Shown piece after piece: positions 1-64,000 of a stretch of DNA of 64,000 bases. The DNA is from Flavobacterium sp. LHD-85 (GTDB taxonomy: Bacteria; Bacteroidota; Bacteroidia; Flavobacteriales; Flavobacteriaceae). The stretch covers positions 1 through 64,000 of the forward strand of contig NZ_JAVFVR010000002.1 of NCBI RefSeq assembly GCF_030929595.1, in the 5' to 3' direction. Within the stretch, counting starts at the first letter, position 1; each line of letters begins with the position of its first letter. The notes beneath the pieces are model-generated. The model did not search any database. It was not told where the DNA came from and saw nothing but the letters and a program-made list of their open reading frames with translations. The position numbers and the translations under genes were made by a program.

Positions 1-196
1 AAAGTTCTGATTTGAAAGTTCTGATTTGAAAGTTCTGATTTGAAAGTTCTGATTTGAAAGTTCTAGTTTAAAAGTTCTAGTTTGAAAGTTCTAGTTTGAA
101 AGTTCTAGTTTGAAAGTTCTAGTTTGAAAGTTCTAGTTTGAAAGTTCTAGTTTGAAAGTTCTAGTTTGAAAGTTCTAGTTTGAAAGTTCTAGTTTG
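1..196. repeat. 14-bp minisatellite, 14 tandem units, upstream of mnmG
   Basis: Fourteen head-to-tail copies of a 14-bp unit run from the first base. Units 1-4 read AAAGTTCTGATTTG, unit 5 reads AAAGTTCTAGTTTA, and units 6-14 read AAAGTTCTAGTTTG. The two subtypes are segregated in blocks, as expected from slippage or unequal exchange. The array may continue left of the window. It ends 11 bp before a parS-like site. There are no spacers, so it is not a CRISPR. Confidence 0.95.
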
Positions 197-207
197 AAAA
201 TTTAGAA

Positions 208-223
208 TGTTTCACGTGAAACA
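208..223. promoter_or_regulatory. parS-like ParB-binding site 1
   Basis: The sequence TGTTTCACGTGAAACA is a perfect 16-bp palindrome and matches the widely conserved parS consensus (TGTTNCACGTGAAACA). It is extended by one further pair on each side. It lies between the minisatellite and mnmG. Chromosomal parS sites load ParB for origin segregation; that role is inferred here from sequence. Confidence 0.88.
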
Positions 224-300
224 TTTTGATTTGAGGATTTGATTTAAAGATTCCAGTTTTTGGAATTTGGAATTTTTAAAATTGAAGATTAAAAAAAATG

Positions 301-316
301 CGTTCCACGTGGAACA
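301..316. promoter_or_regulatory. parS-like site 2
   Basis: The sequence CGTTCCACGTGGAACA keeps the CACGTG core and a long palindrome (GTTCCACGTGGAAC) but differs from the consensus at the first base and in the right arm (GGAAC for GAAAC). It is in the mnmG upstream region, 88 bp (core to core 93 bp) from site 1. It is a weaker match, supported by the cluster. Confidence 0.7.
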
Positions 317-340
317 AGAAAAATATAAATGTAATTCTAG

Positions 341-360
341 AAACCGCGTTAGCGGTTTTT
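341..360 (+). terminator. Hairpin plus T-run just upstream of mnmG
   Basis: The arms AAACCGC and GCGGTTT enclose a GTTA loop and run straight into five T residues. This looks like a short intrinsic terminator. It ends only 18 bp before the mnmG ATG, so it either ends an upstream transcript or acts as an attenuator in the mnmG leader. A GGAG at 361-364 could serve as ribosome-binding site. Confidence 0.6.
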
Positions 361-378
361 GGAGAATAATAAAACAAA

Positions 379-2250
379 ATGTTTTTAGAAGAATACGATG
401 TTATTGTGGTTGGTGCAGGCCATGCTGGTTCTGAAGCTGCGGCTGCGGCTGCAAATTTGGGATCGAAAACTTTATTGGTTACAATGAGTTTGCAAAACAT
501 AGCACAGATGTCTTGTAATCCTGCGATGGGTGGAATTGCAAAAGGACAGATCGTTCGTGAAATTGATGCGCTTGGTGGATATTCAGGAATTGTTTCTGAT
601 AAGACTGCGATTCAGTTTAAGATGTTGAATAAATCAAAAGGACCTGCAATGTGGTCACCAAGAGTTCAAAGTGATAGAATGCGTTTTGCAGAAGAATGGA
701 GAATGATGTTGGAGGCAACTCCAAATCTTGATTTTTATCAAGAGATGGTAAAAGGGTTGATAATCGAAGATGGAAAAATAAAAGGAATTAGAACTTCGCT
801 TGGTGTGGAGATTCGTTCCAAATCTGTGGTTTTGACAAACGGTACTTTTTTGAACGGTTTAATTCATATCGGAGAAAAACAATTCGGAGGAGGTAGAGCA
901 GGAGAAAGCGCTGCAACCGGAATTACCGAAGATTTGATCAAAGCAGGTTTTGAAGCTGGAAGAATGAAAACAGGAACGCCACCTCGAGTAGATGGACGTT
1001 CTTTAGATTATTCTAAAATGAATGAAGAAAAAGGAGATGCAAAGCCAGCTAAGTTTTCTTATTCAGATGTGACTTCTCCGTTAACGCATCAGCGTTCTTG
1101 TTACATGACGTATACGTCGTTGAATGTTCATGATATTTTGAGAGAAGGTTTTGATCGTTCTCCAATGTTCAACGGAAGAATCAAAAGTTTAGGACCAAGA
1201 TACTGTCCATCGATTGAAGATAAAATAAATCGTTTTGCCGATAAAGAACGTCACCAATTATTTGTTGAGCCTGAAGGATGGAATACTTGCGAAGTTTACG
1301 TAAACGGATTTTCAACTTCACTTCCAGAAGATATTCAATTCAAAGCGCTTCGTTCAGTAGCAGGTTTTGAGAACGTGAAATTCTTTAGACCAGGTTACGC
1401 AATCGAATATGATTTCTTTCCTCCAACGCAATTGAAACATACTTTGGAAACAAAGTTAGTTGAAGGATTATATTTTGCTGGACAGATTAACGGAACAACC
1501 GGATATGAAGAAGCAGCTTCTCAAGGTTTGATGGCTGGAATAAATGCACACTTGAAAGTACACGAAAAAGATCCATTGATTTTAAAACGTGACGAGGCGT
1601 ACATCGGAGTTCTAATTGATGACTTGATTACGAAAGGAACAGAAGAACCATATCGTATGTTTACATCGAGAGCAGAATATAGAACATTGTTGCGTCAAGA
1701 TAATGCCGATTTCAGATTGACTCCAATGTCATACGAAATTGGTTTAGCTTCTGAAGCACGTTTACGCAGAATGGAAAAGAAATTGAATGAGTCTGAGAAG
1801 ATGGTTCAATTCTTCAAAGAAACAAGTGTTACAATTGCAGAAACAAATCCGATTTTGGAAGCAAAAGAATCTGCGCCAATTTCTCAAGGAGATAAAATGT
1901 TTAAGATTTTCTCTCGTCCGCAGATTGAATTAGAAGATATGTTGAAATTTGAAAAGGTTGATGCATATATCAAAGAAAATGATTTGGATGAAGAAATTGT
2001 TGAGCAAGCGGTGATTCAGGTGAAATATTCTGGATATATTGAAAAGGAAAGAAATAATGCCGATAAACTAAATCGTTTGGAAGAAGTAAAAATTCCAGAC
2101 AATTTCGATTATAATAAAATTAAATCAATGTCGATCGAAGCAAAACAGAAATTAAGCAAGATTCGTCCTGTAACTATTTCTCAAGCTTCAAGAATCAGCG
2201 GAGTATCACCAAGTGATATTTCCGTGCTTTTGATTTATATGGGAAGATAA
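379..2250 (+). CDS. mnmG: tRNA uridine-5-carboxymethylaminomethyl modification enzyme MnmG (GidA)
   Basis: MnmG is the FAD-dependent partner of MnmE. Together they place the (carboxymethyl)aminomethyl group on the wobble uridine at position 34 of tRNAs. The protein is 623 residues, the usual length. A dinucleotide-binding GAGHAG motif is at residues 12-17. The family signatures SCNPAMGG (about residue 45), TNGTFLNG (about 152) and PRYCPSIEDK (about 275) are present, and the C-terminal helical region that binds tRNA and MnmE is intact. The start is the ATG after GGAG. Parallel parS-like sites lie on both sides. In many bacteria mnmG is near the replication origin, which fits but does not prove the same here. 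Confidence 0.97.
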   Translation: MFLEEYDVIVVGAGHAGSEAAAAAANLGSKTLLVTMSLQNIAQMSCNPAMGGIAKGQIVREIDALGGYSGIVSDKTAIQFKMLNKSKGPAMWSPRVQSDRMRFAEEWRMMLEATPNLDFYQEMVKGLIIEDGKIKGIRTSLGVEIRSKSVVLTNGTFLNGLIHIGEKQFGGGRAGESAATGITEDLIKAGFEAGRMKTGTPPRVDGRSLDYSKMNEEKGDAKPAKFSYSDVTSPLTHQRSCYMTYTSLNVHDILREGFDRSPMFNGRIKSLGPRYCPSIEDKINRFADKERHQLFVEPEGWNTCEVYVNGFSTSLPEDIQFKALRSVAGFENVKFFRPGYAIEYDFFPPTQLKHTLETKLVEGLYFAGQINGTTGYEEAASQGLMAGINAHLKVHEKDPLILKRDEAYIGVLIDDLITKGTEEPYRMFTSRAEYRTLLRQDNADFRLTPMSYEIGLASEARLRRMEKKLNESEKMVQFFKETSVTIAETNPILEAKESAPISQGDKMFKIFSRPQIELEDMLKFEKVDAYIKENDLDEEIVEQAVIQVKYSGYIEKERNNADKLNRLEEVKIPDNFDYNKIKSMSIEAKQKLSKIRPVTISQASRISGVSPSDISVLLIYMGR

Positions 2251-2260
2251 AAAAAGTATG

Positions 2261-2311
2261 CAGTCTCAGTTTTCACCTTCCAGTTTTTACTGAGACTGTA
2301 AACTGAGACTG
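2261..2311 (+). terminator. Hairpin downstream of mnmG with two alternative 3' arms
   Basis: CAGTCTCAGTTT at 2261-2272 can pair perfectly with AAACTGAGACTG at 2300-2311. A second copy of the 3' arm (ACTGAGACTG, 2289-2298) could pair instead. The T-run after it is poor (ACTTTTAA). It is the probable transcript end of mnmG, 10 bp past the stop codon. Confidence 0.5.
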
Positions 2312-2323
2312 AAAACTTTTAAA

Positions 2324-2339
2324 TGTTCCACGTGAAACT
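2324..2339. promoter_or_regulatory. parS-like site 3
   Basis: The sequence TGTTCCACGTGAAACT matches the parS consensus except for the last base. It is intergenic, after mnmG. Confidence 0.85.
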
Positions 2340-2414
2340 ATAATTTTTTTTAGTTTCTATTTTTGGAATCCAATATAAATCTAAAATATAAAGTCAGAAA
2401 TCTAAAATTGTTGC

Positions 2415-2430
2415 TGTTCCACGTGAAACC
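2415..2430. promoter_or_regulatory. parS-like site 4
   Basis: The sequence TGTTCCACGTGAAACC matches the parS consensus except for the last base. It lies 91 bp from site 3 in the same intergenic region. The spacing is almost the same as that between sites 1 and 2 (93 bp). Confidence 0.85.
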
Positions 2431-2523
2431 TTTTCAAGAAAAAAGAAATGATATTTAGAAAATAAGTATCATTTTTAATCGTTTCAAATATGGAATTGAT
2501 TTCTCAGAAGCTTAAAAAATAGA

Positions 2524-2552
2524 TTTGCAATTATGTTGAATTATTAAATTTG
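2524..2552 (+). promoter_or_regulatory. Bacteroidota-type promoter for the methyltransferase gene
   Basis: TTTG at 2524-2527 and TAAATTTG at 2545-2552 are separated by 17 bp, matching the Bacteroidota -33/-7 pattern. It would give a leader of roughly 100 nt that contains the hairpin at 2593-2627. Confidence 0.5.
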
Positions 2553-2592
2553 CGAAGTCAAAAAAGAATTTAAAAGAATAAAGAAAAACAAG

Positions 2593-2627
2593 AATCCTAA
2601 AAGCGATAAATTTTCGTTTTTAGGATT
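2593..2627 (+). other. Leader or terminator-like hairpin
   Basis: AATCCTAAAA and TTTTAGGATT form a perfect 10-bp stem around a 15-nt loop. It sits between the predicted promoter and the start at 2666. There is no clear T-run after the stem, so it could be a transcript end from upstream or a structured leader. Confidence 0.45.
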
Positions 2628-2665
2628 TGCTATAAATTAAACCCAAATATCTATAAAATTTAAAA

Positions 2666-3514
2666 ATGAACGTTTTAAACAAAAAACACTTTCTTACGGT
2701 AAAAGACCATTCTGTTTCAAAAGAAATTTTTGATTTGTATTATGATGAAGAATTAGATATGCTAATTACTTCTCCACAACCTGAACTTCAAAATTTGGGT
2801 AAATATTACGAAAGCGAAGATTACATTTCACATACAGACAACAAACGTTCGTTATTTGAAAAAGCCTATCATTTCGTAAAAAATATTGCGCTTAAGAATA
2901 AATTAAATCTAATCAATAGCCAGCAATCGAGAAAAGGAAAAATTTTGGATATTGGAGCTGGAACTGGAGATTTTCTCTTGACGGCAAAAAATGATGGTTG
3001 GGAAACCATTGGAGTAGAACCTAGCGATCGGGCTAAAAATATTGCTAAAGAAAAAGGAATTTCATTTGTAGAAGAAACTAGCACTTTAGAAAGTAATTCT
3101 TTGGATGTAATTACCATGTGGCACGTTTTAGAACACGTTCCTAATTTAGAGATTCAGATCCAAGAATTGAAGCGTTTATTAAAACCAACTGGAACATTAA
3201 TTGTTGCGGTTCCAAACTACAAATCATTTGATGCGGGTCATTATGAAACTTTTTGGGCCGCTTATGATGTGCCAATTCATTTTTGGCATTTTTCTAAAAA
3301 ATCTATTCAATTGCTTTTTGAAAGAGTAGATATGAAATTAGAAAAGATACTTCCAATGAAGTTCGATTCGTTTTATGTGAGTCTTTTATCGGAAAAATAT
3401 AAAACAGGAAAAATGAATTATATCAAAGCTTTTTTCGTTGGGTTAAAATCAAATTTAAAAGCTAAAAATACAAAAGAGTATTCATCGCATATTTATGTTT
3501 TGAAAAACAAATAA
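2666..3514 (+). CDS. Class I SAM-dependent methyltransferase
   Basis: The protein is 282 residues with a Rossmann-type methyltransferase core. Motif I, DIGAGTGDF, is near residues 94-102, the acidic end of strand 2 is in GVEPS, and DVITMWHVLEHV near residue 150 is the motif typical of the Methyltransf_23/11 group. An N-terminal stretch of about 70 residues with YYDEELDMLIT and YYESEDYISH is characteristic of a Bacteroidota subgroup. The substrate is unknown. The gene stands alone between its own promoter and terminator. Position beside mnmG may hint at RNA modification, but nothing in the sequence shows this. Confidence 0.85.
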   Translation: MNVLNKKHFLTVKDHSVSKEIFDLYYDEELDMLITSPQPELQNLGKYYESEDYISHTDNKRSLFEKAYHFVKNIALKNKLNLINSQQSRKGKILDIGAGTGDFLLTAKNDGWETIGVEPSDRAKNIAKEKGISFVEETSTLESNSLDVITMWHVLEHVPNLEIQIQELKRLLKPTGTLIVAVPNYKSFDAGHYETFWAAYDVPIHFWHFSKKSIQLLFERVDMKLEKILPMKFDSFYVSLLSEKYKTGKMNYIKAFFVGLKSNLKAKNTKEYSSHIYVLKNK

Positions 3515-3530
3515 ATCAAAAAAACTATCT

Positions 3531-3568
3531 AAAGCCATTTTGCCTCTAAAAGACAAGATGGCTTTTTC
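3531..3568 (+). terminator. Intrinsic terminator after the methyltransferase gene
   Basis: AAAGCCATTTTG pairs with CAAGATGGCTTT through 12 positions including one G-T pair, and is followed by further T residues. Confidence 0.75.
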
Positions 3569-3687
3569 AGTCGGAATAAAACAAGACAAAAAACACCTAA
3601 AATATTGCGATAACATTGTTTTATGGCTATATTTTTTTCTATAAATAAAAACAATATCATAAAATTTGCGCATTTTTTAAACTTTAT

Positions 3688-3717
3688 GTTGATGCTATTG
3701 ATTTTTTTATATTTTTG
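3688..3717 (+). promoter_or_regulatory. Promoter of the Skp/OmpH-like gene
   Basis: GTTG at 3688-3691 and TATTTTTG at 3710-3717 are 18 bp apart, a strong match to the -33/-7 pattern. Its position rules out the longer reading frame starting at 3715 and supports the start at 3751. Confidence 0.7.
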
Positions 3718-3750
3718 TCTTCAATACTTAAAAAAATAGAATTAAAAAAA

Positions 3751-4335
3751 ATGAAAAAAGCATTAGTTATTATCGCACTTTCAGTTTTCGCAGTTTCTTG
3801 TAACAAAACAGCAGAGGTAAAGGAAGTAAAAACAGCTTACGTGGATACTTCGGTTTTGATGAAAGAATACACTGAGGCAAAAGATTTAGAGGCAAAGTAC
3901 AAAGCTCAAGCGGAAGAAAAAGGTAGACAATTACAAGCTGAGATTTCACGTTTTAAACAAGACGCTGCTAATTTTCAAAGTCAAGCGCAAGCAAATGGTC
4001 AGGCTTGGGCACAGCAAAGAGGTGCTGAATTGCAAAAAAGAGAGCAGCAATTAGGTTATGCACAACAAGCATTAGCTCAACAATTACAGCAAGAAAGTGG
4101 TGTTGAGATGGATTCTCTTGTTAGTGGAGTTAAAAAATTCATTAAAGATTACGGAAAGAAAAACGGTTACTCTTACATCTATGGAACAGGAGATGCAGCA
4201 ACAATTTTGTATGCTGAAGAGAAATACGATATCACAAAAGAAATTATCAAAGCTTTAAATGATAAATACAAAGCAGAGCCAAAAGCAGATGCAAAACCAG
4301 CAGCTGAAGCAAAAGAAGGCGAAGCTAAAAAATAA
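3751..4335 (+). CDS. OmpH/Skp-family periplasmic chaperone-like lipoprotein
   Basis: The protein is 194 residues from the ATG at 3751. A signal peptide ends in AVSC, a lipobox that would lipidate the Cys. The middle is a long Gln/Ala/Lys-rich coiled coil with the AYVDTSVLMKEY start typical of the OmpH/Skp family, in which two helices form tentacles that hold unfolded outer-membrane proteins. The C-terminal tail is Ala/Lys/Glu-rich. An upstream extension to 3715 overlaps the promoter and has no signal-peptide logic. E. coli Skp is soluble, so a lipidated form would be anchored to a membrane. The client proteins are unknown. Confidence 0.8.
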   Translation: MKKALVIIALSVFAVSCNKTAEVKEVKTAYVDTSVLMKEYTEAKDLEAKYKAQAEEKGRQLQAEISRFKQDAANFQSQAQANGQAWAQQRGAELQKREQQLGYAQQALAQQLQQESGVEMDSLVSGVKKFIKDYGKKNGYSYIYGTGDAATILYAEEKYDITKEIIKALNDKYKAEPKADAKPAAEAKEGEAKK

Positions 4336-4361
4336 AACTACCAAACTAACTAAATTACTGA

Positions 4362-4392
4362 AAACCTAAATCCACTAAGATTTAGGTTTTTT
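4362..4392 (+). terminator. Intrinsic terminator
   Basis: AAACCTAAATC and GATTTAGGTTT form an 11-bp stem, followed directly by a T-run. Confidence 0.85.
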
Positions 4393-4436
4393 CTTTTTAT
4401 AAAAATGCGGTAATTTTATTATTTAATACAAGCCCA

Positions 4437-6716
4437 ATGCAGAACGTTTCAGAAGCGGCAGCTTACACTTTACAATTCATCAATCAGACTCAGAAATCTA
4501 TTTTCCTTACTGGAAAAGCAGGTACTGGAAAAACTACGCTTTTGCGAGAAATCATCGCGACAACGCATAAAAATACTGTGGTCGTTGCACCAACGGGAAT
4601 CGCAGCTTTGAATGCTGGAGGTGTAACTATTCATTCTATGTTTCAACTTCCGTTTGCTGCGTTTATTCCATCGTATGATGTGAGTGCACAATTTACAGAA
4701 ACAGTAAAATTTGAAAACAGAGAATCACTTCGCCGCCATTTCAAAATGAATAACGTCAAGCGAAATGTAATCAAAAACATGGAGCTTCTTGTGATTGATG
4801 AAGTCAGTATGATGCGTGCCGATTTGTTGGACGCGGTTGATTTTATGATGCAGACCGTTCGAAGAAATACACAGCCTTTTGGTGGAGTCCAGGTTTTGTT
4901 TATTGGCGACTTGCTGCAATTGCCGCCTGTGATTCGTGATGAAGAATGGCGAACGCTGAAAAACTATTACCGCGGGAAATTCTTTTTCCATTCTCATGTT
5001 CTCCAAACGTATCCGCCGATTTATATCGAATTGTCGAAAATTTACCGCCAGACCGATGATGCTTTTATCTCTGTTTTGAATAATTTGCGAAACAATCAAA
5101 TCACTCCAGAAGACATAGCTATTCTAAATCAATATGTTAAGCCTGATTTCGATTTCAAAGAGAACAAAGGTTATATCACCTTGACGACTCATAATGCCAA
5201 AGCAGATTCTATCAACTCTCAGTCAATCAATGATTTAGATGGAAAAGAATATGTTTATACGCCATTTGTGGTCGGAGATTTTCCAGAAAAGATTTTTCCT
5301 GTCGAAGAAGAGTTGAAATTGAAAGTCGGCGCACAGATCATGTTCGTCAAAAACGATTTGTCTTTTGAGAAAAGATATTTCAACGGAAAGATGGGCGTAA
5401 TCAAATCGCTTTCAGATGAAGAAATCTTTGTTCACTTTCCAGAGGAAAACATGACGTTGGAAGTTGAAAAGTACGAATGGAAAAATATCCGATACAAAGT
5501 CAATGAACAGACGAAAGAAATAGAAGAAGAGGTTTTGGGAACTTTTGCACATTATCCGATCAAGTTGGCGTGGGCCATTACGGTGCACAAAAGCCAAGGT
5601 TTAACTTTTGACAAAGCAGCGCTCGATGTATCGCAAGTTTTTCTACCTGGGCAGGCCTATGTAGCGCTTTCGCGTTTGCGTTCCTTAAACGGGCTTATTT
5701 TGCTTTCTCCGATACAGATGAATGGTATTTCGAACGACCAAGATGTGATGGATTATGCTTTGAATAGAGCAACAGAAGAAGATCTGAAGAATTCACTGCA
5801 TTTTGAAACCAAAAATTTTATTCAGAACTATTTGATAAACAGTTTTAATTGGGGCGAATTGGCGCAAGAATGGCGAAATCATCGTTTCAGCTATAACGAA
5901 AATGCGGCAGGTTCCGAAAAAACGAAACATGCGGTTTGGGCACATAAACGCATGGAAATTATAGAGCAACTTTTAGATCCTTCGCAGAAATTCATTTCGC
6001 AACTCAATAAAATTTTCATCAAAGAAACGGTCGATTTGTTTTTTGTGAAAGAAAGGGTAGATGCGGCGTATGATTATTTCTTCAAGCCAATGGACAAATT
6101 GGTGGATGATCTGATTTACAAAATGGCCGAAATCCAAAAATTTAAAAAAGTAAAAGAGTTCTACGAAGAGCTTAACTTTTTGGAAGATCTTCAGACCAAA
6201 GCGGTTTTGCGATTGATGAAAGCCAAGTTATTGATTGAAGTTGTTGTTGCAGGAGAGGAAATCAGTAAAGAAAAGCTTTCGTCGCCAAATATTAAAAATT
6301 ACAAAACGAACAAAGCGGAAAGGATAAGAGAAGAGCTGAAAACGACAAATACAGACATTTTTAGAACAGAAGAACCCGTTGTTCGATACAAATCAGCTAA
6401 GGCAGAGAAAAACGAGCTTAAAACGGCTAAAAAAACGACAGTCGAAGAAACATACGATTTGTGGATGGATAAAAATTCTATTGAAGATATTGCAAGAATA
6501 CGTAAATTGAATGTCCAGACTATAGAAGGGCATTTGGTAAGACTTATTCAAGCGAAAAAAATCGAAATTACCGATGTTCTTCCGTACGATAAAATTTTGG
6601 CTTTGCGAGAAGCATTTCAATTTTATCAAGAAGAATCTTTGAGTCCTTTGAAAGAAAAATATGGAGATGAATTTACTTGGGACGAGCTAAAAATGTTCAA
6701 AGCGAGCATCAATTGA
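4437..6716 (+). CDS. Pif1/RecD-like DNA helicase with C-terminal helix-turn-helix domain
   Basis: The protein is 759 residues and belongs to helicase superfamily 1. Walker A GKAGTGKT is at residues 26-33, Walker B VIDE at about 119-122, and a UvrD_C2-like motif (VHKSQGLTFD) at about 381. This order is that of Pif1/RRM3-type 5'-3' helicases. After a charged linker, residues about 667-728 (the stretch with YDLWMDKNSIEDIARIRKLN) form a helicase-associated HTH_40-type domain. It probably resolves DNA structures during replication or repair. It begins 45 bp after a terminator and is followed by a parS-like site. Confidence 0.88.
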   Translation: MQNVSEAAAYTLQFINQTQKSIFLTGKAGTGKTTLLREIIATTHKNTVVVAPTGIAALNAGGVTIHSMFQLPFAAFIPSYDVSAQFTETVKFENRESLRRHFKMNNVKRNVIKNMELLVIDEVSMMRADLLDAVDFMMQTVRRNTQPFGGVQVLFIGDLLQLPPVIRDEEWRTLKNYYRGKFFFHSHVLQTYPPIYIELSKIYRQTDDAFISVLNNLRNNQITPEDIAILNQYVKPDFDFKENKGYITLTTHNAKADSINSQSINDLDGKEYVYTPFVVGDFPEKIFPVEEELKLKVGAQIMFVKNDLSFEKRYFNGKMGVIKSLSDEEIFVHFPEENMTLEVEKYEWKNIRYKVNEQTKEIEEEVLGTFAHYPIKLAWAITVHKSQGLTFDKAALDVSQVFLPGQAYVALSRLRSLNGLILLSPIQMNGISNDQDVMDYALNRATEEDLKNSLHFETKNFIQNYLINSFNWGELAQEWRNHRFSYNENAAGSEKTKHAVWAHKRMEIIEQLLDPSQKFISQLNKIFIKETVDLFFVKERVDAAYDYFFKPMDKLVDDLIYKMAEIQKFKKVKEFYEELNFLEDLQTKAVLRLMKAKLLIEVVVAGEEISKEKLSSPNIKNYKTNKAERIREELKTTNTDIFRTEEPVVRYKSAKAEKNELKTAKKTTVEETYDLWMDKNSIEDIARIRKLNVQTIEGHLVRLIQAKKIEITDVLPYDKILALREAFQFYQEESLSPLKEKYGDEFTWDELKMFKASIN

Positions 6717-6725
6717 TTTTTTGAA

Positions 6726-6741
6726 CGTCCCACGTGAAACA
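6726..6741. promoter_or_regulatory. parS-like site 5
   Basis: The sequence CGTCCCACGTGAAACA keeps the CACGTGAAACA half perfectly and is degenerate in the left half. It is 10 bp after the helicase stop codon, in an intergenic gap. Confidence 0.65.
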
Positions 6742-6794
6742 CGGTTTTCTATTTTTCAAAAATCTAATTTCTAACGCATTAAATTATTTTTGAG

Positions 6795-7556
6795 ATGAAA
6801 ATATTTAAAATATTGCTAACAATTCTGGTGTTTAATTCTTCGTTTTTGATTGCTCAGGATTTGAAGCCAGAATATCAAAAGTTCATTTCGAAATTTATTC
6901 TCGAAGTGAAAAACGGCGATAAAGAAGCAATTGCAAAGCGAATAAAATTTCCGTTTAAGAGAGAATATCCAATTCCATCAGTGAAAGATAAAGCAGATTT
7001 TGTAAAAAGATATAATCAAATTTTTGATAAAGTTTTGATTGAAAAAATAACAAAATCAGATCCTGAAAAAGATTGGTCTGAAGTGGGCTGGCGTGGGATT
7101 ATGCTAAACCGTGGAGACATGTGGATTGATATTGATGGAAGAATTATCAGCATCAATCATCAATCTGACGAAGAATTGAAAATGAAAAATTCGTTGATAG
7201 CAGTACAGAAGAAAAATGTAAATGTTTCAATTTCAAATTTTAAAGAACCTGTTGCTATTCTAGAAACTTCAAAATTCAGAATAAGAATTGATGATTTAGG
7301 AAATGATAATTATCGCTATGCTTCTTGGTCCATTAAAAAGGAAATGACTGAAACTCCAGATCTTGTAATTGAAAATGGTGTTTTCTTTGCAGATGGAACA
7401 GGAGGGAATCATCATTACGAATTCAAAAAAGGTAATTTTAAGTATGAATGCCATTTTACTGTTTTGGGCGAAAAAAATTCGGCGCCTGCGGCGTTATTAG
7501 TATATCAGTCTGGAAAAGAAATTTTATCTCAGGATGCAAAAATTGTTTCACGATAA
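6795..7556 (+). CDS. Secreted protein of unknown function
   Basis: The protein is 253 residues with a signal peptide ending near FLIAQ (residue 20), so the mature protein is periplasmic or exported. No lipobox is seen. The N-terminal half holds a YQKFISKF and FPFKREYP region and the motif GWRGIMLNRGDMWID, which resembles the small NTF2-like or cone domains in other Bacteroidota secreted proteins, but I cannot assign a family. The C-terminal half is beta-rich with GNHHYEFKKGN. It stands alone between a parS-like site and a palindromic repeat. Confidence 0.7.
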   Translation: MKIFKILLTILVFNSSFLIAQDLKPEYQKFISKFILEVKNGDKEAIAKRIKFPFKREYPIPSVKDKADFVKRYNQIFDKVLIEKITKSDPEKDWSEVGWRGIMLNRGDMWIDIDGRIISINHQSDEELKMKNSLIAVQKKNVNVSISNFKEPVAILETSKFRIRIDDLGNDNYRYASWSIKKEMTETPDLVIENGVFFADGTGGNHHYEFKKGNFKYECHFTVLGEKNSAPAALLVYQSGKEILSQDAKIVSR

Positions 7557-7632
7557 ACATTGGAAAGAAGCTGTTTTAAAAAGATCTTTTTTTACAAGAT
7601 ATGGCGTAGATATATAAATATCGGTTAAAACC

Positions 7633-7677
7633 CCAGCGGAGCGACATATTTATTATAAAATTATGTCGCTCCGCTGG
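7633..7677. repeat. REP-like palindrome
   Basis: CCAGCGGAGCGACATA and its exact reverse complement form a 16-bp stem around a 13-nt loop (7633-7648 with 7662-7677). It is much more GC-rich than its surroundings. It is intergenic, downstream of the 253-residue secreted protein, and could also end transcription. Confidence 0.75.
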
Positions 7678-7765
7678 AGCTTTATATTGTAAATATTTAT
7701 TCTTTGCTATAAATATTTCGCTTCTCCGTAGCTTAAAAAGAATCTGTTCTTTTGAAACAGTTTTT

Positions 7766-8202
7766 TTATATGGCTGACATTGCTCTTTCTAGCTCCCTTT
7801 CTTGTGTAATCTGAGTTAATTTCAATTTCTGAATATTTAGCTCATTTTCTCTGGTCTTAATTTTCTGTTTTTGAATTTCTTCTTCAGAAATTGAAGATGT
7901 TGTTATTTTGTTTTCAATTTTCTGATTGACAAGTTCCAGTTTGCTGATTTTTTCTTTTGTCGATTTCAAATCGCTTTCAGATTATGAGAGGTTCTTCTTT
8001 TTTGTTTCGAGATCTTTTGCTCTTTTTTTAGCTGATAGATCTTGTCATCCAACATTTTATAATTGTCATTCAATTTTTTTTGCATTTGAATTTCAGCTTG
8101 TTGGTGCTCCAATTCTTGTATAGTGTTTGTTGTTTGCTGAGCAAAAAAAGATTGTGAACTCAGCAATAATAAAAGAACTAATGTTTTTAAAATTTTGTCC
8201 AT
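7766..8202 (-). pseudogene. Decayed secreted coiled-coil protein gene
   Basis: An ATG at 8202 opens a signal peptide (LLLLLSSQSFFAQ) and a coiled coil rich in Gln, Lys and Glu. The frame ends early at 7966. Adding one base in the seven-A run of the coding strand at about 8023-8029 restores a heptad-like reading (AKDLETKKKNLS), then one TAA, then SESDLKSTKEKISKLEL, which joins the second open frame down to 7766. The most economical reading is one gene of about 145 codons with a homopolymer frameshift and one nonsense codon. A sequencing error could explain the frameshift but not the in-frame stop. The function of the parent family is unknown. Confidence 0.6.
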
Positions 8203-8284
8203 AATGTTTAATTTTTTCAAGCGAATTTATTCGAAGAAACTTTGATAAAGTGTGAATCAAAGTCTTGAAAACAACAGAATAGGA

Positions 8285-8318
8285 CAAAAAAAATCCCGCT
8301 CGATTAGAACAGGATTTT
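8285..8318 (-). terminator. Terminator of the HU-CCDC81/SPOR gene
   Basis: On the minus strand AAAATCC and GGATTTT form a 7-bp stem followed by a T-run, starting 7 bp after the stop codon. Confidence 0.6.
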
Positions 8319-8324
8319 AAAATT

Positions 8325-9296
8325 TTATAGGTTTTCTACCAGAATCCAAGCTTGAGGATTTTCGCCTTTTTGTATTTCTTTTTGAGCTTGTTCTGCTTCT
8401 TTCATTGTAGCATAACTTCCGTACAAAACAGGAAACAATCCGTGTTTGTTTTCTTTGAGCATTCTTGCTTTGAAACCGTCTTTAATTAGTTGGTTGTAAG
8501 CTTTTCTAGCATTTGCTTCACTTCTGAAGGCACCAGCCATAATATGATATGGCATTGTTGTTTCAACAGTTTCAACTTTAGCAGAATCAACAGAAAGAGT
8601 TACAGCTGGAAGCGGACTTTTGATAAAGAAAGTGGCTTCTTGAATTTTGTTCTGTACTTTTTTCTGAACAGCCTGCTCTACAACAAGTGTTTGGTTATCA
8701 ATTTGGTTTTGATATAAGGGGTAACCTATGCTTCCTGTAATTCCAAGTCCTAGAACAAGAATGGCAGCATAACGCAAGAATGGATTTGAAGATTTGGTTT
8801 CTTCTTCATTTTCGTATAATAAAACAGCATCTTTTTCTTTTGCTGCAATCTTTTCAATTTTTTTCTCGAAAACCTCTTTTTTCACCATTGGAGAAACGAA
8901 AGGACTTAATCCAAAAGAAGTTGCCAGATAATTTGTCTGATCGTTCGGTTTGAAAACAATATTGCTTTCAGAGTTTAAACGAAGTTCGCCAATGTTCTTT
9001 AAAAGAATTACGCCTTCTTCTTCCAAAGTTTTTTTCCAATTTAAAACCTCAAAAGCAATTGCGCTCACGGCAAAACCATAAGATGTTTTTTCAGCTTGTG
9101 CTATATGATTTGCTAACAATCCGTCATTATTTTTGATACGGCTATTGAAAGAAATGGTTTTTTTTGGAGGAAAAAACGAATTAGTGCTTTCATTCAGCTG
9201 CGCCGAATGAGTTTCTGTTAAAAATGCACCAAATCCTGGAACCGTTACACACTGATAACGATACAATAACTGTGAGATATATACTTCGATTTTCAT
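8325..9296 (-). CDS. HU-CCDC81 and SPOR domain membrane protein
   Basis: The protein is 323 residues. Residues 1-60 (LLYRYQCVTVPGFGAFL) and 65-130 (LKNIGELRLN) match the paired prokaryotic HU-CCDC81 domains, which have the HU DNA-binding fold. A single transmembrane segment lies at about 176-195. Residues about 250-323 (YHIMAGAFRSEANARKAYNQL) form a SPOR domain, which binds denuded peptidoglycan. The topology predicts the HU-like part inside and SPOR in the periplasm, so it could link cytoplasmic components to the cell wall, perhaps at division sites. That role is inference. Its promoter would give an almost leaderless mRNA. Confidence 0.85.
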   Translation of the reverse strand: MKIEVYISQLLYRYQCVTVPGFGAFLTETHSAQLNESTNSFFPPKKTISFNSRIKNNDGLLANHIAQAEKTSYGFAVSAIAFEVLNWKKTLEEEGVILLKNIGELRLNSESNIVFKPNDQTNYLATSFGLSPFVSPMVKKEVFEKKIEKIAAKEKDAVLLYENEEETKSSNPFLRYAAILVLGLGITGSIGYPLYQNQIDNQTLVVEQAVQKKVQNKIQEATFFIKSPLPAVTLSVDSAKVETVETTMPYHIMAGAFRSEANARKAYNQLIKDGFKARMLKENKHGLFPVLYGSYATMKEAEQAQKEIQKGENPQAWILVENL

Positions 9297-9301
9297 ATTA
9301 A

Positions 9302-9330
9302 CAAAGTTAGCTAACGAGCATAGTTATCAA
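9302..9330 (-). promoter_or_regulatory. Promoter of the HU-CCDC81/SPOR gene
   Basis: On the minus strand TTG (9330-9328) and TAACTTTG (9309-9302) are 18 bp apart. The -7 element ends 5 bp before the ATG, so transcription should start at or next to the start codon. Confidence 0.65.
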
Positions 9331-9534
9331 AATTTTATTCACAATTTTTATTAACAATTAGGAATTATTTTTAGACAATTCGTTTTCAGTTAGTTAATAT
9401 ATTGTTTTGCCTTCTGTTAAAAGGAAGATAAGAATTATTTGTAAATTTTATTAGGAAATTACTTTGTTTTATAGATATTTGCGCTTCATAAAAAGAAGAT
9501 TTATCTTTTCTATTTTACATAATGTTTAAAACAA

Positions 9535-10635
9535 ATGACAGATCAAGAATTGTTTAATTTGCTTGCCTTAATGAAGGTTGACGGAGTAGGAGACATAATG
9601 GGTAAAAAATTACTTAATTCATTTGGTGATGCTTCCGCTATTTTTAAAGCAAAGAATTCCCAATTGGCTGCCGTTGATGGAATTGGATCTGTTTTATTGA
9701 AAAATTTGAAAGATAAAACTGTTTTTGAAAAAGCAGACAAAGAGCTTTCATTTATAAAAAATAACAATATTCAGGTTTCTTTTTTTCAGGAAGAAAATTA
9801 TCCAGAACGTCTCAAGCATTGCATTGACGCACCAATTCTGATTTTTAATGCGGGAAATTTGGATTTCAAAAACAGGAAAATTATCGGTATCGTTGGCACA
9901 CGTCAAATTACTTCGTATGGAACTGATTTTTGTAGAAAGTTGATTGAAGATTTGGCTCCGCTCGATCCTGTAATTGTAAGCGGTTTTGCTTACGGAGTCG
10001 ATATTGTGGCGCATCAAGCAGCAATGGATTATGGTCTGCAAACAATTGGCGTTTTGGCTCATGGACTTAATCAAATTTATCCGCGTGCGCATAAAAAGTA
10101 TATGGCAAGAATGGAAGAGAATGGTGGATTTATAACTGAGTTTTGGAGTGATTCTAATCCTGATAAAGAGAAGTTTGTCCGTCGAAACCGTATTGTCGCC
10201 GGAATGACTGAAGCTACAATTGTGATTGAATCTGCTGATAAAGGAGGATCTCTAATTACTGCAAATATGGCCAACGAGTACAATCGTGACGTATTTGCTG
10301 TGCCGGGAAGAGTGACTGATAAATACAGTCAGGGTTGTAATAACTTGATTAAAACGCAGAAAGCAAATGTGCTGACAAGTGCTGCAGATTTGGTATATAT
10401 GTTGAATTGGGATATTAAAGAAAAACAAAAAAATATTCAAAAACAGCTTTTTATAGAGTTAGATTCTGACGAACAAAAAATCTATGATTTTCTCCAGAAA
10501 AATGGAAAGGAATTGCTTGATCTCATTGCTATTGCGTGTGATATTCCAATTTTCAAATTATCAGGAGTTTTGATAGGTATGGAATTAAAAGGTGTTATAA
10601 GACCTCTTCCTGGAAAACTTTTTGAATCAATTTAA
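9535..10635 (+). CDS. dprA: DNA-processing protein DprA (Smf)
   Basis: DprA binds incoming single-stranded DNA and loads RecA in natural transformation. The protein is 366 residues. An N-terminal helix-hairpin-helix region (GVGDIMGKKLL, GIGSVLLKNL) is followed by the Rossmann-like core with IVGTRQITSYG near residue 120, SGFAYGVD near 145, GLNQIYPRAHK, GGFITEF and GGSLITANMA near 240. A C-terminal winged-helix domain occupies about 305-366. All signature motifs are intact. It is monocistronic. Confidence 0.95.
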   Translation: MTDQELFNLLALMKVDGVGDIMGKKLLNSFGDASAIFKAKNSQLAAVDGIGSVLLKNLKDKTVFEKADKELSFIKNNNIQVSFFQEENYPERLKHCIDAPILIFNAGNLDFKNRKIIGIVGTRQITSYGTDFCRKLIEDLAPLDPVIVSGFAYGVDIVAHQAAMDYGLQTIGVLAHGLNQIYPRAHKKYMARMEENGGFITEFWSDSNPDKEKFVRRNRIVAGMTEATIVIESADKGGSLITANMANEYNRDVFAVPGRVTDKYSQGCNNLIKTQKANVLTSAADLVYMLNWDIKEKQKNIQKQLFIELDSDEQKIYDFLQKNGKELLDLIAIACDIPIFKLSGVLIGMELKGVIRPLPGKLFESI

Positions 10636-10832
10636 CGCAGAAAATCCTATATATTATATTATGAAAAGGTTGTTCAATCTGTATAAAACATAAATCAGTA
10701 AGAGTTCAAAAAGTATATTTAGAATTTGAAATACTTATGGCGAAATATTATAATCCTCAATAATATTTGTCTATCTTTTTTATTTTTAAGAGGTTAATTT
10801 ATTTGATGTTACGAGAATATATTATAAAAGAA

Positions 10833-10865
10833 AAACGCTGACCAGTTTTAGTATGATCAGCGTTT
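10833..10865 (-). terminator. Terminator of trpS
   Basis: AAACGCTGA and TCAGCGTTT form a 9-bp stem. On the minus strand it is followed by a T-rich tract. It sits 23 bp after the trpS stop codon. Confidence 0.8.
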
Positions 10866-10887
10866 CTATCAAAGAGTTTGGTTTAAA

Positions 10888-11862
10888 TTATTTCTGAAAT
10901 CCTAAAACTTCTCTAACTTTTGCTAGAACACCATCTGCAATTACAGAAGCTTTTGATGCGCCTTTTTTCAATAAAGCGTCAACTTCTTCTAGATTATTGA
11001 TGTAATAGTTATATTTTTCTCTTTCTGTTTTGAATTTTTCTGTAATCAATTCAAACAAAGCTTGTTTAGCGTGACCGTAACCGTAGTTTCCGCCTAAATA
11101 GTTTGCTCTCATTTGTGCAGTTTGTTCTTCGTTTGCTAACAAAGAATAAATGGCAAAAGCATTGCAAGTATTTGGATTTTTAGGTGCTTCAAGAGGAGTT
11201 GAATCTGTTTCAATACTCATTACTTGTTTGCGTAATGTTTTGTCATCCAAGAATATATTGATGATATTGTTGGCAGACTTGCTCATTTTTCCTCCGTTTG
11301 TTCCAGGAATCAGCATAATGTTTTCTTGAATTTTTGCTTCAGGAAGAACAAAAGTTTCGCCCATTTGGTGATTGAAACGAGCCGCAACATCACGAGTAAT
11401 TTCTAAATGCTGCAACTGATCTTTTCCAACAGGAACAAATTCAGCATCATACAATAATATATCCGCTGCCATTAACATCGGATAAGTGAAAAGTCCCGCG
11501 TTAACATCGTCCAAACGATCTGCTTTATCTTTGAAAGAATGAGCCAAAGTCAATCTTTGAAACGGAAAAAAACAGCTTAAATACCAAGTCAATTCAGTAG
11601 TTTGAACCACGTCAGATTGTCTGTAAAACGTCACTTTATCAGGATTTAAACCACAAGCAAGCCAAGCTGCGGCAGTGCTATAGGTGTTTTCTCTTAAAGT
11701 TTTTCCGTCTTTAATCTGAGTGATTGAATGCAAATCGGCAATAAACAAATAAGATTCATTTGCTGGATCGTTTGATAATTCGATTGCCGGAATAATTGCT
11801 CCTAATAAATTTCCTAAATGCGGTGTTCCTGTACTTTGAACACCCGTAAGTATTTTTGCCAT
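10888..11862 (-). CDS. trpS: Tryptophanyl-tRNA synthetase
   Basis: TrpS is a class I aminoacyl-tRNA synthetase that charges tRNA-Trp. The protein is 324 residues, the normal bacterial size. The HIGH-type motif is HLGN at residues 15-18 after TGVQSTGTP, and the KMSKS motif is at about 193-197 in GGKMSKS. The Trp-pocket motifs YPMLMAADILLYDA and VPVGKDQLQHLE are present. It is monocistronic. Confidence 0.97.
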   Translation of the reverse strand: MAKILTGVQSTGTPHLGNLLGAIIPAIELSNDPANESYLFIADLHSITQIKDGKTLRENTYSTAAAWLACGLNPDKVTFYRQSDVVQTTELTWYLSCFFPFQRLTLAHSFKDKADRLDDVNAGLFTYPMLMAADILLYDAEFVPVGKDQLQHLEITRDVAARFNHQMGETFVLPEAKIQENIMLIPGTNGGKMSKSANNIINIFLDDKTLRKQVMSIETDSTPLEAPKNPNTCNAFAIYSLLANEEQTAQMRANYLGGNYGYGHAKQALFELITEKFKTEREKYNYYINNLEEVDALLKKGASKASVIADGVLAKVREVLGFQK

Positions 11863-11926
11863 TCTAGTTTTTTTCTGAAATGCAAATGTCGCGATGTTTT
11901 TTTTAATTACAAAGTTTGTAGCTTTT

Positions 11927-11959
11927 TAACGCAAAGAGCGCAAAGGGTTTTCGCAAAGT
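11927..11959 (+). repeat. Left 33-bp inverted end of the GxxExxY unit
   Basis: It begins TAACGCAAAGAGCGCAAAG and ends TTTTCGCAAAGT. It also lies in the trpS upstream region, so it could affect trpS expression. Confidence 0.85.
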
Positions 11960-11987
11960 AAAGAAGTTTTATTTCTTTGAGAAATTG

Positions 11988-12008
11988 CTTTGCGATAAGT
12001 TCGCAAAG
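11988..12008. repeat. Inner palindrome, left
   Basis: CTTTGCG and CGCAAAG flank a 7-nt centre (ATAAGTT). It is 49 bp before the GxxExxY start codon. Confidence 0.8.
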
Positions 12009-12057
12009 CTTTTTATAAATATAAGAAAATATTTATAAATTTACTGTTTTTTAAATT

Positions 12058-12435
12058 ATGACAGAAAACGAAATTTCAAATATTATAATTGGACTAGCAA
12101 TTGAAATTCATAAAAAACTTGGATCAGGATTGTTAGAAAGTGTATACAAAGAATGTTTGTTTTATAAAATTAAACAGCGTGGGCTTCTTGTTGAAAAAGA
12201 AAAATCTTTGGCATTAATTTTTGAAGAAGTTAAGCTGGATTGGGGATACCGCATTGATATACTGGTGGAAAACAAGTTACTAATCGAGATAAAAAGTGTG
12301 GAATCTCTTACTGTTAATCATTTAGCATAAACATTAACCTATTTAAGACTAGGAAATTTTAAACTTGGCTTTTTAATAAATTTCAGTGAAAGGCTATTAA
12401 AAAATGGCATCAGAAGAATTGCAAATAATTTATAG
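12058..12435 (+). pseudogene. GxxExxY protein gene with in-frame nonsense codon
   Basis: GxxExxY proteins are small PD-(D/E)xK-fold, nuclease-like proteins of unknown function. The signature G24LLE27SVY30 is present and the catalytic-type residues D67, E77 and K79 are in place (YRIDILVENK, IEIK). The frame stops at TAA 12328-12330 after residue 90. The same frame then continues for 34 more codons (TLTYLRLGNFKLGFLINF and onward) to TAG at 12433-12435. The usual family reading at that point is HLAQ, so a single CAA-to-TAA change explains it. The product would be truncated after the catalytic residues, so residual activity cannot be excluded. Confidence 0.85.
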
Positions 12436-12441
12436 ATAAAG

Positions 12442-12462
12442 CTTTGTGATCTTGTTGCAAAG
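12442..12462. repeat. Inner palindrome, right
   Basis: CTTTGTGATCTTGTTGCAAAG is an imperfect palindrome similar to the one at 11988-12008. It begins 6 bp after the second stop codon of the GxxExxY gene. Confidence 0.7.
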
Positions 12463-12489
12463 CAAACTTTTAAAATAATTACTTTGAAA

Positions 12490-12522
12490 ACTTTGCGAAA
12501 ATTCTTTGCGCGCTTTGCGTTA
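12490..12522 (-). repeat. Right 33-bp inverted end of the GxxExxY unit
   Basis: Its reverse complement matches 30 of 33 bases of the left end. It reads ACTTTGCGAAAATTCTTTG on the plus strand at its left side. Confidence 0.85.
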
Positions 12523-12587
12523 GAATAAAGCTTACACTTAAAAAAATCTTGTTTAAAATTCATTTCTGTTTTCTTACATTTGGAGCT

Positions 12588-13331
12588 ATGAAAATATTTA
12601 AAATTGCTTTTTGGATTCTTTGGCGAGTTTGGTTTTATGTTTTGATGGCCATTCCAATACTCATTATGTTCCCTTTTCTGGTCGTTTCTATCCTTTCTGA
12701 GAAAGGATATCCATACTTCTTTAAAATGGCTCGCATTTGGGCTAAATTTATCCTTTTCGGAATGGGTTTCTTTTATACTGTAAAACGCGAACAAAAGCTG
12801 ATTAAAGGCAAAAGTTACATGATTGTGGCCAATCATACTTCTATGACCGATATTATGCTTACGTTGGCTTTAATTAAAAATCCTTTTGTTTTTGTTGGGA
12901 AGAAAGAGCTGGTAAAGATTCCTCTTTTTGGATTTTTCTATAAAAGAACTTGTATTCTAGTTGACAGAAGTTCGTCTAAAAGTAAAAATGAAGTTTTTAA
13001 AAGAGCGCAAAATAGATTAAATCAAGGTTTAAGTATTTGCATTTTCCCAGAGGGCGGAGTTCCAGATGACGAAAGCATTTTGCTGGATGAGTTTAAAGAT
13101 GGAGCATTCAGATTGGCGATAGATCACCAGATTCCTATCGTACCTATTGTTTATCCAGATAGTAAAGAACGTTTTTCGTATACTTTTTTGAGTGGAAGTC
13201 CTGGAAAAATGCGCGCGAGAGTTTTGCCTTTTGTAGAAACAAAAGGATTGACAAGCGACAACAGAAAAGAATTAAGAGATCGAGTTAGAAATATGATTTA
13301 TAATGGTTTAATAGATTATCAGAAGGAATAA
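12588..13331 (+). CDS. 1-acylglycerol-3-phosphate O-acyltransferase family protein
   Basis: The PlsC-type fold transfers an acyl chain to a lysophospholipid at the membrane. The protein is 247 residues from the ATG at 12588. An N-terminal hydrophobic segment (WILWRVWFYVLMAIPILIM) anchors it. The HX4D motif is NHTSMTD and the glycerol-phosphate-binding motif is FPEGG. TACATTTG at 12575-12582 looks like a -7 element ending 5 bp before this ATG, which argues against the longer frame from 12549. A second PlsC-like gene is at 52908. Which is the main phospholipid enzyme, and whether this one acylates another lipid, cannot be told. Confidence 0.85.
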   Translation: MKIFKIAFWILWRVWFYVLMAIPILIMFPFLVVSILSEKGYPYFFKMARIWAKFILFGMGFFYTVKREQKLIKGKSYMIVANHTSMTDIMLTLALIKNPFVFVGKKELVKIPLFGFFYKRTCILVDRSSSKSKNEVFKRAQNRLNQGLSICIFPEGGVPDDESILLDEFKDGAFRLAIDHQIPIVPIVYPDSKERFSYTFLSGSPGKMRARVLPFVETKGLTSDNRKELRDRVRNMIYNGLIDYQKE

Positions 13332-13356
13332 CCATAAAAACATTATGTAAAATACA

Positions 13357-13390
13357 AAAGCCGGTAGATGATAAATCTACCGGCTTTTCT
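13357..13390 (+). terminator. Strong intrinsic terminator
   Basis: AAAGCCGGTAGAT and ATCTACCGGCTTT form a perfect 13-bp stem with a short loop, followed by T residues. Confidence 0.92.
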
Positions 13391-13426
13391 TTGAATTAAA
13401 AACCCCTATTTTTATTCAAAAGCTTA

Positions 13427-13531
13427 TTATCTGTGAATTATCTTTTCTGAAATAAAACGCAATACTTTCTTAAATTTCAATTTGGTTTTTCTTCGGTTTT
13501 TATTGTACAACAATTCCATTTTTTCTTTCAT
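13427..13531 (-). CDS. Possible 34-residue basic small protein
   Basis: An ATG at 13531 opens 34 codons ending in TAA. The product is very rich in Lys and Arg (NKNRRKTKLKFKKVLRF) with hydrophobic positions spaced as in an amphipathic helix. It occupies part of the 553-bp gap between the acyltransferase gene and recA. No promoter of the -33/-7 type is evident. It could be a real small protein or chance. Confidence 0.35.
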   Translation of the reverse strand: MKEKMELLYNKNRRKTKLKFKKVLRFISEKIIHR

Positions 13532-13821
13532 GATTAAAAATATTAATGGTTGATAATAAAGAGTTTGGTTAATAACTCAAGTTAATGTCACATTATTATA
13601 GATTCAGAGAAATATAAAAGGTTGCGTTGCAATTGAAAAAAAATTGACAAAAACCCGTCAGTTTGAACAACCAACGGATTTTTTACTCAAATAACCAACC
13701 AATGTAAATTCTAAAAAAACGCCAAATTGATATATGGCAGTACCAATTGCAAACTGCTTTTTTTAATAGATGAGGGATTGGTAAAAAGGTTGCGTGAAAA
13801 TTTCATTTTTTTTCAAAATAA
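13532..13821. other. Intergenic gap before recA terminator, nothing recognised
   Basis: AT-rich, with only a weak stem near 13647-13684 (CCCGT and ACGG). No open frame or promoter that I can support. Confidence 0.5.
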
Positions 13822-13859
13822 AAAAAGCCGAGCGATTTTTTTTAATCACTCGGCTTTTT
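13822..13859 (-). terminator. Bidirectional terminator at the 3' end of recA
   Basis: AAAAAGCCGAGCGATT and AATCACTCGGCTTTTT form a 16-position stem with one mismatch, with A and T runs on either side. It lies 25 bp after the recA stop codon. Confidence 0.9.
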
Positions 13860-13884
13860 AAGAGTCTTTTTTTAGATTTATTTT

Positions 13885-14892
13885 TTAGGCATTTGCCAGT
13901 TCTTTCATATGTTCTTTAATTTTAACTTCCAGTTCATCAGCAAGTTCTGGGTTGTCTTTAATTAAAGCTTTAACGGCGTCACGTCCTTGACCTAATTTAG
14001 TATCGCCGTAGCTGAACCAAGATCCTGCTTTTTTAACGATATCAAATTCAACAGCTAGATCTAAGATCTCTCCAGTTTTAGAAACACCTTCTCCGTACAT
14101 AATGTCGAATTCGGCAGTTTTAAATGGTGGTGCTACTTTGTTTTTAACAATTTTAACTTTAGTTCTGTTTCCGATTACGTTTTCACCATCTTTAATTTGA
14201 GCAGAACGACGAATATCTAAACGTACAGAAGCGTAAAATTTAAGTGCGTTACCTCCGGTTGTAGTTTCAGGATTTCCGAACATAACACCAATTTTTTCAC
14301 GAAGTTGGTTGATAAAGAAAACTGTACAATTTGTTTTGCTGATAGTTCCAGTAAGTTTTCTCAAAGCTTGAGACATCAAACGTGCATGAAGACCCATTTT
14401 AGAATCTCCCATTTCGCCTTCAATTTCGCTTTTTGGAGTTAACGCTGCAACTGAGTCAATTACAACGATGTCGATAGCTCCAGAACGAATTAGGTTTTCA
14501 GCAATTTCTAAAGCTTGTTCCCCGTTATCTGGTTGAGAAATGATTAAGTTTTCAATATCAACATTTAATTTTTCAGCATAATTTCTATCAAATGCGTGCT
14601 CCGCATCGATAAAGGCAGCAATACCGCCTGCTTTTTGAGCTTCTGCAATTGCATGAAGCGTCAAAGTTGTTTTTCCAGAAGATTCTGGACCATATATTTC
14701 GATAATTCTTCCTTTCGGATATCCGTTTACTCCAAGAGCTAAGTCTACACCTAGTGAGCCAGAAGAAATCGTTTCTACTTCTACAATGGCTCTGTCGCCC
14801 ATTTTCATTACGGTTCCTTTTCCGTAGGTTTTGTCAAGTTTATCAAGCGTTAATTGTAGTGCTTTTAATTTGGCTTCTTTCTCTGAACTCAT
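13885..14892 (-). CDS. recA: Recombinase RecA
   Basis: RecA forms ATP-dependent filaments on single-stranded DNA for strand exchange and repair. The protein is 335 residues. Walker A GPESSGKT is at residues 68-75. [21 protein letters not shown] (loop 1 region), [22 protein letters not shown] (loop 2 region) and the C-terminal acidic end are all present. It is a single gene. I saw no clear LexA-type operator or TAnnTTTG promoter in its 145-bp upstream region. Confidence 0.98.
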
Positions 14893-15037
14893 TTTTTTCT
14901 AAATATCTTAAATTATTACTTTGTCTTTCTGGATAAAAATAAGAAAATTCTGCTATATTTTTATTAGTCAGTTTTATAATTTGTAAAATTACTTCTTTTT
15001 TTGAAGTTTGATTGTTCCAAATTGTCACAAAATCGCT

Positions 15038-15547
15038 TTACAAAAATAAAGCCTTTAATTCGGTAGCATCAGAAGGTTTTATTTTGCCAGCAAGCAGTAA
15101 ACTCAATTGTTTACGACGAAGGGCAGCATCAAAACGTTGGATTTCTATGTCGGTTTCTGGAATAATTGCCGGCACTTCAACCGGTCTTCCGGTGTCGTCA
15201 ACAGCAACGAAAGTGTAAATAGCTTCGTTGGCTTTGGTTCTATTTCCAGATTCGCGATCTTCTACCCATACGTCGATAAAAACTTCCATCGAACTTTTGA
15301 ATGATCTTGAAACTTTTGCCTCTACGGTTACAACGCTTCCAAGCGAAATTGCTCTATTAAAAGCAACGTGATTTACAGAAGCCGTTACAACAATTCGGCG
15401 CGAATGTCTGCGGGCCGCAATACTTGCCGCTCGATCCATTCTGGCTAATAATTCACCGCCAAATAAATTGTTTAAAGGATTTGTTTCGCTCGGTAAAACT
15501 AAATCAGTTAAAATAGTTAGGGATTCTGAAGGATGTTTTGGATTCAT
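15038..15547 (-). CDS. Acyl-CoA thioesterase, hotdog fold
   Basis: The protein is 169 residues with the hotdog thioesterase core. NNLFGGELLARMDRAASIAARRHS carries the conserved Asn/Gly/Asp catalytic helix of the YciA/BACH group, and VVTASVNHVAFNRAI follows. It hydrolyses acyl-CoA in the cytoplasm; chain-length preference is not visible. It is third in a minus-strand group with holB and the doxX-like gene, 32 bp after the latter. Confidence 0.88.
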   Translation of the reverse strand: MNPKHPSESLTILTDLVLPSETNPLNNLFGGELLARMDRAASIAARRHSRRIVVTASVNHVAFNRAISLGSVVTVEAKVSRSFKSSMEVFIDVWVEDRESGNRTKANEAIYTFVAVDDTGRPVEVPAIIPETDIEIQRFDAALRRKQLSLLLAGKIKPSDATELKALFL

Positions 15548-15579
15548 TTTTTTAATCTAAAATTTAAAAATTGTACTGG

Positions 15580-15963
15580 TTAATTCAACCAATAAACTGC
15601 CATTACAGCTGGTATAAAATATATAACAATGGTTCTCGCACCATCGTAATCTTTTGCAAGTCTTTGTCCGAAAAGCATCATTAACAAACATATACAAGAA
15701 AAAATAGCTCCATAAAAGCCAAATTCTCTGCCATTATTTGTAAATAATTGAATTCCGCCCACAACACATAAAATTCCTGAAATCAATTCTAAAATCAATA
15801 AATGAAATAGAGCCAGAGGAACTTGATTTTTTAATGGAGTCTTGGCAAAGTGCTCTTTAAGCCAAGCGACATTATCTTTCCAGTAGAAAATTTTTTCGTA
15901 ACCCGATTGTAAAAAAGTTAAAGCTAGAAAAGCTAGAAGTAAAATTGAGGCAACATTGTTCAT
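15580..15963 (-). CDS. DoxX-like membrane protein
   Basis: The protein is 127 residues with four hydrophobic segments and the DoxX-type N-terminus (FLALTFLQSGYEKIFYWKDN). The family has roles in redox or stress at the membrane, but the function here is unknown. It begins 6 bp after holB, so it is almost certainly cotranscribed with it. Confidence 0.75.
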   Translation of the reverse strand: MNNVASILLLAFLALTFLQSGYEKIFYWKDNVAWLKEHFAKTPLKNQVPLALFHLLILELISGILCVVGGIQLFTNNGREFGFYGAIFSCICLLMMLFGQRLAKDYDGARTIVIYFIPAVMAVYWLN

Positions 15964-15969
15964 TATGAA

Positions 15970-17118
15970 TTATTTTTTATGAATTAAACGAGTCAATTTG
16001 ATCGATAAATCGGTAAGAATTATTTTTGCATTTCCGTTTCTTTCAATGTGATACATAGCATCTGAAAGTTCTTTGAATATTTCGTGAATGTTATTTCCGT
16101 TTACGAAAGGAGCAAAATTCTCTAATTTGAATTTATCAACTTTCGGCTCAATGTAAACCAAACTTGGTGTTTGATAATTTAACATAAGAGCTTGACGGAA
16201 CATTTCGATGCAATACTGAATGAATTTTTTCTGGCTTTCGCGTCCCAGTGCAGCGATCTGCTCGCTCCATGAAATTAAATCCTGAATGGCCGCTGCGTTT
16301 CCTTTTGCCCTAAAAGCAGCACGAACCCAATTGACAAACCATTGCTCAAATGGAAGATCATCATCATCTTCTTTTAACAAATGCAAAGCTTTACTAAAAT
16401 TACCTTGCGCCTGATGCGCAATTTTTTTGGCTAAGCCGGCGTCTATATTTTCTTGGGCAATTAAAGCATCGGCAATAACTTTTTCTGGTAGTCCATTAAA
16501 ATGAATTACCTGGCAGCGCGAACGTATGGTTTGGATAATATCTTCTTCGTTTTCGGAGATCAGAATAAACATCGTTTTGTCTGATGGTTCTTCCAGAAGT
16601 TTCAAGAGTTTATTAGAGGCCGCAATATTCATTTTATCGGCCATCCAGATAATCATGATTTTGTAACCGCCTTCGTAAGATTTTAGCGAAAGCGATTTTA
16701 GAACTTCTTGTGCATCTTCGACACGAATTTCTCCTTGTTTGTTTTGTACACCAAGAATTTTATACCAATCGAACAAACCTCCGTAAGGCATTTCTTGAAT
16801 AAAGCTTCGCCAATCCTGAATAAAATCTAAACTTTTTGGTTTTGTTTTTACATCTTCGGTTGTAACGGTAGGGTAAATAAAATGCAGATCGGGATGTGAT
16901 ATATTATCAAACTTAAGATTGCAAGAATCGTTTCCGTTCGAGTTTTCGTCGCCAGTATTGTTGCACAAAATATATTGAGCATAAGCAATGGCGGTTATTA
17001 AAGTACCACTTCCTTCTGGACCAACGAATAATTGTGCGTGAGGAATTCTACCAGAAGCAGCACTTTTTATCAAGTGGCTTTTGATGTAATCTTGACCTAA
17101 AATTTGAGAAAATTGCAT
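15970..17118 (-). CDS. holB: DNA polymerase III delta-prime subunit
   Basis: Delta-prime is part of the clamp loader that places the beta clamp on DNA. The protein is 382 residues. The AAA+ core is recognised by GQDYIKSHL, RIPHAQLFVGPEG, the sensor and SRC region (IIQTIRSRCQVIHF) and KLLKLLEEPS. The P-loop reads GPEGSGTL and lacks the usual lysine, and the zinc-binding cysteines are only partly kept. Both are compatible with a non-ATP-binding delta-prime. It is first in the holB-doxX-thioesterase group. Confidence 0.9.
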   Translation of the reverse strand: MQFSQILGQDYIKSHLIKSAASGRIPHAQLFVGPEGSGTLITAIAYAQYILCNNTGDENSNGNDSCNLKFDNISHPDLHFIYPTVTTEDVKTKPKSLDFIQDWRSFIQEMPYGGLFDWYKILGVQNKQGEIRVEDAQEVLKSLSLKSYEGGYKIMIIWMADKMNIAASNKLLKLLEEPSDKTMFILISENEEDIIQTIRSRCQVIHFNGLPEKVIADALIAQENIDAGLAKKIAHQAQGNFSKALHLLKEDDDDLPFEQWFVNWVRAAFRAKGNAAAIQDLISWSEQIAALGRESQKKFIQYCIEMFRQALMLNYQTPSLVYIEPKVDKFKLENFAPFVNGNNIHEIFKELSDAMYHIERNGNAKIILTDLSIKLTRLIHKK

Positions 17119-17122
17119 AGGG

Positions 17123-17149
17123 CAAAGATAGAAGAAAATGTGTAGTCAA
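17123..17149 (-). promoter_or_regulatory. Promoter of holB
   Basis: On the minus strand TTG (17149-17147) and TATCTTTG (17130-17123) are 16 bp apart. The -7 element ends 4 bp before the ATG, again pointing to a leaderless transcript. Confidence 0.55.
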
Positions 17150-17500
17150 AAATTTTCAAGATGAGATTATTTCTGAGCTGAAATTTTCAAATTTTGCAAC
17201 GAAGCCTTAGGACGTTTTTTAATTTTTTTTCGGATCATTTTCGACAGAATTTTGTTAATAAATATCGTCAAGTTAGTAAATATCAAGGTGTTTTTGTTAA
17301 TATTTTTTTTCTAAAATCGACAAACGTATGTTTTTTTTGGTTATTTATTGAGTCAATTTTATATTTTTTATAGTTAATATCTTACGATTTTTTAATTAAC
17401 ATTTTTAACAAAAAGCACGTTAAAACGCACATTTTCTCGACATAAGGCTGGTTTTTAAGGTTTTTTTAAGGTTTTTTTTTGAAAAAAAAAGGAGTTGGAG
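17150..17500. other. Intergenic region upstream of the spr operon
   Basis: About 350 bp of very T-rich plus-strand sequence between divergent holB and the spr operon. No open frame or perfect hairpin stands out. It would be the place for regulatory input into the gliding operon, but no operator can be named. Confidence 0.5.
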
Positions 17501-17530
17501 TTGTAATTTAAGTTAATTTATATATTTTTG
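17501..17530 (+). promoter_or_regulatory. Promoter of the gliding-motility (spr) operon
   Basis: TTG (17501-17503) and TATTTTTG (17523-17530) are exactly 19 bp apart, a full match to the Bacteroidota -33/-7 pattern. The first gene begins 34 bp downstream. Confidence 0.75.
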
Positions 17531-17564
17531 TTTTTATCAACAACCAATTATAAAATAAGAATCT

Positions 17565-18017
17565 ATGAAAGGGAAAATTATTCTATTTAGTGCTTTTTTT
17601 ATCTTAACTACTGCGGCTGTTTCAGCACAAGCTAAAAACGCACCGAGAAGTATTATTAGTACAACTGCTCTTATCCGAAAATACCATGATCAAAAAGAAT
17701 TAAGTGGTATGCAAAAGGGTGAACTTTTGGAATTATACATCGAGCGTATCAAAGTATTAGTTAAAACTCTCCCTTACATTGCTTTGGTTACAAAACCTGG
17801 AGTTACTATGGCAGACCTTGGTATTCCAGACGATAGTGAACACAAAAAAGTTTTGGATGCTCAAGCAGTTGGTACAACAACATTCTTAGATACAACAGTA
17901 GAATTCCAAAGAAAAATGATGCCTTACTCTGATAAAGGAAATCTAATCGCGGCAATTTTATTCTACGAAAGTACATTGAAATCATTACACGAGTTCAACG
18001 ATTTGAACGAAATGTAA
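17565..18017 (+). CDS. Small secreted protein, first gene of the spr operon
   Basis: The protein is 150 residues with a signal peptide cut after SAQA (about residue 23). The mature part is alpha-helical with LSGMQKGELLELYIERIKVLVKTLPYIAL and a GVTMADLGIP stretch. I recognise no domain. From memory, the F. johnsoniae sprB operon also begins with three uncharacterised genes before sprC, and this one matches in order. A strong hairpin follows it, so it may be made in excess over the distal genes. The role in gliding is unproven. Confidence 0.8.
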   Translation: MKGKIILFSAFFILTTAAVSAQAKNAPRSIISTTALIRKYHDQKELSGMQKGELLELYIERIKVLVKTLPYIALVTKPGVTMADLGIPDDSEHKKVLDAQAVGTTTFLDTTVEFQRKMMPYSDKGNLIAAILFYESTLKSLHEFNDLNEM

Positions 18018-18098
18018 TAAAGTAATTTTTTTAAAATCTTTTTGGGAAAGTCTAAGTGAATACCAGCTTTGACGTTCTTGAAAAACAAAATAAAAAAC

Positions 18099-18150
18099 AA
18101 CTCACTCTCGAGGGTTCTGAAAAATTTCAGAAAACCCGAGAGGAGTTTTT
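18099..18150 (+). terminator. Terminator-like hairpin inside the spr operon
   Basis: AACTC, CTCTCG and GGGTT on the left pair with AACCC, GAGAG and GAGTT on the right, with CTGAAA and TTTCAG forming an inner stem, then five T residues. It lies between the first and second genes. A long open frame from GTG 18056 runs through it but is not the likely coding start. Confidence 0.75.
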
Positions 18151-18199
18151 ACATTTACGCATACCCAAATTTATTATTAACCGTAATACCCCCCTTATC

Positions 18200-19492
18200 A
18201 TGAAAAAAATTACTCAATTGATCTGCGTTCTTTTGACAGTTGCGAGTATGAATGCTCAACAAGAGAAAGGAATTATGGGCTACACCAATTGGTTAAACAA
18301 CTGGACAGAGTTTAAGCCTAATAAAGTTGACTATGGAGAAGCAAACCAAATTTTGGCAGGAAATATTTCTGTTAATACTAAGTTGCTGAAAAGAAATATA
18401 TACGTTCTGCAAGGAAACGTTTATGTTACAAACAATGCTGTTTTAACAATTGAACCTGGAACTGTAATTATCGGTGATTTCGAAACAAAAGGAACATTGG
18501 TAATCACAAAAGGCGCACAATTAGTGGCTGATGGTTTAGAAACAGATCCAATCGTATTTACTTCAAACCGCAGCATGAAAAAAGCGGGAGATTGGGGTGG
18601 AATCGTAATCCTTGGAGATGCACCAATTAACAAATTCGGAAATGTAGGTTCTTATAACCTAGATCTTGATCCTACAATGACTACTTATGGTGGAGACAAC
18701 GTAGCTTCAAACTCTGGTGTTTTGAGATTCGTTAGAATTGAATTTGCTGGTAAAAAAGTAAAAGGAGTTGATACTTTTAATGCTTTAACTTTAGCAGCTG
18801 TTGGTAACAAAACAGTTTTAGAAAACATCATGGTAAGTTATGCTGGAGGAGATTCTTTCGGAATCTTAGGCGGTGACTTAAATGCTACAAAATTCGTATC
18901 TTATAAATCAGTTAACGACGACTTTAAATTTTCTCAAGGAGTTCAGTGTCGTTTCTTCAATTCTCTAGCAGTTAGATCTTCTTACTTCTCAAGTACTAAA
19001 GACGGATCTCGTTGTATGGAGGTTAGATCTTATGAGAAGAAAAGTGAAACCGATTTCACTAAAAAACAAACTTTAGTTGTTGCAAGCAATATTACAATGG
19101 TTAATGACAGTGAAAACATTAACGCTGACATTCAAGCAGGTTTAGTAAAAGAGGCTGTTTATGTAGCTGAAAATGCTTCTCTTGAAATGAAAAGAAGTGT
19201 GATCTCTGGATTCAACCCTGCAGTATTATTAGACAGCAAAACTGAAATCAATGATGCCAACCTTAAAAAAATCAAATTTGAGGAAATGTATTTCAACTTA
19301 TGTAAAGGAAATATCTTTACTGAATACAATTCGAACAATGAAGATTTAGAGAGCTGGTATGGAAACAGTGTTTTCTTTAACGTTTATTCACAAAGTGATA
19401 ACAAAGAAACATTCATTGACATCTTCAATCCTAAAAAACCAGATTTCAGATTACAATTAGGAAAAATCACAGCTTCTAGCGGTAATAGATAA
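18200..19492 (+). CDS. Secreted beta-helix-like protein in the spr operon
   Basis: The protein is 430 residues from the ATG at 18200. The signal peptide is LICVLLTVASMNAQQ. Residues about 50-260 have the parallel beta-helix pattern of many Bacteroidota surface proteins: VYVTNNAVLTIEPGTVIIGD, GTLVITKGAQLVADG, DPIVFTSNRS, GDWGGIVILGDAPIN. No C-terminal T9SS signal is seen, so it may stay in the periplasm or on the outer membrane by other means. The open frame extends upstream to GTG 18056, but that part overlaps a hairpin and has no signal peptide. It may support SprB, though this is inference from the operon alone. Confidence 0.8.
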   Translation: MKKITQLICVLLTVASMNAQQEKGIMGYTNWLNNWTEFKPNKVDYGEANQILAGNISVNTKLLKRNIYVLQGNVYVTNNAVLTIEPGTVIIGDFETKGTLVITKGAQLVADGLETDPIVFTSNRSMKKAGDWGGIVILGDAPINKFGNVGSYNLDLDPTMTTYGGDNVASNSGVLRFVRIEFAGKKVKGVDTFNALTLAAVGNKTVLENIMVSYAGGDSFGILGGDLNATKFVSYKSVNDDFKFSQGVQCRFFNSLAVRSSYFSSTKDGSRCMEVRSYEKKSETDFTKKQTLVVASNITMVNDSENINADIQAGLVKEAVYVAENASLEMKRSVISGFNPAVLLDSKTEINDANLKKIKFEEMYFNLCKGNIFTEYNSNNEDLESWYGNSVFFNVYSQSDNKETFIDIFNPKKPDFRLQLGKITASSGNR

Positions 19493-19592
19493 ATAGTTTC
19501 GATTTTTATTTCCCACGCGTAAATTTTATTAATTAAGTCCCCAGACACAATTTATGTATCGTCTTAAGGGCCCAAATAAAGATCAAGACATA

Positions 19593-19997
19593 ATGGTATC
19601 TACGAAAAAATATTTTATATATATAATATTTTTGGTTTCGCCTATATCGTTAACTCTATATGCACAGAATACAGCAGAAAAACCTACAAAGGCTGCTGGT
19701 TCTGAGCACATTTTAACTTTGGCTTGCAATAACCAAAACGAAAATAATAATAGTGCTGTTATTGAAAACAGCAATTTTAATCAGTTTATAGTAGGGATGT
19801 CCAACCCCAAGGACAGCCTTACTATAGCAGCTGAATCAAATACTGTATCTAAAGATTGCGAAGAAAACTCGACACTTGCTGCAACTTCAATTCTTGCAAA
19901 AGAAGTAATTGAAAACTACAAGTATGATTTCTCTGAAACATTCATAGATATCTTGTTTTTTGAGCGTATAGATCTAGCAAGAACACGCACTATATGA
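19593..19997 (+). CDS. Small exported protein upstream of sprC
   Basis: The protein is 134 residues from the ATG at 19593 (the frame opens earlier at 19554 without a signal peptide). The N-terminus KKYFIYIIFLVSPISLTLYAQN is a signal peptide. The mature part is low-complexity, rich in Asn, Ser and Glu, with a C-terminal helix (FSETFIDILFFERIDLARTRT). No family is recognised. Its stop overlaps the sprC start in an ATGA, which suggests translational coupling. Confidence 0.75.
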   Translation: MVSTKKYFIYIIFLVSPISLTLYAQNTAEKPTKAAGSEHILTLACNNQNENNNSAVIENSNFNQFIVGMSNPKDSLTIAAESNTVSKDCEENSTLAATSILAKEVIENYKYDFSETFIDILFFERIDLARTRTI

Positions 19998-21433
19998 TTC
20001 AAAAAATTACTTTATCTTTTTTTAAAGTTATTCTATTATTTAGCATTCTACTGTTTGCTAGATCGAATTCCTATGCCCAAACTATAGTGCCTCTACAGTT
20101 AGATGGTCTAGAAAAGCTTTGTGCTGGGAATTCGTTCAATGAATTCTATGCAACATTCAGTTATGTTAATTTTCCTGAAGGAACAACATTTGCAGTTGAA
20201 CTTTTAGACGCTTCAAACAATCCAATTGCTACAACATTATTGCAGACTGTAGATGTTTCTGCTACGCAAAAAACAATAAAGTTTGCTGTACCAACAAGTT
20301 TAGTGGGTTCTGAAACATACGGATTAAGAGTTAAAAGTTCTACTTCAACAACGAGTCCAAGATTTAAGAATTCTTTAGGCAACACTTCATTTCCGGCTTA
20401 TTTTAAAGATTACGAGACCACATTTTCTATTAACAACAAAGATACAAATGCAACACTTTGTGCAGGAGGAAGCCTAACGCTTTCTATAGACAATGCAACT
20501 CCATCGGTACCATCTTCATCTCCTGTAAACTATCCAAATCTTAAATACACTTGGTTTAAAGATAATGTTGCCATTGTAGGACAAAGTGGTAAAACGTTAA
20601 CTGTAAATGCAGTTGGAGATTATTATGTAGTTATAGACTATGGTTCTTGTACAGACGTAAACTTTAGTTCAAATCATGTTAATGTTGCAACTACATCTTC
20701 AGGCTCAGCGGTGACTATTAACTCTAGTTTAGGAAACCCATTTTGTGCAAGTGGTACAGGTACGATTTTAACTGCAACATCAGGAAATAAATATCAGTGG
20801 AAAAAAGATGGTAATATTATCAACGGTGCTACGAATCGAACCTATTCAACAAATGAATCTGGTGTTTATTCTGTAGAAGTTGACTTTGGCGGATGTACTG
20901 CTATAGGAACTATTAATCTTCAAAGCAATGGTTTCAACGCTAGTATTGATGCTCAAGATGGATATAAATTAAGTGAAGGAGAAACTATAACTGTTACCAT
21001 AACAACAGATGCTGTCGATCCAACTTACGAATGGTATTTAAACGGCAACTTAATTGCTGGCGAAACTTCAAATTCTTATTTAGTTGCTGTTAAAGGTAAT
21101 TATACAGCAAAAGTTTCTCAATCATCTGGTTGCGTTGCGAGCAGAGAATTTTCATTTAAAATAAATGGAGAATCTGGGCCATCAAGCGTTATTCCAAATA
21201 TCATTAAATTATCAGGAGACATTCCGTATTGGAATATTCCAGATGAATATAAAAATGCAAATACTAAGGTAATGATCATTAGTTCAAACGGAGATATGGT
21301 TTTGGACGTAGTGAATTACCAAGGCGATTGGCCTCAAAGCAATATAGATTTTAAAAATGTAAATCCCGTTTATTACTATGTCATTCAGTCCGACACAGGT
21401 GAAAAAAAAGGATCAATAACTGTTATAAAATAA
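19994..21433 (+). CDS. sprC: Gliding motility protein SprC
   Basis: The protein is 479 residues with a signal peptide (residues 1-28, ending SYAQ). Three Ig-like beta-sandwich repeats carry the W-K-x-D/N-G pattern, at about residues 183-225 (YTWFKDNVAIVG), 266-306 (YQWKKDGNIING) and 343-386 (YEWYLNGNLIAG). Residues about 405-479 (WNIPDEYKN, VMIISSNGDMV, YYYVIQ) look like a T9SS type B C-terminal domain. SprC is needed for normal SprB function in F. johnsoniae, where it sits directly before sprD as here. It starts inside the stop codon of the preceding gene. Confidence 0.85.
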   Translation: MIQKITLSFFKVILLFSILLFARSNSYAQTIVPLQLDGLEKLCAGNSFNEFYATFSYVNFPEGTTFAVELLDASNNPIATTLLQTVDVSATQKTIKFAVPTSLVGSETYGLRVKSSTSTTSPRFKNSLGNTSFPAYFKDYETTFSINNKDTNATLCAGGSLTLSIDNATPSVPSSSPVNYPNLKYTWFKDNVAIVGQSGKTLTVNAVGDYYVVIDYGSCTDVNFSSNHVNVATTSSGSAVTINSSLGNPFCASGTGTILTATSGNKYQWKKDGNIINGATNRTYSTNESGVYSVEVDFGGCTAIGTINLQSNGFNASIDAQDGYKLSEGETITVTITTDAVDPTYEWYLNGNLIAGETSNSYLVAVKGNYTAKVSQSSGCVASREFSFKINGESGPSSVIPNIIKLSGDIPYWNIPDEYKNANTKVMIISSNGDMVLDVVNYQGDWPQSNIDFKNVNPVYYYVIQSDTGEKKGSITVIK

Positions 21434-21434
21434 T

Positions 21435-24400
21435 ATGAAGAAACTTTTACTATTCATCACGTTATTTTACGGTTTATCAAATGTACTCTATTCTCAAAAT
21501 GCTAGCGAGGATGGAGTTGTTTCGTTTTCATTACCCATAAGAAATTCTTTAAAGTTTAATAGATATTTAATTAACCCAACATTTAGTTTTGTTAGAGAGT
21601 CAAATCCTTATGTAAGTTTCTATAACAAAAGACAATGGGTTCAGTTTGATAATGCTCCACAGACTTATTTGGCCAATTATTCTGGACGTTTTAGAGAGAA
21701 TGAAGCATTTGCAGTTGGATTATTTCAACAAAACTACGGACTTATGACTGTTTTTGGCGGAGTTGCCAATTTTGCTCATAATATCGTTCTTGAAGAAGAT
21801 AGCAACTTAACTTTTGGTTTAAATGCAGGAATTTATCAAAGTGGTATCAATACAGGAAAAATTATATCTGATGATTCAACAATCCTAACTGGAGATTTTC
21901 CAAAAAGTACTCTTTTAACGATAAATCCAGGGATTAACTACGGTACTACTTTTTTTGATTTCGGATTGGCTATTAACAATTTAGTGCTTTATAATTTCGG
22001 ATCTGGAATGGTAAAGGAAGATCCAGAAAGAGCTATTCAATTGCATGCTATGTATACAGGATACATTGATAGTTATGGTTTTTTTGATAGAAGTAAATTT
22101 TCTGGAATTGTTAGAACAGAAATTAAAAAAGACAAAACAGTTATTTCAGGTTTAGGAATGCTTGCACTTCAACAAGGAGTTTGGGCACAATTCGGCTATA
22201 ATACATTATATGGAGTTTCAGCGGGACTGGGAGTTAATATCTCTCCAAGTATTGCCATCGAATATAATTACGAAAGAGGAATGGGCAATTTCTCTAATTT
22301 GGGAGGTTCTCATGAATTTGCCATTGCCTACAAATTCAAGAATAGAAATTACTATTACGGAGATGACGATGAAGGTTCATTGATTGATCCTTCAAAACCA
22401 AAATCTGTACCAGCAAAACCAAAATCGGAAGCGACTCAGGTTAACAGAACTGAAATTGCTGAAAAGAATAGATTGGCTGCAGAAGAAAAAGCAAAAGCAG
22501 ATGCTGAAGCTAAACAAGCAAGATTGGCGGCGGCAGAAAAAGTTAGAGCCGACGCAGAGGCAGTAGCAAAAGCAAAATTAGAAGCAGATAATAAAGCTAA
22601 AGCAGATGCTGAAGCTGTTAAGATAAGGTTAGCTGCAGAGGCAAAAGCAAAAGCAGATGCCGCAGCCGCTGCCAGAGCACAAACGGCAACAGCAAATAGA
22701 GCGGTTGCTGCAACCCAAAAAACACAAGCTCAATTGTCTGCTGACAAAGCAAGAGCAGATGCAGAAGAGCGAAGAATAAAATTAGCAGCAGATAATAAAG
22801 CTAGAGTAGACGCTGCGGCAGCTGCAAGAGCACAGGCTGTTGCAAACAAACCTACAGCTACAGCAGCTCAAAAAACGCAAGCTCAATTGGCTGCTGATAA
22901 AGCAAAAGCTGATGCAGAAGCAATGAAGTTGAAATTGGCGGCAGATGCAAAAGCGAAAGCAGATGCTGAAGCAGCTGCTAAAGCAAAAGCAGAAGCGACG
23001 AAAACAACTGCAGCTCCACAAAAAACGGCAGCACAATTAGCAGCCGATAAAGCACAGGCAGATGCTGAAGCAATGAAATTGAAATTAGCGGCGGAAGCAA
23101 AAGCGAAAGCAGATGCAGAAGCGGCAGCTAAGGCAAAAGCAGAAGCTACAAAAACAGCTCCAGCACCACAGAAAACACAAGCTCAATTGGCTGCTGAGAA
23201 AGCAAAAGCCGATGCTGAAGCAGCAAGACAAGCAAGATTGGCAGCTGCTGAAAAAGCGAAAGCTGATGCTGAAGCAGCAAGATTAAAATTAATTGCTGAC
23301 AATAAAGCAAAAGCAGATGCTGCTGAGGCAAAACGTAAAGCAGACGCTAAAGCAAAAGCTGAAGCTGCAGATATGCAATCAATATTAGCTGCTGATGCAA
23401 AAGCAAAAGCAGACTCAGATGCATTGCAAGCACGTCTAGCAGCAGAAGCTAAAGCAAAAGCTGCTGCAGAGGCTAAAACTAAAGCTTCTATAGATGCAGC
23501 TAACAGAGCAAAGGCCGCTGCGGATTTAAAAGCAAAAGCTGCTGAAGAAGCTGCACTTAAAGAAAAAGCGGCTGCAGATGCAAAAGTAAAAGCAGATGAA
23601 GAAGCGAGACAAGCGCTTATCGCCGCGGAAGCAAAAGCAAAAGCAGATGCAGAAGCACTGAAAATAAAACAGGCCGAAGAGGCACGTCAGGCACAATTAG
23701 CGGCAGAAGCAAAAGCGAAAGCAGATGCTGAGGCACTTCAAGCTAAACTTGTAGCAGATGCTAAAGCTAAAGCGGATGCCGAAGCTGCAGCAAAAGCAAA
23801 AGCAGATATGGAGGCTTTGCAAGCTAAACTAATTGCTGATGCAAGAGTGAAAGCAGATGCAGAAGCTACAGCAAAAGCAAAAGCCGAAGCTGAAGCTAAA
23901 AAATTACAAGAAGAAGAAAATGCTCGTCAAGCGAAATTAGCTGCAGAAGCAAAAGCAAAAGCAGATGCTGAAGCAGAGAAAGCAAGATTGGCAGCTGAAG
24001 CAAAAGCAAAAGCAGACGCTGAAGCAGAAAAAGCAAGATTAGCAGCGGAAGCAAAAGCAAAAGCGGATGCTGAAGCTCTTCAAGCTAAACAAGCAGCTGA
24101 AGAAAAAGCTAGAGTAGAAGAAGAAGCACGCCAGGCTAAATTGGCGGCAGAGGCAAAAGCAAAAGCCGATGCAGAAGCAGAGAAAGCAAGATTGGCAGCT
24201 GAAGCAAAAGCGAAAGCGGATGCAGAAGCATTACAAGCTAAACAAGCAGCTGAAGAAAAAGCTAGAGTTGAAGAAGAAGCTCGCCAGGCTAAATTAGCAG
24301 CAGACGCAAAAGCAAAAGCCGATGCAGAAGCATTACAAGCTAAATTGGCAGCAGATGCTAAAGCAAAAGCAGATATGGAAGCTCTTCAGGCAAAATTATT

Positions 24401-25736
24401 AGCTGATGCAAAAGTAAAAGCAGACGCAGAAGCAACAGCGAAAGCTAAGGCAGAGGCAGAAGCTAAGAAATTACAAGAAGAGGAAGATGCACGTCAAGCG
24501 AAGTTAGCGGCAGATGCAAAAGCAAAAGCTGATGCGGAGGCATTAAAAGCTAAACAAGCAGCTGAAGAAAAAGCTAGAGTTGAAGAAGAAGCTCGTCAAG
24601 CGAAATTGGCGGCCGATGCAAAAGCAAAAGCGGATGCAGAAGCATTAGAAGCTAAATTGGCAGCAGATGCAAAAGCAAAAGCAGATATGGTAGCGCTTCA
24701 GGCAAAATTACTAGCAGATGCAAAAGCAAAAGCCGATGCCGAAGCTACTGAAAAATTGAAAGCTGAAGAAGAAACAAGATTGTTAAGAGAAGAAGAAGAA
24801 CGTCAGGCAAGGTTAGCAGCAGAAAAAGCAAAGGCAGATGCAGAAGCAGCAGCTCTAGCAGCAAAAGCTAAAGATGATACAGGAAAAGCTATTGAAAACT
24901 TAACAAAATCGGTTGAGAGTACAAGTAAAGTACAAACGGATTTATTAGATCAGTTTAAAGCTACTGTTGCAAATAAGCAAAAAGACTTGAACGATCTGAA
25001 AGAGGAGAATGACTTAAGTGAAAAAGGTATTTATAAAGAGCCAAAACCATTCAAGAGTGTAGCGGCAGAAAACAGTCAGATTGAAGCATTAAAAGTTCAG
25101 ATTGCTGATGCAAACAACAGCATGAAAAATGAGATTGCAAAGCTGACAAATCTTTATAACGAAAGACTTAAAAAGTTCCCTAAAGATGATCCTTTGAATA
25201 AAGCTTATCTAGAAAAGATAAACGAATTGAAAGCGGCTCAGTTGAAAATGGAAAGAGAAGGCGCTGCTTTAATTGCCGATTTGGAGCGTATTAAAACAGA
25301 GACTGAAATTGAGCGTAAACGTAGAATTAAACGTGCGGCTTATGAGAATGATGAAGGAAGATATGCGCAGGATGTTGCCGCTCTTAAACGAATTAAAGAG
25401 ACAACAAAACTAAGCAGCACACCATTGAAAGCAAATGATTTTGATTTTGGTGAAGAGCAGTCGAATATGCAGATTATTAAGAATATTAAAAATTCTGATA
25501 ACGGGTATTATATGATTATTGCGGTTCACAACAGTGTAGAGAAACGTGATGAGTTCTTAGCGAAAGCAGTAGCTGCAGGACGTTCGGATATTAATTTCTT
25601 TTACAATGTGACAACAAGTAAATATTACATCTATTATGAGAAGTTCGATGGTTTACAAGAGGCAACAAAAGCTTTAGAAGCAAAAGGTAATAAACCATAC
25701 AACGGAAGAATGGCCATTGTAAAAGTGGAGAATTAG
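21435..25736 (+). CDS. sprD: Gliding motility protein SprD
   Basis: The protein is 1433 residues and begins 1 bp after sprC. After a signal peptide (residues 1-20), residues about 25-300 resemble the PorP/SprF outer-membrane family (INPTFSFVRE, FYNKRQWVQFDNAPQTYLANYSG, GLGVNISPSIAIEYNYE). Residues about 332-1148 are an Ala/Lys/Glu-rich heptad-like array (AEAKAKADAEA and variants) that should form one long helix or coiled coil. A second coiled coil follows, and residues about 1352-1433 (GYYMIIAVHNSVEKRDEFL, YYIYYEKFDGLQEATKAL) look like a SPOR-type fold. In F. johnsoniae sprD mutants are defective in SprB-dependent motility. Length probably varies between strains because of the repeats. Confidence 0.88.
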   Translation: MKKLLLFITLFYGLSNVLYSQNASEDGVVSFSLPIRNSLKFNRYLINPTFSFVRESNPYVSFYNKRQWVQFDNAPQTYLANYSGRFRENEAFAVGLFQQNYGLMTVFGGVANFAHNIVLEEDSNLTFGLNAGIYQSGINTGKIISDDSTILTGDFPKSTLLTINPGINYGTTFFDFGLAINNLVLYNFGSGMVKEDPERAIQLHAMYTGYIDSYGFFDRSKFSGIVRTEIKKDKTVISGLGMLALQQGVWAQFGYNTLYGVSAGLGVNISPSIAIEYNYERGMGNFSNLGGSHEFAIAYKFKNRNYYYGDDDEGSLIDPSKPKSVPAKPKSEATQVNRTEIAEKNRLAAEEKAKADAEAKQARLAAAEKVRADAEAVAKAKLEADNKAKADAEAVKIRLAAEAKAKADAAAAARAQTATANRAVAATQKTQAQLSADKARADAEERRIKLAADNKARVDAAAAARAQAVANKPTATAAQKTQAQLAADKAKADAEAMKLKLAADAKAKADAEAAAKAKAEATKTTAAPQKTAAQLAADKAQADAEAMKLKLAAEAKAKADAEAAAKAKAEATKTAPAPQKTQAQLAAEKAKADAEAARQARLAAAEKAKADAEAARLKLIADNKAKADAAEAKRKADAKAKAEAADMQSILAADAKAKADSDALQARLAAEAKAKAAAEAKTKASIDAANRAKAAADLKAKAAEEAALKEKAAADAKVKADEEARQALIAAEAKAKADAEALKIKQAEEARQAQLAAEAKAKADAEALQAKLVADAKAKADAEAAAKAKADMEALQAKLIADARVKADAEATAKAKAEAEAKKLQEEENARQAKLAAEAKAKADAEAEKARLAAEAKAKADAEAEKARLAAEAKAKADAEALQAKQAAEEKARVEEEARQAKLAAEAKAKADAEAEKARLAAEAKAKADAEALQAKQAAEEKARVEEEARQAKLAADAKAKADAEALQAKLAADAKAKADMEALQAKLLADAKVKADAEATAKAKAEAEAKKLQEEEDARQAKLAADAKAKADAEALKAKQAAEEKARVEEEARQAKLAADAKAKADAEALEAKLAADAKAKADMVALQAKLLADAKAKADAEATEKLKAEEETRLLREEEERQARLAAEKAKADAEAAALAAKAKDDTGKAIENLTKSVESTSKVQTDLLDQFKATVANKQKDLNDLKEENDLSEKGIYKEPKPFKSVAAENSQIEALKVQIADANNSMKNEIAKLTNLYNERLKKFPKDDPLNKAYLEKINELKAAQLKMEREGAALIADLERIKTETEIERKRRIKRAAYENDEGRYAQDVAALKRIKETTKLSSTPLKANDFDFGEEQSNMQIIKNIKNSDNGYYMIIAVHNSVEKRDEFLAKAVAAGRSDINFFYNVTTSKYYIYYEKFDGLQEATKALEAKGNKPYNGRMAIVKVEN
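22430..24880 (+). repeat. Ala/Lys-coding repeat array in sprD
   Basis: Degenerate 33- to 42-bp units encode KAKADAEA-type helices. Larger blocks are themselves duplicated: the segment coding for ADMEALQAKL...KKLQEEE occurs near 23805-23920 and again near 24370-24485, about 560 bp apart. Such arrays are prone to length change. Confidence 0.85.
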
Positions 25737-25747
25737 TAAAAACAGTA

Positions 25748-25771
25748 GTCTCTCTTGAAAGCAAGAGAGAC
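25748..25771 (+). other. Hairpin between sprD and sprB
   Basis: GTCTCTCTT and AAGAGAGAC form a perfect 9-bp stem with loop GAAAGC, 12 bp after the sprD stop. There is no T-run, so it is more likely an mRNA stability or processing element than a terminator. Confidence 0.65.
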
Positions 25772-25847
25772 ATTGAAATAAATGTTATCAAAAACAAATT
25801 TTTTTATTCACTAATGCCCCTTAGAGGATAAACAGAAGTAACAAAAA

Positions 25848-28800
25848 ATGATTATGAAAAAACCTACTACTTTAAGAACGCTGATTTTTGTTTTAGCTCT
25901 GCTATTCAATTTTGCCTCCTATGCGCAAAATTGGGTTGCATATAATTCAAAGCTTAATTCAAGCTCGAATGAGAACTTATTCTTAAAAGCAAATAATCAG
26001 TTTGACAGTCAATTTGGTCTTGGGACTAATTCAGAAAATGGACCTGGGAAACCTGCTTATGCAATGGTCAATCCAGCAATTAAGTATGCACAGTCTCCTT
26101 ACTTGGGGACAGTTTCTATCTGTCCAAATGACGGTAAAGAGTTGCCAAAATTATTTCTTTGTGGAAGTAACGAAACTAGGGAAATTAAAACAGGATTAGT
26201 AAATCCGATCTCAATTGTTTGGGAGAAATTTAAAGCAGGAGGTTCTTGTTTAAATGTTTTGAATACCAATTGTGCAAATGAATCATCAGCCGCTTCATGC
26301 TGGACATCTGTTGGAACTGCAGTTGATTATGTGGCAAATGAAGCAGGACAATTTAGAGTTCGAATAGTAGACAGTGCAGGAGTACCATATACTTTTTATT
26401 TTAATGTGTACCAGAATACGCTTGATCCAGGCGCTATTGCTAAAAACGATATTATTAAGTACGGTACAAGTTGTACGCTTAACGGAAAAATTACCGTTAA
26501 TGGTTTTGGAGGTGGTTACGAATATGGTTTAACTACAAGTACATCTCCACCATCAACATGGCAGGATAGTAATATTTTTACAGTTACAGCTGCTGGAAGT
26601 TATAATGTGTTTATTCGATTAAAAGGAGTATCGGGTTCTTGTGATTTTAAAGTGCCTAATGTTGTTATTAAGAATACAGATTTTAGCGTTTCAACGCAGA
26701 TAAATTCGCCTAAATGTAGTGGTGAATTAGGAAGTATTAGAGTATTTAATACAGATGTAAATTTACAATACATATACAAACTTAGCGGACCTACTAATAT
26801 TACGACTCCGGCTATATCTGATCCAGAGTATATTTTTAAGAATCTAGCTTCTGGAACGTATACAGTAGAAACTACAATTGTGGGTGCGCCAAATTGTATG
26901 AAGGATACCAAAACAAACCAAGTAATTGTCGTAAGTCCTAACGTTTTAACGAATACATCAAGTAGAACAAAAAGATTAACAGCTTGTGCTGCAGGTACAA
27001 TTACTGGTTCGGCAAGTGGAGGAAAAACACCATATCGTTATTCTGTAAATATTAATGATGCTGGATTTGTAAATGTTGCAGATGTTGATGGTAATATTAC
27101 AGTAGCTCAAGCAGGAACTTATGTAGTACGTGTGGAAGATGGTAATGGCTGTACAGCAGATAAAACCATTACTATAGCTGATGTTGTAAAACCAATCTAC
27201 AACGTTCAAAAAGAAGATGGAAATTGTACGGGTAAAAAAGGAAGTATAACTGTAAATGTAACAAATCCTAATGGATTTACAGATATAAGATATAGTATCA
27301 AAAATGGTGCTAGTAATAGTTTTGTAACTACACCGTCTTTCAGTAATTTATCACCTGGTATTTACTATGTTGTAGTGCAATATAAAAATTCTACAACAAG
27401 CGGAAGTAATAATTCTTATTGTGTTGATCCGCCAATTATGATTACAGTTGGAGCAGCAAACCCATTATCGGCTTCTGCAGGTATCGCTGCTTTGTCAGGT
27501 TGTGGTCCTGCAGGTGAAGAGTTGAAAGGTCTTGCGCGTATAGTAAACCCGCAAGGAGGTATTCCATTCCCTGGAGCAAATCCTTATAAATATAGTTTTA
27601 TGGGATCGCCTTGGCAGGATTCAAACGAAATGTATATTAATCCAGGAGGACCATATACATTTAGTGTAATGGATGCGGCAGGATGTACTTTCGATATGAC
27701 TGGTATTTATTTAGATCCAAAGCCAGCACCGCCAACTATAAAAATTTTAGATCCTGTGTTCAATTGTGATGGTTCGGCTACTAGTACGGTTCAAGTAAAT
27801 GGTGGAGTGCCAGACGCAAAATACAGTTACAAATATTATATTGATGGTTTTCTTAATCCAAATACACCATCAAACGTATTTTTAAATGTTCCTCAAGGGC
27901 CTCATACTATTACAGTAGAATACACCGTAACAAGTGTAACAACTTATAGTAACTTATTGGTTGAAAATTTTGGAAGTGGAGGAACTACTACTACCCCAGG
28001 TATTGCAGGTACATATTGTTTTAACGACCAAAGAGTTGACCCGCCTTATACCTGTTCATTAAATGGAAATCCAACTCGTTCAGTTGAGGATAACCAATAT
28101 TCTGTAACTAACTTCTTTTGGAGAAGTGATGATTATAACAATAGTGGTGGATTTACAGGAAATGGAGCATGGTTTCACTTTAAAGACCATACAACAGCTA
28201 GTAGTACTACGCCAGATGCTGAAGGAAGATATTTATTGATAAATATTGGTAAAGCGGCGGGAGATTATGGTGTTTTATATAGTAAGCCAATTGTTGACGT
28301 AATTCCTAATCAGCCAGTTTTAATTGACTTGTATGTTGGTAACTTACTTAAGCTAGGTAAAGATGGAGATTCACCAAGTCTTATTTTCGAATTAGTAGAT
28401 GAGGCTGGTAATGTTGTTGCTACAGATAGAATTGGTAAAATTGCTGAAGATAAAAATGGTTCAGAAAGAAACAAATGGTTACTAAAATCATTAGCATTAA
28501 ATCCTGGAGATAATAAAAAACTAACGTTCAAGATTCGTTCAGGAAGTGTCGAATATGGAGGAAATGACTTGGTTATGGATGATATCTGGGTTCGTCAGAT
28601 ACCAAAAGCTTGTGGAACTGTACAAGATTTTGATATTACCATTGATCCATCGAAATCATTCTCTGCATCAATTACAGGTGTAAAAGATGTACTTTGTTTT
28701 GGAGATAAAAATGGAGAGCTTACCATTAATGCAGTAAATTTTGATCCTAACAAAGGATTCCAATATTCTATTGATGGAGGTGCAAACTGGTCAACTGTAA

Positions 28801-31800
28801 AACCAGTACCAGCTGCATCTACAGGAAGTGTTACCATTAAAAACCTAGAAAGTAAAATTTATGATATCCGTGTACGCTATGAGGATAAGGCAGGAAGCTG
28901 TATGTGGCCATTTTCTCAGGATATTAAATCGCCGCCAGTTTTAGATGTAACAGCAACGATTTTTAAACCAGCAACATGTATAGAAGGTGCTACTATTAGA
29001 GCAAAAGCAACAGGAGGAACTCCAGCTTATGAGTTTGAACTTTTGGATGCTGCTACAGGTGCGGTTGTAAAACCAAGGCAGCCTGTTTCAGATCTAGTTG
29101 AAATGACAACTGATTTTACAGATGTACCTAAAGGAGTATATAAAGTAAAAGCATATGACAAAAATGGCTGTAAAAATAATGTTGATGTTACAATCACTGT
29201 TAATACGCCAGACCCAATTGAGGCAGTTTTAGCAACAAGTTCTAATCTTTGCTATACTGCTACTAATAAAGCTAGCATAACTGTTACTGTAAAAGGTGGT
29301 ACAGCTCCTTTTACTTATAGTTTAAACGGAGCTCCAGCTGTAAACTCTAATACTTTCAATGATTTAGTACCAGGTTCTTATGTAATCACGGTAACAGATG
29401 GAAATGGTTGTAAAGATGATACAGAGGCAATTGTAATTGAACCAGAACTTACTGTTGCTGCTTCTGTAACGCAAACATTAAAATGTGTGGCACCGCCAGC
29501 AACAGCTTCTGCAGTTATTACAGGTAAAATTGAAGGAGGAAAATCACCATTTGGTGTAACGCTTCTTTCTGGTCCTGGAACAGGAACATTCAATTATCCA
29601 ACTTCTGATACATTTACTTTTACAGCAACTGTTCCAGGTATCTATACTTTTGAAATTTCAGACTCGCAAAAGTTTGTTTGTAAAACTACTGCACAGGCAG
29701 AAATTAAAGCGCCTACTAAACCAGTAGCTTCAGCAGCACCTGAAAACCCTAAATGTTACAATGCTGCAACAGGATCTGTTGTATTGTCAGGTTCTTTAGG
29801 ATCAGGAAGCGGTTACGAATATAATTTTAATAATGGCGGGTTTAAAACAAATGCAACTTACACTGGATTAAGTGCAAATGTTACTTATAGCTACCAAGTT
29901 AGAGATGATAATGGTTGCGTATCTGATGTAAAAACATTTACATTAACACAGCCAAGCGAATTAAAAGCAACCATTAAAGCAACTGAGCTAGGGTGTAATG
30001 GTACAGCTACTGCTGAAGCAGTTGTCACTGTTACCGTAACTCCTGGTACAGGTACGGGTCCAACATACCTGTATAGTTTTAATAACAATACCAGTTATTC
30101 TACAAAAAATACTTATAGTACATCTGTTGCAGGAGATGTAATTGCTTATGTTAAAGATTCAAATGGTTGCGAAATTGTACTACCAAAAGTTACAATTGCA
30201 CCTTTAGATAGAATTAGCGGTATCACAATTACGGATAGTGGATATGATTGTTCTACTACACCTCCGGGCGGGCACGTAAATATTGCAGCAGTAAAAACTG
30301 ATATTTCGACACCAATTCGTTATCAGATTATTTCAGGTCCTGCAGGATATGATACGGCACAAAATTCTGATGGTGAATTTAAATCATTGGCACCTGGTGA
30401 CTATATATTCCAAGCTATTGATCTTAAGACAGGCTGTGCTTTTACTAGAGAATACACAGTAAAAGGAATTCCAGATATTAAAGCAGGTGGATCTGTTGTT
30501 ACCTCTATCAATTGTTTTGGAGGTACAGGAAATATTGAATTTACTGTAACTGGGGTAAAAGACAGAGGTTATGATTATGTAATTACAAATGGTTCAGGAA
30601 CGATTATTCAACAACGTAATAATGTTTCAGAAACAATAACAACTGTAACTGTTCCTACTGCATTGCCAGCAGGAGTTTATACAATTAAAGCAACTGATAG
30701 AAAAACGAAGTGTGAAGCTACTTATGCAGTTACCATTACGGGACCTGCAGCAGCATTGGCTGTAACGGCAACAGCAGCTAAGATTACTTGTAATAATGGT
30801 AAATCTGATATTACAGTAGTGGTTGTTGGAGGAACTAAAAATTATCAATACGCAGTAGCAAAAAGTACTGATCCTGCTCCAACAGTTTTTGGCACAAGTG
30901 AAGTTCTAACGGTTAATACTAATTTGGGTGCAGATGTAAAATGGACTGTTTATGTAAAAGATGCTAATGGATGTCCAGGAAGTTTTACAGTTGATATTGA
31001 GAGCGAACAAAAACCAACAGTTACGGCTGTTTTAGATAGTCAGTGTGGACCAACTGGTACGGGTAATATTTTTACGATTACGGCTACTGGTAACGGATTG
31101 GCACCATTGAAATATAGTATCGATGGAACAACTTTTAAAACAGGAAATACATTTAATGTTCCAGCAGGTATTTATACAGTAACTGTAGAAGATAAAAACG
31201 GCTGTAGAGCAACTGCTCCTACAAGTATAGTGGTGAGCGAACCTTTAACAGCTTTAGCATCTGTTACTAAAGGATTGGATTGTACTGCTACACCAAATGC
31301 ACAAATTACTGTTGACATTACAGGTGGTAAAGGATCTTATAATTATACTATTAAAAAAGGAACAGCAGCAGCTGGAGGTGTAAACACAATTACAGCAGGA
31401 CCAATTGTACTGTCTGTAGCAGCAGCCGATGCAGATACTTATGAATTTGATATTACAGACGCTAACGGATGTAATGTAAAAGTAAGCGCTACAGTTTTAC
31501 CAATAACAAATCCTGTAGTATCTGTAAAATCTTTTGTTAATCCGTCTTGTGATGGTTATAGCGATGGTGCTGTAGAATTACAGGCAACAGGTGGATCTGG
31601 TAGTGGCTATAAATTTAATTTTAATAATTTAGGATTTAGTGATGACACATATTATTCTAATTTAGGAGAAGGAACTTACCCATATGAAGTAATTGATGGA
31701 AAAGGATGTAAACATAGCGGTTCAATTACTTTAACAGCACCTGAAAAACTAATTGTTTCAATTGATGTAGTACCATTTTCTTGTGATGTAAACAGTGCTA

Positions 31801-34800
31801 AAGTACCGGGAACAGTTACTTTAAATGTTACTTCTGGAGGAACTGCACCATATAGATATAGTTTTAATGGAGGAGGTTTAAGCGGAGCTCCTGGAGCTAA
31901 CGTATTAACTTTAAATGATAATACTGCAGGAACAGATCAGTCTTATACTTATACCGTAACCGATGCAAACGGATGTTCTGTCTCTGGTAACGGAGTTTTA
32001 AAAGCATTAAACGCACCTAAAATTCTTGAAATTAAAGGAACTCCTATTTTCTGTCAACCTGCTACAAGACAAGTAAGTACAGTTACAGTAACAAAAGTTG
32101 CTTCAACAGGTGTAGATCCTGTAACTTATGCTATTATAGAGCCAGCTTCTCAAACAGGGAATGTTACAGGGGCAACTTCTGGAGTGTTTACAGATCTACC
32201 AGTAGGGATTTATAAATTTAAAGTAACAGATAACAACAAATGTTTCGCTATTGGTACATACGAAGTTAAACCAGTTGTAAATATTGACCTAAATGCTTCT
32301 ATCTCTAAACAAGTATATTGTAAAGATGATAATAGCGGAGTAATTTTATTAAATGTTTCAGGTTTTAATACAACTTATAAATATAGTGTTAATGGTGTAG
32401 AGACTACAGGTGTATCTGCTTCAACAGTTACTATACCTAATTTAGCTGATGGAGATTATAGCATTATTGTTACAGACGAAGAAACAGGATGTACAGATAC
32501 TGCAACATTAAAAATTACAGAACCTGTAAAAGCATTGACTGCTACAATTGTTCAGAAAAATGCGAACTGTAAATCTACAACGTCTAAAATTACAGTAACT
32601 GCCGATGGTGGAACTGGAACTTATACTTATGCTTTTGTACAAGATGGAACTGATCCTTCAACAAAATATCAAGCAAGTAACGTAGCAGATCTTGGTGTAA
32701 CTCCAACTCCAGATTGGGATGTTTGGGTAAAAGATGCAAATGGATGTACATTTAAAATAGATGTTAATGTTAAAATAGATGCTGCACCTACAGTTACTGC
32801 TTCGGCTGTTGGACAATGTTTAGGAGATGGCGATTATACCATAACAGCAACTGGCTCTGGAGTAGGAACTTTGGAGTATAGCATTGATGGTACAAATTTT
32901 AAAACAGATAATAAATTTATCGTAACAGTTGCTAAAGACTATACTATAACAGTTAGAGACGGAAATGGTTGTACTGCAACTACAACTGCTCCAGTACATG
33001 TTTATGATAAAGTAACTTTAAGCGCTAGAATAGACAAGAACATTACGTGTAAAGTTGGTAGCGAAGCTGCTATAATTACATTAATCCCTGGTGGAGGAAA
33101 ACCTGGATATACATATACAAGTAATCCTACTACTGGAACTTTTACAAGCCCAGGAGTATTTGAAACTACTACACAAGGAAATTATATATTTACAGTAACT
33201 GATGCAAATGGTTGTTCTGCAACTATACCAAGTGCTGTAATTATTAAAACACCAACAACTCCAGTAATTACATCTGTAACTCCAATAAATATTTTATGTA
33301 ATGGAGCTACTACAGGTGCGCTTACAATAGTTTATAACAATACTCAAGGAGTAGGTCCATTTGATATTAAAGTAGAACAATATCAAGATGCATTGCATAC
33401 TATTTTGGTTAATGATTTTGGTACACAAACTACAGGATTACCTGCAGGTTACTATGTTGTAACATTAAAAGATTCTAATGATTGTACTGTTACTGCATCT
33501 GCGCAAATAACAGAACCAGATCCAATTAAGGTTGTTTTTACTACTGAAGATCTTAAATGTACTGGTAAAGGAATTACCCAAGGTAGTATCACGATTCAGC
33601 AGGTGACAGGCGGAACGCCAAATTATAGTTATATTGTAACTGGTATTAATAATTATTACAAAAGAATTGACAATCAGAATGGTAGTGCACGTTTTGAAAT
33701 TGTAGATTTCGGCTTATACCAGATTAGGATTGAAGATAGTAAAGGTTGCGCGCCTTTTATTATTAATGATGTTTTAATTGCGGCACCGGTAAATGAATTA
33801 GACATAGAGGTTTCTGCAACAGCAGATTGTACAAACGGAGGTAAAGCTGAAGTTAGAATTTTAGGAGACTTTACAGGAAGTGGTGCGTTCCATTTTAATA
33901 TTTATGATGGAACTACTCAAACATGGATTAAACCAGTTAATCCAACAGATCCAACAGATCCAGACGTAATTACAAATAAAAACAATGGATGGATAGATGA
34001 AACTTTCCCAGGAAGTAAAGTAGCAGAATTTACTGGTCTTACACCTGGTAAAGTATATACTTTCATCATTTATGATGAAAGTACAGAATGTTATTATTTC
34101 CAAACATCGGAAGATCCTATTCCTAGTATTTCAACATTAAAAATTGAAAGTTTTACTCCAGAAAACATTACATGTAAAGGGGCTAATAACGGAAATGTTA
34201 GTTTTGATATTACAAATGTTTATGCTACTCCTGTAGATATTAAGTATGAAGTATTCACTGCATTCACCAATAATTTAATTAGTACTGGAACTCGAACAAT
34301 TCCAGCTGGGGGTACAATAACGGTAAATCAAGCCTCTGGAGTACCATTGCCAGTAGGAACGTATTATATTTTAGTTTCTGAGACATCTGGTGCAAATGCA
34401 GGTTGTGGTGTTTCTTCTGTTAATTTTAATATTAAAGAATCGACTGTATTATTAACAGTTACGGCTTCTGTTGCTAAAGATGCTAATTGTAAAAATTTAT
34501 CAGGAATAATTACAGCTAGTGCAGTTGGTGGAACTCCTTTTGTTCCAGTTCTCCCAGCTACAGGACCAGCATATTTCAAATACATGCTGTTATTACAAAC
34601 AGATGCAGCACCGACAGATCCAAAAGATACGCGTTGGGTGACTAACAATACTTTCTTTGCAAATGCAGCAAATTATACTGTATACGCATTAGATGCTTAC
34701 GGATGTATTGCAGAATTTGATGTTGTTTTAACGAAAGATGCAGACCCTGTTGTTACTTTGCCTGCACCATTTTGTTATGACGGATCTACGCCATTTACAA

Positions 34801-37800
34801 TTACAGTAACGGGTACAACAGATTCATCAATTGCAGATGCGCCAACATATAGCGTAAACGGAAGTAATTTTACAACAAATCCAGATTTCGAGTTCAATGC
34901 AGCTGGAAATTATGATATAACAATTAAAGATGGTAATGGTTGTACAGACACTAAACGTTTTGTAGTTTATCCGCAATTGAAACTAAAAGTGGAGAAGAAA
35001 AAAGGTTTAGATTGTACTCCAACACCAAATGCTCAAATAGAACTTACAGCTTCAGGCGGAGAAGGATCTTCTTATGTTCTTGAGTATTCATTAAATGGAA
35101 CTGGATATTTACCAGTAACATTGACAGCAGGAAATATTTTCAATGCTGCTGTAGCTGGAGATTATATTTTTAGAGTTACTGATACAGGTAATCCTGCAAC
35201 TCCGTCTTGTTTTGTAACAGAGACGTTGAAAATAGATGCGATTCCTGCAATCACATTCGATACAATCGAAACTAACTTAACTTGTAACGGAAGCGGTAAC
35301 GGTTCAATTACAGTTAATGTTACTGGTGGAGTGGGACCTTTCAAATTCACATTGACAGATGGTACAACTACGTGGGGTCCTCAAGATGCAAGTGAATTTA
35401 GAAATTTAGCTGCAGGAACAAACTATACGGTTACCGTACAAGATGGTACTTCATGTACATTACAAGAAAATAATATTGTAATTACACAGCCTTCAGTTTT
35501 AAATGCTACTGCTTCAGTTGCGCCTTTCAATTGTGATCCAGTAAATAATGCTGTTCGTAAGGCAATTGTAACAGTTAATGTTACAGCTGGTACAGGTACA
35601 GGACCATACAAATATAAGTTTGGTACAGCTACAGATTATGATGATAATAATACATTAAGTGTTGATAGTAATTTTACAGGTATCAAAACAATTAGTTACT
35701 CTGTTCAAGATGCTAACTTATGCGTATTCAATGATACAGTAGATGTAGATGCATACAAAATGCTAACTGGATTAACAATTACAGGAACTGATGTTACTTG
35801 TATAGCTACACAATCTGATGTAACAGTTGTTGCAAATGGAGGTTATCCAGGTTACACTTATGCGATTGTTTCTCCTGCATCGGCAATTGGAAATATTACT
35901 GGTGCAACATCAGGAATTTTCACAGGTCTTGATCCAGATACTTATAGATTCAAAGCAACAGATAGCAACGGATGTTCAATTGAAGGGGATCACACAGTGG
36001 AGCGTGTAGTAAATATTACAGCTTCAGGTGCAAACGTGAAAAATGTAGATTGTAATGAAACACCAGCACAATCTAATGGTTCAGTTGCTTTTACGATTGC
36101 AAACTTTACAGGTGCATATACATATAGTGTAAGCGGACCTGCAACAGGTACAGAGACAAAAGTTAGTTACGTAGGTTACGATGTAATTACTGTAACAGGA
36201 CTTCCTATAGGAAAATATAAAATAGATATTTTAGATTCAGTAACAGGTTGTGTGGCTTCAGCAGAAGCAGAAGTAGGTCAGCCAGCAAACCCAATCGGAA
36301 TTTCAATCGTGAGCAATACACATGCTAACTGTAGATTTGGTGCAAAAGTTACTGTAAAAGGTGAAGGTGGTACTATTGGTACAGGATACAAATATGCATT
36401 TGCAGCTGATGGAGCAACTCCAGTGTTTGGTGCTAGCGCAAGCAGCGTTTTAGATCCATCAAAAACTTGGATAGCTTACGTTCAAGATGCTAATAATTGT
36501 ACGGCAGAAATTCCAATCCCAATTGTAGTAGATCCAAACCCTACTATAGATAGTGTTAGCAATGTATGTTATACAGGAGGACCAATAACAGTTACCCTTT
36601 CAGGAACTGTAGCGGTAGGAACAGGTGCACCTAGATATAACATAGGTAACGGATGGACATATGATAATACTTTCAAATTAGATGCTCCAGGAGATTATGA
36701 ATTTTCAATAATGGATGGTAATGGTTGTACTTCAGTTACGAAGTTTAAATACACATTAAACCAAGAATTATTGTTAACAGCAACTTTAAAAGATGATATC
36801 ACTTGTAAACCAGGTACTGCAGGAGACGCTGTCATCGATTTAGTAGCAACTCAAGGCGCGTATACATTACCTTACAAAACTATTCAGTATTCTACAGACG
36901 GTATTACATTTAATGATGTTCCTTCTGTACCGTTTACAACAAACGTAGCAGGAACTTATACCTTTAGAGTAGAAGATGCAGCAGGTTGTGTGGCAGTTTC
37001 TAAAGAAGTAATTGTTTCTCCTAAAACAACTCCTGAGTTTACATACACTAAAAAGGATATTAGCTGTTTTAACGATAACAACGGAAGTTTTGCTATTACA
37101 CCAAGCGGCGGTCTTGAGCCATATCAATATAGTATTGATGGTGGAGTAACTTATGATCCTCTAGTAAGCGAATATATTGGTTTAGCTAAAGGAATATATC
37201 ATGTTTATGTTAAAGACGCTAAAGAATGTGTTGTAACACATGATATTGAAATTATTGAGCCTGCTCAATTACTTGTAAATCCTGTGGTAACTCCATTTGG
37301 ATGTAGTACAAGTAATAACATTGTAGATGCTGTGGTAACACTTGATGCTACATTTGGTACAGCACCATACAGCTATAGTTTTGATAACGGAGTAAATTTC
37401 TCAGATATTATTAAAAGTATCTCGGTTAATACTGCGAAAACAATTAAGTATGTTGTAGTAGATAAAAACGGATGTAGAGTTTTTGGAGACGCGGTTGTAA
37501 ATCCTTACAGTCCACCAAAAGAAATTACTCTAGATGCAACACCTATCTATTGTAATACACCTGGAGCTGTAACAACAGTAACAGTTACAAGTGTTACTGG
37601 ACCACCAGCAGGAACAGCGTATACGTATGAGATTACTAGCCCAGCAGCTTTTGTAGTTTCTAATAATACAGGAGTATTCCCTAATTTAGTTGCAGGTAAC
37701 GTATACCAATTTAAAGTAACAGACGATGCTTCTCATTGTTATGCGACAGGTTCTATTGAAGTTAAGAAAGCTTCAGAAATCAGTGTTATAGAACAATCAT

Positions 37801-40800
37801 CAAATGATGTTTTCTGTAACGGAGATAGTACAGGAGCTATTACATTTGAAATTAGCAACTATATAACAGCAGGACAATACAGTTTTAACTTAAGTCCAAA
37901 TCCGTTAGCGATAGTGCCAGTTCAAACTGGTGATGTAGTTACGTATACAGGTTTAGGCGCAGGAACTTATACGTTCACAGTAACAGATAATGTATCTGGT
38001 TGTACCGATGCGGTTACTGATTTCTTAATTGATCAGCCAGCAAATCCTCTAGCTTTTACAACAGTTGCTACAGATATTAACTGTATTAAGAAAACGGCTT
38101 TAATAACAGTAACAGTTGCGAATGGTACAGGAACGCCAGGTTACAAATATGCAGTATTAGAATCAGGTGATACATCTGCTCCAATTTATGGAGACAGTAA
38201 TGTACTTGAAGTAGATACTGATAACGGAACAAAACTAGCATGGGATGTTTATGTGAAAGATTTGAATAATTGTTCTCTAACACAAGTTCAAAATATTTCA
38301 ACAGCACCACTGCCAGGAGGTATTACAATTGACCCTTACAGCCAATGTAGAGATGACATTACAGGCAAGTATACATTTACGGTAAGAGTAGCGACAGGTG
38401 TCGGACCATTTAAATACAGCGTAAATGGTGTAGATTTCCAAGACAGCGAAACATTTGTACTTGATAATCCAGGTTCATTTACTGTTACGGTAAAAGATGC
38501 TAATGGTTGTACAATTACAGCGCCAGCTCAAGTAGTTATTTCAGACGAATTAGTATTAAGCTATAGCCTTGATTTATTACCTAGCTGTGATGAAAATGAT
38601 GGAGAAATTAATGGTAGTGCAACAGGAGGTTCGTCTAGTGCAAACTATATTTATACATTAGACAATAATGGTTTCCCACAAACAGGAGCGAGCTTTAAAT
38701 TTATAAATGTTTCTTCTGGACATCACTTTATTGAAGTGTATGATACAGTAACAAAATGTACAGATAGAGTAGAATTTGACATTAACCCAGCATTACCAGT
38801 TTCTGGATTTAAAGTAACAGGAAGAGGGGTAACTTGTTTTGGTAGCACAAATGGTACTATTACAGCTTCTATTGATGCAGGAGCATTAAATGACGGCCCT
38901 ATCAAGTATGAGTTATTTGGTACAACAAAAGGAAGCCCAGTACGAGATGTAAATTTACCAGCACAAGAAAATGGTACATTCACAAATCTTAAACCGGGAG
39001 ATTATACAGTAACTGCTGTTTCTGCAAGAGGTTGTAGAACACCGTTACCGTTTAGAGTAACTGAACCAGATCCTATTACAGTTCAACCACCAGTGGTGAG
39101 CCAATATAAATGTACAGCAGATAATACATCTAACTACGCTACAGTTACTGTAGATAAGAGTACGATTCTGGGTGGGTCAGGTACATATACATACTTCCAG
39201 TTTATTAAAAACGGAACAGATATCGTTTATGAAGGACCTTCTAACGTATACACTGAAACGGATTACGCTGGAGGAAAATATAGTGTAAATGTATTTGACA
39301 ATAAAGGATGTATGGGTACATCTCTAGAAAGTGAAGTATTCCCATTCGTTGCAATGGATAGAATTGATGTTGCAATTACGCCAATAACTTGTGCAGTAAA
39401 CGAAAGCATAGTAGTTAGTGTAAAAGCATTTGATGGTAGTACAATAACGCCTTTAGAGTATTCAGTTACAGGAGTAAAAGGAACTGTGTATAATCAATCA
39501 AACACAAATGGTTCATTTACAGGTTTAGCAATCGGACAATATGTAATCTCGGTAAGAAATCCATTAACTGGATGTATTATTAAGAAAGACCATTTTGTTA
39601 ACGATCCAAATACATTCGATTTAACTGTAGAAAGCTATAGCAACATCAAATGTTACGGAGCTGCAGATGGAAGCGTAGATTTAGTTCTAGTAGATAACTT
39701 AAAAGTGCCAACTGATGACGCAGGAGAATTTGATTATACTATTACAGATAATTTAGGAAACCCTGTTACTGGCGGAAGAAGTGATGCAGCAGGAAAAGTA
39801 ACTGTAAGCGGTTTAGTAGCTGGAAATTATAATGTAAAAGCGGTTCTTGTTGGCTCACCATATTGTGAGGTTGGAACAAGCTTTACAATTCAACAGCCAG
39901 TAAAAGCGCTTGAGATTTTTGAGACACACAACCCAATTTCTTGTTCACCAGGAAACGATGGAAGAATTGTAATCTCTGCTGACGGTGGATGGCCAGGAGT
40001 TTACCAATATGAATTGACTGGACCAGTAACTTCACTATACTCTGATAAATTTGAATTTACAGATTTACCAGCAGGAACTTATACATTAAAAGTAAAAGAT
40101 CTTGGAGGCTGTGAAGCAACAACAACAGTACAATTAAATAATCCGTTGCCTATAACTGCAACAGCTACAGCAACAGCGACAATGTTGTCTTGCTATGGAG
40201 CTACTGATGGTGTAATTACAGTTTCTGGTGTAACAGGAGGTCAAGGAAGTAACTATGCTTACATCTTAAACATGTTATCGGTTACTCCAGTTATCTCTAC
40301 TGTGTCTCAAGATTCTCCAATCTTTACAGGATTAGGAGCAGGAAGATACTCAGTAACTATTGTAGACCAGCTTAATTGCTCGGGAACAACAGTAGAAGTT
40401 ACTATTAGTGAGCCAGCGGAAATTGTTCCAACGTTAGAATTGGCTACAGGTATTACTTGTAAAACTGATGCAACGTTAACATTAACAGCAGTTGGAGGAA
40501 CAGGAACATACGAATATAGTGCTGATAAAAACTTTACAACAGTATTAGGTACATTGCCAGCAACGTTCCCAGTATCAGTTGGGGATCACCAGTACTTTGT
40601 AAGAGACACTAACGGATGTATTTCGTCTATCTCAAACAACGTAACTATAGATGAGTTAGAACCTTTAACTTTAGATGTAGATTTAAGCAATGCTATTGTT
40701 TACTGTAAAGGAGATGCAACTGCGGCAATTGATGCTGTTGCAAAAGGAGGTTTAACAAATTATCAATATACTCTATTTGATGGTAATGGTAATCAATTAA

Positions 40801-42140
40801 GACCAGCGCAATCTGAAGGATATTTTGATCTGCTTCCTAAAGGAACTTATGTTGTACGTGTAGATAGTGGAGATTGTCAATATGATTCTGCTGCAATAGT
40901 AATTGATGAACCAAATGAAGGTCTTACAGTTACCTCTACAGCAATCGATGCAACATGTTTTGCTGCAAACGACGGAAAAATCACAGTTACAGCATCTGGC
41001 GGTACAGGTGTAATTAAATATGCAATTTCACCAAACTTAGGTTTATTTGATGAAAAATCAGTATTTGATCGTTTAGCGCCAGGTAAGTATACGATTTTAG
41101 TACAAGACGAAAATTCTTGTTTCAGAATCCTTGAACATGAGATCAAAGAACCAAACTTATTAGTAGCAAAAGTTCTTGGTCCAATTGTACAGGAAATTTG
41201 TGATGGCGATAAAGATGGAGAATTCAGTATCGAAATTTCTGGAGGAACACCTCCATATACTGTAAGTTTAGATAATGAAAACGGAACTTATGTAGCAGTT
41301 AATGGTACTCAGCATACTTTTAGCGCTCTTAAAGGAGGAATCCATAATGTGTATATCAAAGATGCGAGCTGTATCACTATGTTAGAAGTAGCAATGGATA
41401 AAGCCGTTATTCTTAAGCCAGTTGCAGAAGTAACATACGACTGTGTTAACAATGCACAAGCAAATATGGTAGTTGTGACAATTGATGCTTCTAATACTAA
41501 TCCTACTGATGTAGATTACTCATTGGATAACAGTGGAACATACCAGCCAAGCAACATTTTCACAAATGTTCCTGCTGGTGATCACTTCATCGTTGCAAGA
41601 CATACTAACGGATGTGAAGTGCCAACTCCAATCTTTACTGTTAATGCAGTTGCGGAACTTGGTTTAGTAGACATCACAAACCAAAGCAAAGACATCAATA
41701 CAATTGTTGTACAAGCTTCTGGCGGAGTTGCTCCTTATGAGTACAGCTTCAATGGTGAACCATTCTCATCATCTAATAGTTATAGAATCTATAAAACAGG
41801 TGATTATGTGGTTATCGTTAGAGACAAAAATGGTTGTGAGGCTACAATAACAGTTCATGGTACATTCTATGACTTCTGTATGCCAAACTACTTTACACCT
41901 AACGGTGACGGGCAAAATGATACTATTGGTCCAGATTGTGGTGCATTAGCGTACAAAGAGTTAACATTTGACATTTATGATAGATATGGTAGAGTAGTAG
42001 CGAAATACCATGTAAACGGAAAATGGGATGGTAGATATCATGGAAATGAATTGCCAACAGGTGATTACTGGTACGTTCTTAAACTGAATGATCCAAAAGA
42101 TCCAAGAGAGTTTGTTGGACATTTCACATTATACAGATAA
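25848..42140 (+). CDS. sprB: Gliding adhesin SprB
   Basis: SprB is the very large cell-surface adhesin that moves along the cell and drives gliding. The protein is 5430 residues from ATG 25848 (ATG 25854 is an alternative). A signal peptide ends at ASYAQ. From about residue 370 on, the chain is a string of SprB-type repeats of roughly 80 residues, each closing with a D-x-N-G-C-like motif (VEDGNGC, VTDANGC, VKDANGC); I count about three dozen. A non-repeat beta domain interrupts the array at about residues 700-924. The last 85 residues (MPNYFTPNGDGQNDTIGP, FDIYDRYGRVV, WDGRYHGNELPTGDYWYVL) are a type B T9SS C-terminal domain. The F. johnsoniae protein is about 6500 residues. It precedes its export partner sprF. 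Confidence 0.96.
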   Translation: MIMKKPTTLRTLIFVLALLFNFASYAQNWVAYNSKLNSSSNENLFLKANNQFDSQFGLGTNSENGPGKPAYAMVNPAIKYAQSPYLGTVSICPNDGKELPKLFLCGSNETREIKTGLVNPISIVWEKFKAGGSCLNVLNTNCANESSAASCWTSVGTAVDYVANEAGQFRVRIVDSAGVPYTFYFNVYQNTLDPGAIAKNDIIKYGTSCTLNGKITVNGFGGGYEYGLTTSTSPPSTWQDSNIFTVTAAGSYNVFIRLKGVSGSCDFKVPNVVIKNTDFSVSTQINSPKCSGELGSIRVFNTDVNLQYIYKLSGPTNITTPAISDPEYIFKNLASGTYTVETTIVGAPNCMKDTKTNQVIVVSPNVLTNTSSRTKRLTACAAGTITGSASGGKTPYRYSVNINDAGFVNVADVDGNITVAQAGTYVVRVEDGNGCTADKTITIADVVKPIYNVQKEDGNCTGKKGSITVNVTNPNGFTDIRYSIKNGASNSFVTTPSFSNLSPGIYYVVVQYKNSTTSGSNNSYCVDPPIMITVGAANPLSASAGIAALSGCGPAGEELKGLARIVNPQGGIPFPGANPYKYSFMGSPWQDSNEMYINPGGPYTFSVMDAAGCTFDMTGIYLDPKPAPPTIKILDPVFNCDGSATSTVQVNGGVPDAKYSYKYYIDGFLNPNTPSNVFLNVPQGPHTITVEYTVTSVTTYSNLLVENFGSGGTTTTPGIAGTYCFNDQRVDPPYTCSLNGNPTRSVEDNQYSVTNFFWRSDDYNNSGGFTGNGAWFHFKDHTTASSTTPDAEGRYLLINIGKAAGDYGVLYSKPIVDVIPNQPVLIDLYVGNLLKLGKDGDSPSLIFELVDEAGNVVATDRIGKIAEDKNGSERNKWLLKSLALNPGDNKKLTFKIRSGSVEYGGNDLVMDDIWVRQIPKACGTVQDFDITIDPSKSFSASITGVKDVLCFGDKNGELTINAVNFDPNKGFQYSIDGGANWSTVKPVPAASTGSVTIKNLESKIYDIRVRYEDKAGSCMWPFSQDIKSPPVLDVTATIFKPATCIEGATIRAKATGGTPAYEFELLDAATGAVVKPRQPVSDLVEMTTDFTDVPKGVYKVKAYDKNGCKNNVDVTITVNTPDPIEAVLATSSNLCYTATNKASITVTVKGGTAPFTYSLNGAPAVNSNTFNDLVPGSYVITVTDGNGCKDDTEAIVIEPELTVAASVTQTLKCVAPPATASAVITGKIEGGKSPFGVTLLSGPGTGTFNYPTSDTFTFTATVPGIYTFEISDSQKFVCKTTAQAEIKAPTKPVASAAPENPKCYNAATGSVVLSGSLGSGSGYEYNFNNGGFKTNATYTGLSANVTYSYQVRDDNGCVSDVKTFTLTQPSELKATIKATELGCNGTATAEAVVTVTVTPGTGTGPTYLYSFNNNTSYSTKNTYSTSVAGDVIAYVKDSNGCEIVLPKVTIAPLDRISGITITDSGYDCSTTPPGGHVNIAAVKTDISTPIRYQIISGPAGYDTAQNSDGEFKSLAPGDYIFQAIDLKTGCAFTREYTVKGIPDIKAGGSVVTSINCFGGTGNIEFTVTGVKDRGYDYVITNGSGTIIQQRNNVSETITTVTVPTALPAGVYTIKATDRKTKCEATYAVTITGPAAALAVTATAAKITCNNGKSDITVVVVGGTKNYQYAVAKSTDPAPTVFGTSEVLTVNTNLGADVKWTVYVKDANGCPGSFTVDIESEQKPTVTAVLDSQCGPTGTGNIFTITATGNGLAPLKYSIDGTTFKTGNTFNVPAGIYTVTVEDKNGCRATAPTSIVVSEPLTALASVTKGLDCTATPNAQITVDITGGKGSYNYTIKKGTAAAGGVNTITAGPIVLSVAAADADTYEFDITDANGCNVKVSATVLPITNPVVSVKSFVNPSCDGYSDGAVELQATGGSGSGYKFNFNNLGFSDDTYYSNLGEGTYPYEVIDGKGCKHSGSITLTAPEKLIVSIDVVPFSCDVNSAKVPGTVTLNVTSGGTAPYRYSFNGGGLSGAPGANVLTLNDNTAGTDQSYTYTVTDANGCSVSGNGVLKALNAPKILEIKGTPIFCQPATRQVSTVTVTKVASTGVDPVTYAIIEPASQTGNVTGATSGVFTDLPVGIYKFKVTDNNKCFAIGTYEVKPVVNIDLNASISKQVYCKDDNSGVILLNVSGFNTTYKYSVNGVETTGVSASTVTIPNLADGDYSIIVTDEETGCTDTATLKITEPVKALTATIVQKNANCKSTTSKITVTADGGTGTYTYAFVQDGTDPSTKYQASNVADLGVTPTPDWDVWVKDANGCTFKIDVNVKIDAAPTVTASAVGQCLGDGDYTITATGSGVGTLEYSIDGTNFKTDNKFIVTVAKDYTITVRDGNGCTATTTAPVHVYDKVTLSARIDKNITCKVGSEAAIITLIPGGGKPGYTYTSNPTTGTFTSPGVFETTTQGNYIFTVTDANGCSATIPSAVIIKTPTTPVITSVTPINILCNGATTGALTIVYNNTQGVGPFDIKVEQYQDALHTILVNDFGTQTTGLPAGYYVVTLKDSNDCTVTASAQITEPDPIKVVFTTEDLKCTGKGITQGSITIQQVTGGTPNYSYIVTGINNYYKRIDNQNGSARFEIVDFGLYQIRIEDSKGCAPFIINDVLIAAPVNELDIEVSATADCTNGGKAEVRILGDFTGSGAFHFNIYDGTTQTWIKPVNPTDPTDPDVITNKNNGWIDETFPGSKVAEFTGLTPGKVYTFIIYDESTECYYFQTSEDPIPSISTLKIESFTPENITCKGANNGNVSFDITNVYATPVDIKYEVFTAFTNNLISTGTRTIPAGGTITVNQASGVPLPVGTYYILVSETSGANAGCGVSSVNFNIKESTVLLTVTASVAKDANCKNLSGIITASAVGGTPFVPVLPATGPAYFKYMLLLQTDAAPTDPKDTRWVTNNTFFANAANYTVYALDAYGCIAEFDVVLTKDADPVVTLPAPFCYDGSTPFTITVTGTTDSSIADAPTYSVNGSNFTTNPDFEFNAAGNYDITIKDGNGCTDTKRFVVYPQLKLKVEKKKGLDCTPTPNAQIELTASGGEGSSYVLEYSLNGTGYLPVTLTAGNIFNAAVAGDYIFRVTDTGNPATPSCFVTETLKIDAIPAITFDTIETNLTCNGSGNGSITVNVTGGVGPFKFTLTDGTTTWGPQDASEFRNLAAGTNYTVTVQDGTSCTLQENNIVITQPSVLNATASVAPFNCDPVNNAVRKAIVTVNVTAGTGTGPYKYKFGTATDYDDNNTLSVDSNFTGIKTISYSVQDANLCVFNDTVDVDAYKMLTGLTITGTDVTCIATQSDVTVVANGGYPGYTYAIVSPASAIGNITGATSGIFTGLDPDTYRFKATDSNGCSIEGDHTVERVVNITASGANVKNVDCNETPAQSNGSVAFTIANFTGAYTYSVSGPATGTETKVSYVGYDVITVTGLPIGKYKIDILDSVTGCVASAEAEVGQPANPIGISIVSNTHANCRFGAKVTVKGEGGTIGTGYKYAFAADGATPVFGASASSVLDPSKTWIAYVQDANNCTAEIPIPIVVDPNPTIDSVSNVCYTGGPITVTLSGTVAVGTGAPRYNIGNGWTYDNTFKLDAPGDYEFSIMDGNGCTSVTKFKYTLNQELLLTATLKDDITCKPGTAGDAVIDLVATQGAYTLPYKTIQYSTDGITFNDVPSVPFTTNVAGTYTFRVEDAAGCVAVSKEVIVSPKTTPEFTYTKKDISCFNDNNGSFAITPSGGLEPYQYSIDGGVTYDPLVSEYIGLAKGIYHVYVKDAKECVVTHDIEIIEPAQLLVNPVVTPFGCSTSNNIVDAVVTLDATFGTAPYSYSFDNGVNFSDIIKSISVNTAKTIKYVVVDKNGCRVFGDAVVNPYSPPKEITLDATPIYCNTPGAVTTVTVTSVTGPPAGTAYTYEITSPAAFVVSNNTGVFPNLVAGNVYQFKVTDDASHCYATGSIEVKKASEISVIEQSSNDVFCNGDSTGAITFEISNYITAGQYSFNLSPNPLAIVPVQTGDVVTYTGLGAGTYTFTVTDNVSGCTDAVTDFLIDQPANPLAFTTVATDINCIKKTALITVTVANGTGTPGYKYAVLESGDTSAPIYGDSNVLEVDTDNGTKLAWDVYVKDLNNCSLTQVQNISTAPLPGGITIDPYSQCRDDITGKYTFTVRVATGVGPFKYSVNGVDFQDSETFVLDNPGSFTVTVKDANGCTITAPAQVVISDELVLSYSLDLLPSCDENDGEINGSATGGSSSANYIYTLDNNGFPQTGASFKFINVSSGHHFIEVYDTVTKCTDRVEFDINPALPVSGFKVTGRGVTCFGSTNGTITASIDAGALNDGPIKYELFGTTKGSPVRDVNLPAQENGTFTNLKPGDYTVTAVSARGCRTPLPFRVTEPDPITVQPPVVSQYKCTADNTSNYATVTVDKSTILGGSGTYTYFQFIKNGTDIVYEGPSNVYTETDYAGGKYSVNVFDNKGCMGTSLESEVFPFVAMDRIDVAITPITCAVNESIVVSVKAFDGSTITPLEYSVTGVKGTVYNQSNTNGSFTGLAIGQYVISVRNPLTGCIIKKDHFVNDPNTFDLTVESYSNIKCYGAADGSVDLVLVDNLKVPTDDAGEFDYTITDNLGNPVTGGRSDAAGKVTVSGLVAGNYNVKAVLVGSPYCEVGTSFTIQQPVKALEIFETHNPISCSPGNDGRIVISADGGWPGVYQYELTGPVTSLYSDKFEFTDLPAGTYTLKVKDLGGCEATTTVQLNNPLPITATATATATMLSCYGATDGVITVSGVTGGQGSNYAYILNMLSVTPVISTVSQDSPIFTGLGAGRYSVTIVDQLNCSGTTVEVTISEPAEIVPTLELATGITCKTDATLTLTAVGGTGTYEYSADKNFTTVLGTLPATFPVSVGDHQYFVRDTNGCISSISNNVTIDELEPLTLDVDLSNAIVYCKGDATAAIDAVAKGGLTNYQYTLFDGNGNQLRPAQSEGYFDLLPKGTYVVRVDSGDCQYDSAAIVIDEPNEGLTVTSTAIDATCFAANDGKITVTASGGTGVIKYAISPNLGLFDEKSVFDRLAPGKYTILVQDENSCFRILEHEIKEPNLLVAKVLGPIVQEICDGDKDGEFSIEISGGTPPYTVSLDNENGTYVAVNGTQHTFSALKGGIHNVYIKDASCITMLEVAMDKAVILKPVAEVTYDCVNNAQANMVVVTIDASNTNPTDVDYSLDNSGTYQPSNIFTNVPAGDHFIVARHTNGCEVPTPIFTVNAVAELGLVDITNQSKDINTIVVQASGGVAPYEYSFNGEPFSSSNSYRIYKTGDYVVIVRDKNGCEATITVHGTFYDFCMPNYFTPNGDGQNDTIGPDCGALAYKELTFDIYDRYGRVVAKYHVNGKWDGRYHGNELPTGDYWYVLKLNDPKDPREFVGHFTLYR

Positions 42141-42183
42141 CAAAATTATAGCCCCAATGATGTTATCTAAAAAAATTATTACA

Positions 42184-43164
42184 ATGAAAAAGTTTATTTT
42201 ATCCTTAGTACTCATGGCTGTAACAACAAGTTACAGCCAAGAGTTAAACCTACCAGTGTTTACGCAGTATTTAGCTGATAACCCTTTTATTCTTTCTCCT
42301 GCTTATGCCGGTATTGGAGATAATCTCCGTATTAGAGCCAACGGTTTAACGCAGTGGGTCGGAATTAAAGATGCACCAGATAACCAGTCATTGTATGCGG
42401 ATTTCCGTATTTTGGATCGCTCGGGAGTTGGTATATCATTGTATAATGACAGCAATGGTAATACAAGACAAACAGGAGCAAAAGTGTCTTTTGCTCATCA
42501 CTTGATTTTAGATTATCGTACAGAACAGTATCTTTCGTTTGGTATATCATATAACTTTAATAGTTTTAGAATCGAAACAGGAAACTTTACTGGTGATGTA
42601 AATGGTGTTCCAGTAGCATTAGATCCGTCTATTACAGACAATCGTTACAACTCAAATAATAACTTTGACGTGAGTGCCTTGTATCGTAACAGAGGATTTT
42701 ATTTAAGTTTTAACGCCAATAACGTTTTAAAGAAAAACACTGATAAGTATAGAGGAGTAGAGCCAGATCTACTCTCTAACTTTCAGGTATATTCAGGATT
42801 CACTTTTAAAGACGGAGAAAACAGACGTATCGAATACGAACCATCAGTTTTCTTGCAGTACTTTGCGAGTGACCAGCGTTCTACAACCGATTTTAACTTC
42901 AAATACAGACGTTACAACCGTTATGAAGATTACTATTGGATAGGAGTTTCTTACCGTTTCTTAAACGACCAGTTCCCAAAACCTCTGGCAATGGGACCAA
43001 TGGCTGGTTTTATGAAGTCTAAATTCTATTTTGCATACTCTTACCAGCTTATGTTTAATGGTCTTGGATCGTATAACTCAGGAACCCACTCCATCACAAT
43101 TGGATTCGATTTCTTGCAATCAATCAGTAACTGTCCTTGTACACAAAGTCCAGTTCACGATTAA
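42184..43164 (+). CDS. sprF: PorP/SprF-family T9SS membrane protein SprF
   Basis: SprF is the outer-membrane partner needed for SprB to appear on the cell surface. The protein is 326 residues from the ATG at 42184, with signal peptide LVLMAVTTSYSQ. The PorP/SprF signatures ELNLPVFTQYLADNPFILSPAYAGIG, RANGLTQWVGIKDAPDNQSL and GVGISLYNDSNG are intact, with a beta-barrel-like alternation to the end. Upstream in-frame codons overlap the sprB 3' end and are not needed. It is last in the operon. Confidence 0.95.
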   Translation: MKKFILSLVLMAVTTSYSQELNLPVFTQYLADNPFILSPAYAGIGDNLRIRANGLTQWVGIKDAPDNQSLYADFRILDRSGVGISLYNDSNGNTRQTGAKVSFAHHLILDYRTEQYLSFGISYNFNSFRIETGNFTGDVNGVPVALDPSITDNRYNSNNNFDVSALYRNRGFYLSFNANNVLKKNTDKYRGVEPDLLSNFQVYSGFTFKDGENRRIEYEPSVFLQYFASDQRSTTDFNFKYRRYNRYEDYYWIGVSYRFLNDQFPKPLAMGPMAGFMKSKFYFAYSYQLMFNGLGSYNSGTHSITIGFDFLQSISNCPCTQSPVHD

Positions 43165-43201
43165 ACAAATAATTTTTATCATCTTTAAGAATTATTTTGT
43201 T
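43164..43201 (+). terminator. Possible weak terminator of the spr operon
   Basis: AACAAATAATT and AATTATTTTGTT can pair with one bulge directly after the sprF stop. The stem is AT-rich and no perfect T-run follows. Confidence 0.4.
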
Positions 43202-43282
43202 GGTTTTCATAATTTACAACGTTTTCGTTTTTATTAATGGATTATTTTTGCTTTTTTGAAATTTAGACTTCACTAAAAGTCC

Positions 43283-43290
43283 TATATTTG
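43283..43290 (+). promoter_or_regulatory. -7 element upstream of pgk
   Basis: TATATTTG is a perfect TAnnTTTG match 32 bp before the pgk ATG. A TTG at 43256-43258 is 24 bp away, longer than usual, so the -33 part is weak. Confidence 0.5.
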
Positions 43291-43322
43291 TTATTCTTTC
43301 AAAAAATTAAAAAAATTAGCAG

Positions 43323-44507
43323 ATGAAAACTTTAAACGATTTCGATTTTAAAAATAGAAAAGCAATTATTCGTGTTGACTTCAACGTGCCGTTGGATGAG
43401 AATTTTAATGTAACAGATACAACACGTATTGAAGCAGCAAAGCCAACAATTGATGCTATTTTAGCCCAAGGCGGAAGTGTGATTTTAATGTCGCATTTAG
43501 GAAGACCAAAAGGAGCAGAAGAGAAATATTCTCTAAAACATATCTTAAAAACAGCTTCTGAAATTTTAGGAGTTCAAGTAAAATTTGCTGAAAACTGTGT
43601 TGGAGAACCAGCTCAAACTGCAGCAAAAGATTTAAAACCAGGCGAAGTTCTTTTATTAGAAAATTTACGTTTTCACGCTGAAGAAGAAGCAGGAGATGTA
43701 GCTTTCGCTAAAGAATTAGCTTCTCTTGGAGATATTTATGTAAACGATGCATTTGGTACAGCTCACAGAGCGCACGCATCTACTACAATTATTGCGCAAT
43801 TTTTTCCAAACGATAAATGTTTCGGAACATTATTGGCAAAAGAAATTGACAGTTTAAATAAAGTTCTTAAAAACAGTGAAAAACCTGTAACTGCTGTTCT
43901 TGGAGGTTCTAAAGTTTCTTCTAAAATTACCGTTATCGAAAATATCTTAGATAAAGTAGATCACATGATTATTGGAGGAGGAATGACTTTTACTTTCGTT
44001 AAAGCTCAAGGAGGAAAAATCGGTGAATCTATCTGCGAAGATGACAAATTAGATTTAGCTCTTGAAATTTTAAGATTAGCAAAAGAAAAAAATGTTCAGG
44101 TTCATATTCCTGTTGATGTTATTGCTGCAGACGATTTCTCAAACAATGCAAATACTCAGGTTGTAGACGTAACTGCAATTCCTGACGGATGGCAAGGTTT
44201 AGATGCAGGTCCAAAATCTCTAGAAAACTTCAAAAAAGTAATTCTAGAGTCAAAAACAATTCTTTGGAATGGTCCATTAGGAGTTTTTGAAATGGAAACG
44301 TTCTCTAAAGGAACAATCGCATTAGGAGATTATATCGCAGAAGCTACAGCAAATGGAGCATTTTCATTAGTTGGTGGTGGAGATTCTGTTGCAGCAGTAA
44401 AACAGTTCGGATTTGAAGATAAAATGAGCTACGTTTCCACTGGTGGTGGGGCTATGCTAGAAATGTTAGAAGGAAGAACCCTGCCGGGAATTGCTGCAAT
44501 TTTGTAA
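43323..44507 (+). CDS. pgk: Phosphoglycerate kinase
   Basis: Pgk converts 1,3-bisphosphoglycerate and ADP to 3-phosphoglycerate and ATP in glycolysis. The protein is 394 residues. The signature [16 protein letters not shown] is at the N-terminus, followed by [42 protein letters not shown], the nucleotide-site motif WNGPLGVFE and the C-terminal GGGDSVAAV. All are intact. It is monocistronic and follows the spr operon with its own promoter. Confidence 0.98.
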
Positions 44508-44558
44508 CAAAATAGGACATTTAACATTTTTTTAAACACTTTTCTTCAATAAAGGGCT

Positions 44559-44566
44559 TAGATTTG
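44559..44566 (+). promoter_or_regulatory. -7 element upstream of the transglycosylase gene
   Basis: TAGATTTG matches TAnnTTTG, 54 bp before the start codon. No TTG at the right distance was found. Confidence 0.4.
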
Positions 44567-44620
44567 CAAAAATACAACTCTTGTAATTTGTTGAATTACA
44601 GAATTTTAAAATAATGTTAT

Positions 44621-46429
44621 ATGATTGTAAAAAAATTATCACTAGTGGTTTCCGCTTTCTTTTCGTTGGCTGTCTGTGCACAGGAAACGGCAAAGACAGA
44701 CGTAGAACTGAAGCCAGAGGTTAAGCTTTCATATTTAGATTCTATTAAAAGCACATTCAAAAGAGACCATTTAGCTTCAAAAGTGGATAGTCTTTGGATG
44801 AACGAATTAGTAAGTCTAGATATTTATGATGATCTGACCAAAGACATTCAAACCATTAACAAAGATGTTACTGTTGATGAAGAACTCCCAACCGAATTGC
44901 TAAAACAGCGTTTGGCTGCGATGAATCAGAAATCACCTTTTGAAATTCAATACAATCAAGGTTTAGAAAATATAATAAAGTCATTTCTTAAGAACCGTAA
45001 AAAATCGTTTTCTCGATTAATGGCTTTATCAGAATATTATTTCCCAATGTTTGAGGATGCTTTTGCCAAACAAAATGTGCCGTTGGAAATAAAATATTTA
45101 GCCGTTGTAGAATCTGCTTTAAACCCTAAAGCAGTTTCTAAAATGGGCGCTACCGGACTTTGGCAGTTTATGTACGGAACCGGAAAACAATATGCTCTTA
45201 AAATCGATTCTTATATCGACGAAAGAAGCGACCCTCTTAAAGCTACAGCCGCAGCATCAGAATACATGACCAAAATGTTCAACATTTTTGGTGACTGGGA
45301 ACTGGTTTTAGCTTCTTACAATTCAGGCCCTGGAAATGTTACTAAAGCGATTCGTCGTTCTGGCGGAAAAACAAAATACTGGGACATTCGTAATTATCTT
45401 CCAAAAGAAACTCAAGGTTACGTACCAGCTTTCTTAGCGACAATGTACCTTTTTGAATACCACAAAGAACACGGAATCAATCCGGAAAGAGCTGTAGTTA
45501 AAAATTTTGAAACAGATACTGTAGCTGTCAAAAATCAAATGTCTTTTAAACAGATTGCCGATTTGCTAGATATGCCGCAATCTCAAATTCAGCTTTTAAA
45601 TCCGTCTTATAAAATGGGAGTTGTGCCTTTTTACCAAGGAGAACAGCATTTTATTCGTCTTCCAAAAGATAAAGTAGCAACATTTGTTTCAAACGAAGAG
45701 CAAATTTATGCCTACGTAAAATACGATAAAGAGTTTAGAGCAACGTCATCTAGATTAGCTGTAAAATATGCTCCAAAAGCAAAGCCAGCTGCAGCAAAAC
45801 CAGCAGCGGTTGATAATGGTGATTTTGAATTTTATAAAGTTAGAAAAGGAGATAATTTAGGAGCGATTGCCTCTAAGTATGACGTAAGTATTTCTGATAT
45901 TAAAAAATGGAATAACTTAAAAACAAATGCCGTAGCAATTGGAAGAAGTCTAAAAATCAAGGCTGAAGAAGCTCCTGTTAAAACGGTTCCTGCAATTGTA
46001 GACAAAGAACAAGCAATTGCATCTGTAGAAAATAAAGAGAAAACAGCCGTTGATATGGACTATGTTGTAGTGTCTGGAGATAATTTAGGCAGTATTGCAA
46101 AGAAATTCGGTACGACTATTGCGGAGTTAAAAGAACTTAATAATTTAACTTCAAATAATATTGGTTTAGGAAAAACACTAATTATTTCTAAAGCAGCAAT
46201 AGTTATAGAAGAGCCTGTTTCAACAGCAATTGCATCAAACTCGGTTGATTCATTCAAGAAAAAAGCGCCTTCTAAAAATGTAAGTGAAGATTATTACGTT
46301 AAAAAAGGAGATTCTTTATACAGCATTTCTAAAAAATATCCTGGAGTAACAATTTCAGATATTAAAAAATGGAATGGCATTAAAGATGAAGATATTAAAC
46401 CGGGAATGAAACTTAAAATAAACGGATAA
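44621..46429 (+). CDS. MltD-like lytic transglycosylase with three LysM domains
   Basis: It cleaves the glycan strands of peptidoglycan in the periplasm. The protein is 602 residues with an N-terminal signal peptide ending VCAQ. Residues about 125-285 form the SLT domain, with the catalytic Glu in VVESALNPKA (about residue 163), GATGLWQFMYGTGK and ASYNSGPGNV. Three LysM domains follow at about 404-447, 482-525 and 559-602 (YKVRKGDNLGAIASKY, YVVVSGDNLGSIAKKF, YYVKKGDSLYSISKKY). The closest model is E. coli MltD, which has two LysM domains. It is followed at 46 bp by a DUF4837 lipoprotein gene. Confidence 0.93.
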   Translation: MIVKKLSLVVSAFFSLAVCAQETAKTDVELKPEVKLSYLDSIKSTFKRDHLASKVDSLWMNELVSLDIYDDLTKDIQTINKDVTVDEELPTELLKQRLAAMNQKSPFEIQYNQGLENIIKSFLKNRKKSFSRLMALSEYYFPMFEDAFAKQNVPLEIKYLAVVESALNPKAVSKMGATGLWQFMYGTGKQYALKIDSYIDERSDPLKATAAASEYMTKMFNIFGDWELVLASYNSGPGNVTKAIRRSGGKTKYWDIRNYLPKETQGYVPAFLATMYLFEYHKEHGINPERAVVKNFETDTVAVKNQMSFKQIADLLDMPQSQIQLLNPSYKMGVVPFYQGEQHFIRLPKDKVATFVSNEEQIYAYVKYDKEFRATSSRLAVKYAPKAKPAAAKPAAVDNGDFEFYKVRKGDNLGAIASKYDVSISDIKKWNNLKTNAVAIGRSLKIKAEEAPVKTVPAIVDKEQAIASVENKEKTAVDMDYVVVSGDNLGSIAKKFGTTIAELKELNNLTSNNIGLGKTLIISKAAIVIEEPVSTAIASNSVDSFKKKAPSKNVSEDYYVKKGDSLYSISKKYPGVTISDIKKWNGIKDEDIKPGMKLKING

Positions 46430-46475
46430 TAGAAAAATCTTATTAAATTTGGGTTTTATTTCATAAATTAAAAAA

Positions 46476-47444
46476 ATGAATAAAACCCATTTTTTATTGC
46501 TATTAGTGCCGTTTTTCCTGACTTCTTGTTTCAAAAGTGAAAAACAAAGCGAAACAGTTTCTGGAAAAACCAATACTATTTCGGTCATTATTGACGATCA
46601 GTTGTGGTATGGTGAAGTAGGCGATAGTATCAGAAATAAATTTGCCTCACCTGTTCTTGGTCTTACCCAAGAAGAACCCCTTTTTACCATAAACCAATAT
46701 CCTGCCAGATTGCTAGAAGGCTTTGTTACCGATAGCCGAAGCATTATTGTAGTCAAAAAAACGGCAGCCGAAAAATTCGAAATCATTCGAAGCAAAACAT
46801 TACCTCACAATACTTTTCGCATTTACGGAAAATCGGTAGACGATATTATCTGCAGTCTTGAATTGAATGCGCAGCAAATAATCAAAATTATCCACGATGC
46901 CGAAATTCAGAAAATTCAAGAAGATAACAGTGCTTCATTGCTAAATAAAGCAATAATTAAAAATAAATTTCACATCAATATTCAAATTCCGACAGGATAC
47001 GAATACATGCTGCATAAAAAGAAATTTATTTGGCTCAAAAAAGAAATCATAAGCGGTAATACCAGTTTATTGATTTACCAGATTCCACTTAATAGCTTTA
47101 AGAAGAAAAAAGATGTTGTAAATGCTATTGTCAAGATGCGTGATTCAATTGGTAAATACATTCAGGGCCGAGAACCCAACACACAAATGATTACCAGTGA
47201 AGCTTACGCACCTTATTTTTCAAAAATAATGCTGGACAATAAAGAAGCTTTTGAAACAAAAGGAACTTGGGAATTGAAAAATGATTTTATGACTGGACCA
47301 TTTATCAATTATGCGATAATGGACCCAACATTTAATCGAGTTTTGGTTATCGAAGGATTTTCTTATTCCCCCTCACATCAAGAACGTGATTTAATGCTAG
47401 AACTCGAAGCAATTATAAAAACAGTGAGAATCGACAAACGATAA
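46476..47444 (+). CDS. DUF4837 family lipoprotein
   Basis: The protein is 322 residues. The signal peptide ends in FLTSC, a lipobox. The rest matches the Bacteroidota DUF4837 family, with an N-terminal IDDQLWYGEVGDSIRNKF, a mid region VKKTAAEKFEI and a C-terminal WELKNDFMTGPFINYAIMD. The function is unknown. It lies just after the transglycosylase gene in the same orientation, so a role in the cell envelope is plausible. Confidence 0.85.
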   Translation: MNKTHFLLLLVPFFLTSCFKSEKQSETVSGKTNTISVIIDDQLWYGEVGDSIRNKFASPVLGLTQEEPLFTINQYPARLLEGFVTDSRSIIVVKKTAAEKFEIIRSKTLPHNTFRIYGKSVDDIICSLELNAQQIIKIIHDAEIQKIQEDNSASLLNKAIIKNKFHINIQIPTGYEYMLHKKKFIWLKKEIISGNTSLLIYQIPLNSFKKKKDVVNAIVKMRDSIGKYIQGREPNTQMITSEAYAPYFSKIMLDNKEAFETKGTWELKNDFMTGPFINYAIMDPTFNRVLVIEGFSYSPSHQERDLMLELEAIIKTVRIDKR

Positions 47445-47449
47445 GTTTT

Positions 47450-47627
47450 TTTGTTTCAGGTTTCAAGTTTGAGGTTTCAAAATCTCACGGTTAAATGTTC
47501 GCATTTCTTAGCGAACTTCACCTTTTCAATATAACTTAGCGTCCTTTGCGTAAATTCTTTGCGAACTTTGCGGTTGAATTGCCAAAGTATGTCAACTTGA
47601 AACCTGAAACTTTAAACTTGAAACAAA
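47450..47627. repeat. 178-bp element with imperfect inverted ends
   Basis: The left end 47450-47480 and the reverse complement of 47597-47627 match at 28 of 31 positions (TTTGTTTCA... to ...AGGTTTCAA). Inside, 47543-47575 (CTTTGCGTAAATTCTTTG and onward) closely resembles the right end of the GxxExxY unit. TTCGC and GCGAA form a small hairpin near 47499-47516. There is no gene inside. It fills the gap between two lipoprotein genes. Confidence 0.7.
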
Positions 47628-47671
47628 ATTTTTCGTACTTTTATTCATAACAAACATAAAAACAATTAGTT

Positions 47672-48313
47672 ATGAAAAAATTAACCGCAACCTTAGCACT
47701 AATAACCTTGTGTTTTATTTCTTGTAAAAAAGAAGTAAAGGAAGAAGCTGCAACTCCAGTAACAACAGATTCTATTAAAACTGAAGAACCTGTTGCCGAA
47801 GCGCCATTAGATTCTGCGGCACAGATGAAAGCCTGGCAAGAGTATGCAACGCCTGGGAATCCGCATAAAATATTGTCTGATGAAGTGGGAACATGGAATT
47901 GCGATATGACATTTTGGGCTGATGCAAATGCAAAACCTGAAAAAGAAACTTGTGTAGCCGAAATCAAAATGATTTTAGGCGGACGCTTTCAAGAGGGAAC
48001 TTATAAAGGCACTATGATGGGGCAGCCTTTTGAAGGTAAGGGTACTGTAGGTTATAATAATGCTACTAAAGAATACATCTCTACATTTATTGATAATATG
48101 GGAACAGGAATGATGACTAGCAAAGGAAAGTATAACGAAAGTACCAAGAGTATAGAATATAATGGAGAAATGGCCGATCCTGTAACTGCAAAAAATACAA
48201 AGTATAGAGAAGTTTACACTATCGTAGATGCTAAAACTCGTAAAATGGAAATGTACGATACAAAAAATGGTACAGAATATAAAAGTATGGAAATCGTGAT
48301 GACGAGAAAGTAG
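47672..48313 (+). CDS. DUF1579 family lipoprotein
   Basis: The protein is 213 residues. The signal peptide ends CFISC, a lipobox. A Glu/Ala/Pro/Thr-rich linker precedes a beta-barrel-like DUF1579 domain with DEVGTWNCDMTFWADANA, MILGGRFQEGTYKGTMMGQPFEGKGTVGY and STFIDNMGTGMM. Members of the family are found in many bacteria without a known activity. It stands alone between two repeat elements. Confidence 0.85.
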   Translation: MKKLTATLALITLCFISCKKEVKEEAATPVTTDSIKTEEPVAEAPLDSAAQMKAWQEYATPGNPHKILSDEVGTWNCDMTFWADANAKPEKETCVAEIKMILGGRFQEGTYKGTMMGQPFEGKGTVGYNNATKEYISTFIDNMGTGMMTSKGKYNESTKSIEYNGEMADPVTAKNTKYREVYTIVDAKTRKMEMYDTKNGTEYKSMEIVMTRK

Positions 48314-48324
48314 TTTTTTATTTA

Positions 48325-48470
48325 GACGCAAAGAAACAAAGCCGCAAAGGCACAAAGTTATACTTCATGAGGATAAACTTTGTGCCTTTGCGATTTATAC
48401 AAAAATTTTAGCGCAGCAAAAAAATAATATAACTTAGCGTCTTCGTGCCTTGGTGGCAAAAAAGAAGTAA
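48325..48470. repeat. CGCAAAG-family repeat with perfect hairpin
   Basis: CGCAAAGGCACAAAGTT (48343-48359) and its exact reverse complement (48376-48392) form a 17-bp stem. Outer parts (GACGCAAAGAAACAAAG and CTTAGCGTCTTCGTGCCTTGG) are also reverse-complementary in pattern. It fills the gap before the acetyltransferase gene and may end the DUF1579 transcript. Confidence 0.75.
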
Positions 48471-48472
48471 AA

Positions 48473-48919
48473 ATGGAATTAAAATGGAAAATAAAGCCCT
48501 TTGAGGCATTAACTGCTCACGAGTTATATGATTTGTTAAGACTGCGAAGTGAAATCTTTGTAGTGGAGCAAAATTGCGTTTATTTAGATCTTGATGGCAA
48601 AGACAAGAAAGCTTTGCATCTAATAGGTGAATTTGAAGGTAAAATCGTGGCTTATTCGCGCTTATTTGATGCCGGAGTTAGTTTTGACAACGCTTCAATA
48701 GGAAGAGTTACTGTAGATGCCAATTTCAGAGATAGAAAATGGGGACATGAACTAATGCGACAAGCGATATCAGAAATTAAATGTAATTTTGGAAAAGATA
48801 AAATTACCATTGGAGCCCAATTGTATTTACAGAAATTCTACGAAAGCCACGGTTTTGTCCAAACCAGCGAAATGTATTTGGAAGATGATATTCCGCATAT
48901 AGAAATGGTGAGAGAATAA
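48473..48919 (+). CDS. elaA: ElaA-like GNAT acetyltransferase
   Basis: The protein is 148 residues and matches the ElaA group of GNAT N-acetyltransferases. LYDLLRLRSEIFVVEQNCVY is the N-terminal signature, IGRVTVDANFRDRKWGHELM the acetyl-CoA-binding strand and loop, and QLYLQKFYESHGFV the C-terminal part. The substrate is unknown. The start codon is 3 bp after the repeat element. Confidence 0.85.
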   Translation: MELKWKIKPFEALTAHELYDLLRLRSEIFVVEQNCVYLDLDGKDKKALHLIGEFEGKIVAYSRLFDAGVSFDNASIGRVTVDANFRDRKWGHELMRQAISEIKCNFGKDKITIGAQLYLQKFYESHGFVQTSEMYLEDDIPHIEMVRE

Positions 48920-49014
48920 TTAGAAATAAAGTAAATCTACAAGAATTTAATCTTATTCCAATAAGCAAGAAAACTTAGGGTCTTAGCAACTCAGCATCTT
49001 AGTAGCTTTAAGAA

Positions 49015-49818
49015 TTAAATTTTAGTAATCACAAACTCCACCCGTCGATCATAATTATCTCCTTTTCCTAACGGATATCGATTGCCGCATCCAACATACG
49101 TCATGCGGCTTTTGGATACTTTTTTGGACATTAAATAATGAAAAACGGTTTTGGCGCGATTCCAGGAAAGTCTCCTTTCTTTAGTATCTCTATCAATTCC
49201 GTCGCTATAAATTTCGGGTGTACAACAGACATGCCCTCTAATTTCAAAATATAGATTTCTATGCTTCTGGAGCGTTACCGCAATTTTATCCAATTCTTTT
49301 TTTGAGCTGCCGGTTAGTTTCGCGCTCCCAATTTCAAATAAAATAGACTCTAAATACACTTTATCGCCTACTTTCAAATTGTCTTTGAACGAAGTATGTA
49401 CCCCTTTCCCGAAACTATTTTTCTTAACGACAATTAAGTCAACCCGCCGATTTCGCAAACGCGTTTCAGACAGATTCTCTACCGTGTCGGCTTTTACAAC
49501 AACCCGCCCTTTCCCTTCAAGAATAACAATTTTACTTTCGTTGAACCCTTTATTGATCAATATATTCTGAATCGTATTAGCCCGATTATTTGATAATCTA
49601 AAGTTATACTCATCATTTCCTCGATCATCACAATAGCCATAAATCTGTATAGACTCAACCTTTGCTGTGTCTATGTTTTTTATAAAGTTAGAAACCACAC
49701 TAATTTGTTTTTCTGTCAAATCATATTTGTCAAACTCAAAATAAATTGTTTCAACAGGTTTTTGTTGTGCCGTTACTGTATAAAATGAAAAAAGAGTCAG
49801 GGCTAGAGTTATCTTCAT
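49015..49818 (-). CDS. Protein with two tandem OmpA C-terminal-like domains
   Basis: The protein is 267 residues with a signal peptide (TLFSFYTVTAQ). Residues about 20-133 (IYFEFDKYDLTEKQ, IYGYCDDRGNDEYN, LSNNRANTIQNIL, RNRRVDLIV) form a full OmpA-like peptidoglycan-binding domain. Residues about 145-267 (ILFEIGSAKLTGSSKKELD, IRGHVCCTPEIYSD, RRLSWNRAKTVFHYL, YDRRVEFVI) form a second, more diverged one with an extra CC. There is no barrel. It begins 3 bp after ctpA and is last in the rnpA-DUF4349-ctpA group. Confidence 0.85.
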   Translation of the reverse strand: MKITLALTLFSFYTVTAQQKPVETIYFEFDKYDLTEKQISVVSNFIKNIDTAKVESIQIYGYCDDRGNDEYNFRLSNNRANTIQNILINKGFNESKIVILEGKGRVVVKADTVENLSETRLRNRRVDLIVVKKNSFGKGVHTSFKDNLKVGDKVYLESILFEIGSAKLTGSSKKELDKIAVTLQKHRNLYFEIRGHVCCTPEIYSDGIDRDTKERRLSWNRAKTVFHYLMSKKVSKSRMTYVGCGNRYPLGKGDNYDRRVEFVITKI

Positions 49819-49821
49819 TCA

Positions 49822-51459
49822 CTACATTTTTAAAATCGTCTTATATTCTGTTTGGTTATTTAATACACTAACTGCTCTTTTAATTTCTGAATTGTTTTTT
49901 AGATAATACTGATACAAACCTTCTTGATACTGATATCTTTTGATCAGTTCTTCTAAAATCATGTTTTTGATTTCTTTTTGGTTTTTGTCCAGTAAAGTAG
50001 TTTCGCTTTTTTCTAAAGCATTCAACAATTGCTGATATTCGGCAGTAATGGTTTCTTCTATTTTTTCTTTTTTAGCTGCTGCTAAAGTATTTTTCAAAGC
50101 CACTTCGGTTTCTGTATCAAAAGTGATTTTGTTCGTTTTCAGATATTGTTTGAAAGCCGTATAATCAGCATCAGTCAAAGTCGGAATCTTATCTCCCAAA
50201 TTTGGATTTTTGTAATAATATGTTGTAGCATAATCAAAAACTCCATCGTTTTTGATCAAAGCGGTCGCAATTGCACTGGTTTTTGCTTCTTCCAATTCGA
50301 TATCTGGTAAAACTCCACCGCCATCATATACTGTTCTTCCTTTTCTGGTTTTAAAAGCATTGAAATTTTTAGCATCAGTTTTCTGAGCCACACCGTTTTT
50401 GTCTTTATGCGCATAATCCAGAGCCTGAATACATCTGCCAGAAGGGGTGTAATATCTCGAAATGGTAACTTTCAGCTGCGTTCCATAAGTTAAATCAACA
50501 GAACGTTGAACCAGACCTTTACCAAAACTTCTGCTTCCTAAAATAACAGCACGGTCTAAATCCTGCAATGCACCCGAAACAATTTCTGACGCCGATGCGC
50601 TTCTACCATTTACTAAAATGGCTAAAGGAATTTCTGTATCAACAGGTTCTTTCTGTGTTTTGTACGTATTATTGTGTTTTTCAATTCTAGATTTAGTTGT
50701 TACAATAACTTCATTTTTCGGAACAAACAAATTACAGATATCAATGGCTTCGTTTAATAAACCTCCTGGATTGCCTCTTAAATCCAAAACAATTTGTTTC
50801 GCACCATCAGCTTTTAATTTTTCAAGAGCGTCTTTCACTTCGGCAGAAGCTTTTCTGCTAAAATGCGCCAAAACAATATAACCTGTTTTATCATCAATTT
50901 TTCCGTAAAAAGGAACCGATTTAATATCAACTTCATCCAAAACTAGAACCGTAGTATTTGGTTTTCCTTGACGAAGATATTTGATGTTGATTTTAGTGTT
51001 TTTTGTTCCTTTCAATAGTTGAGAAGCGTCGTCTTTAAAGTCAGCAATCAATACATCGCCGATTTGGATAATTTCGTCACCTGCTTTTAGTCCAGCTTTA
51101 TCGGCAGGATAATTTTTATAGGGTTCGCGAACAATCAAACGGTCTTTTTTTCTAGAAATCAAAGCGCCGATTCCAGTATATTCTCCAGTATTATTTATTT
51201 TAAAGTTTACAACATCTTGTTCGTTAAAATAAACCGTGTAAGGATCTAGACTTCCCAACATGCTTTTGATGGCTTTATCCATTAAATCACCAGGATTAGT
51301 TTCGTCAACATAATTGGTATTTACGGCTTTAAACAAAGTCGTGAAAATTTCGATCTGTTTGGCAATTTCAAAAAAATCTTCTCTAAAACTGGTTCCAACA
51401 AACAACATTCCCGCCGCAGCGACTGGTATAATAAATTTCTTTTTGAAATACGGATACAT
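49822..51459 (-). CDS. ctpA: S41 family C-terminal processing peptidase
   Basis: The protein is 545 residues. An N-terminal signal anchor is followed by a helical region, a PDZ domain (TGIGALISRKKDRLIV, YPADKAGLKAGDEIIQIGD) at about residues 90-170, and the S41 catalytic core. VLDLRGNPGGLL, NGRSASASEIVSGAL with the catalytic Ser, and GSRSFGKGLVQ with the catalytic Lys are present. CtpA-type enzymes trim periplasmic proteins. It begins 2 bp after the DUF4349 gene. Confidence 0.93.
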   Translation of the reverse strand: MYPYFKKKFIIPVAAAGMLFVGTSFREDFFEIAKQIEIFTTLFKAVNTNYVDETNPGDLMDKAIKSMLGSLDPYTVYFNEQDVVNFKINNTGEYTGIGALISRKKDRLIVREPYKNYPADKAGLKAGDEIIQIGDVLIADFKDDASQLLKGTKNTKINIKYLRQGKPNTTVLVLDEVDIKSVPFYGKIDDKTGYIVLAHFSRKASAEVKDALEKLKADGAKQIVLDLRGNPGGLLNEAIDICNLFVPKNEVIVTTKSRIEKHNNTYKTQKEPVDTEIPLAILVNGRSASASEIVSGALQDLDRAVILGSRSFGKGLVQRSVDLTYGTQLKVTISRYYTPSGRCIQALDYAHKDKNGVAQKTDAKNFNAFKTRKGRTVYDGGGVLPDIELEEAKTSAIATALIKNDGVFDYATTYYYKNPNLGDKIPTLTDADYTAFKQYLKTNKITFDTETEVALKNTLAAAKKEKIEETITAEYQQLLNALEKSETTLLDKNQKEIKNMILEELIKRYQYQEGLYQYYLKNNSEIKRAVSVLNNQTEYKTILKM

Positions 51460-51461
51460 GA

Positions 51462-52307
51462 TTATTCTTTTTTTCTTCTTTTTAATCTTTTTCTAATAAA
51501 ATAGGCAAATACAACAAACAAAATTACAAATGGCCAAGCGCTTAATAATGAAAGCAATAAATCGGACAAAGTATAGAATCCGGATTTAACGGCGTTCCAA
51601 AGCTTTGAGCCGTAAGATATTTTAACACCTTCTTTTTCAGGTATTATTTTATAAAATGAAATGGTAATTGTACTTTCAGAAACGCGGCTTTCGAGATATT
51701 TCAGCTGGCCTTCTTTGGCTTCAATTTCTTCTCGAATAGTTGAAATTTGTTGTTCAATTTCTAAAATCTCACTGACTTTGTTCGCTTTCTTTAAAATTTC
51801 AAGATAACGCTCTTCAAGTTTTTTCTTTGTTTTCAATCTTGAAGTAAGATCGATATATTCAGCTGTTACGTCTTCCGCAGATATATTTTTAACTTCAAAA
51901 TATGAAACTCCTTTTGAAACTCCACTTATAAAACGGTCAAAATTTTGGCTTGGAACTTTTACTATTAAATTTCTAGAAATAGTCCCATAATCTTTTTCCT
52001 CTGAATCGTTAATAATTCTAGCTTTATTATTGGCAACAGCTAGTTGAATTTGATTGAAAGTGTTTTCAAGATTGTCGGTTTCAAATCGTAAAGTCGCTTC
52101 CTTTATAATTTTCTGTTCTATTTCTTGTTTGATTTTTACAGGAGGTGCCGCTACTGGATCAGAATCTTTATCATAAGAACTAGCTTCTGCCTTTTTTGGA
52201 GGCAATTTTACTGCTTCAATAGAGATTGCGCTTGTTTCTGCTTCATAAGATTTGCTGCAACCACAAAGAATCAAAACGAAAAAAGATAAAAAGAAAAGTT
52301 GACGCAT
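51462..52307 (-). CDS. DUF4349 family lipoprotein
   Basis: The protein is 281 residues. The signal peptide ends in LCGC, a lipobox. Residues about 65-210 form the DUF4349 region, with a long coiled coil (LKTKKKLEERYLEILKKANKVSEILEIEQQISTIREEIEA). A C-terminal transmembrane segment (FVILFVVFAYFI) is followed by a basic tail. The function is unknown. It is between rnpA and ctpA. Confidence 0.85.
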   Translation of the reverse strand: MRQLFFLSFFVLILCGCSKSYEAETSAISIEAVKLPPKKAEASSYDKDSDPVAAPPVKIKQEIEQKIIKEATLRFETDNLENTFNQIQLAVANNKARIINDSEEKDYGTISRNLIVKVPSQNFDRFISGVSKGVSYFEVKNISAEDVTAEYIDLTSRLKTKKKLEERYLEILKKANKVSEILEIEQQISTIREEIEAKEGQLKYLESRVSESTITISFYKIIPEKEGVKISYGSKLWNAVKSGFYTLSDLLLSLLSAWPFVILFVVFAYFIRKRLKRRKKE

Positions 52308-52377
52308 AAAATTTCAATTTAGAGCTAAAACTACGATTTTTTTGTCTAATTTGAATAATAATCTTACGTTTTGAAAT

Positions 52378-52782
52378 TTACGCTTCTGTTTTTGTTTCAG
52401 AATCTTGAGGTTTGTTGATTTGAGCAGAAAATTTCTCAAACAGCTGAATCATTTTGGTGTTGATTTCTTCGTAAGATAAACGGTCTTTGGTCTGATAAAA
52501 AAGCATTATCGAATAGGGCTGATCCAAGTTATCCAAAAGCAAATGTTTGTTTAAACGATAGGTTTCTCTCAGAACTCTTTTGAAGTAATTGCGATCAACG
52601 GCTTTCTTGAAATATTTTTTAGAAACCGAAACGCCAATCTTAGTCTGTTCTTCTGAATTTGCTTCCGCTTGACGGTAAACCAAACGAAGCGGATATTTGG
52701 ACACCGATTTCCCTTCAGAAAACAGTAATCCAATTGTCGTTTTGCTTTTTAAACGTTCGTTTTTAGGGTAAGTAAAGTTCAT
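52378..52782 (-). CDS. rnpA: Ribonuclease P protein component
   Basis: RnpA supports the RNase P RNA in tRNA 5' processing. The protein is 134 residues. The signature VDRNYFKRVLRETYR is present, with KIGVSVSKKYFKKA before it and NERLKSKTTIGLLFSEG at the N-terminus. The C-terminal tail is rich in Gln and Glu. The gene is not next to rpmH as in many bacteria; it is first in the group with DUF4349, ctpA and the OmpA-like gene. Confidence 0.95.
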   Translation of the reverse strand: MNFTYPKNERLKSKTTIGLLFSEGKSVSKYPLRLVYRQAEANSEEQTKIGVSVSKKYFKKAVDRNYFKRVLRETYRLNKHLLLDNLDQPYSIMLFYQTKDRLSYEEINTKMIQLFEKFSAQINKPQDSETKTEA

Positions 52783-52813
52783 TTAATTCAGAAAAAATTT
52801 GCAAATTCTAGTG

Positions 52814-52821
52814 CAAAGGTA
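52814..52821 (-). promoter_or_regulatory. -7 element upstream of rnpA
   Basis: The minus strand reads TACCTTTG, a TAnnTTTG match 32 bp before the rnpA start. No TTG at the right distance is seen. Confidence 0.45.
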
Positions 52822-52881
52822 CAATTAAACCAGAAAAACGGTTATTGTTTTCAATTTTAATAAGTCTAAAAATATATTTAC

Positions 52882-52889
52882 TACTTTTG
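52882..52889 (+). promoter_or_regulatory. -7 element upstream of plsC
   Basis: TACTTTTG matches TAnnTTTG, 18 bp before the start codon. It is divergent from the rnpA element. No -33 partner is visible. Confidence 0.45.
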
Positions 52890-52907
52890 CGCATTAATTT
52901 TTGAAGC

Positions 52908-53654
52908 ATGGAAAAAATTATTTCTTATCCGCTATCGGTAATTTACTATCTATTATTTGGTTTATGTTTGGCTGTTTTTCATCCAATTCAGTGGATTTGT
53001 TTAAATGTTTTTGGTTACCAGGCTCACAAAAAAAGTGTTGATTATTTAAATTTCTGCCTTTTAAAGTGTACAAATCTTGTTGGAACAAGATATACAATCG
53101 AAGGCGTAGACACGGTTCCGAAGGGTGTGCCAATTATTTTTGTGGCAAATCACCAAAGTATGTACGATATCGTGGCAATGATTTGGTACTTTAGACGTTT
53201 TCATTGTAAATTTGTAAGTAAGAAGGAGTTAGGTAGCGGAATTCCGAGTGTTTCTTATAATTTGAAATACGGAGGATCTGTCTTAATTGACCGAAAAGAC
53301 CCTAAACAAGCGATACCAGTTATCAAAGGCTTGTCTGAATATATCGAAAAAAATACAAGATCTGCCGTAATCTTTCCAGAAGGAACAAGAAGTAAGACAG
53401 GAGTACCAAAAGAATTTGCGCAAAGCGGTTTAAAAATTTTATGCAAATATGCACCATCTGCATACGTTGTACCGGTAAGCATCAACAATTCTTGGAAAAT
53501 GGTAAAATTTGGTTTTTTTCCTGTTGGTTTAGGAAATCACCTCACGTTTACAGCTCACAAAGCTTTAGCTGTTAAAGATTACAAATTTGAAGAGCTGATG
53601 GAGATAACTGAAAAAGCAGTTAAAGAAGGAATAAATGAATATAAACAAGTTTAA
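52908..53654 (+). CDS. plsC: 1-acyl-sn-glycerol-3-phosphate acyltransferase
   Basis: It converts lysophosphatidic acid to phosphatidic acid in the inner membrane. The protein is 248 residues. A hydrophobic N-terminus (SVIYYLLFGLCLAVFHPI) is followed by the HX4D motif NHQSMYD, FVSKKELG, and FPEGTRSKTG. Its motifs are closer to classic PlsC than those of the gene at 12588. A desaturase gene follows at 45 bp, so the two are probably cotranscribed in membrane-lipid synthesis. Confidence 0.9.
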   Translation: MEKIISYPLSVIYYLLFGLCLAVFHPIQWICLNVFGYQAHKKSVDYLNFCLLKCTNLVGTRYTIEGVDTVPKGVPIIFVANHQSMYDIVAMIWYFRRFHCKFVSKKELGSGIPSVSYNLKYGGSVLIDRKDPKQAIPVIKGLSEYIEKNTRSAVIFPEGTRSKTGVPKEFAQSGLKILCKYAPSAYVVPVSINNSWKMVKFGFFPVGLGNHLTFTAHKALAVKDYKFEELMEITEKAVKEGINEYKQV

Positions 53655-53699
53655 GTTTTAGTCCGAGCTAGAACGTACAACTCAAATCTATAATAAGTA

Positions 53700-54695
53700 A
53701 TGTCTATAAAAAACATTAGATTAGAAGTAATGCAGTTTTTGGAAAAAAACGTGGATAGCTTCGTTGAACAGTATTTAATTCCAGTGGAAAAAATTTGGCA
53801 GCCGTCGGATTTCTTACCAAATTCTCAAGGAGAAAACTTCTTTGAAGAGGTAAAAGAATTACGCGAGATTGCTAAAGAACTTCCGTACGATTTCTGGGTT
53901 ACGCTTGTTGGTGATACTATCACTGAGGAAGCTTTGCCTACATATGAGTCATGGTTAATGGATGTGGAAGGAATAGATCAGCAAGAAGGAAGTCAAGGAA
54001 ACGGCTGGGCTAAGTGGGTAAAACAATGGACTGGTGAAGAAAACCGTCACGGAGATCTTTTAAATAAATACTTGTATTTGTCTGGTCGTGTAAACATGCG
54101 TGAAATCGAAATGACAACACAGCACTTGATCAACGACGGTTTTGATATTGGAACTGGAACTGACCCATACAAAAACTTTGTATACACTAGTTTTCAGGAA
54201 TTAGCAACTTATGTTTCGCACAATAGAGTAGCTCAGATAGCTAAGAAATTTGGCGATAACAAATTGTCTAAAATGTGTAAAATGATTGCAGGTGATGAAA
54301 TGCGTCACCACCATGCATACAGTGAATTTGTTACTAGAATTTTCCAAGTTGACCCAAGCGAAATGATGCTGGCTTTTCAATACATGATGAAGCAGAAAAT
54401 CGTTATGCCAGCTCACTTCTTGAGAGAATCTGGACAAAAAATAAGCACTGCTTTCGAACAGTTTTCTGATTCGGCACAGCGTATTGGAGTTTATACAGCA
54501 AATGATTATGTAGAAATCATGCAGAAATTGATCAACAAATGGGAAATCGATAAAATTTCTAATTTGAGTGATGAAGCCGAAAAAGCGCGTGACTATTTAA
54601 TGAAATTGCCAGCTCGTATGGCGAAAATCTCAGAGAGAATTGTGATACCAAAAGAATCGCATATTTTTAAATGGGTTGAACCAGCGAGACTTTAA
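53700..54695 (+). CDS. Acyl-ACP desaturase (di-iron, plant stearoyl-ACP type)
   Basis: The enzyme introduces a double bond into an acyl chain carried on acyl carrier protein. The protein is 331 residues. Two E-x-x-R-H-type di-iron motifs are visible, EENRHG near residue 118 and DEMRHHHAYSEF near residue 200. Two further conserved Glu-containing helices (LPYDFWVTLVGDTITEEALPTYES) complete the site. The position of the double bond is not evident. The gene follows plsC and is ended by a strong terminator. Confidence 0.9.
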   Translation: MSIKNIRLEVMQFLEKNVDSFVEQYLIPVEKIWQPSDFLPNSQGENFFEEVKELREIAKELPYDFWVTLVGDTITEEALPTYESWLMDVEGIDQQEGSQGNGWAKWVKQWTGEENRHGDLLNKYLYLSGRVNMREIEMTTQHLINDGFDIGTGTDPYKNFVYTSFQELATYVSHNRVAQIAKKFGDNKLSKMCKMIAGDEMRHHHAYSEFVTRIFQVDPSEMMLAFQYMMKQKIVMPAHFLRESGQKISTAFEQFSDSAQRIGVYTANDYVEIMQKLINKWEIDKISNLSDEAEKARDYLMKLPARMAKISERIVIPKESHIFKWVEPARL

Positions 54696-54797
54696 ATTTT
54701 AGATTTTAGAATGTAGATTTCAGATTCTTGATTGGAATTTGGAATTTAAAATATTTGAAATTTTAAAAAAGCAACATTGTTGCTTAAAAACATATTT

Positions 54798-54840
54798 GTT
54801 GATTGTTGGAGAAATAAAATCTTCAACAATCAACTTTTTT
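54798..54840 (+). terminator. Intrinsic terminator after the desaturase gene
   Basis: GTTGATTGTTG (54798-54808) and CAACAATCAAC (54824-54834) form an 11-bp stem with a run of T residues after it. A smaller hairpin (AAGCAAC with GTTGCTT, 54769-54785) lies just before. Confidence 0.9.
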
Positions 54841-54862
54841 TATAAACCGTAAAAACTTCTGT

Positions 54863-55516
54863 ATGAGCGACGCAGCATTAATTATTAAAACCATTGCTTT
54901 TGTAAAAGAAAAACTAAATGATGCCGAGGGCGGACATGATTGGTTTCATATTGAGCGTGTTTATAAAAATGCGCTGCTGATTGCAAAAGAAACGGAATGC
55001 GATCTTACCATTGTACAATTGGGAGCTTTATTGCATGACATAGCTGATAGTAAATTTCATAACGGAGATGAAACTATTGGTCCAAAAACTGCAAGAGCGT
55101 TTTTAGAAGCCCAAAATGTTTCAGAGGATATAATTGCTCATGTTGTTAAGATAATTGAAAATATCTCTTATAAAGGCGGAAATTTCGAAAAGAAATTCTC
55201 TTCTGTCGAACTCGATGTTGTTCAAGATGCCGATCGTTTAGATGCCATTGGTGCCATTGGAGTTGCAAGAGCGTTTAATTACGGCGGATTTAAGAACAGA
55301 GCGTTGTACAATCCAGAAATTGCTCCGGTTACCAGTATGACTAAGGAAGAGTATAAAAACAATAGCGCTCCAACAATAAACCATTTTTACGAAAAGCTTT
55401 TACTTTTAAAAGATAAAATGAATACCGAAAAAGGAAAAGAAATCGCTGCTGAAAGACATCAATTTATGCAAGTTTTCCTTGCTCAGTTTTATGCAGAATG
55501 GGAAGGAGTTAAATAA
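54863..55516 (+). CDS. HD domain phosphohydrolase-like protein
   Basis: The protein is 217 residues. The metal-binding HD residues are visible as GGHDWFHIERV (H25, D26, H29) and LLHDIAD (H58, D59), followed by QDADRLDAIGAIGVARAF near residue 120, as in the YedJ/YpgQ-type family. Such enzymes hydrolyse nucleotides or similar phosphate esters; the substrate here is unknown. It stands alone between two terminators. Confidence 0.88.
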   Translation: MSDAALIIKTIAFVKEKLNDAEGGHDWFHIERVYKNALLIAKETECDLTIVQLGALLHDIADSKFHNGDETIGPKTARAFLEAQNVSEDIIAHVVKIIENISYKGGNFEKKFSSVELDVVQDADRLDAIGAIGVARAFNYGGFKNRALYNPEIAPVTSMTKEEYKNNSAPTINHFYEKLLLLKDKMNTEKGKEIAAERHQFMQVFLAQFYAEWEGVK

Positions 55517-55544
55517 TTTTCTGGATGAATGTTCTTCAATAAAA

Positions 55545-55585
55545 ACAAAAGGTGGCTTCAAATTCTGAAACCACCTTTTGTTTTT
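55545..55585 (+). terminator. Intrinsic terminator after the HD gene
   Basis: ACAAAAGGTGG (55545-55555) and CCACCTTTTGT (55571-55581) form an 11-bp stem followed by T residues. Confidence 0.9.
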
Positions 55586-55623
55586 AATCGATCAATGGAA
55601 GTTGCAAAAACTTTTATGTTCGT

Positions 55624-55743
55624 TTAGGATTTAAATTTTATGAGGCACATTATTCCGAAAGCGCATAAAAAGCCAAAAGAAAACCATAGTAATCTGCTAA
55701 CTAAATTGTCTCTTACAATTTCATTTTTTTCGAAGTCTGTCAT
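55624..55743 (-). CDS. 39-residue small membrane protein
   Basis: An ATG at 55743 opens 39 codons. The product has a charged N-terminus (MTDFEKNEIVRDN), one hydrophobic helix (LLWFSFGFLCAFGIMCLI) and a short basic tail (KFKS), the shape of a single-pass small membrane protein. TAATTTTG at 55772-55765 on the minus strand is a possible -7 element 21 bp upstream. No function is known. Confidence 0.6.
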   Translation of the reverse strand: MTDFEKNEIVRDNLVSRLLWFSFGFLCAFGIMCLIKFKS

Positions 55744-55886
55744 TATGATGTAGTTTTAATGATGCAAAATTAAATTTAATGAGCAAGATAATAATGCCTT
55801 TAAAAGCCTTTAAACCATCACAATAAGACATTTTTTTCTAATCGAAATCTGAAGAGATTAAATTTTAAAATAGCTTTCTTTAATCG

Positions 55887-56807
55887 TTATTTTTTAGCAA
55901 GAACAAACCCTTCAACGGTATTCTTAAATGCTTTATTCTGTTCGTAATACAAAATATGTCCGCCATTAATAATCTTAACTTCTTGATTCGGGAACTTAAA
56001 CAAACGATAATGTTCTGGACCAATGTTGTTATCTTTTGTTCCTGAAATTATTAATGTTGGAACTTTAATAGAAGCGGTTTCTTTGGTAAAATCACTAAAA
56101 TACAATGGGCCGCTTAACGCGTGTTGTGCAAATGAAGAGTTTCTTTTTTCGCTATTGTCAATACTATCTAGCTTTTCGACATTTGTTCTGTTATCAGACA
56201 GCATTTTATAATCTAAATCGGCTTTTTTAATTTGCTGTTTAGCTTCAAAAAAAGTACTTAGAATTGAATCTTTACTTTTTACAGAGAAATCTTTTCCAAG
56301 AGTTTTACCCATAAAAGCAATCTGATTCAATAGAGAATCGTTTATGTCAAGAGTAGAATTCAGTAGAATTAAACCTTTTACATGCTGCGGATATTTCTCA
56401 GTATACTTGGTAGCCAAAATTCCTCCAAATGAATGCCCAATTATAAATACTTTGTCCGTTTTAAGATGAGCTCGAATTTCTTCAATATCATCAATCATTC
56501 TGTCCATACTGTAATTATTGTCTATTGGAGATCCAGATCGGCCGCAACCTCTTTGGTCAAAATAACACATAGTTAGTTTATCTTCCAGAACATTTCCTCC
56601 AAATTCTTCAAAAGATTTGCTCCATGCGCCTGGGCCGCCATGAACAAAAATACAAACTTCGCCTTTTCCTGAAACTTTTAAAAACAAGGGGACTCCATCT
56701 GAAGTGGTGAATGAATTGATTTTGTTCTGTTTTGAATTTGCATTTTGACAAAATCCATTGAAACTTAAACATAAAAAGAAAAATAGAAAAGAGGCTTTTT
56801 GTATCAT
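55887..56807 (-). CDS. Secreted alpha/beta hydrolase
   Basis: The protein is 306 residues with a signal peptide (FFFLCLSFNGFCQ). The fold is shown by FVHGGPGAWS (oxyanion loop), FDQRGCGRSG, the nucleophile elbow GHSFGG, the acid region SGTKDNNIGP and the His in GGHILYYE. The HGGPG-type loop and DQRGCGRS recall the proline iminopeptidase group, but substrate is not known. It is monocistronic. Confidence 0.87.
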   Translation of the reverse strand: MIQKASFLFFFLCLSFNGFCQNANSKQNKINSFTTSDGVPLFLKVSGKGEVCIFVHGGPGAWSKSFEEFGGNVLEDKLTMCYFDQRGCGRSGSPIDNNYSMDRMIDDIEEIRAHLKTDKVFIIGHSFGGILATKYTEKYPQHVKGLILLNSTLDINDSLLNQIAFMGKTLGKDFSVKSKDSILSTFFEAKQQIKKADLDYKMLSDNRTNVEKLDSIDNSEKRNSSFAQHALSGPLYFSDFTKETASIKVPTLIISGTKDNNIGPEHYRLFKFPNQEVKIINGGHILYYEQNKAFKNTVEGFVLAKK

Positions 56808-56864
56808 TTTTTAATAATTTGAAGAGTTAAAATTATCAAATTTTAATGAAACTGCTGAGAAAAG

Positions 56865-56905
56865 AAAAAGCTTCAAATAGAATTTAAATTCTACTTGAAG
56901 CTTTT
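56865..56905 (-). terminator. Terminator of the feo operon
   Basis: A near-perfect palindrome centred at 56885/56886 (AAAAGCTTCAA and TTGAAGCTTTT as outer arms, TAGAATTT and AAATTCTA as inner) with one mismatch. On the minus strand a T-rich tract follows. It is 41 bp after the last feo gene. Confidence 0.8.
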
Positions 56906-56945
56906 CACTTTGTAACTATGAACCTTTGCGCCTTTGTCCCTTTAA

Positions 56946-57071
56946 TCAAGAACATCCACAATCGGTTCCCCCGCCACAGTCTTTTTTCTTTTTCGATTTA
57001 AAGAAGAACTTTTTAATCAAAAAAGCAACCGCAAATCCTAATATGGCAAAGGCTATTATTTCTTGAAACAT
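56946..57071 (-). CDS. FeoB-associated Cys-rich membrane peptide
   Basis: The peptide is 41 residues from ATG 57071. One transmembrane helix (IIAFAILGFAVAFLI) is followed by a Lys-rich stretch and a Cys/Gly-rich end (DCGGGTDCGCS). This matches the small FeoB-associated Cys-rich family that follows feoB in many bacteria. It begins 6 bp after feoB. It may assist ferrous-iron uptake, perhaps in place of FeoC, but this is inference. Confidence 0.88.
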   Translation of the reverse strand: MFQEIIAFAILGFAVAFLIKKFFFKSKKKKDCGGGTDCGCS

Positions 57072-57077
57072 AACTTT

Positions 57078-59177
57078 TTATTTTAAAAGTTGATACGCAA
57101 TTAATGCGGTAATATAAGCGAGACCACTCATTAAGACCAACTGCATTGCAGGCCATTTCCATGAATTGGTTTCTTTTTTGGTAATTGCCAATGTACTGGC
57201 ACATTGCATTGCAAAAGCATAAAATAGCAGTAAAGAGATTCCGGTGGCAAAGTCAAATACTTTCTTTCCGGTATCGGGACGAACTTCTGCCTGCATTTTG
57301 CTTTTTATGGTCGATTCATTATCAGTATCTCCAACACTATAAATGGTTGCCAATGTTCCTACGAAAACCTCACGGGCTGCAAACGAACTGATTAAGGCAA
57401 TTCCGATTTTCCAATCGTAACCCAAAGGCTGAATCGCTGGTTCGATCGCTCTTCCCATTAATCCGATATATGAATTTTCTAGTTTTTGAGAGTTAACTTC
57501 ATTTTCAAATTGAGTTTCATCCAAAGTTGTATTGGCAAATCTTTCTTTGACGATAGTTTCAGCTTCATTAAATTCTTTTCCTGGACCGTAAGAAGCTAAG
57601 AACCATAAAATAACTGATATTGCTAAAATAATTTTACCAGCACCAAGAACAAATGCTTTGGTTTTTTCTACTACATTGATTCCGACATTTTTGAAAAGCG
57701 GCATTTTATAACTTGGCATTTCAACAACGAAATATGTTTTTGATTCTAGTTTTAAAACTTTATTTAAAACATAAGCTGATAAAATGGCCATAAAGAATCC
57801 TAAAACATAAAGCGACATAAGAGTTAATCCTTGAAGGTTTAAAACTCCAAAAACACGTTTGCTAGGAATTACTAGTGAAATAATAATGGCGTAAACAGGT
57901 AATCTTGCCGAACAAGTTGTAAATGGTGTTACCAAAATAGTAATCAAACGTTCTTTCCAGTTTTCGATATTTCGAGTTGCCATAATTGCCGGAATCGCAC
58001 AAGCAGTTCCTGAAATTAAAGGCACAACACTTTTTCCTGAAAGTCCAAACTTGCGCATGATTTTATCCATCAAGAACACGACACGGCTCATATAACCGCT
58101 TTCTTCTAGAATAGAAATGAACAGGAATAAAAAGGCAATCTGCGGAATAAAAATAATTACGCCGCCAATTCCTGGAATAATTCCCTGCGAAAGCAAATCG
58201 GTCAAAATACCGCTTGGCAGTTCTGCAGCAACCCAGCTGCTTAAAGAAGCAAAAGTGCTGTCAATGAAATCCATTGGAATAGTGGACCAGCTGAAAATAG
58301 ATTGGAAAATCAAAAACAGAATCGCAAAAAAGATAACGTAGCCAAAAACTTTGTGTGTTAAAACGCGGTCAATTTTGGCACGAATGTCTTTTGCCATTGA
58401 AGTATCGACTTTTAAGCCTTCCTTTAAGACATCATTGATAAATTGATATCTTTTGATAGTTTCTTTTTGCTGTAAACGTTTTAATTCTGAATGCGATTTG
58501 GTAAATGTACTTCTGATTTCATTTCGATCTAAATTCAAGAAATTAACATCTTGGGTAATTACCAGCCACAATTTGTACATTAATTGGTTTGGAAACGCTT
58601 TTTGCAATTTTTCAAAATATTCAGGATCAATTACAGAAGCGTTCAAACAAGGTTCGTGCGGAATGGTTTTATGCGAAACAATCAGTTCTTTTAATTCTTC
58701 GATTCCTAAACCTTTTCTTGAACTTACTAAAGCAATTTTTGTTTTTAGTTTTTCTTCTAAATACGGAATGTCCAAAGAAATTCCTTTGCGTTCCATTCGA
58801 TCAGACATATTGATAACCAAAATCGTCGGAATTTCAAGATCTTTTATCTGTGTGTAAATCAGTAAATTTCTTTTTAGATTTTCAACATCAGTTACAACTA
58901 CCGCAACATCTGGATATAATTTGTCGTTTTTGTTTAGTAAAAGTTCGATTACCACACTTTCGTCCATAGAACTTGCGTTCAAACTGTACGTTCCTGGTAA
59001 ATCTAGAATATTAGCTTTTACATTATTAGGCAGCTTGCAGAAACCGATTTTCTTCTCAACCGTAATTCCAGGGTAATTTCCAACCTGTTGGTTAAGACCC
59101 GTTAATTGATTGAAAACTGAAGTTTTTCCGGTATTTGGATTTCCAATAAGGGCAACATTGATATTTTGAACACTCAT
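57078..59177 (-). CDS. feoB: Ferrous iron transport protein B
   Basis: FeoB imports Fe2+ across the inner membrane. The protein is 699 residues. The N-terminal G domain has G1 GNPNTGKTS (residues 12-20), G3 DLPGTYSL (about 58) and G4 NMSD (about 122). The membrane domain has the two Gate motifs around SGTACAIPAIMATRNI and AAREVFVGTLATIYSVG and about eight helices. The start overlaps the feoA stop by 1 bp (TAATG). Confidence 0.96.
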   Translation of the reverse strand: MSVQNINVALIGNPNTGKTSVFNQLTGLNQQVGNYPGITVEKKIGFCKLPNNVKANILDLPGTYSLNASSMDESVVIELLLNKNDKLYPDVAVVVTDVENLKRNLLIYTQIKDLEIPTILVINMSDRMERKGISLDIPYLEEKLKTKIALVSSRKGLGIEELKELIVSHKTIPHEPCLNASVIDPEYFEKLQKAFPNQLMYKLWLVITQDVNFLNLDRNEIRSTFTKSHSELKRLQQKETIKRYQFINDVLKEGLKVDTSMAKDIRAKIDRVLTHKVFGYVIFFAILFLIFQSIFSWSTIPMDFIDSTFASLSSWVAAELPSGILTDLLSQGIIPGIGGVIIFIPQIAFLFLFISILEESGYMSRVVFLMDKIMRKFGLSGKSVVPLISGTACAIPAIMATRNIENWKERLITILVTPFTTCSARLPVYAIIISLVIPSKRVFGVLNLQGLTLMSLYVLGFFMAILSAYVLNKVLKLESKTYFVVEMPSYKMPLFKNVGINVVEKTKAFVLGAGKIILAISVILWFLASYGPGKEFNEAETIVKERFANTTLDETQFENEVNSQKLENSYIGLMGRAIEPAIQPLGYDWKIGIALISSFAAREVFVGTLATIYSVGDTDNESTIKSKMQAEVRPDTGKKVFDFATGISLLLFYAFAMQCASTLAITKKETNSWKWPAMQLVLMSGLAYITALIAYQLLK

Positions 59178-59416
59178 TACAAATTGGTTTTGATAAGTTC
59201 AACTTCAATTTCACGAGCTGTTTCAATTCGAATGGCAACATGAGAACCGTTTATGTCTAAATATAATGGATCGCCAAAAGGAGCAACTTGCAACAATTCA
59301 ACTAAGCTGCCAGGAAGACAACCCATTTCTAATAATTTAAGTGGAATAAGATCGATATCAAAATCTTTGATAATGGCTTTTTCGCCTTTTTTCAGAGTGT
59401 GTATTGTATTTTGCAA
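59177..59416 (-). CDS. feoA: Ferrous iron transport protein A
   Basis: FeoA is a small SH3-like protein that works with FeoB in the cytoplasm. The protein is 79 residues with LKKGEKAIIKDF, LEMGCLPGSLVELLQVAPFGDPLYLDI and VAIRIETAREI. The only start in frame that keeps the full N-terminus is TTG at 59416; no ATG or GTG is available upstream before a stop codon. It is first in feoA-feoB-Cys-rich peptide. Confidence 0.9.
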   Translation of the reverse strand: MQNTIHTLKKGEKAIIKDFDIDLIPLKLLEMGCLPGSLVELLQVAPFGDPLYLDINGSHVAIRIETAREIEVELIKTNL

Positions 59417-59419
59417 GCT

Positions 59420-59470
59420 TATTTAGATTGAATTTAGATTGCAAAAGTAGGCAATTATTCTTTATTTCAA
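59420..59470 (-). promoter_or_regulatory. feo promoter and tandem operator-like repeat
   Basis: On the minus strand TTG (59470-59468) and TACTTTTG (59449-59442) are 18 bp apart. Directly downstream is a tandem repeat of CAATCTAAAT (59442-59421 region), which sits over the expected transcription start. Metal-responsive repressors such as Fur or DtxR-type proteins act at such positions, so this is a candidate iron-responsive operator. The regulator is inferred. Confidence 0.6.
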
Positions 59471-59519
59471 GGTATTTAACACTTCCACAAATGCTAAATG
59501 TTTCTAAAAATAAGGGATT

Positions 59520-60185
59520 TTACTCTTGAGAGAGGAATTCGATGTCTTCTAAAAGGCGTTTTACTTCTTCTTTGTTTGTTCCGTCATAAAAACCTCTAAC
59601 GCGGCGTTTTTGATCGACCAAAACAAAATTCTCTGTATGTACCATATCATAAAGCTGATCTGGTCTACCCAATTTCACAGCCAAATACGATTTTCTGGCC
59701 ATGGTGTAGATTTCTTTTTTATCGCCTGTCACCAAATTCCACTTGCTGTCTACAACACCATATTTTATGGCATAAGCTTTTAAAACAGAAACGCTATCAA
59801 CTTCAGGGAAAACGGTGTGAGAAAGTAACATTACCTTAGGGTTATTTAAAACTGCTTTTTGAACATCTACCAAATTGGTTGACATTTTAGGGCAGATTGA
59901 TCCGCAGGTTGTAAAGAAGAAATCGGCAACATAAATTTTTCCTTCGTAGTTTTTCTGGGTAATGGTATCGCCATTTTGATTGATAAAAGAAAAATCGGCA
60001 ATGGTGTGGTATTTGCTTTTATATTGAACGGTACTGTCTACCAGTTCAGGATTTACATCGGCTGGATTATAAATTGGAAGTGTCTTTTTAGGTTTCAGCG
60101 CAGAGTAAAACAAAGATATCGTAACAACCGAAAATACTATTAAAACAATAAAGAATTTGCGGTATTTATATAAAAGCGATTTCAT
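59520..60185 (-). CDS. SCO family thioredoxin-like protein
   Basis: SCO proteins deliver copper to cytochrome oxidase or act as membrane thiol oxidoreductases. The protein is 221 residues from ATG 60185 (an upstream TTG is in frame). An N-terminal membrane anchor (FFIVLIVFSVVTISLFYSAL) is followed by the thioredoxin fold with CGSICP (the CxxxCP copper motif) and the distal His in MVHTENF. It is upstream of the feo operon but has its own spacing (103 bp). Confidence 0.9.
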   Translation of the reverse strand: MKSLLYKYRKFFIVLIVFSVVTISLFYSALKPKKTLPIYNPADVNPELVDSTVQYKSKYHTIADFSFINQNGDTITQKNYEGKIYVADFFFTTCGSICPKMSTNLVDVQKAVLNNPKVMLLSHTVFPEVDSVSVLKAYAIKYGVVDSKWNLVTGDKKEIYTMARKSYLAVKLGRPDQLYDMVHTENFVLVDQKRRVRGFYDGTNKEEVKRLLEDIEFLSQE

Positions 60186-60377
60186 AAAAATAATTTGGCG
60201 CAAAAATACAAAAAGCAGATTTTAAAAACTTTACTGTATTATTTTTTTAACAGCCTTTTGTAACTTTTACTTGAGTCTGTAGACATATACCTCAATGTTT
60301 AAATTCTATTTGTGAAATTTATCCGTCTTTTTGACTGTACAGTTAGAATTTTAACACAATTTTTGAAATAATAACAA

Positions 60378-60385
60378 TATGTTTG
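60378..60385 (+). promoter_or_regulatory. -7 element upstream of the M13 peptidase gene
   Basis: TATGTTTG matches TAnnTTTG, 26 bp before the ATG. No TTG at the right distance was found. Confidence 0.4.
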
Positions 60386-60411
60386 TATTTTCCCTTAAAC
60401 TATAACTTTTT

Positions 60412-62469
60412 ATGAAAAAACAATTTGCTAAACCTGTGTTTGGTGTGATATCTGCAATGTTTGCAATAACTGCAGCTCAAGCTCAAACAGCGCCAAAAGA
60501 GCCAGGTATTAATGTATCTTACATGGATACGAAAATCAGCCCAAGTCAGGATTTTTTCAAATATGTAAACGGCACTTGGCTGGAAAAAACAGAAATTCCG
60601 AGTGATCGTACGACATGGGGAAGTTTTAATGAACTAATTAAAAGAACCGACAAAGATGTGATGGAGGTTTTAAAAGAAGCTTCCAAGAATCCGAAATACA
60701 AATCGAATACAGATCAAGGAAAAGCGGTTAACCTATTTAATACTTACTTAGATTCTATCGGAAGAAATAAGAAAGGAATCGAACCTTTAAAACCATATCT
60801 GAAAAAAATCGATGCAATTAAAAGCATTGCTGATGTTCAGAAATATTTGGTTGAAATGGAAAAAGAAAGTAATGCTGGATTTTTCGGAATTTACATTGGA
60901 GCTGATGATAAAGACAGTTCTATAAACTCTGTAAATTTAGGCCCAAGCCAATTAGGACTTCCAGATAAAGATTATTATACTTCTGAAGATAAAGATTCTA
61001 AAGAAAAACGTGCTAAATATGAATTGCATGTGGCAAGAATGCTTCAGTTTATTGGAGAGTCTCCAGAAAAAGCAAAACAAAGCGCTGCTGAGGTTTTAGC
61101 TCTTGAAACAGAATTATCTAAACCAAGATTGAATAGAGTTGAAAGAAGAGACAGCCGTTTGCAATACAATCCAATGACAATTGCCGAGCTTCAAAAATTA
61201 ACTCCAGCCATTAAATGGAATCAATATTTTGCTGGTTTAGGAATTACTAAATTAGAGACTGTTATTGTAAACGAGCCAAAATATATGACGGCTTTAGAAA
61301 CTGTTTTCAAGGAAAATAAAGTAGCACAATGGAAAGAATACCTGAAATGGGATTTGATTAACGGTGCTGCTGGTAAGTTAACAACTGAAATTGATAATGC
61401 TAATTTTGACTTTTACAGTAAAACATTAAGAGGTGCAATAAAACAGCTTCCGGCTGAAGAAAGAGCACTAAATGTTGTAAACGGAAATGTTGGTGAAGCC
61501 CTTGGAAAGCTTTATGTAGAAAAAGTTTTTCCAGCTGAAGCTAAAACTAAAGCGATTGATATGATTCATAATGTTATTACGGCTTACCAAAATCGTATTA
61601 ACAATTTAAGCTGGATGTCTAAAGACACTAAAGCGAAAGCAATCGAAAAGCTGAACAAAATAACGATTAAAGTTGGATATCCTGATAAATGGAAAGATTA
61701 CTCGGCTTTAGAAATTAAAAGCATTGCAGAAGGAGGAAGCTATTTTGAGAACTCTAAAAGCTTAGCGTTATGGAGATTTAAGAAAAGCGTAGATAAATTG
61801 TCTAAGCCTGTTGATAAAACGGAATGGCATATGTCTCCGCAAACTGTAAATGCATATTATAACCCATCTTATAACGAAATTGTATTCCCAGCTGCAATCT
61901 TACAACCTCCTTTCTACAATTATCAAGCTGACGAAGCTGTTAATTATGGTGGAATTGGTGCCGTAATTGGACACGAGATTTCTCACGGATTTGATGATTC
62001 TGGAGCGCGTTACAATGCTGAAGGAAATTTGGTGGATTGGTGGACAGAAGATGATTTGAAACAGTTTACAACTTTAGGAAATGATTTGGCAAATCAATAC
62101 AGTGCTCTTGAGCCATTGCCAGGTATTCATGTTGATGGTCATTTTACATTGGGTGAAAATATTGGAGATTTAGGTGGAATCAATGCGGCTTATGATGGTT
62201 TGCAATTGTATTTGAAACAACATGGAAACCCAGGTTTAATTGACGGATTTACTCCTGAGCAAAGATTCTTTATTTCTTGGGCTACCGTTTGGAGAACAAA
62301 ATCTAGAGATGAAGCAATCAAAAATCAAGTAAAAACAGATCCGCACTCTCCTGGAATGTACAGAGCTTATGTGCCAATTCAGAATGTTGATGCTTTCTAC
62401 AAAGCATTTGATATTAAGAAGGGTGATAAAATGTACGTTGAACCAGAAAAACGAGTTAAAATCTGGTAA
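60412..62469 (+). CDS. M13 family zinc metallopeptidase (neprilysin/PepO type)
   Basis: The protein is 685 residues. A signal peptide ends at AAQAQ. The mature N-terminal domain begins with SQDFFKYVNGTWLEKTEIPSD, the M13_N signature. The catalytic domain has HEISH at about residues 521-525, the third zinc ligand in ENIGDLGG near 582, and the substrate-binding end in SPGMYRAYVPIQN. It ends in VKIW, the typical family C-terminus. It degrades short peptides in the periplasm or outside. It is monocistronic. Confidence 0.95.
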   Translation: MKKQFAKPVFGVISAMFAITAAQAQTAPKEPGINVSYMDTKISPSQDFFKYVNGTWLEKTEIPSDRTTWGSFNELIKRTDKDVMEVLKEASKNPKYKSNTDQGKAVNLFNTYLDSIGRNKKGIEPLKPYLKKIDAIKSIADVQKYLVEMEKESNAGFFGIYIGADDKDSSINSVNLGPSQLGLPDKDYYTSEDKDSKEKRAKYELHVARMLQFIGESPEKAKQSAAEVLALETELSKPRLNRVERRDSRLQYNPMTIAELQKLTPAIKWNQYFAGLGITKLETVIVNEPKYMTALETVFKENKVAQWKEYLKWDLINGAAGKLTTEIDNANFDFYSKTLRGAIKQLPAEERALNVVNGNVGEALGKLYVEKVFPAEAKTKAIDMIHNVITAYQNRINNLSWMSKDTKAKAIEKLNKITIKVGYPDKWKDYSALEIKSIAEGGSYFENSKSLALWRFKKSVDKLSKPVDKTEWHMSPQTVNAYYNPSYNEIVFPAAILQPPFYNYQADEAVNYGGIGAVIGHEISHGFDDSGARYNAEGNLVDWWTEDDLKQFTTLGNDLANQYSALEPLPGIHVDGHFTLGENIGDLGGINAAYDGLQLYLKQHGNPGLIDGFTPEQRFFISWATVWRTKSRDEAIKNQVKTDPHSPGMYRAYVPIQNVDAFYKAFDIKKGDKMYVEPEKRVKIW

Positions 62470-62484
62470 TATATTTTAATGATA

Positions 62485-62521
62485 AAAAAAGGCGGTTCCG
62501 AATATCGGAACCGCCTTTTTT
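62485..62521 (+). terminator. Strong intrinsic terminator
   Basis: AAAAAAGGCGGTTCCGA and TCGGAACCGCCTTTTTT form a perfect 17-bp stem with a 3-nt loop. Confidence 0.95.
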
Positions 62522-62547
62522 GCTTTACTATGTTTAGATAATCAAAC

Positions 62548-62724
62548 GATGTTCCGTAGGAACATTTCGTCGGTAGAAAAAATATTGACGACCCATTTTT
62601 TACGTTCCGTAGAAACGTGTGATTTTGACGTAAATTTTAACCATCCAGCATATCAAACGTTCCTACAGAACGTAAATGGTTAATAACATAATTTTCTACC
62701 GACGAAATGTTCCTACGGAACATC
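62548..62724. repeat. 177-bp element with perfect 33-bp inverted ends
   Basis: The left arm 62548-62580 (GATGTTCCGTAGGAACATTT and onward) and the right arm 62692-62724 are exact reverse complements. The arms themselves contain TTCCGTAGGAA palindromes. Inside is a second, imperfect inverted pair (ACGTTCCGTAGAAACGT near 62602 and ACGTTCCTACAGAACGT near 62658). It has no gene. It is a nested, MITE- or REPIN-like element ending 6 bp before the cytochrome c gene. Confidence 0.88.
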
Positions 62725-62730
62725 TTGTAA

Positions 62731-63129
62731 TTATTTTAAATTACTGTAGATGTAAGCTTCAATTGCTTTTAACTCTTCATCAGACATTGCTTGAGTTATG
62801 GCAAAATTGGTTTTCATAACCTCAAACTGACTTGGATCTACAATTGGTTCTGCATTTCCTTTTAAGAAAGTAACAATGTTGCCATTTTTGTCTTTGTAGA
62901 TTTTGGCAATTTCCTTAATGCTTGGTCCAACTACTTTTTGATCGGGCTGATGACAAGCAAAACAGTTTCCTGTGCTTTCAAATATTTGTTTTCCTAATTC
63001 TTCTGGACTTTTGGCCTTCGCCGATTCGCCTTCAGAAACAGATTCGGTTGCTGCGTTTGTCGGCTCAGAAGTTTCTTTTTTACAAGAAGCAAAAGCTAAA
63101 ACAGCAGATAAAAATAAAACCTTTTTCAT
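62731..63129 (-). CDS. Cytochrome c lipoprotein, single haem
   Basis: The protein is 132 residues. A lipobox AFASC (Cys16) marks a lipoprotein. A Glu/Ser/Ala linker is followed by a class I cytochrome c fold with CFACH at residues 56-60, and Met in the region EVMKTNFAITQAMSDEELKAIEAYI as the likely distal ligand. It transfers electrons in the periplasm. It begins 1 bp after the hemB stop codon, so it is cotranscribed with hemB. Confidence 0.9.
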   Translation of the reverse strand: MKKVLFLSAVLAFASCKKETSEPTNAATESVSEGESAKAKSPEELGKQIFESTGNCFACHQPDQKVVGPSIKEIAKIYKDKNGNIVTFLKGNAEPIVDPSQFEVMKTNFAITQAMSDEELKAIEAYIYSNLK

Positions 63130-63130
63130 C

Positions 63131-64000
<870 letters not shown>

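Follow-up and report, generated by a model that had tools for sequence, protein, structure and literature searches.

Inverted arrays of short direct units enclose GxxExxY genes in Flavobacterium and other bacteria: a possible nuclease partner for REP-like repeats

Does the small GxxExxY gene of Flavobacterium sp. LHD-85 belong with the inverted repeats that enclose it, in the way that a RAYT gene belongs with its REP sequences? The unit sits between the trpS-like (minus) and plsC-like (plus) genes of the window (the whole stretch of DNA analysed, 64,000 nt; Table 1). Its outer ends (11927–11959 and 12490–12522) are inverted and identical at 30 of 33 bases, as an earlier note on this DNA had read them, and the flanks of the gene score 75 against a maximum of 39 in 200 shuffles. 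The starts of the three CGCAAAG units in each end are 9 and 13 bp apart, and the word is found 19 times in the window against 8.2 expected, a count reached by none of 100 shuffles. No other gene was seen in 11927–12522, in agreement with the single gene of the note. The two 21-bp palindromes that it described are present but imperfect (16/21 and 12/21 self-complementary) and lie within inner arms that form a longer but weaker inverted pair (73%) than the 36-nt outer arms returned by the repeat search (89%).

The note had taken the gene for an intact frame of 125 codons, which it is not: an in-frame stop at codon 91 limits the open reading to 90 codons, and the protein hits both TIGR04256 and PF13366 when read through this stop. 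Intact relatives exist, and the dN/dS of the window copy against two relatives (0.07–0.08) is still inside the range of intact pairs, so the gene was probably broken recently. Single in-frame stops are also present in a number of GxxExxY genes elsewhere (several genomes), and nonsense loss is thus not peculiar to the window copy. Gene-less (solo) copies that the note placed near 47543–47575 and, more loosely, near 48325–48470 were both recovered, the first as an array of four units at about the same place and the second as a looser inverted set.

Table 1. Features of the GxxExxY unit and its surroundings in the window (positions are those of the window).
Feature	Position	Strand	Basis or remark
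trpS-like gene	10888–11862	minus	name from a reading of the translation
Left outer inverted repeat	11924–11959	plus	inverted-repeat search; CGCAAAG units
CGCAAAG units, left outer repeat	11930–11936, 11939–11945, 11952–11958	plus	gene-facing
Left inner, weaker inverted arm	11971–12022	plus	holds imperfect 21-bp palindrome 11988–12008 (16/21)
GxxExxY frame (TIGR04256, PF13366)	12058–12435	plus	stop inside at 12328–12330
Right inner, weaker inverted arm	12428–12479	minus	holds 12442–12462 (12/21 self-complementary)
Right outer inverted repeat	12490–12525	minus	inverted-repeat search; CGCAAAG units
CGCAAAG units, right outer repeat	12491–12497, 12504–12510, 12513–12519	minus	gene-facing
plsC-like acyltransferase	12549–13331 (reading frame)	plus	name from a reading of the translation
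Solo array, four units, no GxxExxY gene	47535–47572	minus	also at the orthologous place in G006
Second solo set, looser, of related units	48327–48455	both	inverted set

The source genome contains six full-length GxxExxY matches and one weak one. All six full-length copies lie between inverted repeats, and for each the flank score is above those of all 200 shuffles of the same flanks. The repeat words differ: those at the five other copies are CGCAGATT, ACATAG, ATATAAG and two CACGAATT-like words, and the flanks of these copies have no CGCAAAG arrays, with isolated single words at two of them (L002 and L003). The copies are distinct genes, 31–49% identical to the first copy, as is expected of REPtrons with one gene per repeat type. 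The weak match (L007; G000:C6:326533–326646) is to PF13366 and lies within a 359-aa open frame, perhaps of a larger nuclease; partial PF13366 matches like it are also found in other genomes.

GxxExxY matches are present in 50 of 61 genomes of the genus and in 75 of 148 sampled Bacteroidota genomes. The check proposed in the note, whether such repeats flank GxxExxY genes more often than other genes, was passed: 62 of 72 genes in the genus (among the matches listed) are enclosed by inverted repeats, compared with 21/524 control genes (8/129 for those bordered on each side by 80 nt or more of intergenic DNA). Enclosure here means a score of 29, or at least two CRCNRA[GT] units per flank, on both flanks and pointing inward. 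The same rule counts 27/32 genes as enclosed in a Bacteroidota sample and 46/76 across 12 phyla (the multi-phylum sample, made of the best 80 of 588 loci); a second set of controls gave 16/540 (3/130 with intergenic flanks). Genes not enclosed number 10/72 in the genus and 30/76 in this multi-phylum sample. The thresholds of 29 and 34 were chosen after the first loci had been seen and were applied equally to controls. The genus loci comprised L001, the 29 best-scoring of at least 150 matches, 40 hand-chosen regions from the other matches and the other own copies; both this selection and the multi-phylum one are biased to canonical GxxExxY members. In one scoring, 16 of 80 loci were left out as the gene had been missed by the gene caller.

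A survey of 40 stretches of 20 kb in the genus gave scores of at least 34 for 27/39 GxxExxY genes (39 genes scored in 40 loci, interrupted copies being left out) against 6/626 other genes. Where each side had 100 nt or more of intergenic DNA, 4/123 of these other genes reached this score, one of the four being the neighbour of a GxxExxY unit. The direction of the units was counted for genes with at least 120 nt of flank. Units are present on both flanks and point inward in 39/72 genus genes and outward in 0/72; the multi-phylum values (the best 80 of 588 loci) are 39/76 and 13/76, so outward arrays are not rare in that sample. Enclosed genes were found in nine of the 12 phyla sampled (again the best 80 of 588 loci): Bacteroidota (24/34), Planctomycetota (6/8), Pseudomonadota (4/6), Cyanobacteriota (4/4), Ignavibacteriota (2/5), Acidobacteriota (2/4), Chloroflexota (2/4), Verrucomicrobiota (1/6) and Sumerlaeota (1/2), with 0/1 in each of Chlorobiota, Methanobacteriota and Elusimicrobiota. 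Carriage by phages or plasmids as a rule was rejected, with three related places in 2.9 million viral contigs (a pattern-limited scan) and eight of 72,556 plasmid records.

The arrays consist of about 3–4 direct units with words such as CGCAAAG, CACAGAG and CGCAGATT. Neighbouring unit starts are mostly 8–12 bp apart (9 and 10 being commonest). Every second unit lies most often 21–22 bp further on, with minor groups at 16 and 18. As 21 bp makes two helical turns, this peak suggests that units tend to be on the same side of the helix. Within a unit the left and right ends match each other better than they match any end of a homologous unit in 1781/1814 pairs at 40–60% protein identity, 274/346 pairs at 60–80% and 1/25 at 80% or above; the ends thus change jointly with time, and close orthologues still have common flanks.

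Gene-less copies are dispersed in intergenic DNA. The strict CGCAAAG triple is found 12 times in the source genome, twice in the window unit itself, and gene-less inverted pairs of 157 and 176 bp are present, one of which folds as single-stranded DNA at −43.5 kcal/mol (shuffle mean −19.8). Across the 61 genus genomes, and counting arrays that enclose genes, there are 518 CRCWRAG doublets (30 for the reversed pattern), 693 CGCRGATT doublets (2 reversed) and 150 copies of the window's triple (0 reversed). Only one of 56 matches to five patterns falls inside a gene in 1.19 Mb (77% coding by the gene caller used), and 8 of 13 neighbouring solos within 200 nt face each other in one genome. Among the 20 genomes from which the multi-phylum loci (the best 80 of 588) come, 15 are at least 4-fold above the reversed pattern and five are near control level; examples are a Saprospiraceae genome (170 vs 1), Nostoc (75 vs 0) and Mariprofundus (77 vs 2). 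A run of six tandem copies of the window's triple, on one strand and ~0.8 kb long, is present at G057:C1:3270881–3271689.

The places of the gene units are stable. For five of the six own copies, open-reading-frame comparison finds a comparable gap flanked by the same neighbours in other species; the exception among the comparisons listed is L006. Seven genomes have the trpS-site gene, and, judged by neighbour order, its orientation in G000, G006 and G057 is opposite to that in G015, G042, G051 and G004; 26 of 30 trpS loci are without a GxxExxY gene, and G008 keeps a lone left array. Scans of ~114 kb revealed six indels between G000 and G006 and seven between G000 and G015, none of them self-inverted, and a gap-by-gap comparison of four species gave no clean empty site. 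With one genome per species, no comparison showed either a target-site duplication or a clean empty site, and the GxxExxY gene units are diverged single copies, not multiplied near-identically. Stable places and the lack of a clean empty site in these comparisons make the gene unit look unlike a jumping cassette, and the mobile gene cassette proposed in the note is not borne out: the units sit at orthologous places and no target duplication was found beside those compared. The small gene-less pairs, not the gene unit, look like the multiplying part.

The occupants of an intergenic place vary. One site has CGCAGAG/CACAGAG units in G015 and CGCAAAG/CACAAAG units in G000, G006 and G008, and different repeat families, or one family with other words, occupy the same intergenic site across species. 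At G000:C2 91863–91987 the arms round an apparent single terminator stem are of CAAAG type in G000 and of CTAAG type in G006, and repeat families seem to swap in place in the orthologous gaps (G006, G015).

The D, E and K of a PD-(D/E)XK core are present in all of 102 GxxExxY proteins, followed by Q in 100 and Y in 99 with the spacing of RecB/Cas4 nucleases (the Q-x3-Y motif), a core that Cas4 also has. The predicted structure (mean pLDDT 94.5) has no Foldseek match at E≤0.001, the first rows being SSO0001 and lambda-exonuclease relatives. VIA-align also places SSO0001, a Cas4, first (Z 10.0, rmsd 4.4, 101 residues), with two rows reaching Z 8 and the Cas4 Pcal_0546 at Z 6.9. Holliday-junction resolvases at Z 6–7 make a branched or hairpin substrate possible. 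Folds related to restriction, toxin and resolvase roles are in the VIA-align list, and these roles were set aside with nothing further in their support. Sequence searches for solved relatives returned none in one case and two hits at E 0.26 and 0.6 in another. A profile search (PADLOC) gave no match at E≤0.01 for three of four proteins and a weak match to Cas4 and Cas4b for the other (E=8e-5), and two of three proteins match a phage family described as CRISPR/Cas associated. The iron-sulphur site of Cas4 has four cysteines, and 46 GxxExxY proteins have a mean of 2.7, which leaves no room for such a site. Twelve orthologue pairs have dN/dS values of 0.02–0.09, and judged by these ratios GxxExxY is under strong purifying selection. 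Fold and residues together predict that it is a strongly conserved, Cas4-like PD-(D/E)XK nuclease.

The reading that we prefer, with the case for and against it about evenly balanced, gives GxxExxY the part of protein partner to the repeats that RAYT has for REPs, with cutting followed by repair as the process that multiplies the palindromes and keeps them uniform. The nuclease would bind its own array, with about one unit per helical turn and all units on a single DNA face, probably at inverted pairs that form hairpins, and the array would then be cut or trimmed. Repair from another copy would propagate these small palindromes and even out their sequences, which would leave solos and both ends of a unit with a common word. 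The gene unit would stay put and be inherited vertically as small gene-less pairs multiply, and the window unit would be one such member at the trpS site, its gene probably broken recently. Binding, cutting and spreading by GxxExxY are steps that we infer from these patterns.

An unlikely alternative is that GxxExxY binds the arrays without any mobility, the arrays being operators, chromosome sites or places of DNA degradation that are spread by general recombination or slippage. The same association data (enclosure, unit direction and the fit of words to the protein tree) would follow, strong purifying selection and stable places fit a host function, and tandem array runs such as that in G057 are in keeping with it; however, the invariant catalytic residues argue for cutting, and tens of dispersed intergenic copies require some spreading process.

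It is quite unlikely that the repeats are independent and that GxxExxY genes are passengers that merely settle in large palindromes. Such landing sites would account for the different repeat families at one site and for the place of the L072 gene, where four other species have gene-less ATATAAG pairs with no duplication visible. They would also account for a second kind of enclosed gene. TIGR02436 (four-helix-bundle) genes are present in 60/61 genus genomes and have flank scores of at least 29 in 18/28 cases with 300-nt flanks and 16/27 with 250-nt flanks (L232–L261; two of 30 loci left out as truncated). Their inverted tandem-unit words are CTAAG, CAAAG and TTAGAC; CTAAG triples number 19 in 1.19 Mb (0 for the reversed pattern), and the TTAGAC word is not dispersed above its control (2 vs 12). 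As these genes are unrelated to GxxExxY, the ends alone are no proof of a nuclease role.

Against the passenger reading, the word type tracks the protein tree. For 145 labelled genes there are ten changes, whereas 200 shuffles averaged 37.4 and never fell below 32, and the commonest type, split as CGC versus CAC, changes 11 times for 92 genes (29.3 in shuffles). CGCAAAG is therefore not the general GxxExxY repeat that the note had supposed, as word types go with GxxExxY clades. The words in a genome also follow its genes. Nine genomes with a CGCAGATT-type gene have 13–99 copies of the CGCAGATT word and the 41 other gene-bearing genomes 0–35 (p=4e-6), word types being known near-completely in 13 genomes and for some genes only in the others; the contrast is much weaker among genomes of at least 4.6 Mb (nine with 13–99, five with 2–35). 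The seven genomes with the trpS-site gene have 12, 9, 6, 29, 22, 18 and 1 copies of the window's triple, and the 54 other genomes at most 15, with a median of 0 (p=1e-5; the trpS site was read at 30 loci). The p values of these word-specific comparisons ignore kinship.

The word-specific tests are stronger than the general link between solos and gene number. Solos of two words number 0–3 in the 11 genomes without GxxExxY and have a median of 9.5 in the 50 with the gene (p=2e-4). The Spearman correlation of solos with GxxExxY copy number is 0.64 (0.49 with genome size removed), and this link weakens on correction: subtraction of two hits per gene copy, which over-corrects, gives 0.39 (p=0.002), or 0.11 with genome size removed (p=0.39). 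A tree-aware test of solos against the gene could draw on three pairs and was powerless; another, cut at four copies, leaned the opposite way and was no more powerful.

Very unlikely is an element that acts at the RNA level, in the manner of 23S rRNA intervening sequences: its ends would pair in the transcript, and processing by RNase III would make the insertion harmless. The window unit folds well as RNA (−178 kcal/mol vs −116 in 20 shuffles), and a Coxiella intervening sequence, as described in the available text of PMC4990558, has inverted repeats and tandem heptamers before a small four-helix-bundle ORF. The RNA-stem idea is weakened by a wobble-direction test despite the good fold, as mismatches between ends show no G-U preference (151 vs 148), and it leaves the periodic direct units and clade-specific words unexplained.

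That these are ordinary REPs moved by Y1 transposases (RAYT) is highly improbable: Y1 matches are present in 41/61 genus genomes, but many solos occur in genomes without one (104 in G004, 54 in G054), which argues against RAYT as driver, Y1 number does not predict solos with genome size removed (0.18, p=0.17; for TIGR02436 0.22, not significant), and among eight Y1 loci, one without a reading frame, two have repeat-like flanks, of other sequences. One Y1 gene (L338, in G023) has TCCCGTAGGGATG flanks (score 47), and another (L334, C20:32478–32837 of the source genome) has a CCTCGAGG-type palindrome (score 28).

Returning to the preferred partnership of nuclease and repeats, a broader form of it can be put forward more tentatively, with the balance tipping somewhat against it: an independent, second kind of REP system spread over at least nine phyla, in which a minimal Cas4-like nuclease would recognise arrays of direct units spaced by ~10 bp and spread and homogenise palindromes by cutting and break repair, with TIGR02436 genes and the 23S rRNA intervening sequences as a parallel branch. 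If true, this class would account for many unexplained bacterial repeats of CACAGAG/CGCAAAG type and would give an origin to repeat families of tens to more than 100 copies per genome in several phyla. Transposases would then not be the only enzymes behind REP-like systems, the one proposed here being related to the nuclease that prepares DNA for CRISPR arrays. The GxxExxY family is common but has no known function, and the link to repeats supplies a testable substrate, with the flanks of each gene naming its own candidate DNA target. A survey of REPs has two Flavobacterium species in its table, and the words 'transposase' and 'nuclease' are absent from its main text as available (PMC12306157); no published report of an association between GxxExxY and repeats was found in the open-access papers searched.

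Among known systems, MITEs and insertion sequences also have inverted ends, and the gene-less pairs of 157 and 176 bp resemble their gene-less derivatives; the GxxExxY unit differs in having no transposase, in the absence of a target duplication from the comparisons made and in gene units that are not multiplied near-identically. TIGR02436 genes and 23S rRNA intervening sequences have a like plan, a single small gene flanked by inverted ends made of short tandem units, but the protein is unrelated, the words are other ones, and intervening sequences lie inside rRNA. The likeness points to a broader class of small genes with tandem-unit ends. Nucleases of Cas4/RecB type share the fold, the D-ExK core with Q and Y and a weak profile match (one of four proteins), whereas GxxExxY is ~125 residues long, has too few cysteines and stands as a single gene; the domain has been reported, in the available text of PMC8934634, where a cas4 gene went unrecognised.

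REP/RAYT systems are closest in arrangement. These are described, in the available text of PMC3116915 and PMC6006769, as distinct single-copy genes, each with its own repeat and adjoining inverted repeats, and with gene-less inverted pairs scattered between genes. GxxExxY genes are likewise distinct, flanked by inverted repeats of their own family, and accompanied by gene-less copies dispersed in intergenic DNA. The enzymes and repeats differ: RAYT is a Y1/HUH transposase and the gene enclosed here (TIGR04256/PF13366) a predicted Cas4-like PD-(D/E)XK nuclease, and a REP is one short hairpin whereas the GxxExxY repeat is an array of direct units. With no RAYT-type enzyme between the repeats, the GxxExxY system is not itself REP/RAYT; as an analogy, which is how the earlier note drew it, the comparison is well supported, since the enclosure test was passed (62/72 vs 21/524) and solo copies exist.
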